This document shows positions 1 through 64,000 of a DNA stretch of 64,000 nt, piece by piece. Origin of the DNA: Cyclina sinensis (taxonomy: Eukaryota; Mollusca; Bivalvia; Venerida; Veneridae); contig JAAONU010000019.1 in NCBI GenBank assembly GCA_012932295.1, forward strand, positions 32,713,913 to 32,777,912. Direction: 5' to 3'. The first letter of the stretch is position 1. Each line of letters starts with the position of its first letter. A model generated the notes under the pieces. That model was given only the letters and a program-made list of their open reading frames with translations. It did not search any database and was not told where the DNA came from. A program made the position numbers and the translations under genes.

Positions 1-232
1 TGTATTTTTTATTTTTTTTTGTTGACAAGACATCAGACCATCAAGTTAGATAACTGTAGCTGCATTTTGAAATATAGAAACTATTACCCATTTTGAATAA
101 ATAACAACCTTGAACAACTTTTTTGAACAGTCTAAAATCCTATCTAATGACATCTTTTGTAAATTTTTTGTGTCTTTGCAAGTTATATTTTCAAATAATT
201 GCTTTGTAAATCTTTTGATTAATTACTTATAG

Positions 233-320
233 GTTAAATCAACATGGTTCTGTTGTTTATCTGCCCTGTCCCTCTGAGGACCTTGAGAACAACTCATTTA
301 ATTGTACAAACCTACCACAG
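233..320 (+). other. Exon-like open segment, unassigned
   Basis: An 88-nt segment with an AG just before it (231-232) and a GT just after it (321-322, GTTAGC). It is open for 29 codons in one frame after a single leading base and is clearly more GC-rich than its surroundings. The translation reads LNQHGSVVYLPCPSEDLE and continues without a stop. I do not recognise the protein and it does not resemble SMARCB1. It could be an exon of an upstream or overlapping gene, an alternative 5' exon, or chance. Confidence 0.18.
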
Positions 321-1029
321 GTTAGCAATGATCATGTTACCTACTAAATTGTTCCCTTAATTAGGCAAAATATTACAGGTGATATCAATTTCTATGAAAA
401 CTGTCATTTTCTTCCTTTTATATCCTCAAGGCTTACCTGCTGTTAGACATTCTAGCCATTTGCTAAAAATTGTATTAATTTAGCTACAGAAATTGTAATT
501 TTGCTACAGGATATCTTGCCTTTGTTTTGCTATAAAACAATAAAATTTCATATGAAATCAGAAAATCAAACAACTTAGCAAAGAAATAAAGAAATTTTCA
601 ACCAGGGTTAACTCTATATCCTAATACATGTATACATTTATGAAAGAATCATTTTAATGCTTTGTAACACCAATGTATAGTGCATCTGTCTATGTATATT
701 TGGTAATTTCACATTAAAATTAAGATGATCTTACATTAGATTGCTTCAAACTTCTTGATAGTAACCTTGTTTTAAATAATTTTTATATTACAAATTCTAT
801 GTACAATAAATCCATCATTCAGAATATCTGAAATTAGACTTTAAGTACTGTAGGTACTTTCGACATCTCATATTTCACACATGAGTGATGTTTGTTTGAT
901 CGTTGCTTTTTCATGAAACTCCCAAGTGTTTGTGTTTTTTTCTATATTATGAACACCTTGGTGATCTTATCTCCGAAATACTAATGTCCAAACAATTGGT
1001 ACTGTTATAATTATCATATTGAGCTCAGT

Positions 1030-1297
1030 TTTCGCCTATATTGGTTGCCCGTATGACAGGCGACCCTTGAAGTGATAAGTTATTTTATGTTACAGGTGTA
1101 GTGCAAGATACAGAAAGCATCCCATTTAGAGACACCTCTGGTTCTTTTTCTTGCTCAGTGTGTAGCACTGACACATGAGATCTCGGTTTAAAGTCCCATC
1201 CGAAAGACTAAGTAATATTAGTGGAGGAGCGAAAGATCGAACTCAGGACCTTTGCTTTACCAATCCAGCGCGGTACGAGTCGACCACATTGGCTCCT
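1030..1297 (-). repeat. tRNA-derived SINE-like sequence (degraded)
   Basis: Read on the minus strand from about 1297, the sequence has a tRNA-like head: GGAGCCAATGTGGTCGACTC near the start and the B-box-like word GAGTTCGATC about 45 bases later. A non-tRNA tail follows to about 1030. The A box is imperfect, so this is a decayed SINE rather than a tRNA gene. Confidence 0.45.
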
Positions 1298-1696
1298 ACT
1301 ATGTACTGTGCTCATATTCCCTGCCCAATATAAACTGTTTTCGTAGTGAATTCCCAATCAAAGTGGACCTAACATGTTTATGTCCCTCTATAGTGACTTT
1401 CCATCTGTCTTTCTTAGTATTGCTTAACTTCTGCCTAACCACGTTAAGAAGTCCATTAACTTCTAGAAGTGTGTACACAAAGTACAAATTAAGTTAACAA
1501 ACTACTGATATACCTGCTTCAAGTCAAAACAGCTAATTCAAAATATTTGCATGCGGCTCTGTTCGTCGGTCCGCTGTGATACTTTTGTATCACTGTTTTT
1601 CTTGTTTAGCTTATTTTTGACTGCAGTTTTGTGATTTTAGTTGCATCACATGAAAAATGACTCTTCAGTTTTTGGAATTAGTGGAACCCCTGTTAC

Positions 1697-2942
1697 TCTT
1701 TTTATCTTCATGTTTTAGGATGCCTTATATTTTTATTCATTACAATGTTTTTACAACTGACTTAAAAATACACGATATCATGTGTTGGTCTCATGACCTA
1801 TGATCTGTACATGCATGCTATATTGTGTCTCAATCGTTAATTGGTTCCTAAATATAAGATATGACCTTTAAAATTGAGCGACAGTTATTTTCCATAAATG
1901 GTTTTCACATTATGTCACTTTACAAGCTTCAGACACCACGTGCTCTTTAGAGCGAGAAATGTACCATACTTTTTCCGTGAAAACCGATTTTTTAATGATG
2001 TTGTGTGAATAAGATATAAAGTATCTTTGACATATGGATATTTTTTTATTTAGACAATGTTAGCTTTGTTGACTGAACAGAAAGTTTGGTTTTGTACGAC
2101 TCAATCATTAATACTGAATGCGTGAAATGTGGGTATTTGTAGAAAAGAAACAGCCTATTATGAATAGATTTACACACTTCCTGACACCTTGTTAACTAAC
2201 TTTAATTTTTGCAATTTATATATTTTCAAGTCTTTAATTGGTGCTGTGCTTGCGTTAATCCACTTGCAAATAAATTACAAATGATAGTCAAACTGCGAAA
2301 AGTTAAAACATCTAATTTAAACAGTCAAAATTCGAACAAATGGGCTCTAATTCTGATGCAGTTGTGCATGAACGCTCCTATTTGTTTACACAAAGAATGA
2401 CATTCCAAAGCAATTGCTTCACCAAACAGCTGATCATATTTTCTGAAAATGAATTGACCAGTTTACAATCAACACGTGTTAAACTGCTTTCCTATTTTTG
2501 GGAAATCATGAACTCTGCTGCAACATCTGTATCGTCTAGGTGCTTGGCAAAAATTATTGATCAGTTTTGCTATAATTATAGCGTTTCGAAAAATTCAAAA
2601 ATGAAAGTATACAATAACAGTTTCATTATTGTCATTTCATTACACATTACGTACTGTATGTTCTTGATTAAAGCATTTTAAGTGTATAAATTTTATAATG
2701 ATTATTTTTTTCACACCTTTAAATGGGAAATAATTTGTCAAAACTCTGGTGATGGAACATTAGAATATTCCCAGAGAATCTTCCGCGGGAACGCTCTAAA
2801 ACTCTTAAAAACGCGGAGATTGTGTGTAAACTTAAATTGCGGAGATTCTTAGCGTTTTTTAAGGAGAAACTCTGCGGATTTTGGAGGTTTGCGTCAACCG
2901 TGATCGCGAAGGTAGCACAAAATTTGTACATATTGTACATAC
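1697..2942 (-). mobile_element. Truncated inverted copy of the 1.5-kb TA-flanked DNA element
   Basis: This segment is the reverse complement, at high similarity, of 7694-8946. Shared landmarks include the CACGTGCTCTTTA region near 1940 (complement near 8690) and the GCGGAGATT-rich end near 2815-2890 (complement near 7740-7870). Relative to the intact copy it lacks about 240 bp at the end nearest base 1697, and its other terminus has lost about 9 bp of the terminal inverted repeat. It has no coding capacity. It sits immediately upstream of SMARCB1 exon 2, opposite in orientation to the copy downstream of exon 3. Confidence 0.75.
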
Positions 2943-2950
2943 ATCATATT

Positions 2951-3067
2951 TCTAGGTCAAGTTCGAACATGGGTCATCTGGGGTCAATTAACCAAGTCCA
3001 TATCAACTTTGTTAAAAGCAGTCATACTCAGGTGAGCGATACAGGGCCATCATGGCCCTCTTGTTTA
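2951..3067 (+). repeat. 3' end fragment of family A Helentron-like element
   Basis: Carries the characteristic end of family A: the last core unit, the subterminal arm CTCAGGTGAGCG, the hairpin GGGCCATCATGGCCC and the terminus CTTGTT. Only the 3' part of the element is present, and it abuts the truncated element at 1697-2942. Confidence 0.7.
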
Positions 3068-3142
3068 AATATGTAGGTACTTGACCTCCTCCCCCCACCA
3101 AATTTATTTTTTAGAAGGTAAATTGCATTTTCTTATCTACAG

Positions 3143-3248
3143 GTTGGGAACTACTTAAGAATGTTTAGAGGGTCACTTTATAAAAGATTTCCATCAATGT
3201 GGAGAAGACTGATTACAGTTGATGAGAGAAAGAAACTTGCACAGATAG
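3143..3248 (+). CDS. SMARCB1: SMARCB1 exon 2
   Basis: SMARCB1 is an obligate core subunit of the SWI/SNF (BAF/PBAF) chromatin-remodelling complexes in the nucleus. This 106-nt exon encodes [20 protein letters not shown] followed by [15 protein letters not shown], nearly identical to the human winged-helix region after the first-exon boundary. The acceptor is TCTACAG before 3143 and the donor is GTAAAT at 3249. Phase enters at 0 and leaves with one base of a codon. It is 33 nt shorter than the human exon as I recall it, because the family's variable KKTKPN-type stretch at the exon end is missing; in vertebrates that stretch is itself alternatively spliced. Confidence 0.95.
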
Positions 3249-3761
3249 GTAAATATACAAATTACAAATTAAATACATGTATTGTTGTTTGCTGATTGCA
3301 TTTCATGCAGTTCAGTATTTCTCAGGCAACAATCAGCTTAAACTTAAAGATAATCATCTTTTGTCTTCCTGTCTGCCAGACTGTCATAAACAGAAGTACA
3401 GAAAGACACAATAGTAAAAAAACTAACTTTTTGAAGTTTGTGCCATAATAAAAACTAAGTCATAGTTTGAAGCTGTAGTAATCTAATTTAGAATCATTGT
3501 TTACCTGAATATCACATTTGACAGAAAGCCAATTTCTATTTCTATCTGCAGATAATGTAACTATATACATGTATATTATTAAAAATGTATACATTTGAAC
3601 ATCAAGATACAAAAAATGCCTCAGTAGTTTTGCATAAACATTAGATATTGATGTTATATATATCAGACTGAACTGACTAGAGTTAAATGAAACCTTTAAA
3701 AAAGAAAAAAGCTTCAGTTAAGGTTTTAGATTTTATTTGATTACACTGGTTTTATCTGCAG
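3249..3761 (+). other. SMARCB1: SMARCB1 intron 2
   Basis: A 513-nt AT-rich intron with donor GTAAAT and acceptor TTTATCTGCAG. I see no repeats or RNA genes in it. It is the only intron here apart from the 58-nt one that is free of recognisable transposons. Confidence 0.8.
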
Positions 3762-3891
3762 CGGGCTTTGGTCAGCAGTCATTAGCTACAAACATCTCAT
3801 TACTAAAAGCATCAGAGGTGGATGACATCATAGAAGGTGGAGGTGACAAGTATAAAGAAGTGGGTTTTGCAACTGAACCAGTCATTAAAAG
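3762..3891 (+). CDS. SMARCB1: SMARCB1 exon 3a (first of two alternative exons)
   Basis: A 130-nt exon, the same length I recall for vertebrate SMARCB1 exon 3. It encodes AGFGQQSLATNISLLKASEV then DDIIEGGGDKYKEVGFATEP and VIKR, matching the human LLKASEVEEIL / KYKAVSISTEP region at the C-terminal side of the winged-helix domain and the linker to repeat 1. It starts with two bases of a codon and ends with two (130 = 2 + 42x3 + 2). The acceptor is TTTATCTGCAG, the donor GTACAAAG. A second copy of the same exon follows after 58 nt. Both copies are open with mainly conservative differences, so neither looks decayed. Confidence 0.93.
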
Positions 3892-3949
3892 GTACAAAGT
3901 CATAATTACGTTAGTCTTCACTAATCAATTCAATGATTTTAACTTTCAG
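3892..3949 (+). other. SMARCB1: 58-nt intron between exons 3a and 3b
   Basis: Starts GTACAAAG and ends TTTTAACTTTCAG. A branch-point-like CTAAT lies at 3921-3925, about 24 nt before the acceptor and only about 30 nt after the exon 3a donor. That spacing is short enough that steric hindrance could block splicing of 3a to 3b, a known mechanism for mutually exclusive exons. Confidence 0.7.
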
Positions 3950-4079
3950 CTGGATTTGGTCAACATTCATTGTCAACCAGCATAACATTACTGAAAGCTA
4001 CTGAAGTTGATGACATTATTGAAAATGGTGGAAATAAGTACAAAGATGTTGGGGTATCAAGCGAACTTGTGTACAAAAG
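3950..4079 (+). CDS. SMARCB1: SMARCB1 exon 3b (second of two alternative exons)
   Basis: A second 130-nt exon with the same entry and exit phases as exon 3a. It encodes AGFGQHSLSTSITLLKATEV then DDIIENGGNKYKDVGVSSEL and VYKR. It matches exon 3a at 31 of 44 residues; most changes are conservative (A/S, S/T, E/D), the largest being F to V, P to L and I to Y near the exon end. The acceptor is AACTTTCAG and the donor GTAGAT at 4080. Joining 3a to 3b shifts the frame and meets TGA at 4002-4004. Joining exon 2 directly to exon 4 meets TAG at 10435-10437. Only single inclusion keeps SMARCB1 open. Confidence 0.92.
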
Positions 4080-5215
4080 GTAGATCACATGTTGTGATGC
4101 ATGAGCTTGTTTACAGATTGTACATTCTGCAAAGAATGTATATATTTTGCATGCTCTGTAGTTATTGTGACATGTTGACATATATTGTTGACTGCTAGCA
4201 CTATGGCTATTGTTGTGCTTCCAACATTATTCCCTAGCTTTACAGGAGATTGCTTATCTTTTTGTTTAGGGACAGTTTGGTGCTTATTTGATTTTGTAAC
4301 TAAGGGGTTTCATTACCTTAAAAATATTAGATTTTAAAGACTAAATATTGAGGACTATTGGGCTAACAGCAGGGTAGTTAAAATTTTGCATACACAACAC
4401 TTTCACAAGCTGGTTCATCTTGTATCCTAAGCAGGGTTCTAAAAATTTCTTTGAAATTGAGTTGTCGAGAACAACTGACTGTGGCAAAATAGAGTTTTCC
4501 CAAAAACAAAGTCAGATGTCCGAGTGATAAGTATAACGTTTTCGATAAGCATTGTTAGTTAATTGGGCTTTTTGTTTTACAAAGTCAATTTAAAGAAGAA
4601 TTAGAAACACTTTAAAATGAAAGATTCTTTCATAGATCTTTAAAAAATACCCAAAACTTCTCAACAGAAATTGAGTTCACTTAAAAAGACTATGACAGAC
4701 AGCAAATATGTGGATTGATTGTTATTCAACTTATTGTTTTAAACTAATGTACTTCTGGAATCAAAATTTTGTGACTTTTTAGTGGAATGTCTGGTTACCT
4801 AGGAGATCTGTTTCCAGAATCACTAAAATTTTATGTGAACAATTTACAAAATTTTTAAGATGTAAAGTGTGTTGATTCATTCTAATTGTTGCATTCAAAA
4901 GTAAATATGACAGAAATATTCAAGTCTTAGAGCAAAGGAACATTTTTCATTGAAAAAGAAAAAACTGGTACTTATAATAAAATCATGACCACTTACCTTA
5001 ATCAGTCAAGTTATATGTTGTAAGTTTGCCTCGTAAAAAAAGTCTCCAAGACACTGTTTTCTATAAATAATAAAATACGACAGGGTTGTGGAAATATATG
5101 ACATAAGGAATTTATCCGAGATTTTCACTCACTGCTTCATGTTTAATGAAATAAATATTTGCTAGAATTGGTTGCCTTCATTTTGTTAAGCTTGTCTTAA
5201 ATCTACTTATATAAA
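4080..5215 (+). other. Start of SMARCB1 intron 3, no recognised feature
   Basis: AT-rich intronic sequence with no long ORF and no repeat family that I can match elsewhere in the window. Confidence 0.5.
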
Positions 5216-6130
5216 TAACTTTTAAACTGCTGAAAACTTTTTGAAATAACTTGGCACAAGTAATCACCATTATGAGACGATGTGCAGAGCACAATAATTG
5301 GGTTGCTATCCTCAAGTTCAAGGTCACAGTTAAAGGTCAAGTGTTAAAAGTCTACATTTCGTGTCCACTCCATAACTTTTAAATTGTTGAAAATTTTTTG
5401 AAATTACTTGGCACAAGTGATCACCATTATGAGACGATGTGCAGAGCGCAATAATTGGGTTGCTACTATCCTGTTCGTCAATTCGTCCGTAACACTTTCG
5501 TGTCTGCTCTATAACTTTCAACCTGCAGAAATTTTTTGAAATAACTTGGCACAAGTGATCACCATTATGAGACGATGTGCAAAGCGCAATTATTGGGTTG
5601 CTACCCCCCAAGGTCAAGGTCACACTTAAAGATCAAGTGTTAAAAAGTCTACATTTCATGTTCACTTCATAACTTTTAAATAGCTGAAATTTTTTTGAAA
5701 TAACAGCACAAGTGATCACCATTATGAGATGATGTGCAGAGCACAATAATTGGTTTGCTACCCCCAAGGTCAAAGTCACACTTAAAGGTCAAGTGTTCAA
5801 AGTCTACATTTCATGTCCGCTCCATAACTTTTAAAACTGCTGAAAATTTTTTGAAATAACTTGGCACAAGTGATCACCATTATGAGACGATGTGCAGAGC
5901 GCAATAATTGGATTGCTACCCACAAGGTCAAGGTCACAGTTAAAGGTCAAATATCCACATTTCACGTCTGCTCTATAACTTATGTACATGGCTTACAAAA
6001 AGTTTTTTAATTACTTTGCACAAATGATCATCACTAAGACATGATGTGCAGAACCCAACATCCAGGTTGCTACACCCAAGGTCAAGGTTAAATGTTCTCC
6101 ATAACTTTTTAGTTTATACCAAATTTATTT
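5215..6130 (+). repeat. Tandem array of ~155-bp units (family D)
   Basis: At least five copies of a unit containing the word GATCACCATTATGAGACGAT, at about 5260, 5418, 5557, 5715 and 5870, plus degraded ones to about 6130. Each unit includes AAGGTCAAGGTCACA-like text and CATAACTTTTAAACTGCTGA. The same array recurs at 30395-31000. Short reading frames here are shadows of the repeat. Confidence 0.8.
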
Positions 6131-6149
6131 TAGTTCGATTGTGTAGGAA

Positions 6150-6332
6150 GCTTTTAGCTTATAGACACACTCTCGAATCCGTTCCTGGAACTAACCAGTA
6201 CTAAGCAAAGAGTGTAAAGTTTCTTGCTCAAAGAAACAATGGCTTGACCCTGACTGGGTTTGAACCCGTGCAGCTAGCAATCCTTTGACTACTAGTCTGA
6301 CGTGTTAACCACTCGGCAACGCCGCCACCATA
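6150..6332 (-). repeat. tRNA-derived SINE
   Basis: On the minus strand from 6332 the sequence begins like a tRNA with a long variable arm: an A-box region GTTGCCGAGTGGTTAACACG and a B box GGGTTCAAACCC. A non-tRNA body follows containing GAGCAAGAAACTTTACAC, which resembles the conserved central domains shared by animal SINEs. The tRNA-Leu/Ser-like head is inferred from the A-box text. It is inserted between pieces of family D sequence. Confidence 0.75.
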
Positions 6333-6589
6333 ACTTTTTGACTTTATTGGAGATTTTAAATAACTTGGCACAAATAATTACTGTCATGAGACTATGTGCT
6401 TATAATATGCATGGCACAACATCAAGGTCATGGTTGGTTAAAGGTCAAGAAGTACATATTCATGTCCACTGCGGAAGGGGATTTAGCTGTCCTTCAGACT
6501 GCCTTGTTCCTTATAGGGATATAGTGAAAAAGTTGTGTCCAGCTCATAAGTTCCTCATGCATGGTGGGATTTCAAAAAAAAATGCGTTT

Positions 6590-7505
6590 ATTATGTATCT
6601 CCCCCGTCTGGGGGAGAGACATATTGTTACTGCCATGTCCATCTGTCACTCTTTGATTCCACTCTGTAACTTGAGTTCTATTTGACTTAGAGTCTTCAGA
6701 CTTGATAGGATGATTGTCCTGAATGAGTAAAAGAAGCCTTTTGTTTTTTTAGGTACATGTATGTAGGTCAAAGGTCAAGGTCACAGCTATCTTAAATGTG
6801 AAAATGGTTTCCACTCAATAACTAGAGTTCTATTTGTCCTAGTGTCTTCAAGTTTCACAGGATGACTTTCCTTATTGATTGACAGAAATCTATTGATTTT
6901 AGGGTGAGCCGGTCAAAGATCAAGGTCACAGTGACCTTATATGTAAAAATTGGTTTCCACGCAATAAATGGGATTCTATTTGACCTAAAGTCTTGAACTT
7001 TCATATAATGATTGTCTTTATTGAGTAGAAGAAGCCTATTGATTTTGGGGTCAGCTGGTCAAAGGTCAAGGTCACTGTGATCTTTAACTTGAAAATGGTT
7101 TCCGCTCAATAACTTGGGTTCAATTTGACCTAGAGTTTTCAATCTTCATAGAATGATTACCCTTAATAAGTTAAAGAAGCCTATTGATTTTGATGTCAGC
7201 TGGTCGAAGGTCGAGGTCACAGTGGTCTTTAACTTGACAATGGTCTTCAAACTGCATAGGATGATTGTCCTTGTTGAGTAGAAAAAAACTTATTGTTTTT
7301 GGGGTCAGATTATCAAAGGGCATGGTCATAGGGACCTTATCTTCTGCAGCAATAGTACTCCTTGTTATACCTCTGCCTTTTTCCAACACACTCATTCCTA
7401 TTCTCCAGTTTACATTTCTGTCACTAGATGACCTCTCATCTATTCTGTGCCCCTGTTTCAATGATGCACTGGGGGAGACATTTTTTTTTACAAAATCGCC
7501 TGGAT
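6590..7505 (+). mobile_element. Family C element (TGTCTCCC arm) with tandem core
   Basis: Opens with a hairpin of ATCTCCCCC and GGGGGAGA, followed by several ~150-bp core units (GGATGATTGTCC ... TATTGATTTTGGGGTCAG ... AAAGGTCAAGGTCAC). It closes with an inverted copy of the arm, GGGGGAGACAT, near 7470. The usual CTAGTT terminus is not clear here and the element runs into the unique sequence shared with 63530-63900. Confidence 0.65.
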
Positions 7506-7693
7506 ATAATATGATGACGACACATCCCAGCCATGATAATTTCTTGTTTCTTGCCCATCATTTCAACACTTTCAGCATGCCCATCATGTCATTTTATTAA
7601 GGTAACAGATGTTGAATATGGAATTATTACGCAAGGCAGGTGAGCAACAAAGAACATACATGAATGTAATAGACATTTGTAGTGGGTGACAGG
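7506..7693 (+). repeat. Left half of a segment shared with 63530-63720
   Basis: This sequence and 9190-9370 together align to one uninterrupted stretch at 63530-63900 (for example GGCAGGTGAGCAACAAAGAA at both sites). The interruption here is the 1.5-kb element at 7694-9188. Confidence 0.75.
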
Positions 7694-9188
7694 TACAGTA
7701 CAGCTCCCGCGATATGTACACATTTTGTACTTCCTCCGCGATCGTGGTCAACGTGAACTTCTGAAAATCGCGGAGTTTCTCCTTGAAAGAACGCTCAGAA
7801 TCTCCACGATTAAAGTTCATGCACAATCTCCTCGATTCTCTGAGCGTTAGAGCGTTTACGCGGAGATTCTCCGCAAATATTCTTATGTTTCATCACCAGA
7901 GTTTTAACAAACTATTTCCCATTTAAAGGTGAAAAAAATAATTAAAAAATTTATACACTTGAAATCCTTTCATCAAAAACAAACAGTCAGCAATGTGTGA
8001 TGAAATGACCATAAGGTAACTGTACATTTCACACCTGTCAATTATGTGACTATGGTAAAATTAAATCAAATACATTTATTTATGTGATTTTTGAAACGCT
8101 TGTTATTATTTAGTAAATCGATAAATACTCTTTGCCAAGCGCCGAGACGACAGATGCAGTTTAACACGTGTTGTTCGGAAATCGGTCAACTCATTTTCTG
8201 AAAATAAGATCAGTTGTTTCTGAAGCAACTGCTTTGAATTGTCATTCTTTGCGTAAACAAATAGGAACGTTCGTACACAAATGCATCAGAACAAGAGCGC
8301 GTTTGTTCGTATTTTCACTTTTTAAATTAGATATATGTATTTTCGCAGTTTGATTATCAGTAGTAATTTATTTGCTTGGCACCGATTAAAGATTTAAAAA
8401 TAAATAAATTGCAGAAATTAAAGTTGACATGATGTCAGGTAGGTGTGTAAATCTATTCATTATCGGCTGTGTTTCTTTTCTACCCTCGTTTCACGCATTC
8501 CGTATTAACAATCGATTCTAACGAAACCAAACTTTCTGTTCAGTCAACAAAGCCATCATTGTCTAAATTTAAAAATATCCACATATATATGTTAAAGATA
8601 TTAATTATCTTAATAAGAAAATGTAATTGAAAATCGATTTTCACGGGAAAAGCATGCTACATGACTGTAGTTCCCGCTTTAAAGAGCACGTGGTGTCTGA
8701 AGCTTTTAAAGTTGGGCAAGGTGAATATCATTTTCGGAAAATAACTGTAGCTCAATGTTAAAGGTCAAAAGTTATATTTAGGAACCTATTAGCGGCTGAG
8801 ACGCATTGTATCATGCGTGTACAGAACATAGGTCATGAGATCAACACATGGTCTTGTGTCTTTCAATAAATTAATGTGTCAAAACATATAACGAATCGAA
8901 ATATAACTATTAGGCATCCTTAAACATGAAGATAAAAAGAGTAAGTAAATATAAAATTTCATTTGTCATATTTACACTTTAGTCAACTGAATGCATAAAC
9001 AAATCGCGGAGATTCGCGGAGGATTGATAATCTGCAATTTCACAGTAAATACCGTCACTTACCAGACAAAATTTGTCTCCGCGACGCCTCCGCGATTTAG
9101 GGCGTTTCTCAGAGATTCTCCGCGATTTTCCTCCCAAGGTCCGCAGAGTTTAAGAGAAAAATGTACATATCGCGGGAGCTGTACTGTA
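7694..9188 (+). mobile_element. 1.5-kb non-autonomous DNA transposon with TA target duplication
   Basis: Bounded by perfect terminal inverted repeats of about 25 bp beginning CAGTACAGCTCCCGCGATAT (left) and ending with its complement (right), each flanked by TA. The paralogous empty site at about 63710 shows the flanks joined with a single TA. Subterminal regions carry several GCGGAGATT / AATCTCCGC words, possibly transposase-binding sites. There is no transposase ORF. TA duplications suggest the Tc1/mariner superfamily, but the terminus is not diagnostic. Confidence 0.8.
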
Positions 9189-9370
9189 TGTGGGCTGTGA
9201 TATGATTATTATATAGGCACAACAGAAATAACAGTAGATTGCTATGTAGGTTTTATCCCTTACCATTTTGTTGCCTTGATGCAATCTCTTAAAGGATATT
9301 AGAGAGACTGAAGATTTTATATACTTGTAAGAGATTGCTGAACTTGTCTTTGAAAATGCACATTTTATGC
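9189..9370 (+). repeat. Right half of a segment shared with 63720-63900
   Basis: Contains GGCACAACAGAAATAACAGT and the following text, which recur after 63740. It is contiguous with 7506-7693 once the 1.5-kb transposon is removed. Confidence 0.7.
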
Positions 9371-9394
9371 ATTCATTTAGTTTGTGTCCAGTTT

Positions 9395-9570
9395 CAAAGT
9401 GGGGGCATCTGTGTCCTTTGGACACATTTCTAGTCTTATATATGATATAAGACCTTTGAATGTCATCAATTCAGAACCTGTTATTTTGCTTCTAATGTTT
9501 GCTGAACAGCAGACCCACAGCCAGTATACTCAGGTGAGTGACCAAGGGCTATCATGGCCTTCTTTTACAT
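9395..9570 (+). repeat. Two element 3' ends in succession
   Basis: At 9398-9436 there is a GGGGGCAT arm, a TGTGTCC/GGACACA hairpin and TTTCTAGT, matching the end at 25053-25092. At 9528-9565 there is a family A end (ACTCAGGTGAG, then a degraded GGGCTATCATGGCC hairpin). Confidence 0.6.
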
Positions 9571-9599
9571 GTCACATGTTTAGTATAGAATATAGAGGG

Positions 9600-10340
9600 A
9601 ATTCTATAAAATTCTTCATGTCTGAAATATAGAGGGAATTCTATAAAATTCTTCTTGTCTGGAACAACAGTGCCCTGAGTTCTGAAATTTGGCATGAAGC
9701 ATTTTCTAGTAGACCTCTTCCTAGTTCGTTAGCTCTCTTGCTGAATGGCACAATGTGAGCTATTGTGGTTGATAATTTTCTGTCAGTCTGTGCATCATTT
9801 CTTCAAACAGCATCAACTCCCTAACCACTCTATAGATTTTGACCAAATTTCACAGAATTGATGTTTGGATGGTTCTCATTCTGTGCTGTCCAAATTATTT
9901 TAAGCCTTTACATAAATAGGTCACAAGAACTGAAAATAGATTTTAAAAGTGAAAACTAAAAAAACTTCCTTGTCCGGAACTGCCAAGCTTAGAGCCTATG
10001 TATTTGACATGACTGTAGCATTGTCTTATTGACCTCTACCAAGATTGTTCAAACCATGACCCCTGGGTCAAAATTGACTCTAGGGCTGGGACACTTGATT
10101 TTATATAGAATTATATTGGAAAATCTTTAAAAATCTTCTTCTCTGAAACCACAAAGTCTAGAACTTTGATATATTGCATGTAGCATTTAGTAGTGAACCT
10201 CTATTAAGATTGTTCAAATCATGATCCTTGGGTCAAAATTGACCTGGCTACATATAAATACAGAAGAAAATCTTTACAATTCTTCTTTTCTGAAACCACA
10301 AGGCCCAAGGTTATGAAATTTGGCATTAAGCATTGCTGTT
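9600..10340 (+). repeat. Degenerate family A type-1 core units
   Basis: Several ~150-bp units of the type CTTGTCTGAAACCACAAGGC ... TTTGTTCAAA ... GGTCAAAATTG. The last unit ends about 30 bases before the SMARCB1 exon 4 acceptor, so part of that acceptor region lies next to transposon-derived sequence. Confidence 0.65.
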
Positions 10341-10372
10341 GATGTTTTTATGTATTTCATGCACTGTTTTAG

Positions 10373-10510
10373 AGGTGAGTCAAAACAGAAGCGCTCAACA
10401 TGGGTACCAACAGTTCCGAGCACATCACATCATTTAGATGCAGTACCATGCTCTACACCCATTAATAGAAACAGACTTGGGAAACCGAAAGTTCGCACAT
10501 TCCCTTTATG
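10373..10510 (+). CDS. SMARCB1: SMARCB1 exon 4
   Basis: A 138-nt exon, matching the length I recall for vertebrate exon 4. It encodes GESKQKRSTWVPTVPSTSHH followed by LDAVPCSTPINRNRLGKPKV and RTFPL, the highly conserved linker of SMARCB1 between the winged-helix region and repeat 1. Acceptor CACTGTTTTAG, donor GTAAGA at 10511. The first base completes the AGA arginine begun by either exon 3; the last two bases TG are completed to cysteine by exon 5. Confidence 0.95.
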
Positions 10511-11173
10511 GTAAGATTTTTTTAGATCATAATCAGTTAATAAAATCATTCAAAGATCAATAATGAATCATCTTTTAAAAGGTCTCTTCAAATCTGTCAG
10601 CAATGACACCACTGGTAGAATAATTATTATACCCCCGCTTCCAAGAAGTGGGGGGTATACTGTTTTACCCTTGTCCGTGTGTCCGTCCATCCGTAACAAA
10701 TTTCCGTTGCAGTTTTCTCAGCAACTATAACATGCAGAAGCCTGATATTTCACATATTGCTTTATCCTATAGTCCCATATGGTGTAAAGCAATTTTATGC
10801 TCCTTGCTCATGTACTTCCTGTTTACCGAATACTTAGATTTTTACACATAGTTGACATACATTCACAATTTCCGTTGCAGTTTTCTCAGCAACTATAAGA
10901 TGCAGCAGCCTGATATTTTGCATATTGCTTTATCCTATAGTCCCATATGGTGTAAAGCGATTTTATGCTCCTTGCTCATCTACTTCCTGTTTACCGAATA
11001 CTCAGATTTTTACACATAGTTGACATACATTCACAATTTCCGTCACAGTTTTCTCAGCAACTATAAGATGCAGCAGCCTGATATTTTGCATATTGTTTTA
11101 TCCTATATTCTCATATGGTATAAAGCGATTTTATGCTCCTTGCTCATCTACTTCCTGTTTACCGAATACTTAG

Positions 11174-11323
11174 AAGTTACCAACACACAGGAAAGGAGGT
11201 TCACTTGATCGTGTTTTTGTGAATAAAGACTTCGATGAATCAGAAATCACAGATGTAATACCTGTTCATTATTCTGACCATTTTCATATCCATCTAGCTG
11301 TGCCTTGGATGAAGTTGTATTAA
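11174..11323 (+). pseudogene. C-terminal endonuclease/exonuclease/phosphatase domain remnant
   Basis: Fifty codons reading KLPTHRKGGSLDRVFVNKDF, continuing to VHYSDHFHIHLAVPWMKLY and a stop at 11321-11323. The PTHRxGGSLD and YSDH motifs are those that close the EEP nuclease fold. The parallel remnant at 24030-24552 has QLPTHRGGSTLD and YFSDH and also stops a few residues later. EEP domains occur in LINEs, where a reverse transcriptase follows, and at the C-terminus of Helentron replicase-helicases. The stop soon after SDH favours the latter. A TAG at 11171-11173 closes the frame upstream. Confidence 0.6.
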
Positions 11324-11364
11324 ATTCAGGTGAATACTCGGAAAAATTTGACACTCTTTATATA

Positions 11365-12871
11365 CTGACGGAAAAATATAACTGTGCACACTAAAATACT
11401 TAATATCTTTTATTAGGTATAAAATTATTTTAGCAGATTTCTTTTGTGTAATTCACAAGGTAATCTTGTTTCAATAATACTGCTTTTCGCGAGTTGCACG
11501 TGCAAAATTTATAGCCCGTAACGGTCGCGCTTTTTACGTGTTTCTTTATGTTAACATCCTCGTACATGCTGTTTCGAGTTATTTTAACCGTCAAATTATA
11601 GTGAGCTACCCAGCAGTTCAGAAAAACACCTTAATTTGGATTTTAATCTTTGAAGACAATGCCACGCATCTCAGAAAATGATCGCCTACGTGCCGTCGGT
11701 ATGCTCCAAGCAGGCATTCCTCAAAATGCGGTTGCGCAGCGTTTTGGTGTTCACCGAAACACCATATCAGTACTTTGGCGACGATTTCAGCAACGTGGCA
11801 ACGTCCGTGATCTACCACGTCCAGGGCGTCCACGTGTGACGTCAATCCGTCAAGACAATTATATCCGGCTTACACACCTACGGAATCGATTTCAACCGGC
11901 CACATTAACAGCACGAACAATTCCTGGCTTGAGACCTATCAGTGGACGAACTGTTAGAAACCGATTAAGAGAGCACAGCATTACTCCACGACGTCCTGCG
12001 ATACGTCCTACTCTTCTCTTACGTCATCGACAACGTCGACGTCAGTGGTGCAGACAGTATCTAAGGCTTCCAAGAGCATATTGGAATAATGTTCTGTTTA
12101 CTGACGAGTCGCGGTTTCACTTAGAAAGTTCGGACGGACGAGTTCGTGTATACAGGCGTCGCGGAGAACGTTACTTGGATCCCTGTGTTTTTCAACGTCA
12201 ACGTTTTGGTGGTGGTGGGTCGATAATGCTTTTGGGAGGTATCTCATCTCAAGGCAGGACCCAGCTTGTAATTGTCCGTGGCAATTTAACAGGTGTTCGT
12301 TACAGAGATGAGATTGTCATACCCCACGTGCTGCCATTTCTTCAACGTCAAGGGCGTAACATGACGTTTCAACAAGACAACGCTCGGCCACATGTAGCAC
12401 GTGTAGTTACCGGGTTTCTGGCTCAGCAAAACGTGAGTGTCTTACCCTGGCCCGCTGTTTCACCAGATCTTTCACCAATTGAGCACGTTTGGGATGAGAT
12501 GAAGAGACGCCTCCGTCAAAGACGTAACCAACCTCTCACGCTGGACCAACTAGCGCAGACATTGGTCAACATCTGGAACACCATTCCACAGGCAGTTATC
12601 GCCAACTTAGTTGCCTCTATGCCTCGTCGCTGCCGTGCTTGCTTGAACGCCAATGGAGGCCACACACGATACTGACCTTGTGAAATCAGATTTCATACCT
12701 GTCAACTTCTGCGCCTTGTTACTGTAAAAATTGTTTTACATGATGAAGTGTTTGTATTGATTGTTAGAAATAAAACGTTGATTGGCTAATTTGCAAAGTT
12801 TTATGTTACTATTCCTAATATTAAAAAAAATTCTATACCTTGAAGTATGCACAGTTATATTTTTCCGTTAG
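11365..12871 (+). mobile_element. Intact Tc1-like transposon (DD34E)
   Basis: Terminal inverted repeats of 27 bp with two mismatches: CTGACGGAAAAATATAACTG at the left, and the complement of CTAACGGAAAAATATAACTG at the right. Both ends are flanked by TA (TATA on both sides), the expected Tc1/mariner target duplication. It contains one uninterrupted transposase gene and sits inside the family K element, so it arrived later. Confidence 0.9.
11650..12675 (+). CDS. Tc1-type transposase, full length
   Basis: A 341-residue ORF, the usual size for Tc1 transposases, which cut and paste their own element at TA sites. The N-terminus has a paired-like helix-turn-helix (about residues 10-50, with AQRFGVHRNTISVLWRRF), a GRPR motif at 59-62 and a second DNA-binding segment up to about residue 115. 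The catalytic triad is visible: D152 in LFTDES, D243 in FQQDNARPH and E278 in SPDLSPIEHVWDEM, giving exactly 34 residues between the last two (DD34E). The start at 11650 gives MKTMPRIS; the in-frame ATG three codons later is equally plausible. There are no frameshifts or stops, so recent activity is likely. Confidence 0.95.
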   Translation: MKTMPRISENDRLRAVGMLQAGIPQNAVAQRFGVHRNTISVLWRRFQQRGNVRDLPRPGRPRVTSIRQDNYIRLTHLRNRFQPATLTARTIPGLRPISGRTVRNRLREHSITPRRPAIRPTLLLRHRQRRRQWCRQYLRLPRAYWNNVLFTDESRFHLESSDGRVRVYRRRGERYLDPCVFQRQRFGGGGSIMLLGGISSQGRTQLVIVRGNLTGVRYRDEIVIPHVLPFLQRQGRNMTFQQDNARPHVARVVTGFLAQQNVSVLPWPAVSPDLSPIEHVWDEMKRRLRQRRNQPLTLDQLAQTLVNIWNTIPQAVIANLVASMPRRCRACLNANGGHTRY

Positions 12872-12964
12872 TATACATATGACAAATGCAAATTACATTA
12901 TGAAAGTCAAATTTCTGATAGCGGGGTTATCACTAGTGAGCATTAGCTCACAAATTAACTTGTT

Positions 12965-13395
12965 AATTATGTGTGTTGATTAAAGTGCTGGAAATGACTT
13001 CAGATAGAACAACATATAAAAAATTGCTCATGTACAAACAAAGTACAGCACAGTTGCTAGAACATAGATGATTGATGAACATGAGAAGTTCCGGTTAAGA
13101 ATCTACCATGCCAAAAATGACAAAAGAATTTGCTATAAATGGGTTATTGTTCAAGATTTATTGTTTATCTAATATCTTTTATTTGTGCATTCCGGTCTAG
13201 GGGAAAATTAGGATAATAATGATAGTAGCTTTTAATAGTTAAGAAGTTTGTTACTTTGTCATTCCTTGAATGATAGATCAGGAAGAAAAAAATCCTGAGA
13301 ATTTCAAAAGGGACTTGGCATATTACTCTGATGAGTGTTGATAGTCAGTTAAACAAATACATGTGGCCTGTCTGATAACAAAAAATGGGTACTTC
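12965..13395 (+). other. Intronic sequence, nothing recognised
   Basis: AT-rich sequence between the family K element and the next repeat array, with no long ORF and no match noticed elsewhere in the window. Confidence 0.4.
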
Positions 13396-13399
13396 CTGT

Positions 13400-14290
13400 T
13401 GTTATTCTCCACTATAAAAAATGAGGAGGTATATTGTTTTGCAAAATTTTATGTCAGTGGGTGGGTCAGTTGGTTGGTAGACACTTTGTTTCTGATCAAT
13501 ATCTAGAGAACCCTTGGATCCATCTTTCTCAAACTTGGTGTGTAGGCTGTTCATGACCAGTAGATGGGTCATTAGGTCAAAGGCCAAGGTCACATTGACC
13601 TTGAAAATCAAAACCTTTTCTAATAGATATCTAGAAAGTCCTTGGGCCTAGGTTCCTTAAACTTGGGTTGTAGGTTAGTCATGACCAGTAGATGATCCCT
13701 GTAGTTTTTCAGATCACTAGGTCAAAGGCCAGGGTTACAGTGACCTTGAAAAGCAAAACAGTTTCCAATCAATAACTATAGAATGCTTGGGTCCAGGCTT
13801 CGTAAAACTTCATAGACAGGTTGATCATGGCCAGTCAATGACCCTACAGTTTTTAAGGGTCTCAAGATCAGAGGTCAAGGTCATATTTATCATTAACTGA
13901 AAAATGGTTTCTGATGAATAACTAGAAAATGCTTGTGCATAGAGTCCTTAAACTTGCACTGCAGGTTGATAATGACCCGTAAATGACTCATAATGCTTTT
14001 TGGTTCACTTTGAGGTCAAAGTTCAAAGTTATAGTGTCTGTTAACAGAAAAATGGTTTCCAATCAATAACTAGAGAACCCTTCGGCATTGGTTCCTCAGA
14101 CTTGCTATGCAGGTTGGTTTGTTCAGGAGAAGAACCCTGTTGTCTTTGATGCCACTATGTTAAAGTTCAAGGTCATGGTGGCCATAAACCATATAGGGAA
14201 AACAGATTCTGATTGATAACTACAGAACCCTTGGGCCTTGCTGCCACCTCAGAACTTTCTAACTACATTTTGTATCTACCCTCCCACCTT
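13400..14290 (+). repeat. Family L tandem array (~150-bp units)
   Basis: Begins with the hairpin-like ATTCTCCACT ... GAGGAGGTATATTG and continues with about five units of the type TAACTAGAGAATGCTTGGG ... TTGATCATGACCAGT ... AGGTCAAAGGCCAAGGTCAC. It decays into CTACCTACCGACCTACC text at about 14285. No clear 3' end was found. Confidence 0.65.
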
Positions 14291-14614
14291 CCTACCTACC
14301 GACCTACCAATGCAGTTCCTGTACTCTCATGTTCTCCAGTAATTGAATTTTATACATTTTATAACCAAAGTTCATTGATGTAATCTAAAGTTCCTCTCAT
14401 TCATCTACTTGCCAATTGGCATATAGCTTTTGATATCCGAAGCCCCTGGCAACCTCCACTTAATTTACTGTCACAAGTCCCTGTCTTTCTTCTACCTTCC
14501 TGTACTTATAATTATTTTGGAAGTTTAAGATATAAATTGTCTTCATTGATTTGTGAAGGCTTAGACTGCAGATTTTTCTTCATATAACAGAAGTAATGAT
14601 TTGTCATTATGTTT

Positions 14615-15570
14615 AATTATATGCCCCCAAACTTCGTTTGTAGGGGTATATAGGAGTCATCTTATGGTTGGTATGTTGGTCTGTTGGTACTTCCACATTC
14701 CTAGAATTATCAATTTCAAACTTAGTGTGCATGTTCATCAATAAGTGTAGATGTGTGTGACACTTTTTGTGTCGCCCTTTCAAAGAAACGGGGAAACATA
14801 GGGATTATTGTGTCGCCCTTTCAAAGAAACGGCGATACATAGGGATTACTTTGTCCATAGGTCCATAGGTCCGTCGGTCCATCACGAAAACTTAATGTTG
14901 GCTATAACTTTGCCATTTCTTAACATTTCCTTATCAAACTTTCAAATTGTATTGCTTATGACAACAGGGTCGGGATGATGCCAAAATCTTTAGGTCAAGG
15001 TCACATTTGACAGAGTTATGCCCCTTTTTGTACTTGGATTTTGTCATGAAAACTTAACGTTGGCAATAACTTTGCCATTTCTTAACATTTCATCATCAAA
15101 CTTTCAAATTATATTGCTTACGACAACAGGGTCATGATGATGCCAAAATCTGTAGGTCAAGGTCACAATTGACAGAGTTACTTTTGTATTTGGATTTTGT
15201 CATGAAAACTTAACATTGGCTATATCTAGGCCATTTCTTATTATTTCTTCATCAAACTTTCCAGTTGTATTGTTTACAATTTTATCACCTTAGACAACAC
15301 CATTTCTCAAGGGCAGATAACCCTCAAATTTATTATTGCAATGTTATGCCCCTTTTTCAACTTAAAATTTCTTGGTTAACCTTTTTGTTAATGTCCATTT
15401 CTCAAAAAGTGTTAAAGATATTCCATTCAAACTTGGAATACTTGATCACCAGCAAAACCCCTGTAAAGATTGTTGGTACCCATGTCCCTGGGATCACAGT
15501 AAGCCCCACCCCCAGGGGTCACTTGATTTTGCTTATACTTATATATAGGAAAAAAAACTTCTTAAGCCTA
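14615..15570 (+). repeat. Two nested element 5' ends with tandem cores
   Basis: At 14621 a start of the type TATGCCCCCAAACTTCGTTT with partner AGGGGTATATAGGAGTC. At about 14775 a second family starts (GTGTCGCCCTTTCAAAGAAA) and its first ~46 bp are duplicated in tandem. Then come ~150-bp units with TTAACATTTCATCATCAAAC and AGGTCAAGGTCACA. The last unit grades into family A-like text around 15400-15570. Confidence 0.6.
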
Positions 15571-15837
15571 GAAATAAAATATTAACTGACATGAGATGGG
15601 TAAGTACTCCCCCCCCCCCAGTCAGCAAAATCTTGTGACATGAACTTTCTTCCACATTTCTAGGACTATTGATTTGAACCTTGGTGTGTAGGATTACCAA
15701 TAAGTTAAGGTCTGTGTGACATATTGAATATTTCCACTTTCCTCAGACAAGTGGGTATTCCTGGGTATTAATTATACTTAGTGATAGCTCTAGTTTTGTA
15801 ATGATTTATTATAGGTCATTAACATGAATCAAATAGG

Positions 15838-17550
15838 TTTATTATGTCTCCCATCTGAGGGAGACGTATTGTTTTGCCCGGTCCATCTGTCACACTTTTA
15901 TTACGTTCAGTAACAAGTACTGTTTGACCCACAGCCTTCAAACTGCATAGGAAGATTGCCCTTATTAGACTGACCTAGAACTTTTGCATAGAGTATTAGC
16001 TAGAGGTCCCCTGCCCAGTTTTTTCGAATTATCCCCCTGTGATCAGAATTGGCCCCACTCCATTGTGCAGTATGTGGCCCAGGGGTTAATTGATTTTACA
16101 AAGACTTATATTGGGAAGACTTTAAAAAAGTCTTCTTGTCTGAAACCACAAGGCCTGGAGCTTAAATATTTTGCGTTGATCATAAACTAGAGGTCCTCTA
16201 CCAGGTTTGTTCAAAATGTGCACCAGGGTCAAAATTTGCTCTAACCCAGGGGTCAATTTATTTTCATAAGCTTATATAGGGAAAACCTTATAAAATCTTC
16301 AAGTCTAAAACCATAAGGCCTAGAACATAGATATTTTGCATGTAGCATCAGCTAGAGGTCTTCTACAAAGTTTGTTAAAGATTATGCCTCATGGGTCAAA
16401 ATTAGCTGTTCCCTGCAGGTCACTTGATTTTACATCGACTTATATAGGGAAAACCTTCAAAAATCTTCTTGTCTGAAACCACAGCCAAGGGCAAAGATTT
16501 TTATATGGAACATCAGCTACAGGTCCTCTGCCAAGATTGTTCATATTAAGCCACTATGGTCATAAATGGCCCAACCCTGGTATCACTTGATTTTACATAG
16601 GGAAGATTTAAAAAATCTTCTTGTCTGCAACCACAAGACCTAGAACTTAGATATTTTGCATAGAGCATCAGCTAGTGGTTCTCTACCAAGTTTGTTCAAA
16701 TTATGCCCCTTGGGTGAAAATTGGCTCTACCCTGGGGGTCACTTGAATTCATATAGATAGGAAAAACATGAAAAATCATTTTTCACCGAAACTAATAGGA
16801 CTAAAACTTAGATATTTGGTTTGAGTATTGTGTAAAGAACCTTTACCAATTTTGATTAAATGTTGGCCCTGGGGTCAAAATTTGCCCTGCCCCGGGGGCC
16901 CTCAATATGTAAAAAAGGAAATCTTTAAAAATCTTTTTGCTGGAAACCTAAATGCCTAAAGCTTAGATATTTGATATGTAGCATTGCCTAGTGAATGTTT
17001 ACCATGATTTTTGAAATTAAGTCCCCTGGGTCATAACAGGCCACAACCCATGGGGCACTTGATTTACATAGACCTTCTAAAGGAAAAACTTTTTCTTCTT
17101 CTGAAATTTAAAAGGCTATACACCTTTGATATTTGTTGTGTTGTGTTGTGTAGATAACTTTATTTAAAATTGTTCAAATGTGTACTCTTGGATCAAAAAT
17201 GGCCTGCCCCCAGGGTCCTATATGTATAAAATATGAGATGTTAGAAATGTTTCTTGTCTTTCCAGAAGCCTTAATGCCTAAAGCTTAATTTTTTTGATAT
17301 GTTGCATTGTTTAGTAGATGCCTACAAAAATTTGTTTTAATTATGTCCCCATGTTAAAACTTGGCCACATTTCAGGGCTCATTTGAATTAGATTTATAGA
17401 AAGAACTTGAAAAATCTTGTTTGTATAAAATATGAGATCTATGAATATCTTCAATTAGAAAATGTTATGTTGCATCTGATGTTTGCTTAACGGGAGACCC
17501 TCAAGCAAAGTACTCAGGTGAGCGATCCAGGGCCATCATGGCCCTCTTGT
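15838..17550 (+). mobile_element. Chimeric element: family C start, family A core and end
   Basis: Starts with the family C arm and hairpin (TATGTCTCCCATCTGAGGGA then GACGTATTG). From about 15960 the core switches to about ten family A type-1 units (ACCACAAGGCCTAGAACTTA). It ends with the family A terminus: CTCAGGTGAGCGATCC, hairpin GGGCCATCATGGCCC, CTTGTT at about 17545-17550. The internal switch means that ends and cores of different families recombine. Confidence 0.65.
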
Positions 17551-17886
17551 TAAGTTTTTCGCTATGGCAATAAAATTTGGATATATTTGTACAGTTTTTC
17601 AAGATGATTTCAAAAAATTTATTTCTTGACCTATATTTTTGACCTACTGACCTACTTTTTTGTTTTTTAGCTACAGCAATGAAATTTGGACCATGTACAC
17701 AGTTTTCGATTTCAAAAATGTCATAGCATGACCTATATTTTTGACCTACTGACCTACTTTTTGTTTTTGGAGCTATGGCAATGAAATTGCATTGGTCCAT
17801 TTCCGTGATATGCATCATTACCTTCATAACAATTTCTTTCATCTTTGAACCCAGGTGAGCGCTTTAGGGCCATTGGCGCTCTTGTT
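17551..17886 (+). repeat. 3' portion of a family A-related element
   Basis: About three ~100-bp units with TTTTGACCTACTGACCTACT and GAGCTATGGCAATGAAAT. They are followed by an arm CCCAGGTGAGCGC, a degraded hairpin (GGGCCATTGGCGCTC) and CTTGTT at 17881-17886. The same 3' module recurs at 22910-23264. Confidence 0.65.
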
Positions 17887-17895
17887 TTTTTTTTT

Positions 17896-20309
17896 AGCTC
17901 ACCTGAGCATGCTCATGTGAGCTTTTAGGATCCTTGATTGTCCGGCGTCCGTCCGTCCGTCCGTCCGTCCGTCCGTCCGTCGTCCACAATTCATTCAAAC
18001 GACATCTCCTCTGAAACCACTGGGCAAAATTTAATGAAACTTGCCTAGAATGTTCCTTGCATGAAGCTCTACCAAGTTTGTTCAAATGGTTCCAGTTCAT
18101 TGCATTTCTGGGTCACAGGAGCTAAAAACAGATTTTAAAAGTTGGATCTTTAAAAATCTTCTTGTCAGAAACCACAAGGCCTGGAGCTTTGATATTTGGT
18201 ATAAAGCATCATCTAGTGGACCTCTACCAAGTTTGTTCAAATTATGATCCTGGGGTCAAAAATGGCCCCGCCCCAGGGGTAACTTGTTTTACATAGAGTT
18301 ATATAGGAAAAACTTTAAAAATCTTCTTGTCAAAAACCGTAAGGCATAGAGCTAAGATATTTGGTGTGCAGCATTGTCTAGTGGACCTCTACTAAGTTTG
18401 TTCAAATCATGGCCTCTGGGTCAAAAATGGCCCCGCCCCAGGGGTAACTTGTTTTACATAGAGTTATATAGGAAAAACTTTAAAAATCTTCTTGTCAGAA
18501 ACCGTAAGGCATAGAGCTTAGATATTTGGTATGTAGCATTGTCTAGTGGACTTCTACCAAGTTTGTTCAAATTATACCTCTGGGGTCAAATTTGGCCCCA
18601 CCCTGGGGTCATTGGTTTTACATAGACTTATATAGTAAAAACTTCGAAAAGCTTCTTGTCTGAAACCACAAGGCCCTGAGCCTTAAGATTTGGTATGTAG
18701 CATTGTCTAGTGGACCTCTACCAAGTTTGTTCCAATTATACCCCTGGAGTCAAATTTGGCCCCACCCCGGGGTCATTGGTTTTACATAGGCTTATATAGT
18801 GAAAACTTTGAAAATCTTCTTGTAGAAGGAGAAGTAACATATTCAGTCCAAATAATTTGGAAATTTGTCAGACAGGTTGTTTCTATGATTTCTAGCTCAA
18901 GTTCGAATATGGGTCATCTGGGTTCAAAAACTAGGTCACAGAGCCCAAAAATAGAAAAACCTTGTTAACACTCTAGAGGTTACATTTTCAGTCCAAATAT
19001 CCTGGAAATTTGTCAGAAAGGTTGTTTTGATGATTTTTAGCTCCGGTTCAAAATTGGGTCATCTGGGTTCAAAAACAAGGTCACAGAGCCCAAATATGGA
19101 AAAACCTTGTTAACACTCTAGAGGTAACACTTTCAGTCCAAATAACCTGGAATCTGTCAGAAAGGTTGTTTCAATGATTTCTAGGTTAAATTTGAAAATG
19201 TGTCATCTGAAATCAAAAACTAGGTCACAGAGCCCAAAAATAGAAAAAAAATTGTTAACACTCTAGAAGCTACATTTCAGTCCAAGTATTCTCGAAATTT
19301 ATCAGAAAAAATGTTTTAATGATTTCTAGCTCAGATTCGAATAAAGGTCATCTGGGGTCAAAAACTAGGTCACAAACCCAAAATATGGAAAAACCTTGTT
19401 AACATGCATTGAGGTAACATTTTCAGTTTAAATAACCTTGAAATTTGTCAGAAAGATTGTTTTAATGATTTCTAGCTCAGGTTTGAATATGGGTTATGTA
19501 GGATAAAAAACTAGGACACAGGACCAAAAAGTAGAAAATCCTTGTTAATGCTCTAGAGGTTACATTTTCAGTCCAAATGTCCTTGAAATTTGTCAGAAAG
19601 GTTGTTTCAATGATTTCTAGCCCAGATTAGGATATGGGTCATCTGGGATCAAAATCTAGGTCACAGAGCCCTAAAATGTAAAAACCATTTTAACACTCCA
19701 GAGGTTACATTTTCAGTCCAAATATCCTGGAAATTTGTCAGACAGGTTGTTTTGATGATTTCTAGCTCAAGTACTAATATGGCTCATCTTTGGTCAAAAA
19801 CTAGGTCACAGAGACCAAATATGGAAAAACCTTGTTAACACTCTAGAGTTAAGATTTTAATTCCAAATAACCTGAAAATTTGTCAGAAAGGTTGCTTCTA
19901 TGATTTCCAGCTCAACTTTGAATATGGGTCATCTGGATTAAAAAACTAGGTCACAGAGCCTAAATATCGAAAAAATTTGTTAACACTCTAGAGGCTACAT
20001 TTTTAGTCCAAATGTCTGGAAATTTGTCAGAAAGGTTGTTTTGATGATTTCTAGCTCAGGTTTGGATATGGATCATCTAGGGTCAAAAACTAGGTCACAG
20101 AGCCCAAATATGGAAAAACCTTGTTAACACTCTAGAGGCCACACTTTCAGTCCAAATAACCTTGAAATTTGTCAGAAAGATTGTTTCAATAATTTCTAGG
20201 CCAAGTTTGAATATGGGTCATCTGTGGTCAATTAACCAGGTCCATAGCAACTTTGTTAAAAGCAGTCATATTCAGGTGAGCGATATAGGGCCATCATGGC
20301 CCTCTTGTT
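17896..20309 (+). mobile_element. Family A element, complete
   Basis: Begins AGCTCACCTGAGC with its hairpin partner GCTCATGTGAGCTTTT, then a GTCC microsatellite (17944-17980). The core has two kinds of units: type 1 to about 18830 (ACCACAAGGCCTGGAGCTTT, ~150 bp) and type 2 from about 18840 to 20240 (about twelve ~115-bp units with GGAAATTTGTCAGAAAGGTT and AACTAGGTCACAGAGCCCAA). The end has the inverted arm TTCAGGTGAGCG, hairpin GGGCCATCATGGCCC and CTTGTT at 20304-20309. Confidence 0.8.
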
Positions 20310-20345
20310 TTTTTTTCCATTTCCTGATTTTTGCCTTTTTTTTTT

Positions 20346-23264
20346 AGCTCACCTGGCACAAAGTGCCAGAGTGAGCTTTTGTCATACCCCAATATCCGGT
20401 GTGCGTCGTGCGTCGTGAGGCGTCAACAATTTCATTCAAACGACATCTCCTCTGAAACCACCAAATTCAATGAAACTTGCATGGGATGTTTCTTGCATGA
20501 AGCTCTTCCAAAGTTGGTCAAAGAATTCAATTCCATGCAGAACTCTGGGTGTTATAGCAACTTAAAGGAAAAACTCTGAAAATCTTCTTGTCTGAAACCA
20601 CAAGGCCTGGAGCTTAGATATTTGGTATGAGGCATCATCTAGTGGACCTCTACCAAGATTGTTCAAATTATGACCCTGGGGTCAGAACTGGCCCCGCCCT
20701 GGGGTCACTTGATTTACAAAGAGTTATATAGGGAAAACTTTAGAAATCTTCTTGTCAGAAACTTCAAGGCATGGAGCATAGATATTTGGGGCTTAGCATT
20801 GTCTAGTAGACCTCTACCAAGATTGTTCAAATCATGGACCCTGGGTCAAAATTGGCTCCGCCCAATGGGTCACATGTTTTACATAGCATTAGGCCACACC
20901 AAAATGATCTCCTGTTCGTCGGATTTCCCGCATCAATTTTCGAAGAAATGAAAAAAAAAAATTTTTTTTTTTCTTACCGCCCGCTCCTGTCGTAAAATTT
21001 GCACTGGGTCGAAATCACCCGGTGCGAAAAAAAGTTATTACTTTTGATTGTTATTTATAGTACAAATTTCTACAGAACATGTTTTTTGGTTTAATACTCA
21101 GTTACGCGACGCGATTATCACTATTCCGCGCGGTAGAGACCCGTTACTGGGCGTTAGGTAATGATTTGCTCGATTACCAAATTGAATGTCGTAACTTTGG
21201 ATCACATCATAAATCAATAAAGGAAAATGGCCTCTTTGTTTGTTGTTTCCTCTCGCGAGGCTGATGACAATAAAGCCATTTTTCCACCGACTGCAGTAGA
21301 AATACCTCTTAATGCAGACTTCAATGAACTGTTCAGAGCTGCAGCTGTGTATTGTAATTTATATTTGTCTGGAGCATTTCTCCAAAAGTGTTTCATCTAG
21401 CAACTTGAAACTTCGTCGGTGGATAGATCTCATTAAGGAAAAGTGCAGTGCACAAGAAACGTAACTCTTATTTCCATACTTACTGAGTTGTTGCCCTTTG
21501 ATATGTTTTATGCATATTTTTTTTTTGTCAGGAGCATCACTAGAAAAGTATTTGAGATAGAAATTTGAAACTTCATAGGTGGATAGATTGCAATAAGTAA
21601 AAGTGCATTGCACAAGAAAGATAACTCTTCCATTTATAATTTTCTAGTTATTGCCCTATGTTATTTTTTCATACTTTTGTTCATACAGGCGTTATGTATT
21701 AATAAATTGTGTTCACATGTGTAGGCAGGTTCCTTTTAATATCCTCTAACATTGGGTGCAGTTTGGGTCACTAGGGATCATGGTCAAGGGTAACAGTTAC
21801 TAGCAATAGATTTTTACAATTTTTATGCCCCTGCCATAAAATGGCAGGACGGCATGTAACATTTACCCTGTCGGTTGGTTTGTCCATCCGTCTGTCCGTG
21901 TCAAATTTTGTGTCCGCCTAATATCTTTACATGATGAGATTTCGGAAAAAAAATGATATAAATGATCATAATATGAAGACAATGTGTCGCGTGCATGAAC
22001 CATGTCATTTGCTCAAAGGTGAAGGTCACAGTGGACACTTAAAGTTTATGCATAGATGTTAGTGTCTGGCTTATAACTTTGTCAAGCATGACGGGATTTT
22101 AAAATAAATTGGCATAAATGATCATCATATGAAGACGACGTGTAACTGGCATCTTGATCATTATACTTGATGTGCACTCTGCTTATCTGTTTCTAACTGA
22201 ATTGTTAAAATACATGTATATATGTAGAGCTGTTTTTCTCAAAAAGGCTTTGTCATGTTTAAATAATTCTTTTGAAATTGACAAATTAAAAGTGGTTTTA
22301 ACATACTCATTAAACGCTATCATGGTTTACATTTTTTTCTGTGCCTTGCTCACTCCACTAAATGACTGATCAGAAAAAAAATATTTTAATTTTTTTTCGC
22401 TCGCTTGCCCCATATTTTTCTCAAAAAAATCCTGAAGAACAAGATATTAATTTGGTGTGGCCTTATATAATAAAATTTTTAAAAATCAACTTTTCAGAAA
22501 CTGCAAGGCCTGGAGCTTAGATATTTGGTATGAGGCATCATCTAGTGGACCTCTACAAAGATTGTTCAAATTATGACCCTGGGGTCAAAACTGACCCCGC
22601 CCAGGTCTTACTTGATTTACATAGGGTTATACAGGGAAAACTTTAGAAATTTTCTTGTAAGAAACTACAAGACATGGAGCTTAGATATTCGGTGTTGAGC
22701 ATTGTCTAGTAGACCTCTACCAAGATTGTTCAAATCATGGCCCCTGGGTCAAAACTGGCCCCGCCCAATGCGTCACATGTTTTACATAGAGTTATATAGA
22801 AAAAAAGTTTTAAAATCTCTTGTCACAAACTGCAAGGCCCGGAGCTAAGATATTTGGTAGTATGCACTGTGACTACAGTAGGGTCATCCCCCCTCCCCTG
22901 GGGGTCACTCTGACTTACTGACCTACTTTTTGTTTTTGGAGCTATGGCAGTGAAATTTAGACCATGTGTACAGTTTTTGTTCTGATTTCAAAAAAGTCAT
23001 ATCATGACCTATATTTTTGACCTACTGACCGACTTTTTTGTTTTAAAGCTATGGCAATTTGGACTGTGTGTACAGCTTTTCGTTCCGATTTCAAAAATTT
23101 CTTCTCTTGACCATTATTTTGACCTACTGACCTATTTTTTGTTTTTGGAGCTTTGGCAATGAAATTGCATTGGTCCATTTCTGTGATATGCATCACAACA
23201 TTCATAAAAATTTCTTTCATCTTTGAACCTAGGTGAGCACTTTAGGGCCAGTGGCCCTCTTGTT
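20346..23264 (+). mobile_element. Family A element interrupted by a Harbinger-like element
   Basis: Starts AGCTCACCTGGCACAAAGTG with a perfect internal hairpin (CTGGCAC / GTGCCAG). Type-1 core units run to 20891 and resume at 22463, then a TTTTGACCTACTGACC-type module. It ends with CCTAGGTGAGCAC, hairpin GGGCCAGTGGCCC and CTTGTT at 23259-23264. Removing 20892-22462 plus one TTA restores a normal core unit. Confidence 0.75.
20892..22462 (+). mobile_element. Harbinger-like non-autonomous transposon, copy 1
   Basis: Terminal inverted repeats start GGCCACACCAAA and continue imperfectly (TGATCTCCTGTTC against TTAATATCTTGTTC). Each end is flanked by TTA (20889-20891 and 22463-22465). A 3-bp TTA duplication fits the TWA preference of PIF/Harbinger. 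The element carries a piece of a family J repeat (ATGCCCCTGCCATAAAATGG at about 21825) but no transposase ORF. An inverted copy lies at 48236-50040. Confidence 0.75.
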
Positions 23265-23269
23265 TGATG

Positions 23270-25092
23270 AGTAGGTACTTGTGGGGGGGGGGGGGGTATA
23301 TAGGAGTCAGCTGGTGGTTGGTCTGTCGGGTCCAGCTAATTCAATGCAGCCTCATAGAATTATCAAGCATAATGACAGAAAGTGCAAACTCCATCTTCAC
23401 TATTTGCAGAGTTATTGCCCTTTGTTGGTTTTCCTTGTCTGGAGCATAACTTGAAAACTAATGGTTTTTATTCAGTGCAACTTCATACAATGGTCAAGCA
23501 TAATGAGAGGAAGTGCAGTATTCAAGAATCATAACTCCATCTTCACCATTCGCTGATTTATTGCCCTTTATATGTTTTCCTTGTCTGGAGCACAACTTGA
23601 AAACTAATGGTTGGAATTCAATGCAACTTCAATGACAGGAAATGCAATGTACAACAAGTGGAAGTGCAGTGAACAAGAGCTATAATTCCATCTTCACTAT
23701 TTGCACAGTTATTGCCTTTTGTTGGTTTTCCTTGTCCGGAGCATAACTTTAAAACTAATGGTTTGAATTTAATGGAACTTCATACAGTGGTCAAGCACAA
23801 TGACAGGATTTGCAATTTTTAACTTTTGTCGCCTGTACCTGCAAAAGTGCTGCACCTACAGTCAAGAAACTTTACAGGAATGTTGATCAGCATGTAAAGT
23901 TGTGCACCTGGGGCTTCCCATATAGATTTTTATTTGGAATTGTTAGATAATTTACAACTTGTGTCGCCTGTAACTGCAAAAGCGCTGGAGCTAGAGTCAC
24001 CCAGTTCTGAGCAGGGTTGACATACTGTGTCTGACTGAAGCAAATGTCTATGAGAATCAAGTACAGTACCATCAGCATGTTGGATGGAGCTTGACATGTT
24101 TGCCTATGTCACGGGAAGACAACTGCCATGGTTTGTTGTTCTACACACAAGATTAGTTGCCAGTGACAACTTCCAGTGTTTCACATCAACCTCATATGGA
24201 ACAAGTGTCATTTACCATCTCATCAGTGCTCTGTCGAAGGTCATTCTGTCTTCTCTATAGATCTCCATTCTCAAACATAACAGACTTTATTAATGATCTA
24301 ACACGTATTGCAGACCAAACTTCTCCAGATGTACTGCTTGGAGATTTGAACTTAGCTTTTAATTCTACAAATTATACAAGACTGTCACAGAAATTGAATA
24401 ATTATTCTCAGTGTGTGCAGCTCCCAACTCACAGAGGTGGTTCTACACTTGACCTTTTCTACATACAGAATAATATTCTACAACCCAGATTATCCTGCCT
24501 GTCAACCTACTTCTCAGACCACAGCATTGTTGCCCTACAGTTTGATACCTAAAAAATGTTCCTTCTTCTTAGTGAGTTTAATGCTGTTCTGATGGTCAAA
24601 TTGCAGACTCAGTTTGATTGAGCATGTTCATGGACAGTAATGGAAAATGCAAGTTACCATCCACGCCCATTAGCACCAGCTTAAGCAGAATTCAACATTT
24701 AAGTATGGAAATGGTGAAATTTTGTTCCAACAGTTACTTAAAATTGTTTGCTATGTAGATGACAATGGACATTTTATAAATACAGTAGCCTGACTTACAG
24801 AACATATAACTTAGGAAATTAGTACAAATTAGACATGAAAACACCTGTTTACCATATGCAAACTCCAAGAATGTCCAACTATGCATACAGGATTGTGAAG
24901 GATAATATTCATCCATTGGTCACAGTGTTGGAAACCACAACAGGTTTCTTATAGATGTCATTTTGTTAAACCAATCTTATTAATGATTCAGCCTGTATGA
25001 CTGTCTTGTAGCCATATAATTATTGCTACCTATATGAGTAGCTAGGTTGAGTGGGGGCATCTGTGTCCTATTGACACATTTCTAGTTATAAT
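23270..25092 (+). mobile_element. Helentron-like element with endonuclease pseudogene
   Basis: A G-run followed by GGTATATAGGAGTCAGCTGG resembles the start at 14621. Then come about four ~150-bp units (TTGTCTGGAGCATAACTTGA), an EEP nuclease remnant (24030-24552) and about 500 bp of AT-rich sequence. The end has the arm GTGGGGGCAT, hairpin TGTGTCC-TATT-GACACA and terminus TTTCTAGTT at about 25085-25092. The boundaries at the 5' side are approximate. The presence of a coding remnant upstream of a typical terminal hairpin is important for classifying the clan. Confidence 0.55.
24030..24552 (+). pseudogene. EEP endonuclease domain remnant
   Basis: In one frame the sequence reads ANVYENQVQYHQHVGWSLTC ... 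NCHGLLFYTQD, then a TAG at 24154-24156. It continues open to 24552 with SFCLLYRSPF, the LLGDLN motif (metal/substrate-binding GDxN), QLPTHRGGSTLDL and YFSDHSIVALQFDT before a stop. These are the ordered motifs of the C-terminal half of an endonuclease/exonuclease/phosphatase domain. The N-terminal half appears decayed. The stop right after SDH suggests the domain was C-terminal in its protein, as in Helentrons; a LINE origin is not excluded. Confidence 0.65.
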
Positions 25093-25705
25093 TATTATAT
25101 ATATGTTTCTGTGCACAACTCCTACATTTTGTATGCAATTTCCACCAAACTTTCATAGAATGTTTTATCGTAACTTTTGCGATTGCAGAATTTTTGAAGG
25201 AGTTATTGCTCTTTGATCAAGATGATAACCACAAAGTTATTCTTTGAAAAACATATTATTGACTTTTTCCCCATTTTCTTTATATGCAAATTCTGACTTT
25301 ACCCAAACAATGATCAAACAATGATTGGTGGGGCATATACTGTCTGTGACAGAGTTTTGTTAGCAAGTGTTGTTATGGATGTTTTTGGCTTATACTGGTT
25401 GGATGATTTTTAGCAGAGTTGCAGCCCTTGATTTGTCCAAATTTGAATGCAGTTATAACTAGCATTCTTTCTGTAAACAACATGTGTGTGGGTGGGGTTG
25501 GGTGTGTGTGGAAACATACGTTTTTCTAAATAACAATCTCTAGTTGGTAAGTTCAATGTTCCCTTATCTTCAAGCATCAAAGGATGACTGACCTTGCTTT
25601 GAAAAAACCCTTCCACTTTTTGGGATGGGGATGGAAGGGATCTGTCGGTACAGGTCATCTGATATAAACATTGTGGTCATTTTGTATGCTACACAAATTT
25701 TTTAT

Positions 25706-28212
25706 TAGCTCACCTGAGCATTTGGGATCGTTCATTTTCCAGCGTTCATCCACATGCGTCGTCAACAATTTGACTTGAACAACATCTCCTCCTAAACCGC
25801 TAAGCAAACAATTGACAAACCATGCCTGGGATATTCCTTGCATGAATCTCTACCAAAATTGTTCAAAGAATTCAATTCCATCAAGAACTCTGGTTGCTAT
25901 GTCAACCGAAAGGAAAAACTTTGAAAATCTTCTTGTCTGAAACCACAAGGCCCTGAGCCTTAAAATATGGTGTGAAGCATTGTCTTGTGGACCTCTACCA
26001 AGTTTGTTCAAATTATACCCCTGGGGTGAAATTTGGCCCCGCCTTGGGGGTCAATTGATTTTACATAGGCTTACATTGTGAAACTTTAAAAAACTTCTTG
26101 TCTGAAACTACAAGGCCCTGGGCCTTAAGATTTGGTGTGTAGCATTGTCTAGTGGACCTCTAACAAGTTTATTCAAATTATGCCCCTGGGGTCTAATTTG
26201 GCCCTGCCCCAGGGGTCAGTTGATTTTACAAAGGCTTATATATTGAAACTTTAAAAAATCTTCTTGTCTGAAACGACAAGGGCCTCAGCCTTAAGATTTG
26301 GTATGTAGCATTGTCTAGTGAACCTCTACCAAGTTTGTTCAAATTATGCTCTTGGGGTCAAATTTGGCCCTGCTCCAGGGTCATTGGTTTTTCATTGGTT
26401 TATATAGGGAAAAACTTTCAAAATCTACTTGTCTGAAACCACAAGGCCCTGAGCCTTAAGATTTGGTGTGTATCATTGTCTAGTAGACCTCTACCAAGTT
26501 TGTTCAAATTATACCCCTTGGGACAAATTTTGCTCTGCCCGGGGGTCATTGATTTTACATAGGCTTAAAAAGTCTTGTCTGAAACTACAAGGCCCTGAGC
26601 CTTAAGATTTGGTGTGTAGCATTTCTAGTGGACCACTACCAAGTTTGTTCACATTATGCCCATGGGGTCAATTGAATTTACAAAGGCTTATATATTGATA
26701 CTTCAAAAATCTTCTTGTGTCAAACCACAAGGCCCTGAGTCTTAAGATTTGGTATGTAGCATTGTCTAGTGGACTTAACTTAGTTTGTTCAAATTATACC
26801 CCTGGGGTGAAATTTGGCCCCACCCTGGGGTTATTGGTTTTTCATAGGCTTATACAGGGGTAAAAGTTGCAGATTTAGAAAATCCTGAAATCCAAGCTGG
26901 GGGCCGCTAGGGCCCCCGGTGGGTCCAGGGCAAAGCCCTGGCAGGGGGTCCAGGGGGCCAGAGGCCCCCGGAAGCTCTTGGAATTTAGCTGTTTGGCATA
27001 TCAAAAATCTCATTTCCTTGTAAATTTATGGAACCATTTTTATGGAACTACAAAAGTTAACTACCTCCATTTGTTCTTCGCTCCCTTATCAATTTCGTTC
27101 ACGTTGTAGCCAGCTGGTAAAAATTACATCGTAAATTTTATAAATTCAAATCATAAAACTTAAGCGGCCACCTTTGCTTGTAAACTTCAGAATGAATCGG
27201 CGATACTCATTGGATTATTCTAACAATAAGTCATCCAATCAAAATGCGCGATAGAAATCGGGAAGAGTAAAAGCCGTTTCCCGGTCCATAACAGTACTCT
27301 TACGACGCGGCGAAGCTTTCGCCGAAATGAAGTTTCAGATCGACCTGACCCCCACCCCACCCCCCAAAATTTCGACCCGGATTTATATGAATTGGAAAAA
27401 CAGCCCAGACAGAGGCCGGAAATCCGGCACAATCTGGAAAACTTTAACCCTTGCTTATATAGGAAAAACTTCGAAAATCTTGTCTAAAACCACAAGGCTC
27501 TGAGCCTTAAGATTTGGTATGTATCATTGCCTAGTGGACCTCTACCAAGTTGTTGAATTTCTGCACCTTGGGTCAAATTTGGCAACCCCCTGGGGGTCAA
27601 TTGATTTTACATAGGCTTATATAGAGAAAACTTTGAAAATCTTCTTCTCTGAAATGACAAGGGCATGAGCCTTAAGATTTGGTATGTAGCATTGTCTCAT
27701 GGACCTCTACCAAGTTTGTTCAAATTGTACCCCTAGGGTCAAATTTGGCCCCCTCGGGGTCATTGGTTATACATAGGCTTATAAAGAGAAAATTTGAAAA
27801 TCTTCTTGTCTGAAACCACAAGGCCCTGAGCTTTAAGATTGGATATGTAGCATTGTCTAGTGGACCTCTACCAAATTTGTTCAAATTATGCCCATAGGGT
27901 CAAATTTGGCCCTGCCCAGGGGGTCAGTTGATGTTACCTAGGCTTATTATAGGCAAAACTTTAAAAAACCTCTTGTCTGAAACCACAGAGCCTAGAACTT
28001 AGATATTTTTAATGGAGCTTCAGTTAGAGGTCATCTACCAAGTTTGTACAAATAAAGCCCCTTGACAGAAATTTGACCCTGCTCTGGGGGTCACTTGTAT
28101 TCATATAGATTTATATAGGGGAATTCTTGAAAAGCTTTTGATGTTAGCTCAATAGCAGACCCAAAGGCAAAGTATCCAGGTGAGCGATCTAGGTCCATCA
28201 TGGCCCTCTTGT
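25706..28212 (+). mobile_element. Family A element with nested hAT-like MITE
   Basis: Starts AGCTCACCTGAGCATTTGGG. About thirteen type-1 units of ~150 bp follow (GGCCCTGAGCCTTAAGATTT). It ends with the arm CCAGGTGAGCGATC, a hairpin GGTCCATCATGGCCC and CTTGT at 28208-28212. One unit is split by an unrelated insertion at 26856-27452. Confidence 0.75.
26856..27452 (+). mobile_element. hAT-like MITE, GC-rich interior
   Basis: The host unit GGCTTATATAGG is split. The left flank reads GCTTATAC and the right flank GCTTATAT, a 7-8-bp duplication. The ends read AGGGGTAAAAGTT and the complement of AAGGGTTAAAGTT, typical of hAT termini. The interior has a GC-rich palindromic block (26905-26975, GGGCCCCCGG and GGCCAGAGGCCCCC). 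The proline/glycine-rich minus-strand frame across this block is a composition artefact. Confidence 0.65.
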
Positions 28213-28224
28213 GTACTTCCTGTC

Positions 28225-28370
28225 ATGTTCTAATCATTTCCTGTTTGTTGGGAAACGTTTTCTGAACACTTTACATTTCGGTATGCCTCATTTGCTATAT
28301 GTCCCCTTTAATATTCCGGGTATGGCATTGCAGGGGGAGACATCCTTTATTTTATGAAAACCATCTAGTT
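28225..28370 (+). repeat. Family C 3' end immediately upstream of exon 5
   Basis: Has the inverted arm AGGGGGAGACAT, an AT-rich hairpin and the terminus CATCTAGTT at about 28362-28370. This terminus lies only 34 bases before the SMARCB1 exon 5 acceptor. Confidence 0.6.
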
Positions 28371-28404
28371 TTGTGGAATATGTTTATCTTTGTTCCTTTT
28401 GTAG

Positions 28405-28532
28405 TTATGATGACTCTGACCCAGCTCAGAACCATGAGAATGCAAACCAACTAGAGAACCTGGTACCAATCCGTCTTGACATGGAGTATGAGGGACAGAA
28501 ACTCAGAGATTGTTTTACATGGAATAAAAATG
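28405..28532 (+). CDS. SMARCB1: SMARCB1 exon 5
   Basis: A 128-nt exon, the length I recall for vertebrate exon 5. It encodes [20 protein letters not shown] then [20 protein letters not shown], the end of the linker and the start of repeat 1 of the SNF5 domain, the region that in the mammalian protein contacts the BAF155 SWIRM domain. Acceptor TTCCTTTTGTAG. The donor GTTGGG at 28533 is a weak match to consensus. The first base completes the cysteine codon begun in exon 4; the last base G is completed to GAG by exon 6. Confidence 0.95.
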
Positions 28533-28639
28533 GTTGGGATTATTTTTTAAAAGATTATTAATGTTCTAGTATTTCTGTAGCTTGTGTATTCTGTCTTTTA
28601 CACACCTTTCTTTATTGTAGCTTTTAGAATGCTCTTTTG

Positions 28640-29570
28640 TCCATTAGCCATCTGTCTGTCATCCACATTTAATGTCAAACAACATATACTAGTGGGTAAA
28701 TTGCAACCAAACTTCACAGCAATGATCCTTGTATGGTCCCCTTTCAGAATTAATTAAAAAATGAAATTCCATGCAGAACTTGCCATGGCTACTGAAAGGA
28801 AAAACTGTAAAAATCTTCTTGTCAGATAGCACAAGTCCTAGAGCCTCGATATTTGGTTTATTACATCATTTAGAGGACCTCTACAAAAATGTTACAAATC
28901 ATGGCTCTAGGGTCAAAATTGGCCCTGCTCCAGAGGTCCATTGATTTTACATAGATTGATATATCAAAAAGTTTAAGAACTCTTCTGGCCTGAAATCACA
29001 AGACCTAGAACTTAGATATTTAGTTTGAAGTATCATCTGGTAGATTCCTCCCCTGCCTCCCCAAACCCCCCAGCTTCAACATGATTTTACATTGGCTTAT
29101 ATAGGGACAATTAAAAAAAAATTGGGATTTGATATTTGGCTTACAGGTTCACCTAGAGGTCCTCTACAAAGATTATCAAATTATGTCACTGGAGTCATTA
29201 AAGGTCCCACTCTGGGGGTCTCTTGATTTAATAAAGGCATACTTAGGGAAAATTCAGAAAATCTTCTTTAATGAAACCACAAGATCTAGGGATAAGATAT
29301 TGTGCATGGAGCATCATCTATAGGTCCTCTACCAAGATTGTTCAAATTATGCTCCTGGAGTCATAATTGATGCCACCCTAGGGGTCACTTGATTTTAGTA
29401 AAAACTTGCATAAGAAAAATACTTTATAAAAATAATTTTCTTGTCAGAAACCAAAAGGCCTAGTGATAAGATATTTGATGTGTAACCTTAGTGGACCTCT
29501 ACCAGGTTGTTCAAATCTTGGCCCTGAGGTCTAAATTGGCCCTGTCCCTGGAGTCACCAAGAATGGACAG
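28640..29570 (+). repeat. Degraded family A type-1 core units
   Basis: About six diverged units (AAATCTTCTTGTCAGA, CCTCTACCAAGATTGTTCAA, GGGGTCACTTGATTTTA). The usual start is replaced by GTCTGTCATCC text at 28660, and no terminus is seen. Confidence 0.6.
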
Positions 29571-30390
29571 TTTAACTTCTTCATTATAGAGTTTTATCTA
29601 TTGACCAATGTCTTATATATTTGGTATAAAGGCACTTGACACTAACCTCTGCCAGTCACTCAGGTCATTGTCTAGGTCACTGAGGCTAGAATAGATTTTA
29701 GATTTATTTTTATTGGAATGGCCTCCGTCTGTCAGTTCCTTCCGTCAGTCCACACTACCAAAAAGAAATAGGGGGCCATCTAACTAAAGAGAACAATAGA
29801 GTTCATTCCGTAGCAGTAGAATAAGGGGCTAATGGCCCTCTATTAAACAAAAGAAAATAACAAAAGAAAGGCCCTCTATCCATTTTCGGCCGGATGTACG
29901 TCCTTCAGTCCGTCTGTTACACTTTTGTGTCAACTCCATAGCTTTTTAAAGGGCTGTACTCCAGATTTGATATAAAAGTAATTTTTACATAAATTAAATA
30001 TCTAGATGCCGTGAGATTATAACAAGATGATATTTTACTTCAAAACTGATTATAAAAGTCAAAATAGAACAAAAAAATATATTCGCTTCAGCTTGATTTG
30101 AACTCTGGACCCTCATAATAACAAAATTTTTTCCAATGCTTTTACTGTCACCATTATCACTGCAACTGAAATAACAATTATTTACTTTAAATGTTATACG
30201 ATATAGTTATACCGTCGCATTACGGTATAGCACTATGAAAGGAAAAAAAAAAATTATAATGTGATTATCTGACTTATTTTTTGTCAGTAAGTTAGTTTTT
30301 TAGCATTAGTCATAAATATTACAAGGAATTTATAACACAAGAAAACTTTCTTTTTTTTGTTATCTGGAGCACAGCCTCTTTAAACTGATG
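29571..30390 (+). other. Intronic sequence with minor element fragments
   Basis: Contains CCGTCTGTCAGTTCCTTCCG text near 29730 and 29890 that resembles element 5' regions. Otherwise it is AT-rich with no ORF or structure that I recognise. Confidence 0.35.
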
Positions 30391-30394
30391 ATTT

Positions 30395-31100
30395 TTTTTT
30401 TAAATAACTTTGCACAAGTGATCACCATTATGAGACGATGTGCAAAGCGCAATAATTGGGTTGCTACTCCCAAGGTAAAGGTCACACTTAAATGCAAGTG
30501 TTAAAAAGTCTACATTTCGTGTTCACTCCATAACTTTTAAACTGCTGAAATTTTTTTGAAATAACTTGGCACAAATGATCACCATTATGAGATGAAGAGC
30601 AGAGCACAATTATTGTGTTGCTACCCCCAAGGTCAAGGTCACACTTAAAGGTCAAGTGTTAAAAGTCTACATTTCATGTCTGCTCCATAACTTTTAAACC
30701 GCTGAAAAAATTTTGAAATAACTTTGCACAAGTGATCACTATTATGAGACGATGTGCAGAGAACAATTATTGGGTTGCTACCCAGAGAGTCAAGGTCACA
30801 GTTAAAGGTCAAATATCCACATTTCATGTCTGCTCTATAACTTACTAACTTGGCTTACAAAAAGTTTTTTAATTACTTTGCACAAATGATCACCACTAAG
30901 ACACGATGTGCAGAACCCAACATCCAGGTTGCTACCCCCAAGGTCAAGGTTAAATGTTTTCCATAACTTCTTGACTTTATGGAAGATTTTAAATAACTTG
31001 GCACAAGTAATTACTGTCATGAGACTGTGTGCTTATAATATGCATGGCACAACATCAAGGTCATGGTTGGTCAAAGGTCAAGAAGTACAGATTCATGTCT
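30395..31100 (+). repeat. Family D tandem array, second locus
   Basis: Four to five ~155-bp units with GATCACCATTATGAGACGAT (about 30419, 30579, 30735 and a diverged one near 30890). They are followed by the same trailing text found at 6360-6480 (TGCTTATAATATGCATGGCA). Here the SINE found at 6150-6332 is absent, so this copy shows the state without that SINE. Confidence 0.75.
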
Positions 31101-31401
31101 GCTGCTGAAGGGGATTTAGCTGTCCTTCAGACTGCCTTGTTCTCCATAGAGTCTTCATTTAGTGACAGATATCTTAGATATTTGGTATGTAGGTAACTTG
31201 CAAAGACCTATTACCATTCTTTGGGGTTTAAGGTCACTGGGGTCAAGGTCATGTAAGCAAAAAATAGAAATTTCTACTTGTCATTGATATTTTACATAAT
31301 TTGCTATTTAGACACTTTCCATGAACGTCTACCATTGCATGGTTCATACAGGCATGTAAAAGTCCCTAATTTTCAGCATTGGCCTTTAAAAGACACTAAA
31401 T

Positions 31402-32808
31402 TATGTCTTCCGCCCCCTCTGGGGGAGACATATTGTTTTTGCCTTGTCTGTCGGTCTGTCTGTCTGTCCTTTTGTCCGTATGTAGGTCAGTCACACTTCG
31501 TTTCCGCTCAATAACTGGAGTACTGATTGACCCAGAGCCTTCAAACTTCATTCGATGATTGCCCTTATTGAGTAATAAACCCTATTGTTTTTGGGGTGAG
31601 TAGGTCAAAGGTCAAGGTCATAGGGGCCTTTAGAGTGTAAACTGTTTCCGCACAATAACTGGAGTTCTATTTCACCCAGAACCTTCAAACTTCATAGGAT
31701 GATTGCCCTTATTGAGTAGAAAAACCCTATTGTTTTTGGGGTCAGTAGGTCAAAGGTCAAGGTCACAGGGGCCCGAAGAGTGTAAACCGTTTCTGCTCAA
31801 TAACTGGACTACCGTTTGACTCAGAGCCTTCAAACTTCATAGGATGCTTGCCTTTATTGAGTAGAAGAACCCTATTGATTTTAGGGTCAGAAGGTCAAAG
31901 GTCAATGTCACAGGGGCCCGAAAACTGTAAACCATTTCCGCTAAATAACTGGACTGCCGTTTGACCCAGAGCCTTCAAACTTCATAGGATGATTGCCCTT
32001 ATTGAGTAGAAGAACTCTATTGATTTTGGGGTTAGTAGGTCAAAGGTCAAGGTCACAGGGACCCAAAGAGTGTATATCATTTCCGCTCAATAACTGGACT
32101 ACTGTTTGATCCAGAGCTTTCAAGCTTCATAGGGTGATTGCCCTTATTTAGTAGAAGGACTCTATTGATTTTGAGGTCAGTAGGTCAAGGTCATAGGGGC
32201 CCGAAGAGTGTAAACCGTTTCTACACAATAAATTGAGTTCTATTTCACGCAGAGCGTTCAACCTTCATAGGGTGATTGCCCTTATTGAGTAGAAGAACCC
32301 TATTGATTTTAGGATCAGTAGGTCAAAGGTCAAGGTCACAGGGGCCCAAAGAGTGTAAACCGTTTCCACTCAATAACTGGAGTTCTTTTACATCCAGGGC
32401 CTTAAAAGTTCATAGGGTGATTGCCTTTATTGAAGAACCCTATTGATTCTAGGGTCAGTAGGTCAAAGGTCAAGGTCACGGCTGGAAGGACACTTCTCGA
32501 CCATATATATGTTAAAAACATGGACTGCATTTAAGCTGGTGTTACGCAAATACCCTACAGCTACCATGATGTATCATATGCTGTCTTCCACCCTGCCGTT
32601 GATACAGACAGTTCCACTGTGATGTCAGGTGACGTCAACTGTGCCTACAGTAAGGTGTGAAACTATCATAACCATACATATGTTAATATATATATATATA
32701 ATATTCTTTATACCATAATAAATGACAGAGGCTTTCAGAAAGGTGATATCTCTTTCTTCCATCCGTTGCAGGGGGGAGACATTCGTTTTTCACAAAAAAC
32801 ATCTAGTT
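31402..32808 (+). mobile_element. Family C element, near complete
   Basis: Starts TATGTCTTCCGCCCCC with partner GGGGGAGACATATTG, then a GTCTGTCTGTCC microsatellite. About seven ~150-bp units follow (TCAAACTTCATAGGATGATT, GAGTAGAAGAACCCTATTGA, AGGTCAAAGGTCAAGGTCAC). After 32500 comes a non-repetitive stretch, then the inverted arm GGGGGGAGACAT, a GTTTTT-CAC-AAAAAC hairpin and the terminus CTAGTT at 32803-32808. Confidence 0.75.
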
Positions 32809-32966
32809 GAACTTGGCCTTAAAACGTCCTTGAAAATAGAGTTGATTGTGTTCGAGGGCCCATAAATTATACAATTCTCTCAGCTGACACATAAATTATA
32901 AATATGACAAATAGGTCTTTGAATGAAAGAACGCAGAACAGAGGTTGTCAATATCTGAATTAATAT

Positions 32967-33296
32967 TTGTTGTTGATGGCAGCAGTAGTTTCCTTGGATA
33001 CAAAGGGAAACAATGCTGACAACGGGTCTGCCAATAATACAGCCAATCATATTGCAGCCGCTTACATCAATGTCAATTACAAATGGCGATGTGAATCATT
33101 CAATGTGCTGGGAAAGTGTGCTTTTAACATTGGCTGCTTGAATTTTCATGGGTTTAATGGCAACAAACACAAGGCAAGATGCATGCCTTGTCAAAAAGAC
33201 ATTGATTTAGGGAAAATGGGACACTCAGCATTAAAATCGCAGTTGCAGCAGTATTTGTCATCTTTAATGACTGTTCTAGTTTCATTTTGTTTTTAA
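32967..33296 (+). pseudogene. Zinc-finger-like transposon protein fragment
   Basis: An open frame of up to 109 codons with a cysteine-rich part (CESFNVLGKCAFNIGC, then CMPCQKDIDLGKMGHSALKS). The CxxC ... H pattern with LGKxGxxALKS resembles the N-terminal zinc-finger-like segment of some invertebrate hAT/ZBED-type transposon proteins. That assignment is from memory and weak. The frame ends within the polypyrimidine tract of SMARCB1 exon 6 and is not in frame with it, so it is not part of that gene. Confidence 0.35.
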
Positions 33297-33299
33297 CAG

Positions 33300-33475
33300 A
33301 GACTTTGATAACCCCAGAGATGTTTGCAGAGATTCTGTGTGATGACCTGGACCTTAACCCAGTGAACTTTGTGTCAGCTATAGCCCAGGTTATAAGGTCT
33401 CAGCTAGAGCAGTACCAAAGTGAACAGCCAGAGCAAGTTGATGAGGCCCCATTTGACCAGAGAGTAATTCTGAAG
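33300..33475 (+). CDS. SMARCB1: SMARCB1 exon 6
   Basis: A 176-nt exon encoding TLITPEMFAEILCDDLDLNP, VNFVSAIAQVIRSQLEQYQS and EQPEQVDEAPFDQRVILK. This completes repeat 1 of the SNF5 domain and the inter-repeat linker. Acceptor TTTTTAACAG, donor GTTAGC at 33476. It is 9 nt longer than the vertebrate exon as I recall it; the extra residues fall in the variable linker between the two repeats, where the human sequence reads YPTDSILEDQ. It ends in phase 0. Confidence 0.95.
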
Positions 33476-34100
33476 GTTAGCCCTCTATTATGTCTCTCAG
33501 CAGTTTTTCAACATGGATAGCTTTAATCAAGACATCCATAACATCAGTCATGTTCAGAATTTAAAATTGATGCTAAAAAGAATACTACCAGCTGTATCAA
33601 ACATTCTTGATTCATATTCTGTAAAAACCACTTGTGTTTCCTCTGTTTTGACTCTGGATCATCTACTTTGTTTGCATACACTGAATTGAAAGCATGGCTA
33701 TGTAGAGGCTATGTAGAGCATGAAAATTAAAGTAATCTCTCTAATTATAACCCTTGATAGAATATCTGGGGGCTATATTGGGTTCACATGCATTGGTCAG
33801 TTGGTCCTTCCGTCAGTCAGTCCACCTGTCCATCCGTACATACTATTAGATATTTAGGTGGCTATGGGAACAATCTGTAAATTTTCTTTGATGCTATTCA
33901 TTCTGTAAGCTTTGAGGCGCCTATAAATGCCCTTTCTTTGCTAAAAGAACAAAGGACACGTCCGGTCAGCCGCTTGTCCATAGACAAAATTTGTCCTGAC
34001 TATTTCTCAGCAATATTTCTCAGATTTTGATAATACTTTGCAAGAATCATAAGTACCAAGCCTTGTTGTGCATATCTTTATCATGTCACACTCTGATGAT
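33476..34100 (+). other. Start of intron 6, little recognisable
   Basis: Contains short element-like text (GGTCCTTCCGTCAGTCAGTC near 33800) but no complete repeat, ORF or RNA gene. Confidence 0.35.
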
Positions 34101-34104
34101 TTTA

Positions 34105-35609
34105 TGCTTCCCGAAGGGAGAGCATATAGTCGCCGCTTTGTCCATCCTTCCATCCGTCCATCACACTCTTGTCCGGAGAATAACTTGGAAAGCTTTGAAG
34201 GAATTTGATTGAAACTTACAACATTGATAGAGACCAGTAAGAGGAAGTGCATTGTCCAATAACCATAATCGTCCGTCGTCATGCGTCATCAACAATTTGA
34301 CTTGAACAAATCCTTCTCCTAAACAGCTAAGCCAACATTGATGAAACATACCTGGGATATTCCTTGTATGTAGCTCTACCAAAGTTGTTCAAATAATTGA
34401 ATTCAATCAAGAACTCTGGTTGCTATGGCAACTGAAAGGAAAAACTTTGAAAATCTTCTTGTCTGAAACCACAAGGTCCTGAGCATTAAGATTTGGTATG
34501 TAACAATATCTAGTGGACCTCACCCAAATTTGCTCAAATTATACCCCTGGGGTCAAATTTGGGCCTATATGGGGAAAACTTTGAAAATCTTCTTGTCTGC
34601 AACCACATGGCCCAGAGCCTTAAGATTTGGTATGTAGCATTGTCTCCAATTGATTTTACATGGGCTTATATAGTGAAACTTTAAAAATCTTCTAGTCTGA
34701 AACCACAAGGTACTTAGCCTTTGGATTTGGTGTGTAGCATTGTCTTGTGGACCTCTTCTAAGTTTGTTCAAATTAGGCCCCTGGGGTCAGATTTGGCCCT
34801 GTCCCGGGGGTCAATTGATTTTACATAGGCTTATATAGTGACACTTAAAAAAATTCTTCTTGTCTGAAACCATAAGGGCCTGATCCTTAAGATTTGGTAT
34901 ATAGCATTTTCTAGTGAACCTCTACCTCTACCAAGGGTGTTAAAATTATGCCCCTGGGGCCAAATTTTGCCCTGCCCCGGGCCGGTCAATTGATTTTACA
35001 TAGGCTTATATAGTGAAACTATAAAAAATCTTCTTGTCTGCAACCACAAGGCCCTGAGCCTTAAGATTTGTTATGTAGCATTGTCTAGTGGACCTCTACC
35101 AAGTTTGTTCAAATTATGCCCCTGGGGTGAAATTTGGCCCACCCCGGGGGTCAATTGATTTTATATAGGCTAATATAGGGAAAACTTTGAAAATCTTCTT
35201 CTCTGAAATGACAAGGGCCTGAGCCTTAAGATTTGGTGTGTAGCATTGTCTACTGGACCTCTACCAATTTTTTTCAAATTATACCCCTTGGGTCAAATTT
35301 GGCCCTGCCCCGTGGGTCAGTTGATGTTACCTAGGCTTATATAGGCTAAACTTTAAAAAACCTTTTGTCTGAAACCACAAGGCCTAGAATTTAGATATTT
35401 TTTTTTAATGGAGCATCAGTTAGAGGTCATCTACCAATTTTGTTCAAATTATGCCCCTTGAGTGAAATTTGGCCCTGCCCTGGGGGTCACTTGTATTCAT
35501 ATAGAGTGATATAGGGAGCTTCTTACAAAAGCTTTTGATGTTAGCTCAATAGCAGACCCAAAGGCAAAGTATTCAGGTGAGCGATCTAGGGCCATCATGG
35601 CCCTCTTGT
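34105..35609 (+). mobile_element. Family A element with a foreign start
   Basis: A different 5' end (ATGCTTCCCGAAGGGAGAGC, hairpin) lies at 34105. From about 34270 the sequence is family A (CGTCCGTCGTCATGCGTCAT, then about eight type-1 units). The end has the arm TTCAGGTGAGCGATC, hairpin GGGCCATCATGGCCC and CTTGT at 35605-35609. Confidence 0.65.
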
Positions 35610-35899
35610 CTTTATATTCATCTATAAAAACTTTAAAAAATCTACTCCTTTAAAACTGCAAAGGCTAGAGCTTAGATATTTGACATGAAACATTGTGTTG
35701 AGACCTCTACTAAGTTTGTTCAAATTGTAGCACTGGGGTCAAAATTGGCCTTGTCTAGGGGGTCATCCTGGGTTTCAGTAAAATCTTTAAAAAGATCCTT
35801 CTTTGAAACACTAGAGGTCTACAGTCCTAAGATTTGATGTATTACTAGTATGCTTTGCCCTACAGTAAATAAAACTGTAAAATTTGTTGTTGCATTTGT

Positions 35900-36935
35900 A
35901 GTACAGTCCAACCTTACTTAAGCAGCCAACAAAGGTAAAACGGTAATTTTGGCTGCTTATGCAAGGTGACCGCATATTTAGGGGGTAATGTTGGCACACT
36001 TTCTGTAGTACTAGTAGACATGTGGTTACTTTGAACACAAAATTATAACACTTAATCAGTTGTTGTTTACAAAAGTATCTTTATTAACTTTTTAATATGA
36101 TAATTCAAAATACAATACATAAAGTATATTGCAGTCATTTAAATTCTTTTAGATATTATCATTATCACTGACTTTCTAATCGTGACACCAGCGATCTCAG
36201 CTTTACTCCAGGAAAGTCAAAACATTTGTTTCTTAAGTGCTATCTTAAGTAACGTATGTAATTGCATGTTTGAAAATGTCTTTGTTCTAAGTTAATCTTT
36301 GAAAGTCACAAAACCTTCTTAAAAGCTAGATATTAAAATTGATTTGCGTAATCGGGATGATTCATACAAGGTGTTTTCCAAACGAGCCGAGATAAAGAAT
36401 AAAGCATAGTTTTACTTAGCTTCGTTTTCTTTTACTCCGTGACATTTAAAATAGAGTTCAGTTAGAAAGCATGTTTCGTAGGTGCTTATATTTATTTTAT
36501 TTTCTGTTGACTGCTGAAATCAATACCTTTTGTAATTACAAAACAAACTTCTGAACACCTAATGAGATCAAAGGTTAAATCAACCCTTTACTTTGAGAGT
36601 CTAAAATTGAAACACATTGTAATGCATGTGTAACACATAGTCGCCAAATTAACTCACTGATACTTTTAAGTACTGTGTATTGTCATGTGTGCCTTCGAGG
36701 GTTTATTCTAGGGCTTGTCTAAATATATTCACACCTTAAGCAGACAATACGTGACCACTAAACGGGTTGAATTTCGGCAAATTGAATGCAGATAGTGTGG
36801 CCTCTGGCCGCAGAGGTGAAGTGACCATTTAATTAACATGTCATTTAGAAGGATTTTTGATGGGAGCGTCATGAAATGACCGTTGACACCAGGTGACCGC
36901 CGATATAAGGTGACCATTAGGTCAGGTTATAATGT
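35900..36935. repeat. Possible DNA-transposon remnant
   Basis: Begins ACAGTCCAACCTTACTTAAG with GGCTGCTTATGCAAGGTGACC nearby, and ends with several GGTGACC words (GTGACCGCCGATATAAGGTG, GACCATTAGGTCAGGTTATA). The paired AACCT / AGGTT words and repeated GGTGACC suggest decayed terminal inverted repeats. I could not define them or a target duplication. Confidence 0.3.
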
Positions 36936-36989
36936 AAATATGAACAGATACTGTGAATTTTATTCACAGGACAGTAGGTCCTGTTTACT

Positions 36990-37079
36990 TTGAAAATTTA
37001 CAGGACATAATGATCGCTTTCACTCAAATAACAGTCTATCCTCAGGTGAACGCTTTGGGGCCAATGGCCCCCTTGTTTA
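36990..37079 (+). repeat. Family A 3' end
   Basis: Arm CCTCAGGTGAACGC, hairpin GGGGCCAATGGCCCC and CTTGTT at about 37072-37077. Confidence 0.6.
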
Positions 37080-37640
37080 ATTATCTCCCTTAAGTTAATA
37101 ATGCTTGTCTGGAATATAACTCCTAAACTGACCATGATATCTCATTGAAACTTCAAACAGTTATAGCGACTAGTCAGAGGAATTGCAGTGTCAAAGAACC
37201 AATACTATAATTACTTAGTTTTTAAATGATCTCCCTTTATAATACTCAACAATGCTTGTCCGGATATTACTTTGCAAAGTATTGAAGGAATTTGATTAAA
37301 ACTTCACACAGTCATAGATACTAGTGAGTGAAAGTGCACTATTCAATAACCATATGTCTACCTTGCTTAATTTTTGAATTATCTCCCTTAATGATTCTTA
37401 AAATGTTTATTAATGCTTGTAAACTCAATGATTTCTCATTGAAACTCCAGACAGTTATAGAGATTGGTTAGAGGAAATGTAGTGTCAAAGAACCATAACC
37501 CTACATTACTTAGTTTATGAATGGTCTCCCTTTATGTACTTAATTACGGTATGCTTGTCTGGAGAATAACTTCAAAGCTATCTAAGGAATTCTATGAAAG
37601 GGAAACGAAAGTCACAGATTCAACCAACACCATAATAAAG
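37080..37640 (+). repeat. Family E tandem units (~130 bp)
   Basis: About four units of the type ATCTCCCTTTAT ... ATGCTTGTCTGGA ... TTGAAACTTCAAACAGTTAT ... AGTGTCAAAGAACCA. Two diverged units recur at 46870-47080. No terminal structures seen. Confidence 0.55.
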
Positions 37641-38365
37641 TTTGTGCATTTATAGTTAAGTTTTGAAAATTTTACTAATATTGAAAGAATATTTACTTAG
37701 AAATGCATAATCAAAAGTAGCAATTTTTTCATCATTGGCCGACTACCACTAGAAAATATGCTAAATAAATTGATGGCTTATTTTGTATTTTTCTTAAATA
37801 AATAATTTGTACGCATTGGGTCCACCAAGATCGCTTTCACTATACAGATTTACTATGCGAATTACTAAATTCAGTGAAATTATAATGGACATTAAATCAG
37901 GTGACTTTGTTAAAAAGCAGTAAATTAGTATCATAATTATCTGACAGGTTATTTTTTAGCCTGTGGCATGTTTTTTTCATGACAGGCAAATTAGGTCAAT
38001 CCTGAAAACAACCAAGTATAACAGGTCTTCAAAGATCAAACGACTATTATGCAATTACATTATGATAATTGCTTAGTTATAATTGCCATCCTGTTAGCAT
38101 TGTACATGTAGCTGTGATAACAACAAAGTACTTCAACACTTGGAAATTTTATTAGGAATTAAATGTCATTATTCTAGAGATTCGGATCTGATTTGAAATA
38201 TATATGTGCAAACGTCAAACTGAAAGAAAGAAGGTCTGTTTTTTTTTCCTTGAGTGAAAAAGCTTTAACCTAGGATTGTAAGTAAAGAATGTAGTGAATG
38301 TAATAGCAGTCACTTACACTGAGTTTTATTCACTGGAACACTAGTTAACTTCATCACGACTTTGA
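37641..38365 (+). other. Intronic sequence, nothing recognised
   Basis: AT-rich, no long ORF and no match to other parts of the window. Confidence 0.4.
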
Positions 38366-38369
38366 TTTT

Positions 38370-38480
38370 TTAGCTCGACTTTTTTCGAAGAAAAAACTGA
38401 GTTATTGCTATAGTCATCGTCGTTGTCATTGCTGTTGTCGCTGCCGTTGCCATTGCCATCCAGAACTTTAACATTGATCA
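38370..38480 (+). repeat. 5' end of an AGCTCGAC-type element
   Basis: AGCTCGACTTTTTTCGAAGA with a hairpin partner, then CATCGTCGTTGTCATTGC microsatellite-like text and AACTTTAACATTGATCATAA. The same 5' module recurs at 43839. The body here is cut off by the family A element that follows. Confidence 0.6.
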
Positions 38481-39810
38481 TAATTTTTAGCTCACCTGTC
38501 ACATAGTGACAGAGTGAGCATTTCTGATCACCTTTTGTCCGTCGTCCGTCCGTCCGTCCGTCTACAATTAGTTTGTTAACACTCTAGTGGTCACATTTTT
38601 GCCTCAATTGTCATGAAACTTGGTCAGGATGTTTGTCTCATTAATATCTCGGACGTGTATGAACATGGGTTATCAGGGTTGGAAAACTAGGTCACAGAGC
38701 CCAAATATAAAAAAACCTTGTTAACACTCTAGAGGCTACTTTTTCAGTCCAAATATCCTGGAAATTTGTCAGAAAAGTTCTATCGATGATTTCTAGCTCA
38801 AGTTCTAATATGGGTCATCTGGGTTCAAAAACTAGGTCACAGAGCCCAAAAATAGAAACATCTTGTTAACACTCTAGAGGTAACATTTTCAGCCCAAATA
38901 ATCTGAAAATTTGTCAGAAAAGTTGCCTTGAGGATTTCTAGATCAAGTTCCAATATGGGTCATCTGGGGTCACAACAGTTTTCGAATTTAGCCGCCGGAC
39001 CGAAGGCCCAGTCCACCAAAATGGCTGACGGTCCAGTAAAATATTACAAATCAGTAGTCCGACTGTCCAGTGAATATTGGTGCTGCTTTTTTTTTTAGTC
39101 TGGTTCCCGGACATAATGTAAAATTACGTAGTGTCAGGGGAAGGAACTCCAGACTATTTTTTTTTTTTTACTAAATACAGTAAACAAAGTTGAGAAGCAA
39201 GTAAAAAGTAGTTTTTTTGAAAATAAAATGAAATTGTTTCTTAAAAATGCATTCTTCTCCATAGAACAGCGATTCATTAACCCCAACTACTACATAACGC
39301 ATTCGTACTTAGTTTACACATAACCGGTGCTCAGGCTTTAATCTCCCTTTCCAGTTTTTGCGATAAATATGATATTTTATTTTAATTATTGACCAGGCTA
39401 TTTCTGGTGTAAAGAGAAAAAAGCCAGCCGAAAGTAAGACCTTATTTTCATTAGTCTGTTTCATGAATTAACTCTGTTTCGGTTTCCTGTTTTTGTCTTT
39501 TTTTACATGCATGTATACATTTTCGATCCATTCCATTACACTCATTTATCGACCATGGTACATAATGTAGTCATACGGAATATATACCAGGGGTAATCAA
39601 TGGTGACATGTATATAATTAAGGCATTTTCAGAAGTTGGGAAAAAAAGTTGAGATAAAAATCTGGTAAAAAGTTTAACTGAACTAACAGTGTCCTGTACA
39701 AATGAATGCAGAAACATCTTACCTACAAAATTGAAAGTGTACAATGAGCTGCGGCTAGGTGTGTTTGTAATAATTATGATTTTCAAAGTAGTGTAACAAA
39801 TATATTAAAT

Positions 39811-40250
39811 GAACTTAGATGGCCCACCCTAGAAAGCCGCAGACTCCAATCCTCCCTACTTTTTCTCTATAAGATCCAGTACAACCTTGTTTATGTTGAC
39901 CATAGTCACCTTAGTCCAACTAGAAACTTGAACTTCCTGATCCCCCAGTCTCGTACCCAGTATCACCTCAGCTCCAACTTTCCCAGAACTTTAAGGTATT
40001 GGAATAGCTTACCATACCAGGTCAAATCCAGTCCCAGCCTAGATATCTTTAAGGATAGGCTGGTGACTGTCACCATCTAGTCCCGCCCTTATTGTTTTTA
40101 ATCATGCACTCTCTTACTCTGTCAACATTTTATCTTTTAAACTTTTAACAGTGCAACTAATACTTTTTTACACAGTTTTCCTGACAAAGCGCCTCCCAGT
40201 TATAATCAGTATTGATTGCTCGGGAGTATCAAGTAGAAGTAGAAATGAAT
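39811..40250 (+). mobile_element. 5'-truncated LINE, 3' end
   Basis: The coding tail is at 39811-40080 (90 codons with stop TAG), reading ELRWPTLESRRLQSSLLFLY, then LSPTRNLNFLIPQSRTQYHL and FPRTLRYWNSLPYQVKSSPS, DIFKDRL. RR-x-Q-x-x-LL-x-x-YKI, PRT-x-R-x-WNSLP and F-K-x-x-L are the signature of the C-terminus of jockey/CR1-type non-LTR retrotransposon polyproteins. A short 3' UTR follows and ends near the repeated AAGTAGAAGTAGAAAT at 40230-40246. The reverse transcriptase itself is absent. Confidence 0.8.
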
Positions 40251-40440
40251 CAGTTATACCAGAGCTTTTTCACAGGTTGGGGAATGTGCCCTTCCCTTAA
40301 ATTTGGGGACATTTAATGCAGTTTTTTGCAAAAGGGGAAGAAAAACTTGATGTAAATTGAATTTTAGGGAAAACTATGATTTTAAGGAATTTTCCTAAGG
40401 GGAAGACGCCTGTAAACTGCGTAGAAGGGGGAAAAAGCCT

Positions 40441-40593
40441 TGAATACTATTATTTTCACTAAACAATACTATTGTTAGGCTATGAAGCAAGTTCAAAGTA
40501 TAATTAGTATTATTTTTAACATAAAAAATGAATACTATTATTTTCACTAAACAATAATATTGTTAGGCTATGAAGCAAGTTCAAAGTATAATT
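40441..40593 (+). repeat. 88-bp tandem duplication
   Basis: TGAATACTATTATTTTCACT begins at 40441 and again at 40529, each followed by the same text through GTTCAAAGTATAATT. The second copy is interrupted by the family G element at 40594. The first copy continues into AGTATTATTTTTAACAT and so serves as the empty site. Confidence 0.85.
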
Positions 40594-42201
40594 ATGCCCC
40601 CTCTTCAAAGAATATTGCTTTGCATTTGTCTGTCTGTCGGTCCATAGACCAAATGGTTTCCGACCAATAACTAAAGAATGCTTAGGCCTAGGAACTTCAA
40701 ACTTGGTAGGATGATTGTCCATCACCAGTAGATGACCCCTATTGATTTTGGGGTCAAGGGGTCAAAGGTCAAGGTCACATTGACCTTGTAGGTAGAAATG
40801 GTTTCCGACCAATAACTAAAGAACGCTTAGGCCTAGGAACTTCAAACTTGGAAGGATGATTGTCCATCGCCAGTAGATGACCCCTATTGATTTTGGGGTC
40901 AAGGGGTCAAAGGTCAAGGTCACATTGACCTTGTAGGTAGAAACGGTTTCCGACCAATAACTAGAGAACGCTTTGACCTAGGTTCACCAAACTTTGTATG
41001 CTGGTTGGTCATCACGAGTAGATGACACCCTATTGATTTTGAGGTCATTAGGTCAAAGGTCAAGATCACAGGGACCTTCATCCTAAAAACGGTTTCTGAT
41101 CAATAACTAGAGAACGCTTTGACCTAGTTTCACCAAACTTGGTATGCTGGTTGGTCATCACCAGTAGATGACCCCTGATGATTTTGAGGTCATTAGGTCA
41201 AAGGTCAAGCTCACAAGGACCTTCATCCTAAAAATGGTTTCTCATCAATAACTAGAGAACGCTTTGACCTAGGTTCACCAAACTTGGTATACTGGTTGGT
41301 CATCACCAGTAGATGACTTCTATTGACTTTGAGGTCATTAGCTCAAAGGTCAAGATCACAGAGACTTGCATCTTAAAAACGGTTTCCGATCAATAACTAG
41401 AAAACGCTTTGACGTAGGTTCACCAAACTTGGTATGCTGGTTGGTCATCACCAGTAGATGACACCCTATTGATTTTGAGGTCATTAGGTCAAAGGTCAAG
41501 CTCACAGGGACCTTCATCCTAAAAATGGTTTCTCATCAATAACTAGAGAACGCTTTGACCTAGGTTCACCAAACTTGGTATACTGGTTGGTCATCACCAG
41601 TAGATGACCCCTATTGACTTTGAGGTCATTAGCTCAAAGGTCAAGATCACAGAGACTTGCATCTTAAAAACGGTTTCCGATCAATAACTAGAGAACGCTT
41701 TGACCTAGGTTCACCAAACTTGGTATGCTGGTTGGTCATCACCAGTAGATGACACCCTATTGATTTTGAGGTCATTAGGTCAAAGGTCAAGATCACAGAG
41801 ACTTTCATCCTTAAAACGGTTTCCGATCAATAACTAGAGAACACTTTAATCTAGGTTCACCAAACTTGGTATGCTGGTTGGTCATCACCAGTAGATGACA
41901 CCCTATTGATTTTGAGGTCATTAGGTCAAAGGTCAAGCTCACAGAGACTTTGACTCTAAAAACGGTTTCCGATCAATAACTAGAGAACGCTTTGACCTAG
42001 GTTCACCAAACTTGGTATGCTGGTTGGTCATGACCAGTAAATGACCCCTATTGATTTTGAGGTCATTAGGTCAAAGGTCAAGGCCACAGGGACCTTAATC
42101 CTAAAAACGGTTTCTGATCAATAACTAGAGAACGCTTTGGCCCAACCACAAGCAATTAGGTGCTGCCGGGGGGCATTTATGTTTTACAAACATTTCTTGT
42201 T
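40594..42201 (+). mobile_element. Family G element, complete, with empty site
   Basis: Starts ATGCCCCCTCTTCAAAG, then CTGTCTGTCGGTCC and about ten ~153-bp units (CTAGAGAACGCTTTGACCTA, CACCAAACTTGGTATGCTGG, AGGTCAAAGGTCAAG). It ends with the inverted arm GGGGGGCAT (42167-42175), a hairpin ATGTTT-TAC-AAACAT and CTTGTT at 42196-42201. The upstream duplicate shows the unoccupied target with no target-site duplication. Confidence 0.85.
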
Positions 42202-43319
42202 AATATTATTTTTAACATGACAAGTTCTACTTTAAAACATAGTTTTATTGTTTTGTTCATCCTTATAGCATTGTTCACAGCTATTATTCTGTCCAGTTAA
42301 ATGTCATTCGGTCCAGTCAAGATTATTGCCTTGGCTGGTCCGAATGTCCAGTGCTTCAAAAAGTTATTCGTGAAGACTGTCACAAACTAGGTCACAGAGT
42401 CCAAATATGGAAAAACCTTGTTTACATTCTAAAGGTAACATTTTCAGTTCAAATAATCTGGAAATTTGTCAGAAAGGTTCTATTGATGATTTCTAGCCCA
42501 GTTTTGAATATAGGTTTTCTGGGGTCAAAAACTAGGTCACAGAGCCCAAAAGTAGAAAAACCTTGTAAATGCTCTAGAGGTTACATTTTTAGTCCAAATG
42601 TCCTTGAAATTTGTCAGAATGGTTGTTTCAATGATTTCTAGCTCATATTTGGATATGGGTCATCTGGGATCAAAAACTAGGTCACATGGCTCAAATATTA
42701 AAAAACCTTTTTAACACTCCAGAGGTAACATTTTCAGCCCAAATATCCTGGAAATTTGTCAGACAGGTTTTTTTGATGATTTCTACCTCAGGTTGGAGTA
42801 TGGGTCATCTTGGGTCAAAAACTAGGTCACAGAGCCCAAATATGGAAAAACCTTGTTAACACTCTACAGGTAACATTTTCATTCCAAATAATCTGGAAAT
42901 TTGTCAGAAAGCTTAATTCTATGGTTTCTAGCTAAAGTTTGAATATGGGTCATCTGGAGTGGAAAACTAGGTCACAGAGCCTAAATATCAAAAAACCTTG
43001 TTAACACTCTAGAGGCTACTTTTTTCCTGGAAATTTGTCAGAGAGATTGTTTCAATAATTTCTAGGTCAAGTTCGAATATGGGACATCTAGGTTAAAAAA
43101 CTAGGTCATAGAGCCAAAATATGGAAAAACCTTGTTAACTCTCTAGAGATAACATTTTCAGTACAAATAACCTTGAAATATGTCAAAGAGATTGTTTCAA
43201 TAATTTCTAGGTCAAGTTCGAATAATGGTCATCTGGGGTCAATTAACCAGGTCCATAGCAACTTTGTTAAAACAGTCATACTCAGGTGAGCTATACAGGG
43301 CCATCATGGCCCTCTTGTT

Positions 43320-46300
43320 TTAAAAGTTAATGGATTGTCTTCATACTTGGACACAACAACCCTTTGGACAAGACCTTCAAGTAGACCAGACTAAACTTGA
43401 CCTTGACTGATAAATGACCTTCACCTTCAAGGTCAAAATATTGATTTTTACTAAAATTGTCCATAACTTTATTATTAATAGGTAGATTGTCTTCATACTT
43501 GGACACAACAACCCTTTGGACAAGACCTTAAAGTGGACCAGACTGAACTTGACCTTGACTCATAAATGACCTTCACCTTCAGGTCGAATAGCCTGCCTTT
43601 GAAAAGGGAAGGCATATTGCTTTGCTGCTGTCTGTCTGTCGGTCTCTCTGTATGTTCACCAACAGATTCAGTTCATTTTCTTCGCAGAGGTTGCACATAC
43701 TGAAATAAAATTTGGTATACTGATTTATCATAAGAATATCTAGGTCAAGTTCTGTTTTGGGTTTGATCGAGCAATTTTTGACAGAGTTATGTTTCTTGGA
43801 CTTAGAAGAATTCCAATTATTTGCAGTTTCTGTTCATTAGCTCGACTTTTTTGAAAACAAATCGAGTTATTGCTATAGTCATGGTGTCGTTGTCGTTCCT
43901 GTTCCCATCCAAAAACTTTAACATTGATCATAATTTTTTTATCCCTTGATGGATTATCTTCATACTTGGACACAACAACCCTTTGGAAAAGACCTTCAAG
44001 ATGACAAGACTTCACTTGACCTTGACTCTTAAATGACCTTCAAATTCAAGGTCAAAATATTGAATTTTGCTAAAATTGGCCATAACTTTATTATTAGTTG
44101 GTGGATTCTCTTCATGCTTGGACACAACAACCCTTTGGACAAGACCTTCAAGTAGACCAGACTAAACTTGACCTTGACTCATACATGTAAATGACCTTCA
44201 CATTCAAGGTCAAAATATTGAAATTTGCTAAAATTGGCCATAACTTTATTATTAATAAGTGGATTGTCTTCATGCTTGGGCACAACAACCCTTTGGACAA
44301 GATCTTCAAGTAGACCGGACTAAACTTGACATTGACTCATAAATGAGTTTCACCTTCAAGGTCAAATTACTGAATTTTGCTAAAATTTGCCATAACCTTA
44401 TTATTTATAGGGGGATTGTCTTCATACTTGGACACAACAACCCTTTGGACAAGATCTTCAAGTGAAGACTATACAACACTTATGACAAATCTGACATTAT
44501 GATTATTTCAAGTTTGACATTGACCTTTGAATGACCTTGTCAGTCAAGGTCAAATCATTGAATTTTGTTAAAACTGGCCATAATTTTGTTATTTATGGTT
44601 GGATTTGAATCAGACTTAGACAAAACAACACTTAGGACAAAGCCGACAAGAATAATTATTCAAGTTTGACCTTAACCTAAAAATTACTGTGGTCCTCAAG
44701 GTCAAATAATGAAATTTTGCTTAAATTGTCATAACTCTCTCATTTATTTATAGATTTGATTCATATTTGGACTATACAACACTTATGACAAATCCAACAT
44801 TGTGATTATTTCAAGTTTGACTTTGACCTCTATATGACCTTGACAGTCAAGGTCAGATTATTGAATTTTGCTAAAACTGGCCATAACTTTGTTATTTATG
44901 GTTAGATTTGAATCAAACTTGGACAAAACAACACTTATGACAAAGCCGGCATGATAAATTATGCAAGTGTGACCTTAAACTTAAATGACCAAAAGCGTCA
45001 ATGTCAAATTATTTAATTTTGCATAAATTATTATAACTTCGTTGTTTATGGTTGGATTTGATTCATCCTTGGACAAAACAACAATTATGACAAAACTGAC
45101 ATGTTGAATAACTCAGGTGTGACCGTCAAGGTCAGATAATTGAATTTTGCTTAAATTGTCATAACTTCCTCATTTTTAGCTCACCTGAGCAAATGCTCAG
45201 GGTGAGCTCTTGTGATCACCCTGTGTCCGGCATCTGTCATCCTTCATCAACATTTACTTTAAATGACATCTTCTCCTAAACCACAAAGCTATTTTTAACC
45301 AAACTTTACACAAATGTTTCTTATATTGCCCTTTTCTAAAATTGCTCAAACCTTTCCGCTCCACTGCACATAAGGGCTGCAAAAGCTAAAAATAGAAAAA
45401 AAAAAAAAAATTTCCTCCTGAACGGCTAGGTGATTTTCCACCAATTTTACAGAAATGTTCATTTCATAGCCCTCTATTAAAATTGCTAAAACAGTTCCGC
45501 TCCATTGCACATAAGGGCTGCAAAGGCTAAAATAGAAAAAAATTAAAACAACATCTCCTCCTGAATGGCTAGGTGATTTTTTACCAAATTTGACAGAAAT
45601 GTTCCTTCCATAGCCCTCATTAAAAATTGGTAAAATGGTTCTGCTCCATTGGGCAAAATGGCAGCCTGAGCTAAAAATAGATTTTCGTCAATATTTGGCT
45701 TCAAATGAAATCTCCTCCAAAACCACTTGGCAATTTTAAATCAAATTTGACAGAAATGTTCCTTATAATACCCTTTTCTAAAGTTGCTCAAACCTTTCCG
45801 CTCCATTGCACATAAGGGCTGCAAAAGCTAAAAATAGAAAAAAAATTAAAACAACATCTCCTCTTGAACAGCTGGGTGATTTTCCACCAAATTTTACAGA
45901 AATGTTCCTTACATAGCCATCTATTAAAATTGCTAAAACGGTTCCGCTCCATTGAACAAAATGGCTGCCAGAGCTAAAAATAGGTTTTTGTCAATGTTTG
46001 GCTTCAATTACATTTCCTCACAAGCTGTTGTCACCAAATTGCCTCTGCCTCACTGATTTTTTGTATAAAATATGAGATCTTTGAATATCTTCAATTAGAA
46101 AATGTAATGTTGCATCTGATGTTTGCTAAATGGTAGAGCCTAAGGCAAAGTACTTAGGTGAGCGATCCAGGGGCATCATGGCCCTCTTGTTTTATTGATT
46201 TGATTCATACTTGGGCAAAACAACACTTATGACACATCTGACATTTTGATTCTTTCAAGTATGACCTTGACCTTTGAATTACCTTGACAGTCAAGGTCAA

Positions 46301-46440
46301 ATTATTGAATTTTGCTAAAACTGGCCAAAACTTTGTTATATGTGGTTGGATTTTAATCATACTTGGACAAAACAATACTTATGACAAAGCCGGCATGATA
46401 AATTATTCAAGTGTGACCTTAACCTTAAATGTTTGTAAAT
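43320..46440 (+). repeat. Family H tandem array (~145-bp units), interrupted
   Basis: About fifteen units of the type TCATACTTGGACACAACAAC ... TGACCTTGACTC ... TTCAAGGTCAAAATATTGAA ... CCATAACTTTATTATT. An AGCTCGAC-type 5' end lies inside at 43839. The array is split at 45178-46191 by a family A element. Related arrays are at 47090-47955 and 52450-54445. Confidence 0.7.
45178..46191 (+). mobile_element. Family A element nested in family H array
   Basis: Starts AGCTCACCTGAGCAAATGCT with hairpin partner AGGGTGAGCTC. A third kind of core unit follows (ACATCTCCTCCTGAACGGCT, TTCCGCTCCATTGCACATAA; ~125 bp, about six units). It ends TTAGGTGAGCGATCC, hairpin GGGGCATCATGGCCC and CTTGTT at 46186-46191. 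The host unit resumes as TTATTGATTTGATTCATACT, without an obvious duplication. Confidence 0.75.
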
Positions 46441-46865
46441 AAACTTTAAACCTAAAAGAATTAATCAGACAAAAAAACGATACTGACAAAAAAATGTTTT
46501 GTAATTTAATTATATCCAGACTTTTAGGTATACGTCAGGTATTAAATTGTAAAACAAAACCACTGACAGCCAGCATTAATCTGACAGCAATTCATTTAGA
46601 TGAAATCTACGAAGCACAATGTGTACACTTCCCCCATTGTCCAATTGGCCCACAATTACATCACAAATCTTAAGTCTTGCTTTCTCTTGCCATGTATTTT
46701 TGCAACAGTGGCGCCATCCATAAACCGAGTGACAACTTCAATTTTTGATTTTAAAATTCAAAATTCATGTATTTGGAGTTTGCAGATTTTCTTTATATCT
46801 TGGGTTATGAAATAAAATGAGGAGTTGATTTAAAATATACATTGGAAATTTTTGACTTTCAGTAC
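46441..46865 (+). other. Intronic sequence, nothing recognised
   Basis: AT-rich with a 71-codon frame at 46600 that I do not recognise and regard as chance. Confidence 0.35.
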
Positions 46866-47089
46866 CCTTTAAAACTTCACACAGTTATAGAGAATATTGA
46901 GAAGAAGTGCAATGTTAAAAAAACATCACTCTACATAATTTAGTTTTTTTAATTATCTCTTTAATAATGCATGTTAGGAAAATAACTTGAGAAGCATTGA
47001 AAGAAATTGAATAAAATTTCACGCAGTTATAAAGACCTATGAGAGTAAGTGCAGTGTTAAAGAACCATCACTTTACATCAGTGAGTTTT

Positions 47090-47954
47090 TATGCCCCCGA
47101 AGGGAGGCATATAGTTTTTGAACTGTCCGTCAGTCCGTCCGTCCCTCAGTCCGTCCGTCAGTCCGTCCGAAAACTTTAACATTGGCAATAACTTTCTTAT
47201 TAGTAAATGGATTTACTTCATACTTGGACACAACACCCCTTTGGACAAGACCTTTCCACTGACCTATATTTATTTGACCTTGACCCCTGAATGACCTTTA
47301 CCTTGAAGATCCAATTGTCCAAAAACTTTAACATTGGCAATAACTTCTTTATTAGTAAGTGGATTTACTTAATACTTGGACACAGCACCCCTTTGGACAA
47401 GACCTTCCTACTGACCTATATTTGTTTGACCTTGACCCCTGAATGACCTTTACCTTGAATATCCAATTGTCCAAAAACTTCAACATTGCCCATAACTTCC
47501 TTACTAGTAAGTGGATTTACTTCATACTTGGACACAACACCCCTTTGGACAAGACCTTCTCACTGACCTTTAAATATTTGACCTTGACCCCTGAATATCC
47601 AATTGTCCAAAAACTAATATTTGGCCATAACTTCCAAATTGGTAAGTGGATACACTTCATACTTAAACACAACACCCCTTTGGACAAGGCCTTCCCACTG
47701 ACCTATATTTGATTGACCTTGACCCCTGAATGACCTTCACCTTGAAGATCCAATTGTCCAAAAACTTTAACATTGGCCATAACTTCCTTATAAGTAAATG
47801 GAATTACTTCATACTTGGACACAACCCCCTTTGGATAAGACCTTCCCACTGACCTATATTTATTTGACCTTGACCACTGAATGACTGGTTGTCAGTTCAA
47901 AGGTCAAAGCACCACGTTCGGGGGCATTGTCATCTTTCAGTGACAGTTCTTGTT
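47090..47954 (+). mobile_element. Family B element, complete
   Basis: Starts TATGCCCCCGAAGGGAGGCA (hairpin), then GTCCGTCCGTC microsatellite text and five ~145-bp units (CATACTTGGACACAACACCC, TTTGACCTTGACCCCTGAAT, CCAATTGTCCAAAAACTTTA). It ends with the inverted arm TTCGGGGGCA (47918-47927), a hairpin TGTCA-TCTTTCAG-TGACA and CTTGTT at 47949-47954. Confidence 0.8.
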
Positions 47955-48235
47955 TAATTATCACCCTTTATAAAACTTAATATAGCAACCTGGATGGATA
48001 GATAAATCAGTGGCTTATCAGCTGGAATACTGGAGAACAACACTGATTATACTTTTTACACCTGCCAGCCAAGCACTTGACACCTGTTGTAGTGATTATA
48101 AAAATTCTGGAAAACATTAACAGGTTAAACAAGTAGCAGGTAAATTTTGCAATAAATCAACTGTCCTTTCAGATGTGGTTTTTTATACTATAAATCCTCA
48201 AATAGTTTCATCATGATTATCCTTAGGCCACACCA

Positions 48236-50040
48236 AATTAATATCTTGTTCTTCGGATTTTTTTTTAGAAAAAAATATGGGGCGAGCGAGCGAAAAAAAA
48301 ATTAAAATATTTTTTTTCTGATCAGTCATTTAGTGGAGCGAGCGAAGAGCAAAGAAAAAAATGTAAACCATGATAGCGTTTAATGAGTATGTTAAAACCA
48401 CTTTTAATTTATCGATTTCAAAAGAATGATTTAACCCTTTCCTCCATTTAGACACCTTTATGGCTTGGCAAACAGTGTAGATCCAGATCAGCCGGCAGAT
48501 CCGTGCCGTCTGATTAGGATCTACACTGTTTGCCTTTTGATACATTAGGTTATTTCTGACCAAAAAGCGACCAGTGCAGATCCTGATCAGACGCACGGAT
48601 GTGCCAGCTGATCTGGATGTACACTGGTCGCACATGCGTAAAAATGCGTATAAATGAAGTAAAGGGTTAAACATGACAAGGCCTTTTTGAGAAAAACAGC
48701 TCTACATATATACATGTATTTTAACAATTCAGTTAGAAACAGATAAGCAGAGTGCACATCAAGTATAATGATCAAGATGCCAGTTACATGTCGTCTTCAT
48801 AATTATGATGATCATTTATGCCAATTTATTTTAAAATCCCGTCATGCTTGACAAAGTTATAAGCCAGACACTAACATCTATGCATAAACTTTAAGTGTCC
48901 ACTGTGACCTTCACCTTTGAGCAAATGACATGGTTCATGCACGCGACACATTGTCTTCATATTATGATCATTTTTTTTCCGAAATCTCATCATGTATGAC
49001 AAAGATATTAGGCGGACACAAAATTTGACACAGACAGACGGATGGACAAACCAACCGACAGGGTAAATGTTACATGCCGTCCTGCCATTTTATGGCAGGG
49101 GCATAAAAATTGTAAAAATCTATTGCTAGTAACTGTTACCCTTGACCATGATCCCTAGTGACCCAAACTGCACCCAATGTTAGAGGATATTAAAAGGAAC
49201 CTGCCTATACATGTGAACACAATTTGTTAATACATAACGCCTGTATGAACAAAAGTATGAAAAAATAACATAGGGCAATAACTAGAAAATTATAAATGGA
49301 AGAGTTATCTTTCTTGTGCAATGCACTTTTACTTAATGCAATCAATCTACCTGAAGTTTCAAATTTCTATCTCAAATACTTTTCTAGTGATGCTCCTGAC
49401 AAAAAAAAATATGCATAAAACATATCAAAGGGCAACAACTCAGTAAGTATGGAAATAAGAGTTACGTTTCTTGTGCACTGCACTTTTCCTTAATGAGATC
49501 TATCCACTGACGAAGTTTCAAGTTGCTAGATGAAACACTTTTAGAGAAATGCTCCAGACAAATATAAATTACAACACACAGCTGCAGCTCTGAACAGTTC
49601 GTTGAAGTCTGCATTAAGAGGTATTTCTACTGCAGTCAGGTGGAAAAATGGCTTTATTGTCATCAGCCTCGCGAGAGGAAACAACAAACACGTAAGAGGC
49701 CATTTTCCTTTATTGATTTATGATGTGATCCAAAAATATGACATTCAATTTGGTAATCGAGCAAATCATTACCTAACGCCCAGTAACGGGTCTCTACCAA
49801 ACGGAATAGTGATAATCGCGTCGCGTAACTGAGTATTGAACCGAAGAACATGTTCTGTAGAAATTTGCACTATAAATAACAATCAAAAGTAATAACTTTT
49901 TTTCGCACTGGGCGATTTCGACCCAGTGCAAATTTTACGACAGGAGCGGGCGGTAAGAAAAAAATTAAAATATTTTTTTTTCATTTCTTCGAAAATTGAT
50001 GCGGGAAATCCGATGAACAGGAGATCATTTGGGTGTGGCC
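48236..50040 (-). mobile_element. Harbinger-like non-autonomous transposon, copy 2 (inverted)
   Basis: Reverse complement of the element at 20892-22462, with the same GGCCACACCAAA termini and TTA on each side (48233-48235, 50041-50043). It is about 234 bp longer than copy 1 because of a nested MITE at 48435-48666. It includes the same embedded family J fragment (near 49087). No transposase is encoded. Confidence 0.8.
48435..48666. mobile_element. 232-bp MITE with TTAA target duplication
   Basis: Flanked by TTAA on both sides (48431-48434 and 48667-48670). Copy 1 of the Harbinger-like element has a single TTTAA at the same point (near 22260), so the empty site is known. Termini are CCCTTTCCTCCATTTAGAC and the complement of CCCTTTACTTCATTTATAC. 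Inside are two large palindromes: CAGTGTAGATCC / GGATCTACACTG and GCGACCAGTG / CACTGGTCGC. The TTAA duplication and CCC-start fit the piggyBac superfamily. Confidence 0.8.
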
Positions 50041-50334
50041 TTACTATAACTTAAAAAGTATTTAATTTCACATGTCATTAAAATACCATTGATAGTACAT
50101 TTCTTACTTTTCTGCCATTCTGAACAAAAAATACTTCGGGGAGCATTATTTGGTTTTACCAATTTCTTGTTCACTGACCTTTGATTATTTTTTTAGGCAT
50201 AAATTTTAATACTTTAATTTATCTATGCTATTTCTCAGCAACTATATGTCAGATTTTAATAACACTTTGCAAGGATAATAAGTACCAAGAGTTAGTTGTG
50301 CATGTTATTGCCAAATTCCACTGCCATGATTTTA

Positions 50335-51160
50335 AGCTCACCTGAGCACTGCTCAAGGTGAGCTTTTGTGATTGCCCTGCATCCGTCGTGCATTGTCAGC
50401 TTTATAATTTAAACAACATCTCCTCCTAAACCACCAAGTGAAAAATGATAAAACCTTGCATGTAGGTTCCTTGCAAAATTTTTCAAAGAATTACATTCCA
50501 TGAAGAACTCTGGTTGCTATGGCAACAAGAATGAAAAACTTTAAAAATCTTCTTTTCTGAAACTACAAGGCCTAGAGTTTTAAAATTTGGCATGAAGTGT
50601 TGTCTAGTTGACCGCTACCAAGTTTGTTCAAATAATGTTCTTGGGGTCACTATTGGCCCCGCCTGAGGGGTCACAAGTTCTACATAGCAATATAGAATAA
50701 AATCTTTAAAAATCTTCTTGTCTGAAACCACAAGGTTTAGAATTTTAAAATTTGGCATGAAGCATTGTCTAGTGGGTCTTTACTTAGCTTGTTCGTATTA
50801 TTAGATTGGGGTAAAGGTCACCGAGGTTTAAGATAGATTTATCTACTTCCATCATAGAACTTTCATTTATAGACCAATATCTTTGATAATTGGTATGTAG
50901 GTTCCTTGCATGGACTTCTACCCGTAGTTGGGGTTTGAGATCACTGGATCAAGGTCACCATAGATAATACCGGTAATAGATATTTATACTTTCTTTCAGA
51001 GAGCCTTTATTTATTAACTGATATTTTAGATACTTGGTTTGTAGGCACCTACAAGTCATCAATTAGAAAATGAAATATTGCTTCTTATGTTTGCTTAACA
51101 GCAAACCCACAGCCAAAGCACTTAGGTGAGCGATCCAGGGCCATCATGGCCCTGTTGTTC
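50335..51160 (+). mobile_element. Family A element, short
   Basis: Starts AGCTCACCTGAGCACTGCTC with partner AAGGTGAGCTT. Type-1 units follow. It ends TTAGGTGAGCGATCC, hairpin GGGCCATCATGGCCC and a variant terminus TGTTGTT near 51159. Confidence 0.7.
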
Positions 51161-51363
51161 TTTGAGTTATGGGCTTTGATTCATCTTTAGTACATAAATT
51201 TGTCCATGCTTTTTCTCTGCAACTTTATTTGTCAGATTTTAATATTGTTTTGCAAGAGACTTAAGCACCAAGCCTACTTCAGCATGTTCTGTTAGCATGT
51301 TCTGTTTAGCATGTTCTGTTCCAGTCCAATGAATTTTCACTGAGTTGTGGCTCTTTGATTTTT

Positions 51364-52080
51364 TATCTCACCTGAGCACAAAGTGCTCAGGATGAGCTTT
51401 TCTGGTCAGTCTTTGTCTGTCGTCCATCTGTCGTCAGCTTTTCATTCAAACGACATCACCTCTGAAACCAATAGGGCCAGATTTAATGAAACTTGCCTGG
51501 GATGTTCCTTGGATAAAGCTCTACCAAGATTGTTCAAATGGTTGTGGTCCATTGCATTTCTTGTTCACTGGAGCTTCAATCAAATTTTAAAAGTTGGATC
51601 GTTAAAAATCTTCTCCGAAATCTCAAGGCCTGGAGCATCATCTAGTTGACCTCTACCAAGTTTGTTCAAATTATGAACCTGGGGTCAAAACTGACCACAT
51701 CCCAGGGGTCAGTTGATTTCACATAGATTTATATAGGGAAAACTTAAAAATCTTCTTGTCAGAAACCACAAGGCCTAGAGTTTAGATATTTGGTGCACAG
51801 CATTGTCAAGTAGACCTTTACTAAGTTTGTTAAAATAATGGCCCCACCCCAGGGGTCATATGTTTTACATATAGTTATATAGGGAAAACTCTAAAAAATC
51901 TTCTTGTCAGAAACTTCAAGGCCTAGAGTTTAGATATTTGGTGTGTATCATTGGCTAGTGGACCTTTACCAAGTTTGTTCAAATCATGACCCTGTCATTT
52001 GATTTTACACAAGGACTTAGGGAAAACTTAAAAAAATCTGCAGCTCTGAAACACCAAGGGCTAGACCTTCAATTGTTCAT
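51364..52080 (+). mobile_element. Family A element, 3' truncated
   Basis: Starts ATCTCACCTGAGCACAAAGT with partner GTGCTCAGGATGAGC. Four type-1 units follow, and it is cut at about 52080, where a family C start begins. Confidence 0.65.
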
Positions 52081-52081
52081 T

Positions 52082-54446
52082 GTTATGTCTCCCTCCCCCC
52101 CTCTCCAACCCCACCCTTCTGATGGAGACATATTGTTTTTGCCCTGTTCATGGGTGTCTGTTTGTCTGTCACACTTCATTTCCTTTCAATAACTTGAGTA
52201 CCAGTTGACCTAAGGCCTCCAAACTTCACAGGGTTATTGCCCTTATTAAGTAGAGAAAAAAACCTTTTGGTTTTTGGGTCAGTAGGTCAAAGGTCAAGGT
52301 CAGAGGGACCTCTAGAGTGAAAACCATTTCCACTCAATAACAGGAGTACCATTTAACCCAGAGTCTTCAAACTTCATAGGATGATTGCTTTTACTAAATA
52401 GAAGAACCATATTGTTTTTGGGGCTAGTATGTCAAAGGTCAAGGTCACAGGGATATGTGGTTGGATTTTAATCATACTTGGGCTCAATAACACTTATGAA
52501 AAATCCAACACAATGATTATTTGAAGTGTGACCTTGACCTTTATATGACCTTGACATTCAAGGTCAAATTATTGAATTTTGCTAAATCTGGCCATAACTG
52601 TTATTTATGGTTGGATTTGAATCAAACTTGGACAAAACAACACTTGTGAGAAATCTGACATTTTAAATATTTCAAGTATGACCTTAACCTTAAAACGTGA
52701 CAGTCATCAAATTATTGAATTTTGCTCAAATTGTCATAACTTTGTCATTTATTTATGGATTAGATTCATCTTTGGACAAAACAAATCCGACATTATGATT
52801 CTTTCAAGTATGACCTTGACCTTAAAATAGCATTGACAGTCAAGGTCAGATTATTGCATTTTGCTACAATTTGCCATTACTTTGTTATTTGTTGTTGGAT
52901 TTGATTCATACTTGGACAAAACAACAGTTATGACAAAACTGATATGTTGAATAATTCAAGTATGACCATGACCTAAAAATGACCGTGACGGCCATGGTCA
53001 GGTAATTGAATTTCGTTGAATTTTCATAACTGTCATTTATTTATTGATTTGATGGATACTTGGACAAAACAATACAATGTACTTATGACAAATCTGACAT
53101 TTTGATTCTTCCAAATATGATCTTGACAACAAAATGACCTTTACAGTCAAGATCAAATTATTGAATTTTACTAAAACTGGCCATTACTTTGTTATTTGTG
53201 GTTGGATTTTAATCATACTTGGACAAAGCAACACTTATGACAAAGCCGACATGTTAACTTATTCAAGTATGACCTTATCTTTAAAATGACCGTGACCATC
53301 AAGGTCAAATTATTGCATTTTGCTCAAATTGTCATATCTTTTTTATTAAGTTATATATTTGATTCATACTTTGATAAAACAACAAAACCAACATTTCAAT
53401 TTATAAAAGTATGACCTTTACCTTTAGATGACCATGACATTCAAGGTCAAGTTACTGAATTTTGCTTAAATTGGTCACAACTTGGTTGGTTATTTAGGGT
53501 TTGATTTGATTCATACTGGGACAAAACAACACTTATGACAAAACTGACATGTTGAATCATTCAAGTATGACCTTTACCTAAAAATGACATTGACTGCCAT
53601 GGTCAAATTATTGAATTTTGCTAAAATTTGCATTTTAGTTCTTTTTGATTCATACTTGGACAAAACAACACTCATGACAAAACCTACATGTTAAATTATT
53701 TAAGTGTGATCTTAACCCTATAATGACCTTGACAGTCAAGGTCAAATTATTGAATTTTGCTTAAATTGTAATAACTTTATCAATTCACTGATTTGATTCA
53801 TACATGGAAAAAACAACAATTATGACAAAACTGACGGGTTGATTAATACAAGTATGACCTTGACCTTAAAATGACCTGGAGCTTCAAGGTCAAGTTATTT
53901 TATTTGGATTTGATTCATACTTGGACAAAACAACACTTATGACAAAACAACACTGTTAAATTATTCAGGTATGACCTTGAACTTAAAATGACCTTGACCA
54001 TCAAGGTCAAATAATTGAATTTTGCTAAAGTAGCCAAATTTTGTTATTTATGGATGGATTTAATCTATATTGGGACAAAACATTACTGAGAATAAAATAA
54101 ACGTGTTGAACAATACAAGTGTTACCTTGACCTTTAAATGTCATTGACATTGCTTATCTTGGCTATATCTTTGTTATTAATGGCTGTAGTGTCTTCATGC
54201 TTGGACATAGCTACCTTTTAGATAATACCTCCAGAGAAGGTTAAACAGAACTTGGCCTTAAGGTCAAAGTTCTGAATGTTTCTAAAATTGGCCATAACTT
54301 TGATATGTATGGATGAATTTGATAATTGTGTTTCCAAATGGTGTTTCATTTGAAATCCCTTCACCACAATGTGCTTCCTCTGATGTGTTTTTCTTTTGAA
54401 ATAGGAAAAAGTCAAGTATGGCCTCCGCTTGCAGTGGCTCTTGTTA
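52082..54446 (+). repeat. Family C start fused to a long family H array
   Basis: Begins TTATGTCTCCCTCCCCCCCT with partner GATGGAGACATATTG and two family C units. At about 52452 it switches abruptly into about fourteen family H units (TTGGATTTGAATCAAACTTG, TGACCTTGACAGTCAAGGTC) that run to 54400. The terminus CTTGTT is at 54440-54445, preceded by CCTCCGCTTGCAGTGG. Confidence 0.65.
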
Positions 54447-54454
54447 AAGACTGT

Positions 54455-54910
54455 TATGGTTTATTGCATACCTTCCTATAATTGTATAAATACAACCTCT
54501 GACAGGGAATTGATTCTTTGGCTCAGTGGTTAGAGTGTTAGTCTTCAATGTGCTAAGATTGGAGTTCGAATCATGCTATGGGTTGTGTATTCTAAGATGC
54601 ATTGCATCTTTCTGTTAGGGACTTTAATGTTCGTAAGATGAGGGCTCATCTGGGATGACCTCTCCTGGACTTAAATTAAATTAAAAAAAGGAAAACCTTT
54701 CAAGATTTCTGTCTGATCTTATGATAAAAAAGTACACAACACCATTTGTCATCATAAATGTTGACTTTCTCAAGAGGGGATGTGTTATGGTCTCATGCAT
54801 ATCTTCCTATAATTTTATAAATACAACCTCTGACAACTGCGTCAGGAAATCAGTTCTTTGGCTCAGTGGTTAGAGTGTTGGTCTTTGATGCGCTAAGATT
54901 GGAGTTGGTA
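54455..54910 (+). repeat. Duplicated segment carrying a tRNA-SINE head
   Basis: TTATAAATACAACCTCTGACA-type text followed by TTTGGCTCAGTGGTTAGAGT occurs at about 54487-54540 and again at 54815-54880. The first has a tRNA-like A box (TGGCTCAGTGGTTAGAGTG) and B box (GAGTTCGAATC) and a 100-bp body. The second stops just before its B box. Read on the plus strand. Confidence 0.6.
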
Positions 54911-54994
54911 AGAATACCATTGTCTAGATATTATTAAATACTGTATAATTGGATAGAAAAGGTAATGTTGACTTATATCTCACATGTATTTCAG

Positions 54995-55103
54995 TTGAAT
55001 ATCCACGTTGGAAATATTTCACTGATGGACCAGTTTGAATGGGATATATCGGAACCCGAGAACAGTCCCGAAGAATTTGCCACTAAGTTATGTGCTGAAC
55101 TTG
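54995..55103 (+). CDS. SMARCB1: SMARCB1 exon 7 (first half of vertebrate exon 7)
   Basis: A 109-nt exon encoding [20 protein letters not shown] and [16 protein letters not shown], the first part of repeat 2 of the SNF5 domain. The equivalent human stretch beginning [10 protein letters not shown] has been described as carrying a masked CRM1-type nuclear export signal. Acceptor CACATGTATTTCAG, donor GTGAGA at 55104. It enters in phase 0 and leaves with one base of a glycine codon. Vertebrates encode this and the next exon as one 191-nt exon as I recall; 109 + 82 = 191 here, so an intron splits it. Confidence 0.95.
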
Positions 55104-55740
55104 GTGAGATATTTATAGACAATTGACTCATCAGAAAAATAAAAACCAATTTATTTTCATATCTGAGAAGTTGAAGCTAATTTTTATGCATAATGTATAT
55201 TGCTTTGATCATGTCTGTTGGTAGACCAAGTAGCTTTAGATGAACACCGTATAATCACTTGAATATTATATGCTAGCATGTGTATAATGCACCTCTGGTC
55301 TGCTCTCTAAATTTCGGAAAAATGCATTGGAATATAATATGCACAAAAATTTTGTCTGGAAATCGAGGTGCCATTTCAAGATTTTTTCATTTTTGGTACA
55401 TGTTACAATTATTTTGCGTGAACATTGCTACAGTTGCATTTACCTATTTATATTTCATTTAGGATAAATGACACCTATTTTGTTGATAATCTTGAAATGG
55501 CAGTGTTGACAATCATGTAGAAGTATTATCTCAATGTTTCAAGACGTTTTGGATGTTTAAACAAACATCTTTTAATTATGGCGACATCAAGCGACACTTA
55601 TTATTGTGTTTAAAAATAATACGAGCGACTCCATTAATCCAAATAATTGATCAGTAATCAAACAAGTGCGAATATTAACCAGTTTAATACTGGTAAGCAT
55701 TGGATACATGATTTCATCAAGTCATATCTACATGGCAATT
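55104..55740 (+). other. Intronic sequence, nothing recognised
   Basis: AT-rich start of the intron between exons 7 and 8, with no repeat matched elsewhere and no convincing ORF. Confidence 0.4.
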
Positions 55741-55766
55741 TTCATTGTATCTTTTGGGACCTTTCT

Positions 55767-55767
55767 C

Positions 55768-55798
<31 letters not shown>

Positions 55799-55805
55799 AA
55801 AAAAA
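55767..55805 (+). repeat. Poly-C run followed by poly-A run
   Basis: About 22 C directly followed by about 17 A. The lengths of such homopolymers are often unreliable in assemblies. Confidence 0.9.
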
Positions 55806-56079
55806 GCACCAAAAACAGGATTATAAAGCCGTATAATACCGTACTTTCAGTACTGATGACACTGCATGGTTCTCTCACCTTAGCAACACTGTCCTCAATG
55901 AAAGTGAACCATAACAGAAAACATGATCATTTCATCCAATATTACTACCCTTTGGCCTGTGTTTTATGGTGTTCACGCTGGAAAAAATGCCTGATGGCCA
56001 ACCCTTGTTTAAAATAGGCACCCTTTTGTAGAAGCTGAAAATTCTTGAAAAAATATTATATTCGAGCAGTTAAGAACAG

Positions 56080-56885
56080 AGACTTGTAGGAAGATTGGGC
56101 ATCTTGTGTAAAAGAAACCTATGGTATGTGGGCTTGCAAAGGTCAAGCTCACAGGGGACTGTAGTTTGAAAATAGTTTTCAGTCAATAACTCAGAAACAG
56201 CTGCTCCCAGGACCTTCAAGCTTTATTGGATGGTTGGGCATGAGTAGATGGCCTCTATTAAAGAACCCATAGAGTCAAATTTTAACTTACAGGGGCCAGC
56301 ATTTGGAAAAAAATTTTTTTTTGGCAGAAACCCATTTATTAGCCTTGTCATAGGCCATCCCCATGGCACCTTACAATATAATCTTACATATGCTAAGACT
56401 AAAAAGAATTACAAAGGCATTTGAATGACAATATACGAAATCATAAATAAAAATTATGGCATATTGTCAAAAATGGGTAGCCTAATTTCCTTTATGTTGA
56501 ACTTAGAGTGACAAAGATATGTACAAATCAAACAATTTTCTAATCAGTTAATTTAGAACAGTTGCTCCAAACAGCTGCATTTCTTCAAACATTATATCAT
56601 GGTTGAGTATGAGGAGTAGATGACCCCTTTGTAGGCCCACAAGGTTATAAAAGTCAAGCTCATAGAGGGCTGCTTTTTGAAAAAAGTTTCTGATCAATTT
56701 CTCAAGAATAACTTCTCCAAGGACTTCAAACTTTACAGGATGGTCAGACGTGATGGATAGATAAACCCTTTGATTTTTTGGGCCCACAGAATCAAAGGTC
56801 AAGCCAATGAAGGCCTGCATTTTGGAAGTGGTTTCAAATAAATTACCAAAGAATATTTGTTCCCAGGACCTTCAAATTAGAGAGT
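56080..56885 (+). repeat. Diverged tandem units (AAGGTCAAGCTCACAGGG type)
   Basis: About four units with CAATAACTCAGAAACAGCTG, GGACCTTCAAGCTTTATTGG and TCAAGCTCACAGGG, distantly related to families C and L. Interrupted at 56320-56530 by AT-rich text. Confidence 0.5.
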
Positions 56886-56889
56886 TTTT

Positions 56890-57465
56890 TATGCCCCTGA
56901 AGGGAGGCATATAGTTTTTTAACTGTCCGTCCGTCAGTCCATCCGTTCGTCCAAAAACTTTAACATTGGCAATAACTTTCTTATTAGTAAGTGGATTTAC
57001 TTCATACTTGGACACAACACCCCTTTGGACAAGACCTTTCCACTGACCTATATTTATTTGACCTTGACCCCTGAATGACCTTTACCTTATAGATCCAATT
57101 GTCCAAAAACTTTAACATTTGCAATAACTTCTTTATTAGTAAGTGGATTTACTTCATACTTGGACACAACACCCCTTTGGACAAGGCCTTTCCACTGACC
57201 TATATTTATTTGACTTTGACCCCTGAATGACTGGTTCTCAGCTCAAAGGTCAAAGCACCACGTTCGGGGGCAAATGGTCTTATGAGTAAATAACTTCCTT
57301 ATGAGTAAATATATTTACTTCATACATGGACACAACACCCCTTTGGACAAGACCTTCCCACTGACCTATATTTATTTGACTTTGACCCCTGAATGACTGG
57401 TTTTCAGCTCAAAGGTCAAAGCACCACGTTCGGGGGCATTGTCATCTTACAGTGACAGTTCTTGA
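56890..57465 (+). mobile_element. Family B element, second copy
   Basis: Starts TATGCCCCTGAAGGGAGGCA. Units as in 47090-47954. An internal arm-like TTCGGGGGCA near 57260 is followed by more units, then the true end TTCGGGGGCA, hairpin TGTCA-TCTTACAG-TGACA and CTTGAT near 57465. The internal arm suggests two elements fused or an internal duplication. Confidence 0.75.
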
Positions 57466-57796
57466 TTTTGGCTGACCTTGCTGACTTGAACTTGGGGATT
57501 TCTAATGTGTGTAAGCGGAGCATCAGTGGATTTCTTACAGTTCTTGTTGAGTAATAAAGTCCCAGAACTTGTTATCTAGACAAGGAAAAGAAATCGCTGA
57601 ATGGGGTTGGAGAAAATCTTTAAAACTGACTTGACTTTATAAAGATGTCCATTCTATAAATAAACTTGAACAACATGAACCACTTTTGCTTTTGTTTGAC
57701 TGTTTATTACTGTTAAAACGAAAGTACCCAGCAAATGCACATTTAAATGATTTGTTGTGTTTACTTGATCTTTGCAATGAAAGTAGCTGCATTTTT

Positions 57797-58606
57797 ATAT
57801 GCCCGTTCAAAGAACGGGACGTTTTATGGGAACGCTAATGGCAGGCGGGTGGTGTCCAGTTTTGTCTGGAGCATTTCTTCAACGTGCATGGATGGATTTT
57901 AATGATACTTGGTACCAATGTTCACCATCATTGGGGGTAGTGTTGCTCGCTTGAACCAGGTCTCTAAGTCTAAGGTCAAGGTCACACTTAGAAGTCAGAG
58001 AAAAACACTTGTCCAGAGCAAAACTTCTAAATACATTGAGGGATTTTAATATAACTTGGCATAAATGTTCAACATTGTTAGAGGGAGTGTTTTGTGCAAA
58101 ATTCAGGTCCCTCTGGTCAAGGTCAAGGTCACACACAGAGGTCAAAAGTCAGATAAAAATATGAAAATGTGAGTATGGACCATTTAGTCATCATGAATCA
58201 AGGGATTCTATCACAAACTTTTGCCATCACGAGTCTGAGCATTACACGCATAATCCTGGTCCATATATGCAAGGTCAAGGTCAGTAAAGATGATGAAATG
58301 TCCAGATTTTGTCCAGAGCATATCTTCTATTTTAGTATTACTTGATACAAAAGTTCACCATCATAAAATGTAGTGTTGCACGCATGAACCAGGTCTCTAG
58401 GTCAAAGGTCAAGGTCACACCTAGAGGTCAGTGGAAAACGTTTGTCCAGAGCAAAACTTCAACATGAATTGAGAGATTTTAACGTAACTTGGCACAAATG
58501 TTGACAATTGTAAGGCTGAGTGTCGCATACAAAATTCAGGTCCCTGTGGCCAAGGTATGGGTCACACATAGACGGGCGTATTTTGTGACAATTGCACCCT
58601 TGTTCA
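57797..58606 (+). mobile_element. Family M Helentron-like element
   Basis: Starts TATGCCCGTTCAAAGAACGG (hairpin). Four ~150-bp units follow (TTAATGATACTTGGTACCAA, AGGTCAAAGGTCAAGGTCAC). It ends with the arm GACGGGCGTA (58573-58582), a hairpin TTGTGACAATTGCACC (weak) and CCTTGTT at about 58600. Confidence 0.6.
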
Positions 58607-58765
58607 TGCATATTTCTGTGAGCACATCATCTTTGAAGATGTTAGCATAATTGGTTAAGCACTGATCAGACTTGGTCATTTTGTTCCCTTGTTAGAAATG
58701 GGGTTGTTGTCAAGGTTTCTCATATTTAATCTGATCGTAAAAATGATAGTGATAGTAAAATATGA

Positions 58766-58924
<159 letters not shown>

Positions 58925-58962
58925 TGATTATATTCCTTGGACACTCCATATGAATAGAAAAG

Positions 58963-59016
58963 GAGACAGAGAGTCAGGAGTGTAACAGGTGGACAGAATT
59001 TCTCCACGAGTGGCAG
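58963..59016 (+). other. Possible 54-nt cassette exon
   Basis: Preceded by AAAAG and followed by GTATGT, a good donor. At 54 nt it would not change the frame, and in the phase left by exon 8 it is open (RRQRVRSVTGGQNFSTSG). It has no counterpart in SMARCB1 proteins that I know, and the polypyrimidine tract is poor. It is listed only as a candidate. Confidence 0.15.
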
Positions 59017-59785
59017 GTATGTAACTGTCAGTGTTTCAGTCAATTTCACTATTAAATGTCAAAAGACCAGGCTATGGAAAAACAGAAAATTTGTTGGTAT
59101 TTACTGAATTTCAGCTTCCGACTGATTTTTCTGTCCAAAACCCCTTCAAAATCGGTCCATATATTTCCCCAAAAACAAATTCAAGTATAATTTATCATTA
59201 GAATGCCAAAATTTCACACCTAAATACCAGTCAGTCCCTAATAGAGTACTTCTCACCTATCATAAATGCATAAAATTGCTTCTGTGACCAGTGGCCCGAG
59301 GCAGTTGGCACCAATTAACTGAATTACTCATTGATACATGTGCTTGATTAACAGCTGGTCGATCAGTTATGCTAACCGGTGTTAAACAGTTATAACCTCA
59401 TGAAATTTGCACTACTTCTGCTTTTAGCTCACCTGAGCAGATGCTCAGGGTGAGTTTTTGGGATCACCCTTTGTCCAGTCCCTGTTGTCAACATTTTACT
59501 TCAAATGACATCACCTACAAAACCACAAGGCCATTTTTAACCAAACTTGACAGAAATGTTTATTATATTGCCCTTTTCTAAAATTGCTCAAACTGTTCTG
59601 CTCCATTGCACATAAGGGGTGCAAAAGCTAAAAAAGAAAAAAATTCAGAAGCATCTCCTAAACTGCAAGCTAGTTTTCCACCAAATTTCACAAAAATATT
59701 CCTTATATAGCGCTCTACTAAAATTGCAATAACAGTTCTACTTCATCAAAAACAAAATGGCCGCCTGAGCTAAAAATTGATTTTT

Positions 59786-61023
59786 GTCGAGCCCACTTGC
59801 GGTGAGCATGACTTAGTCGGCACTGGCGTATAGTTTGGTGTATGTGCATCCGTCTGTGCGTCTGTCAGGATTTGTCCGGTCTATATCTTGCTCATTCTTT
59901 GAAGGATTACAAAATAATTTGGTACAAATGTTCACCATGATGGGGTGGTGTGTCACACACAAAATCCAGGTCCGTTGCTCAAAGGTCAAGGTCACACTTG
60001 GGAGTCAGTGCAAAACCCTTGTCCCGAGCGTAACTTCTACATGCATGGAGGGATTTGAATATAACTCGGACAAATATTCTCCATAGTGAGGCGGAGTGTC
60101 GCGCTAAAAACTCAGGTAGCTGTGGCAAAGGTCAGGGTCACACTTAGGGGTCAAGGGTCAAATAACAAAATAAATCATTCATTTGCGAGTATAACTTCTA
60201 TATACATGGATGGATTTTAATATAACTTAGCACAAATGTTCTCCATGTTGAGTTGAGATGTCTCGCAGAAAATGAAGGTCAAGGTCACAAGAGTTCAAAG
60301 GTCAAATAAAAATATTAAAATTTGTTTGTTGGCGCTGTATCTTGCTTATGCTTTGAAGTATTATGCTTAGTGGTCAGAGGATTTGAAAAATTCAGAAGTC
60401 TGTGGCAAAGGTCAAGGTCACATTTAGGGGTCAAAGGTCAAATAACAAAATGAAACATTTGATTGCTTGTATAAGTTCTATATATATGGATGGATTTTAA
60501 CATAACTTTTTATAACAAATGTTCTCCATGTTGAGTTGAGTTGTTGGGCACAAAATGAAGGTGAAGGTCACAAGAGGTCAAAGATCAAATAAAAATATCA
60601 AAATTAATTGTCCCGTCTGTATCTTGCTTAGTGGTCAGAGGATTTTTGTCGAACCAGCTTGCGCTGAGCTAAACATAGTTGTCAAAATGGCTGTTCAGTG
60701 TTTGTGTGTGTGTGCGTGCGTCTAAACTTGTCCATGCCATAACTTCTTCTTTCATGGAGGAATTTTCAAATAACATGAATTGAGTTTTTTAGGCACAAAT
60801 GTTCATCATGAGACTTCGTGTCATGCACATGATCCAGGTCAAGGGATCAGAGGTCAAGGTCGCCTAAGATGATGCAATGTCAAGATTTTTCCTTGGGTAT
60901 AAAGAGGATGTGTTGCGCACATCTCGCCTATGTAAACATCTTTCTCCTTGATCTGAAGCTTACAAATTCAGGTTTGAATTAAGACAAGCGGGCTCGACAT
61001 TCTGCCCATGGGCATGTCTTGTT
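59786..61023 (+). mobile_element. Family I element, nested, with empty sites
   Basis: Starts GTCGAGCCCACTTGCGGTGA. Units with AGGTCAAGGTCACACTTGGG follow, and a second start-like GTCGAACCAGCTTGCGCTGA lies at 60648. It ends with the inverted arm CAAGCGGGCTCGACA (60984-60998), hairpin GCCCATGGGC and CTTGTT at 61018-61023. Uninterrupted host units at 45690 and 62925 show the unoccupied site. Confidence 0.8.
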
Positions 61024-61389
61024 GTCAATATTGGGCTTCAAATGACATCTCCTCCAAAAATACAAGGCCATTTTTAGCAAAACTGAATAGAAATGTTCTT
61101 TATGTTGCCCTTTTCAATAATTCCTCAAACCATTAGCACAAAAGGCGTGCAAAAGCTAAAAATAGAACTGTATCTCCTCCTTAACTGTAAGGTTATTTTC
61201 CACCAAACATTTCAGAAATGTTCCTTACATAGCACTTTATTAAAAATGCTCAAATGGTTCCGCTCAATTGCACAAAATGGCCACCAGAGCTTAAAATAGA
61301 TTTTCTTTAATATTTGGCTTCAAATGACATCTCCTCCAAAACTACCTGGCCATTTTAAACCAAACTTGACTGAAATGTCATAGGCTCAT

Positions 61390-62734
61390 GGTGAGCTATT
61401 AGGATCGATCAATGTCTGTCGTCCATCGGACATCCGCACTTAGTTTGTTAACACTCTAGTGGTCACATTTTTGCCTCAGTTGTCATGAAACTTGGCTGTT
61501 AATCCCAGTGATTACTTGGACGAGTTCGAACATGGGTTATCTGGGATGAATAACTAGGTCACATGGCCCAAAAATAGAAAAACCTCATTAACAATCTAGA
61601 GGCTTCAATTTCAGTCCAAATATCGTGGAAATTTGTCAGAAACGTTGCTCCGATAATTTCTAGCTCAAGTTCCAACATGGGTCATCTGGGGTCAAAAACT
61701 AGGTCACAGAGCCCAAATATGAAAAAACCTTGTTAACACTCTACAGGTAACATTTTCAGTCCAAATATCCTAGAAATTTGTCAGAAAGGTTGATTCAGTG
61801 ATATCTATCTCTGGTCACAGAGCCCAAATATGGAAAAACTTTGTAAACACTCTAGAGGTTACATTTTCAGCCGAATAACCTGGAAATTTGTCAGGAGTTG
61901 TTTTGATGATTTCAAGCTCATCTTCTAATATGGGTCATCTGGGTTCAAAAACTAGGTGTCAGAACCCAAATATAGGAAGACCTTGTGAACACTCTAGAGG
62001 TAATATTTTCAGTCCAAATTTGTCAGGGGTTGTTTTTATGATTTTTAGCTCTGGTTCGAATATGGGTCATCTGGGTTCAAGAACTAGGTCAAAGAGCCCA
62101 AATATGAGAAAGCCTTGTGAACATTCTAGAGGTAATATTTTTTGTCCAAATAAACTGGAAATTTGTCAGAAAGGTTCTTTTGATGGTTTCTAGCTCAGGT
62201 TTGAATATGGGTCATCTAGGGTAAAAAACTAGGTCACAGAGCCAAAATATTGAAAAAGTTGGTAAACACTCTAGAGGTAACATTTTCAGTCCAAATAAAC
62301 TGGAAATTTGTCAGAGGGGTTGTTTTGATGATTTCTAGCTCAACTTCGAATATTGGTTTCTGGGTTAAAAAACTAGGTCACAGATCCCAAAAATAGAAAA
62401 AAAAAACACTCTAGATGTAACATCTTAGTCCAAATATACTGGAAATTTGTCAGAAAGGTTGTTTCAAGTGATTTCTAGCTCATGTTCAAATATGGCTCAT
62501 CTGGGGTCAAAAACTAGGTCACTGAGCCCAAATATGGGAAAACCTTGTTTACACTCTAGAGGTAACATTTTTAGTCCAAATCACCTGGAAATTTGTTAGA
62601 AAAGTTTTTTCAGTTATTTCTAGGTCAGTTTCGAATATGGGTCATCTGGGGTCAATTTATCAAGTCAATAACAATTTTGTTAAAAGCAGTCATACTCAGG
62701 TGAGTGATCTAGGGCCATCATGGCCCTCTTGTTC
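61390..62734 (+). mobile_element. Family A element (type-2 core), nested
   Basis: A degraded start (GCTCATGGTGAGCTATTAGG) is followed by about eleven ~115-bp type-2 units like those at 18840-20240. It ends CTCAGGTGAGTGATC, hairpin GGGCCATCATGGCCC and CTTGTT at about 62728-62733. It lies inside a type-3 family A array. Confidence 0.7.
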
Positions 62735-63017
62735 TAAAATATCGCCAAACATTCCGCTCTATTCAAAAGCTAAAAATAGAAACAAATTGAAACAGCATTT
62801 CCTCCTCAATGGCAAGATAATTTCCCACCAAATTTCACGGAAATGTTCCTTACACAGCCCTCTATTAAAATTGCTAAAAAAGTTCTGCTTCATCGAACAA
62901 AATGGCCACCAGAGCTAAAAATAGATTTTTGTCAATATTTTGCTTCAAATGACAAAAATTTTTCCCCAAAACCACTTGGCTTTTTGAAACCAAATTTGAC
63001 GAAAATGTTTTTTATAT

Positions 63018-63530
63018 TGCCCTTTTTATGCCCCTGCCATGATAATAGCATGCAGGAATATAGTGTTTACCCTGTTCGTGTGTGTGGGGGGCACATACAA
63101 TAAATGTTCGTGTTCGGCTCATAACTTTCATCGTGCATGGTTGGATTTCGAAATAATTTGGCATAAGTGATCATCATATGAAGTCAACGTGTCACATGCA
63201 AGAAACATTTTGCTGGCTCAAAAGTCAAGGTCACAGTGGACACTTGAAGTTTTGGCTTATTCCTTATATGGATAGAGTGAAAAAAGTTGTTTGTGTCCGG
63301 CTCGTAACTTTGTTGTGCAGGGTTTGATTTCGAAATAATTTGGCATAAGTGATCGTCATTGAAGTTGACGTGTCACGTGCAAGAAATGTTTTGCTCTCTC
63401 AAAAGTCAAGGTCACAGTGGACACTTTAAGTTTTGGCTTATTCCTTAGATGGATATAGTGAAAAAGTTGTTCCTGTCCGGCTCATAACTTCCTCGTGAAT
63501 GGTGGGATTTAAAAAAAAAATGTGTTTATT
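63018..63530 (+). mobile_element. Family J element, 5' part
   Basis: Starts TATGCCCCTGCCATGATAAT with a partner ATTATAGCATGCAGGAATAT-like arm. Two to three ~165-bp units follow (CATAACTTTCATCGTGCATG, AATAATTTGGCATAAGTGAT, AAGTCAAGGTCACAGTGGAC). No 3' terminus is evident before it grades into the segment shared with 7506. Confidence 0.6.
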
Positions 63531-63900
63531 ATCATATGATGAAGACACATCCCTGCCATGTTAATTTCTTGTTTCTTGCCCATAATTTTAACACTTCCAG
63601 CATGCTCATCATGTCATTTTAGTAAGGTAGCAGATGTTGAATATGGAAATATCACACAAGGCAGGTGAGCAACAAAGAACATACATGAATGTAATAGACA
63701 TTTGTAGTGGGCTGCATGTATGTGTGCTTTGATATAATTATTATATGGGCACAACAGAAATAACAGTAGATTGCTACATAGGTTTTATCCCTTACCATTT
63801 TATTGCCTTGATGCATAAAAGAGACTGAAGATTTTATACTTGTAAGAGACTGCTGAACTTGTCTTGGTAGTGCACCACTTACCTGTTCATTTAGAAAAAA
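63531..63900 (+). repeat. Segment shared with 7506-7693 and 9189-9370 (empty site)
   Basis: Aligns across the 1.5-kb element insertion at 7694-9188: TGTAGTGGGCTGCATG-TA-TGTGTGC is continuous here. It therefore records the unoccupied target with one TA. Confidence 0.75.
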
Positions 63901-64000
63901 GTATTTTGATAATACTTTTCTTTCAAAGTAAGCATGCTATTGAGTTTGTTATGCAGATACTGTTATTTCTTTCTACAATGCATTTAGCTTGGCTTGCTTT

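Follow-up and report, generated by a model that had tools for sequence, protein, structure and literature searches.

A tandem-duplicated exon 3 in the SMARCB1 gene of the bivalve Cyclina sinensis, probably spliced in a mutually exclusive manner

Organization of the SMARCB1 Locus

The window, that is, the whole stretch of 64,000 nt of contig JAAONU010000019.1 of Cyclina sinensis that was analyzed, contains on its + strand a SMARCB1/SNF5 gene, represented by six exons common to both forms and by two alternative versions of exon 3. The features are listed below, with positions counted from the first letter of the window.

3143..3248, + strand: SMARCB1 exon 2, 106 nt, common to both forms, with an AG acceptor and a GT donor
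3762..3891, + strand: exon 3A, the first alternative, 130 nt, AGFGQQSLATNISLLKASEVDDIIEGGGDKYKEVGFATEPVIKR
3892..3949, + strand: intron between 3A and 3B, 58 nt, adenines resembling branch points at 3920 and 3924, predicted hairpin (GUUAGU/ACUAAU)
3950..4079, + strand: exon 3B, the second alternative, 130 nt, AGFGQHSLSTSITLLKATEVDDIIENGGNKYKDVGVSSELVYKR, with 31/44 residues identical to 3A
4002..4004, + strand: TGA stop, in frame when 3A is joined to 3B
4098..4103, + strand: UGCAUG, RBFOX-type element, a lead only, 19 nt past 3B, not significant after correction
4148..4153, + strand: second UGCAUG, RBFOX-type element, a lead only, 69 nt past 3B, not significant after correction
10373..10510, + strand: exon 4, 138 nt, common to both forms
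10435..10437, + strand: TAG stop, in frame when both 3A and 3B are skipped
28405..28532, + strand: exon 5, 128 nt, common to both forms
33300..33475, + strand: exon 6, 176 nt, common to both forms, SNF5 repeat 1
54995..55103, + strand: exon 7, 109 nt, common to both forms, SNF5 repeat 2
58776..58857, + strand: exon 8, 82 nt, common to both forms

Probes for both ends of the gene did not find the first and last coding exons in the 64-kb window, and SMARCB1 probably extends beyond both window ends. The two spliced translations (289 aa each) matched the Pfam families INI1_DNA-bd and SNF5 well above the cut-off; the SNF5 domain (PF04855) scored 181 bits, and the N-terminal INI1 winged helix (PF21459) scored 103 and 100 bits for the two forms. 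When a 125-aa part was used to search the PDB, the best matches were SMARCB1 chains. The lengths of exons 3, 4 and 5 are equal to what we take to be those of the human exons (130, 138, and 128 nt). Exons 7 and 8 (54995–58857) sum to 191 nt, which is presumably also the length of the single human exon 7; either a gain here or a loss on the vertebrate side could account for the extra intron between them.

The Two Copies of Exon 3 and the Reading Frame

Exons 3A and 3B have the same length and identical phases, each taking up two bases of a split codon at either end (the last two at its start, the first two at its end). All four splice sites carry AG or GT, and the copies agree at 90/130 bases (69%). 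The first-pass annotation of this DNA had reported two 130-nt exons with the same phases, their own acceptors and donors, and 31/44 identical residues, and all of this was found as described. When 3A was used as a tblastn query against the window, 3B was recovered at E = 4e-18, which excludes a chance likeness, and no third copy of exon 3 appeared in the window at E < 1. At E 0.05, the six remaining exons of the window each matched themselves and showed no neighbouring duplicate, the sole exception being a weak match of exon 8 to exon 6 (E 0.019), which we take as the two SNF5 repeats.

Joining exon 2 to exon 4 through either copy (2-3A-4 or 2-3B-4) leaves the frame open through exon 4. Inclusion of both copies brings the TGA at 4002–4004 into frame, and skipping of both does the same for the TAG at 10435–10437; the two stops and the open single forms had been claimed before and were verified. 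The reading frame is preserved when one copy, and one alone, is included, a property that is common but not universal among mutually exclusive exons.

The frame could be restored with both copies present if they were joined through an internal 3B acceptor at 3981, which would give a longer domain. This site scores 5.0, compared with 5.4 for the 3B acceptor, and 130 + 99 nt ends in the same phase as 130 nt. Nevertheless, we regard such joining as scarcely credible, given that the site lies behind the first AG past the branch region, that 3B retains, over its first 31 nt, both the frame and the opening AGFGQ that it has in common with 3A, and that the product would put 33 extra residues beside a conserved fold.

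As scored with approximate matrices, the acceptor and donor reached 7.1 and 4.2 for 3A and 5.4 and 6.1 for 3B. By the same matrices these values do not depart from the range seen across the gene, with the 3A donor second lowest of eight. An acceptor-like copy, ATTTCTATCTGCAG (3539–3552), was also observed 210 nt upstream of the 3A acceptor (3748–3761). It scores 7.8 vs 7.1, ten of its bases are complementary to the 3A acceptor, and no exon copy was found behind it by tblastn with the 3A query.

Selection on Both Copies and Age of the Duplication

The 40 base differences between 3A and 3B were distributed as 8, 5, and 27 over codon positions 1, 2, and 3. Synonymous differences amounted to 23.5 at 28.5 sites (pS 0.83) and non-synonymous differences to 15.5 at 97.5 sites (pN 0.16); no finite dS was obtained because the synonymous divergence is saturated. 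Simulations were run to 40 differences, and a run was taken to fit when it gave at most 13 amino-acid changes without a stop. None of 400 runs fitted when one copy was unconstrained, and again 0/400 when both were, while 53% fitted when both copies evolved at omega 0.1. The sequence comparison thus shows two intact copies under purifying selection as protein, and the codon-position bias, the saturated synonymous sites and the simulations together indicate that the duplication is old and that both copies have been selected.

The sequences flanking the two copies were also compared. Downstream of the two donors, 15/58 intron bases agree, a level reached by 3468 of 5000 shuffles and thus no higher than chance. 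Upstream of the two acceptors, 28/58 bases agree (8/5000 shuffles), and after removal of the last 20 nt the agreement is 18/38 bases (67/5000 shuffles). Such likeness is what a duplicated unit carrying its own acceptor would be expected to leave. It could also reflect a younger duplication than the saturated sites suggest, or local constraint, and it calls for caution against a firm duplication age. At usual neutral rates, the duplication probably dates back more than 100 million years. As an old duplication, the pair should be common to related species. A pattern search for relatives gave 20 matches in viral_contigs and 63 in genome_contigs, none of them confirmed; an animal gene is not expected in these sets.

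These data bear on the reading that one copy is the working exon 3 and the other a decaying, rarely used exon, a recent duplicate or an assembly artefact. The residual likeness upstream of the acceptors (28/58 bases) and the low score of the 3A donor would fit it. It is contradicted by the base identity of 69% with changes concentrated at third positions, by the lack of a stop in either copy together with the failure of all 400 one-copy-unconstrained simulations, and by the unlike downstream introns (15/58), so that we consider it quite improbable. An assembly artefact or a recent haplotype duplicate, in particular, is ruled out by the base identity, the third-position bias and the saturated synonymous sites.

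Identities to human SMARCB1 numbered 21 for 3A and 20 for 3B, with neither copy clearly nearer, and an ancestral 3A with a derived 3B is unsupported by these counts. Scores of the full forms favour 3A by a small margin (156.2 vs 149.2 bits).

How Exclusion Could Be Brought About

The 58-nt intron had been described as carrying a likely branch point about 30 nt from the upstream donor, and adenines resembling branch points are indeed present at positions 29 and 33 of the intron. The AG that most closely precedes the acceptor lies at position 22, and the adenines that follow this AG and are at least 12 nt from the acceptor are all at or before position 45, which places the candidate branch points, as predicted from sequence, 29–45 nt from the 3A donor. 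Joining of 3A to 3B would be disfavoured because the putative branch point for 3B lies only ∼30 nt from the 3A donor. The steric threshold of ∼50 nt is taken from vertebrates and may not hold for this animal. Since introns of about 58 nt are spliced routinely in some invertebrates, the steric argument carries less weight than it seems to.

The predicted fold of the 58-nt intron was more stable than most shuffles (reached by 2/200 and 11/1000), and it contains a hairpin in which GUUAGU pairs with ACUAAU at the match to the branch site. By contrast, the folds of the last 58 nt before each of the gene's seven other acceptors are unremarkable. The 3B branch point may lie within a small hairpin, which might contribute to the exclusion. 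Against such a role, the branch site needed for splicing of exon 2 to 3B would be hidden too. Exclusion of the RNA docking/selector type was considered and rejected: for the one sequence available, long-range pairing of the 58-nt intron with intron 2 and with the early and late parts of intron 3 was equalled by 103, 35, and 86 of 200 shuffles, respectively, so that no pairing beyond chance was found for these three targets. The fold of the 441-nt cassette is not unusual either (reached by 10/100 shuffles).

Nonsense-mediated decay of transcripts bearing premature stops is well established. Transcripts with both copies or with neither would carry such stops and would be degraded, and the products would be two SMARCB1 proteins that differ at 13 of 44 residues. 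Given nonsense-mediated decay, the frame argument is independent of the mechanism of exclusion. The same early stops, arising from both double inclusion and double skipping, would also suit an output switch, in which these two outcomes are regulated and lower SMARCB1, the choice of isoform being secondary. A poison exon needs no coding constraint, yet both copies are strongly constrained as protein, and we consider a switch of this kind very unlikely.

Mutually exclusive splicing of the tandem-duplicated exon 3, which the first-pass annotation had proposed, is in our view highly probable and offers the best explanation of the pair. It is favoured by the purifying selection, the saturated synonymous sites, the match of both forms to their Pfam families and a predicted branch-point distance that stays under the threshold proposed for OGDH; the steric part of the proposal stands on less firm ground, as set out above. 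We infer that both exons are spliced, never together, and that the resulting proteins differ in function.

Comparison with Known Systems

Mutually exclusive tandem exons are already known, and SMARCB1 is an unexpected gene for such a pair. The closest parallel is with exons 4a and 4b of vertebrate OGDH, also a tandem pair with a short intron and branch points near the upstream donor; in human OGDH, branch points 25–41 nt from the 4a donor enforce exclusivity and a threshold of ∼50 nt was proposed (PMC7969005). OGDH is a different gene, and its branch points were mapped by experiment, whereas those of SMARCB1 are predicted from one sequence. Steric hindrance combined with RNA structure has likewise been proposed for the exon pair 17.1/17.2 of Drosophila Dscam (cited in PMC7969005), but Dscam encodes a cell-surface receptor, and the structural part for SMARCB1 consists of one predicted hairpin. 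Exons 6a and 6e of coq-2 in helminths, annelids, and molluscs are mutually exclusive homologous exons that are conserved in lophotrochozoans and switch protein properties (PMC7434440). That gene encodes a metabolic enzyme rather than a chromatin protein, and its exon pair has RNA-seq support. According to PMC9741552, human mutually exclusive tandem exons are mostly ancient and carry conservative substitutions.

Human SMARCB1, too, varies by splicing next to the wing loop concerned here: isoforms 1 and 2 differ where exon 2 meets exon 3. They arise from an alternative exon 2 donor (± 27 nt) and involve no duplicated exon, and no pronounced functional difference between them is reported (PMC12343709). 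Among the matches listed in a search of titles and abstract openings of the open-licence literature, none described an exon 3 of SMARCB1 that was duplicated or mutually exclusive, and the string 'smarc' is absent from the main texts of PMC9741552, PMC9013439, and PMC9803972, which deal with duplicated exons or clam splicing.

Predicted Effect of the Exchange on the Winged-Helix Domain

By alignment, exon 3 corresponds approximately to human residues 79–120, and by exon boundaries it presumably corresponds to residues 78–121. Starting in the final part of the mobile wing loop, the swapped segment takes in the last strand and last helices of the winged-helix domain and extends into the beginning of the linker. 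Both copies begin with AGFGQ, and the Pfam match to the domain stops at exon position 25–26. The earlier claim that the two forms differ in the C-terminal part of the winged-helix region held for 8 of the 13 residue differences, which fall at exon positions 1–35; the other 5, at positions 36–42, run past the domain into the linker.

A deep mutational scan placed human L90 and L91 among the 13 most intolerant positions (PMC13237135), and the residues aligned to them are the same in both forms. Human E122, Q123, and A125, which are considered in the same paper (PMC13237135), align to the part encoded by exon 4. The winged-helix domain is described as occupying a position distal to the nucleosome in cBAF and a proximal one in PBAF (PMC13237135), and it bound DNA only weakly in vitro (PMC4509781). 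Very probably, the animal makes two forms of the SMARCB1 region that binds DNA in humans. More speculatively, the exchange may tune the DNA contact of the domain or its place in cBAF vs PBAF.

Candidate RBFOX-Type Elements and Possible Significance

Fourteen patterns were scanned in six regions (84 cells), and the best p was 0.0025. This value belongs to the two UGCAUG elements in the 150-nt flank after 3B (at 19 and 69 nt); it is uncorrected, and significance was lost after correction. The + strand holds 31 UGCAUG in 64 kb. RBFOX proteins commonly favour the exon upstream of UGCAUG sites, and, speculatively, the RBFOX-type sites after 3B might favour 3B in excitable tissue. When both strands were counted, the window was found to contain 50 UGCAUG (31 on the gene strand and 19 on the other), a number reached by 5/100 shuffles.

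SMARCB1 is a core, tumour-suppressing subunit that is usually treated as one protein. If there are two selected winged-helix ends, an animal lineage would be seen to diversify SWI/SNF through splicing of the core and not through swaps of paralogous subunits, and the pair would supply natural variants, kept by selection, of a domain whose role has yet to be settled. The fullest version of this idea would be a very old, lineage-wide splice switch between two interchangeable SMARCB1 winged-helix ends, with RBFOX promoting the use of 3B in nerve and muscle, diversifying BAF and PBAF through a core subunit usually taken as invariant, in place of vertebrate-style subunit paralogues; as a whole it must be called doubtful.

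Other Features of the Locus

The window gave zero Rfam matches at the gathering score. At the start of exon 4 (10367–10380), AGGTGAGT stands right after the acceptor and resembles a recursive splice site (AG|GTGAGT). The + strand of the window carries this 8-mer 3 times, and use of the site would shift the frame. Intron 4 contains an intact ORF of 341 aa (11650–12675, + strand) with DDE_3 and a Tc3-type helix-turn-helix, that is, a Tc1/mariner-like transposase.
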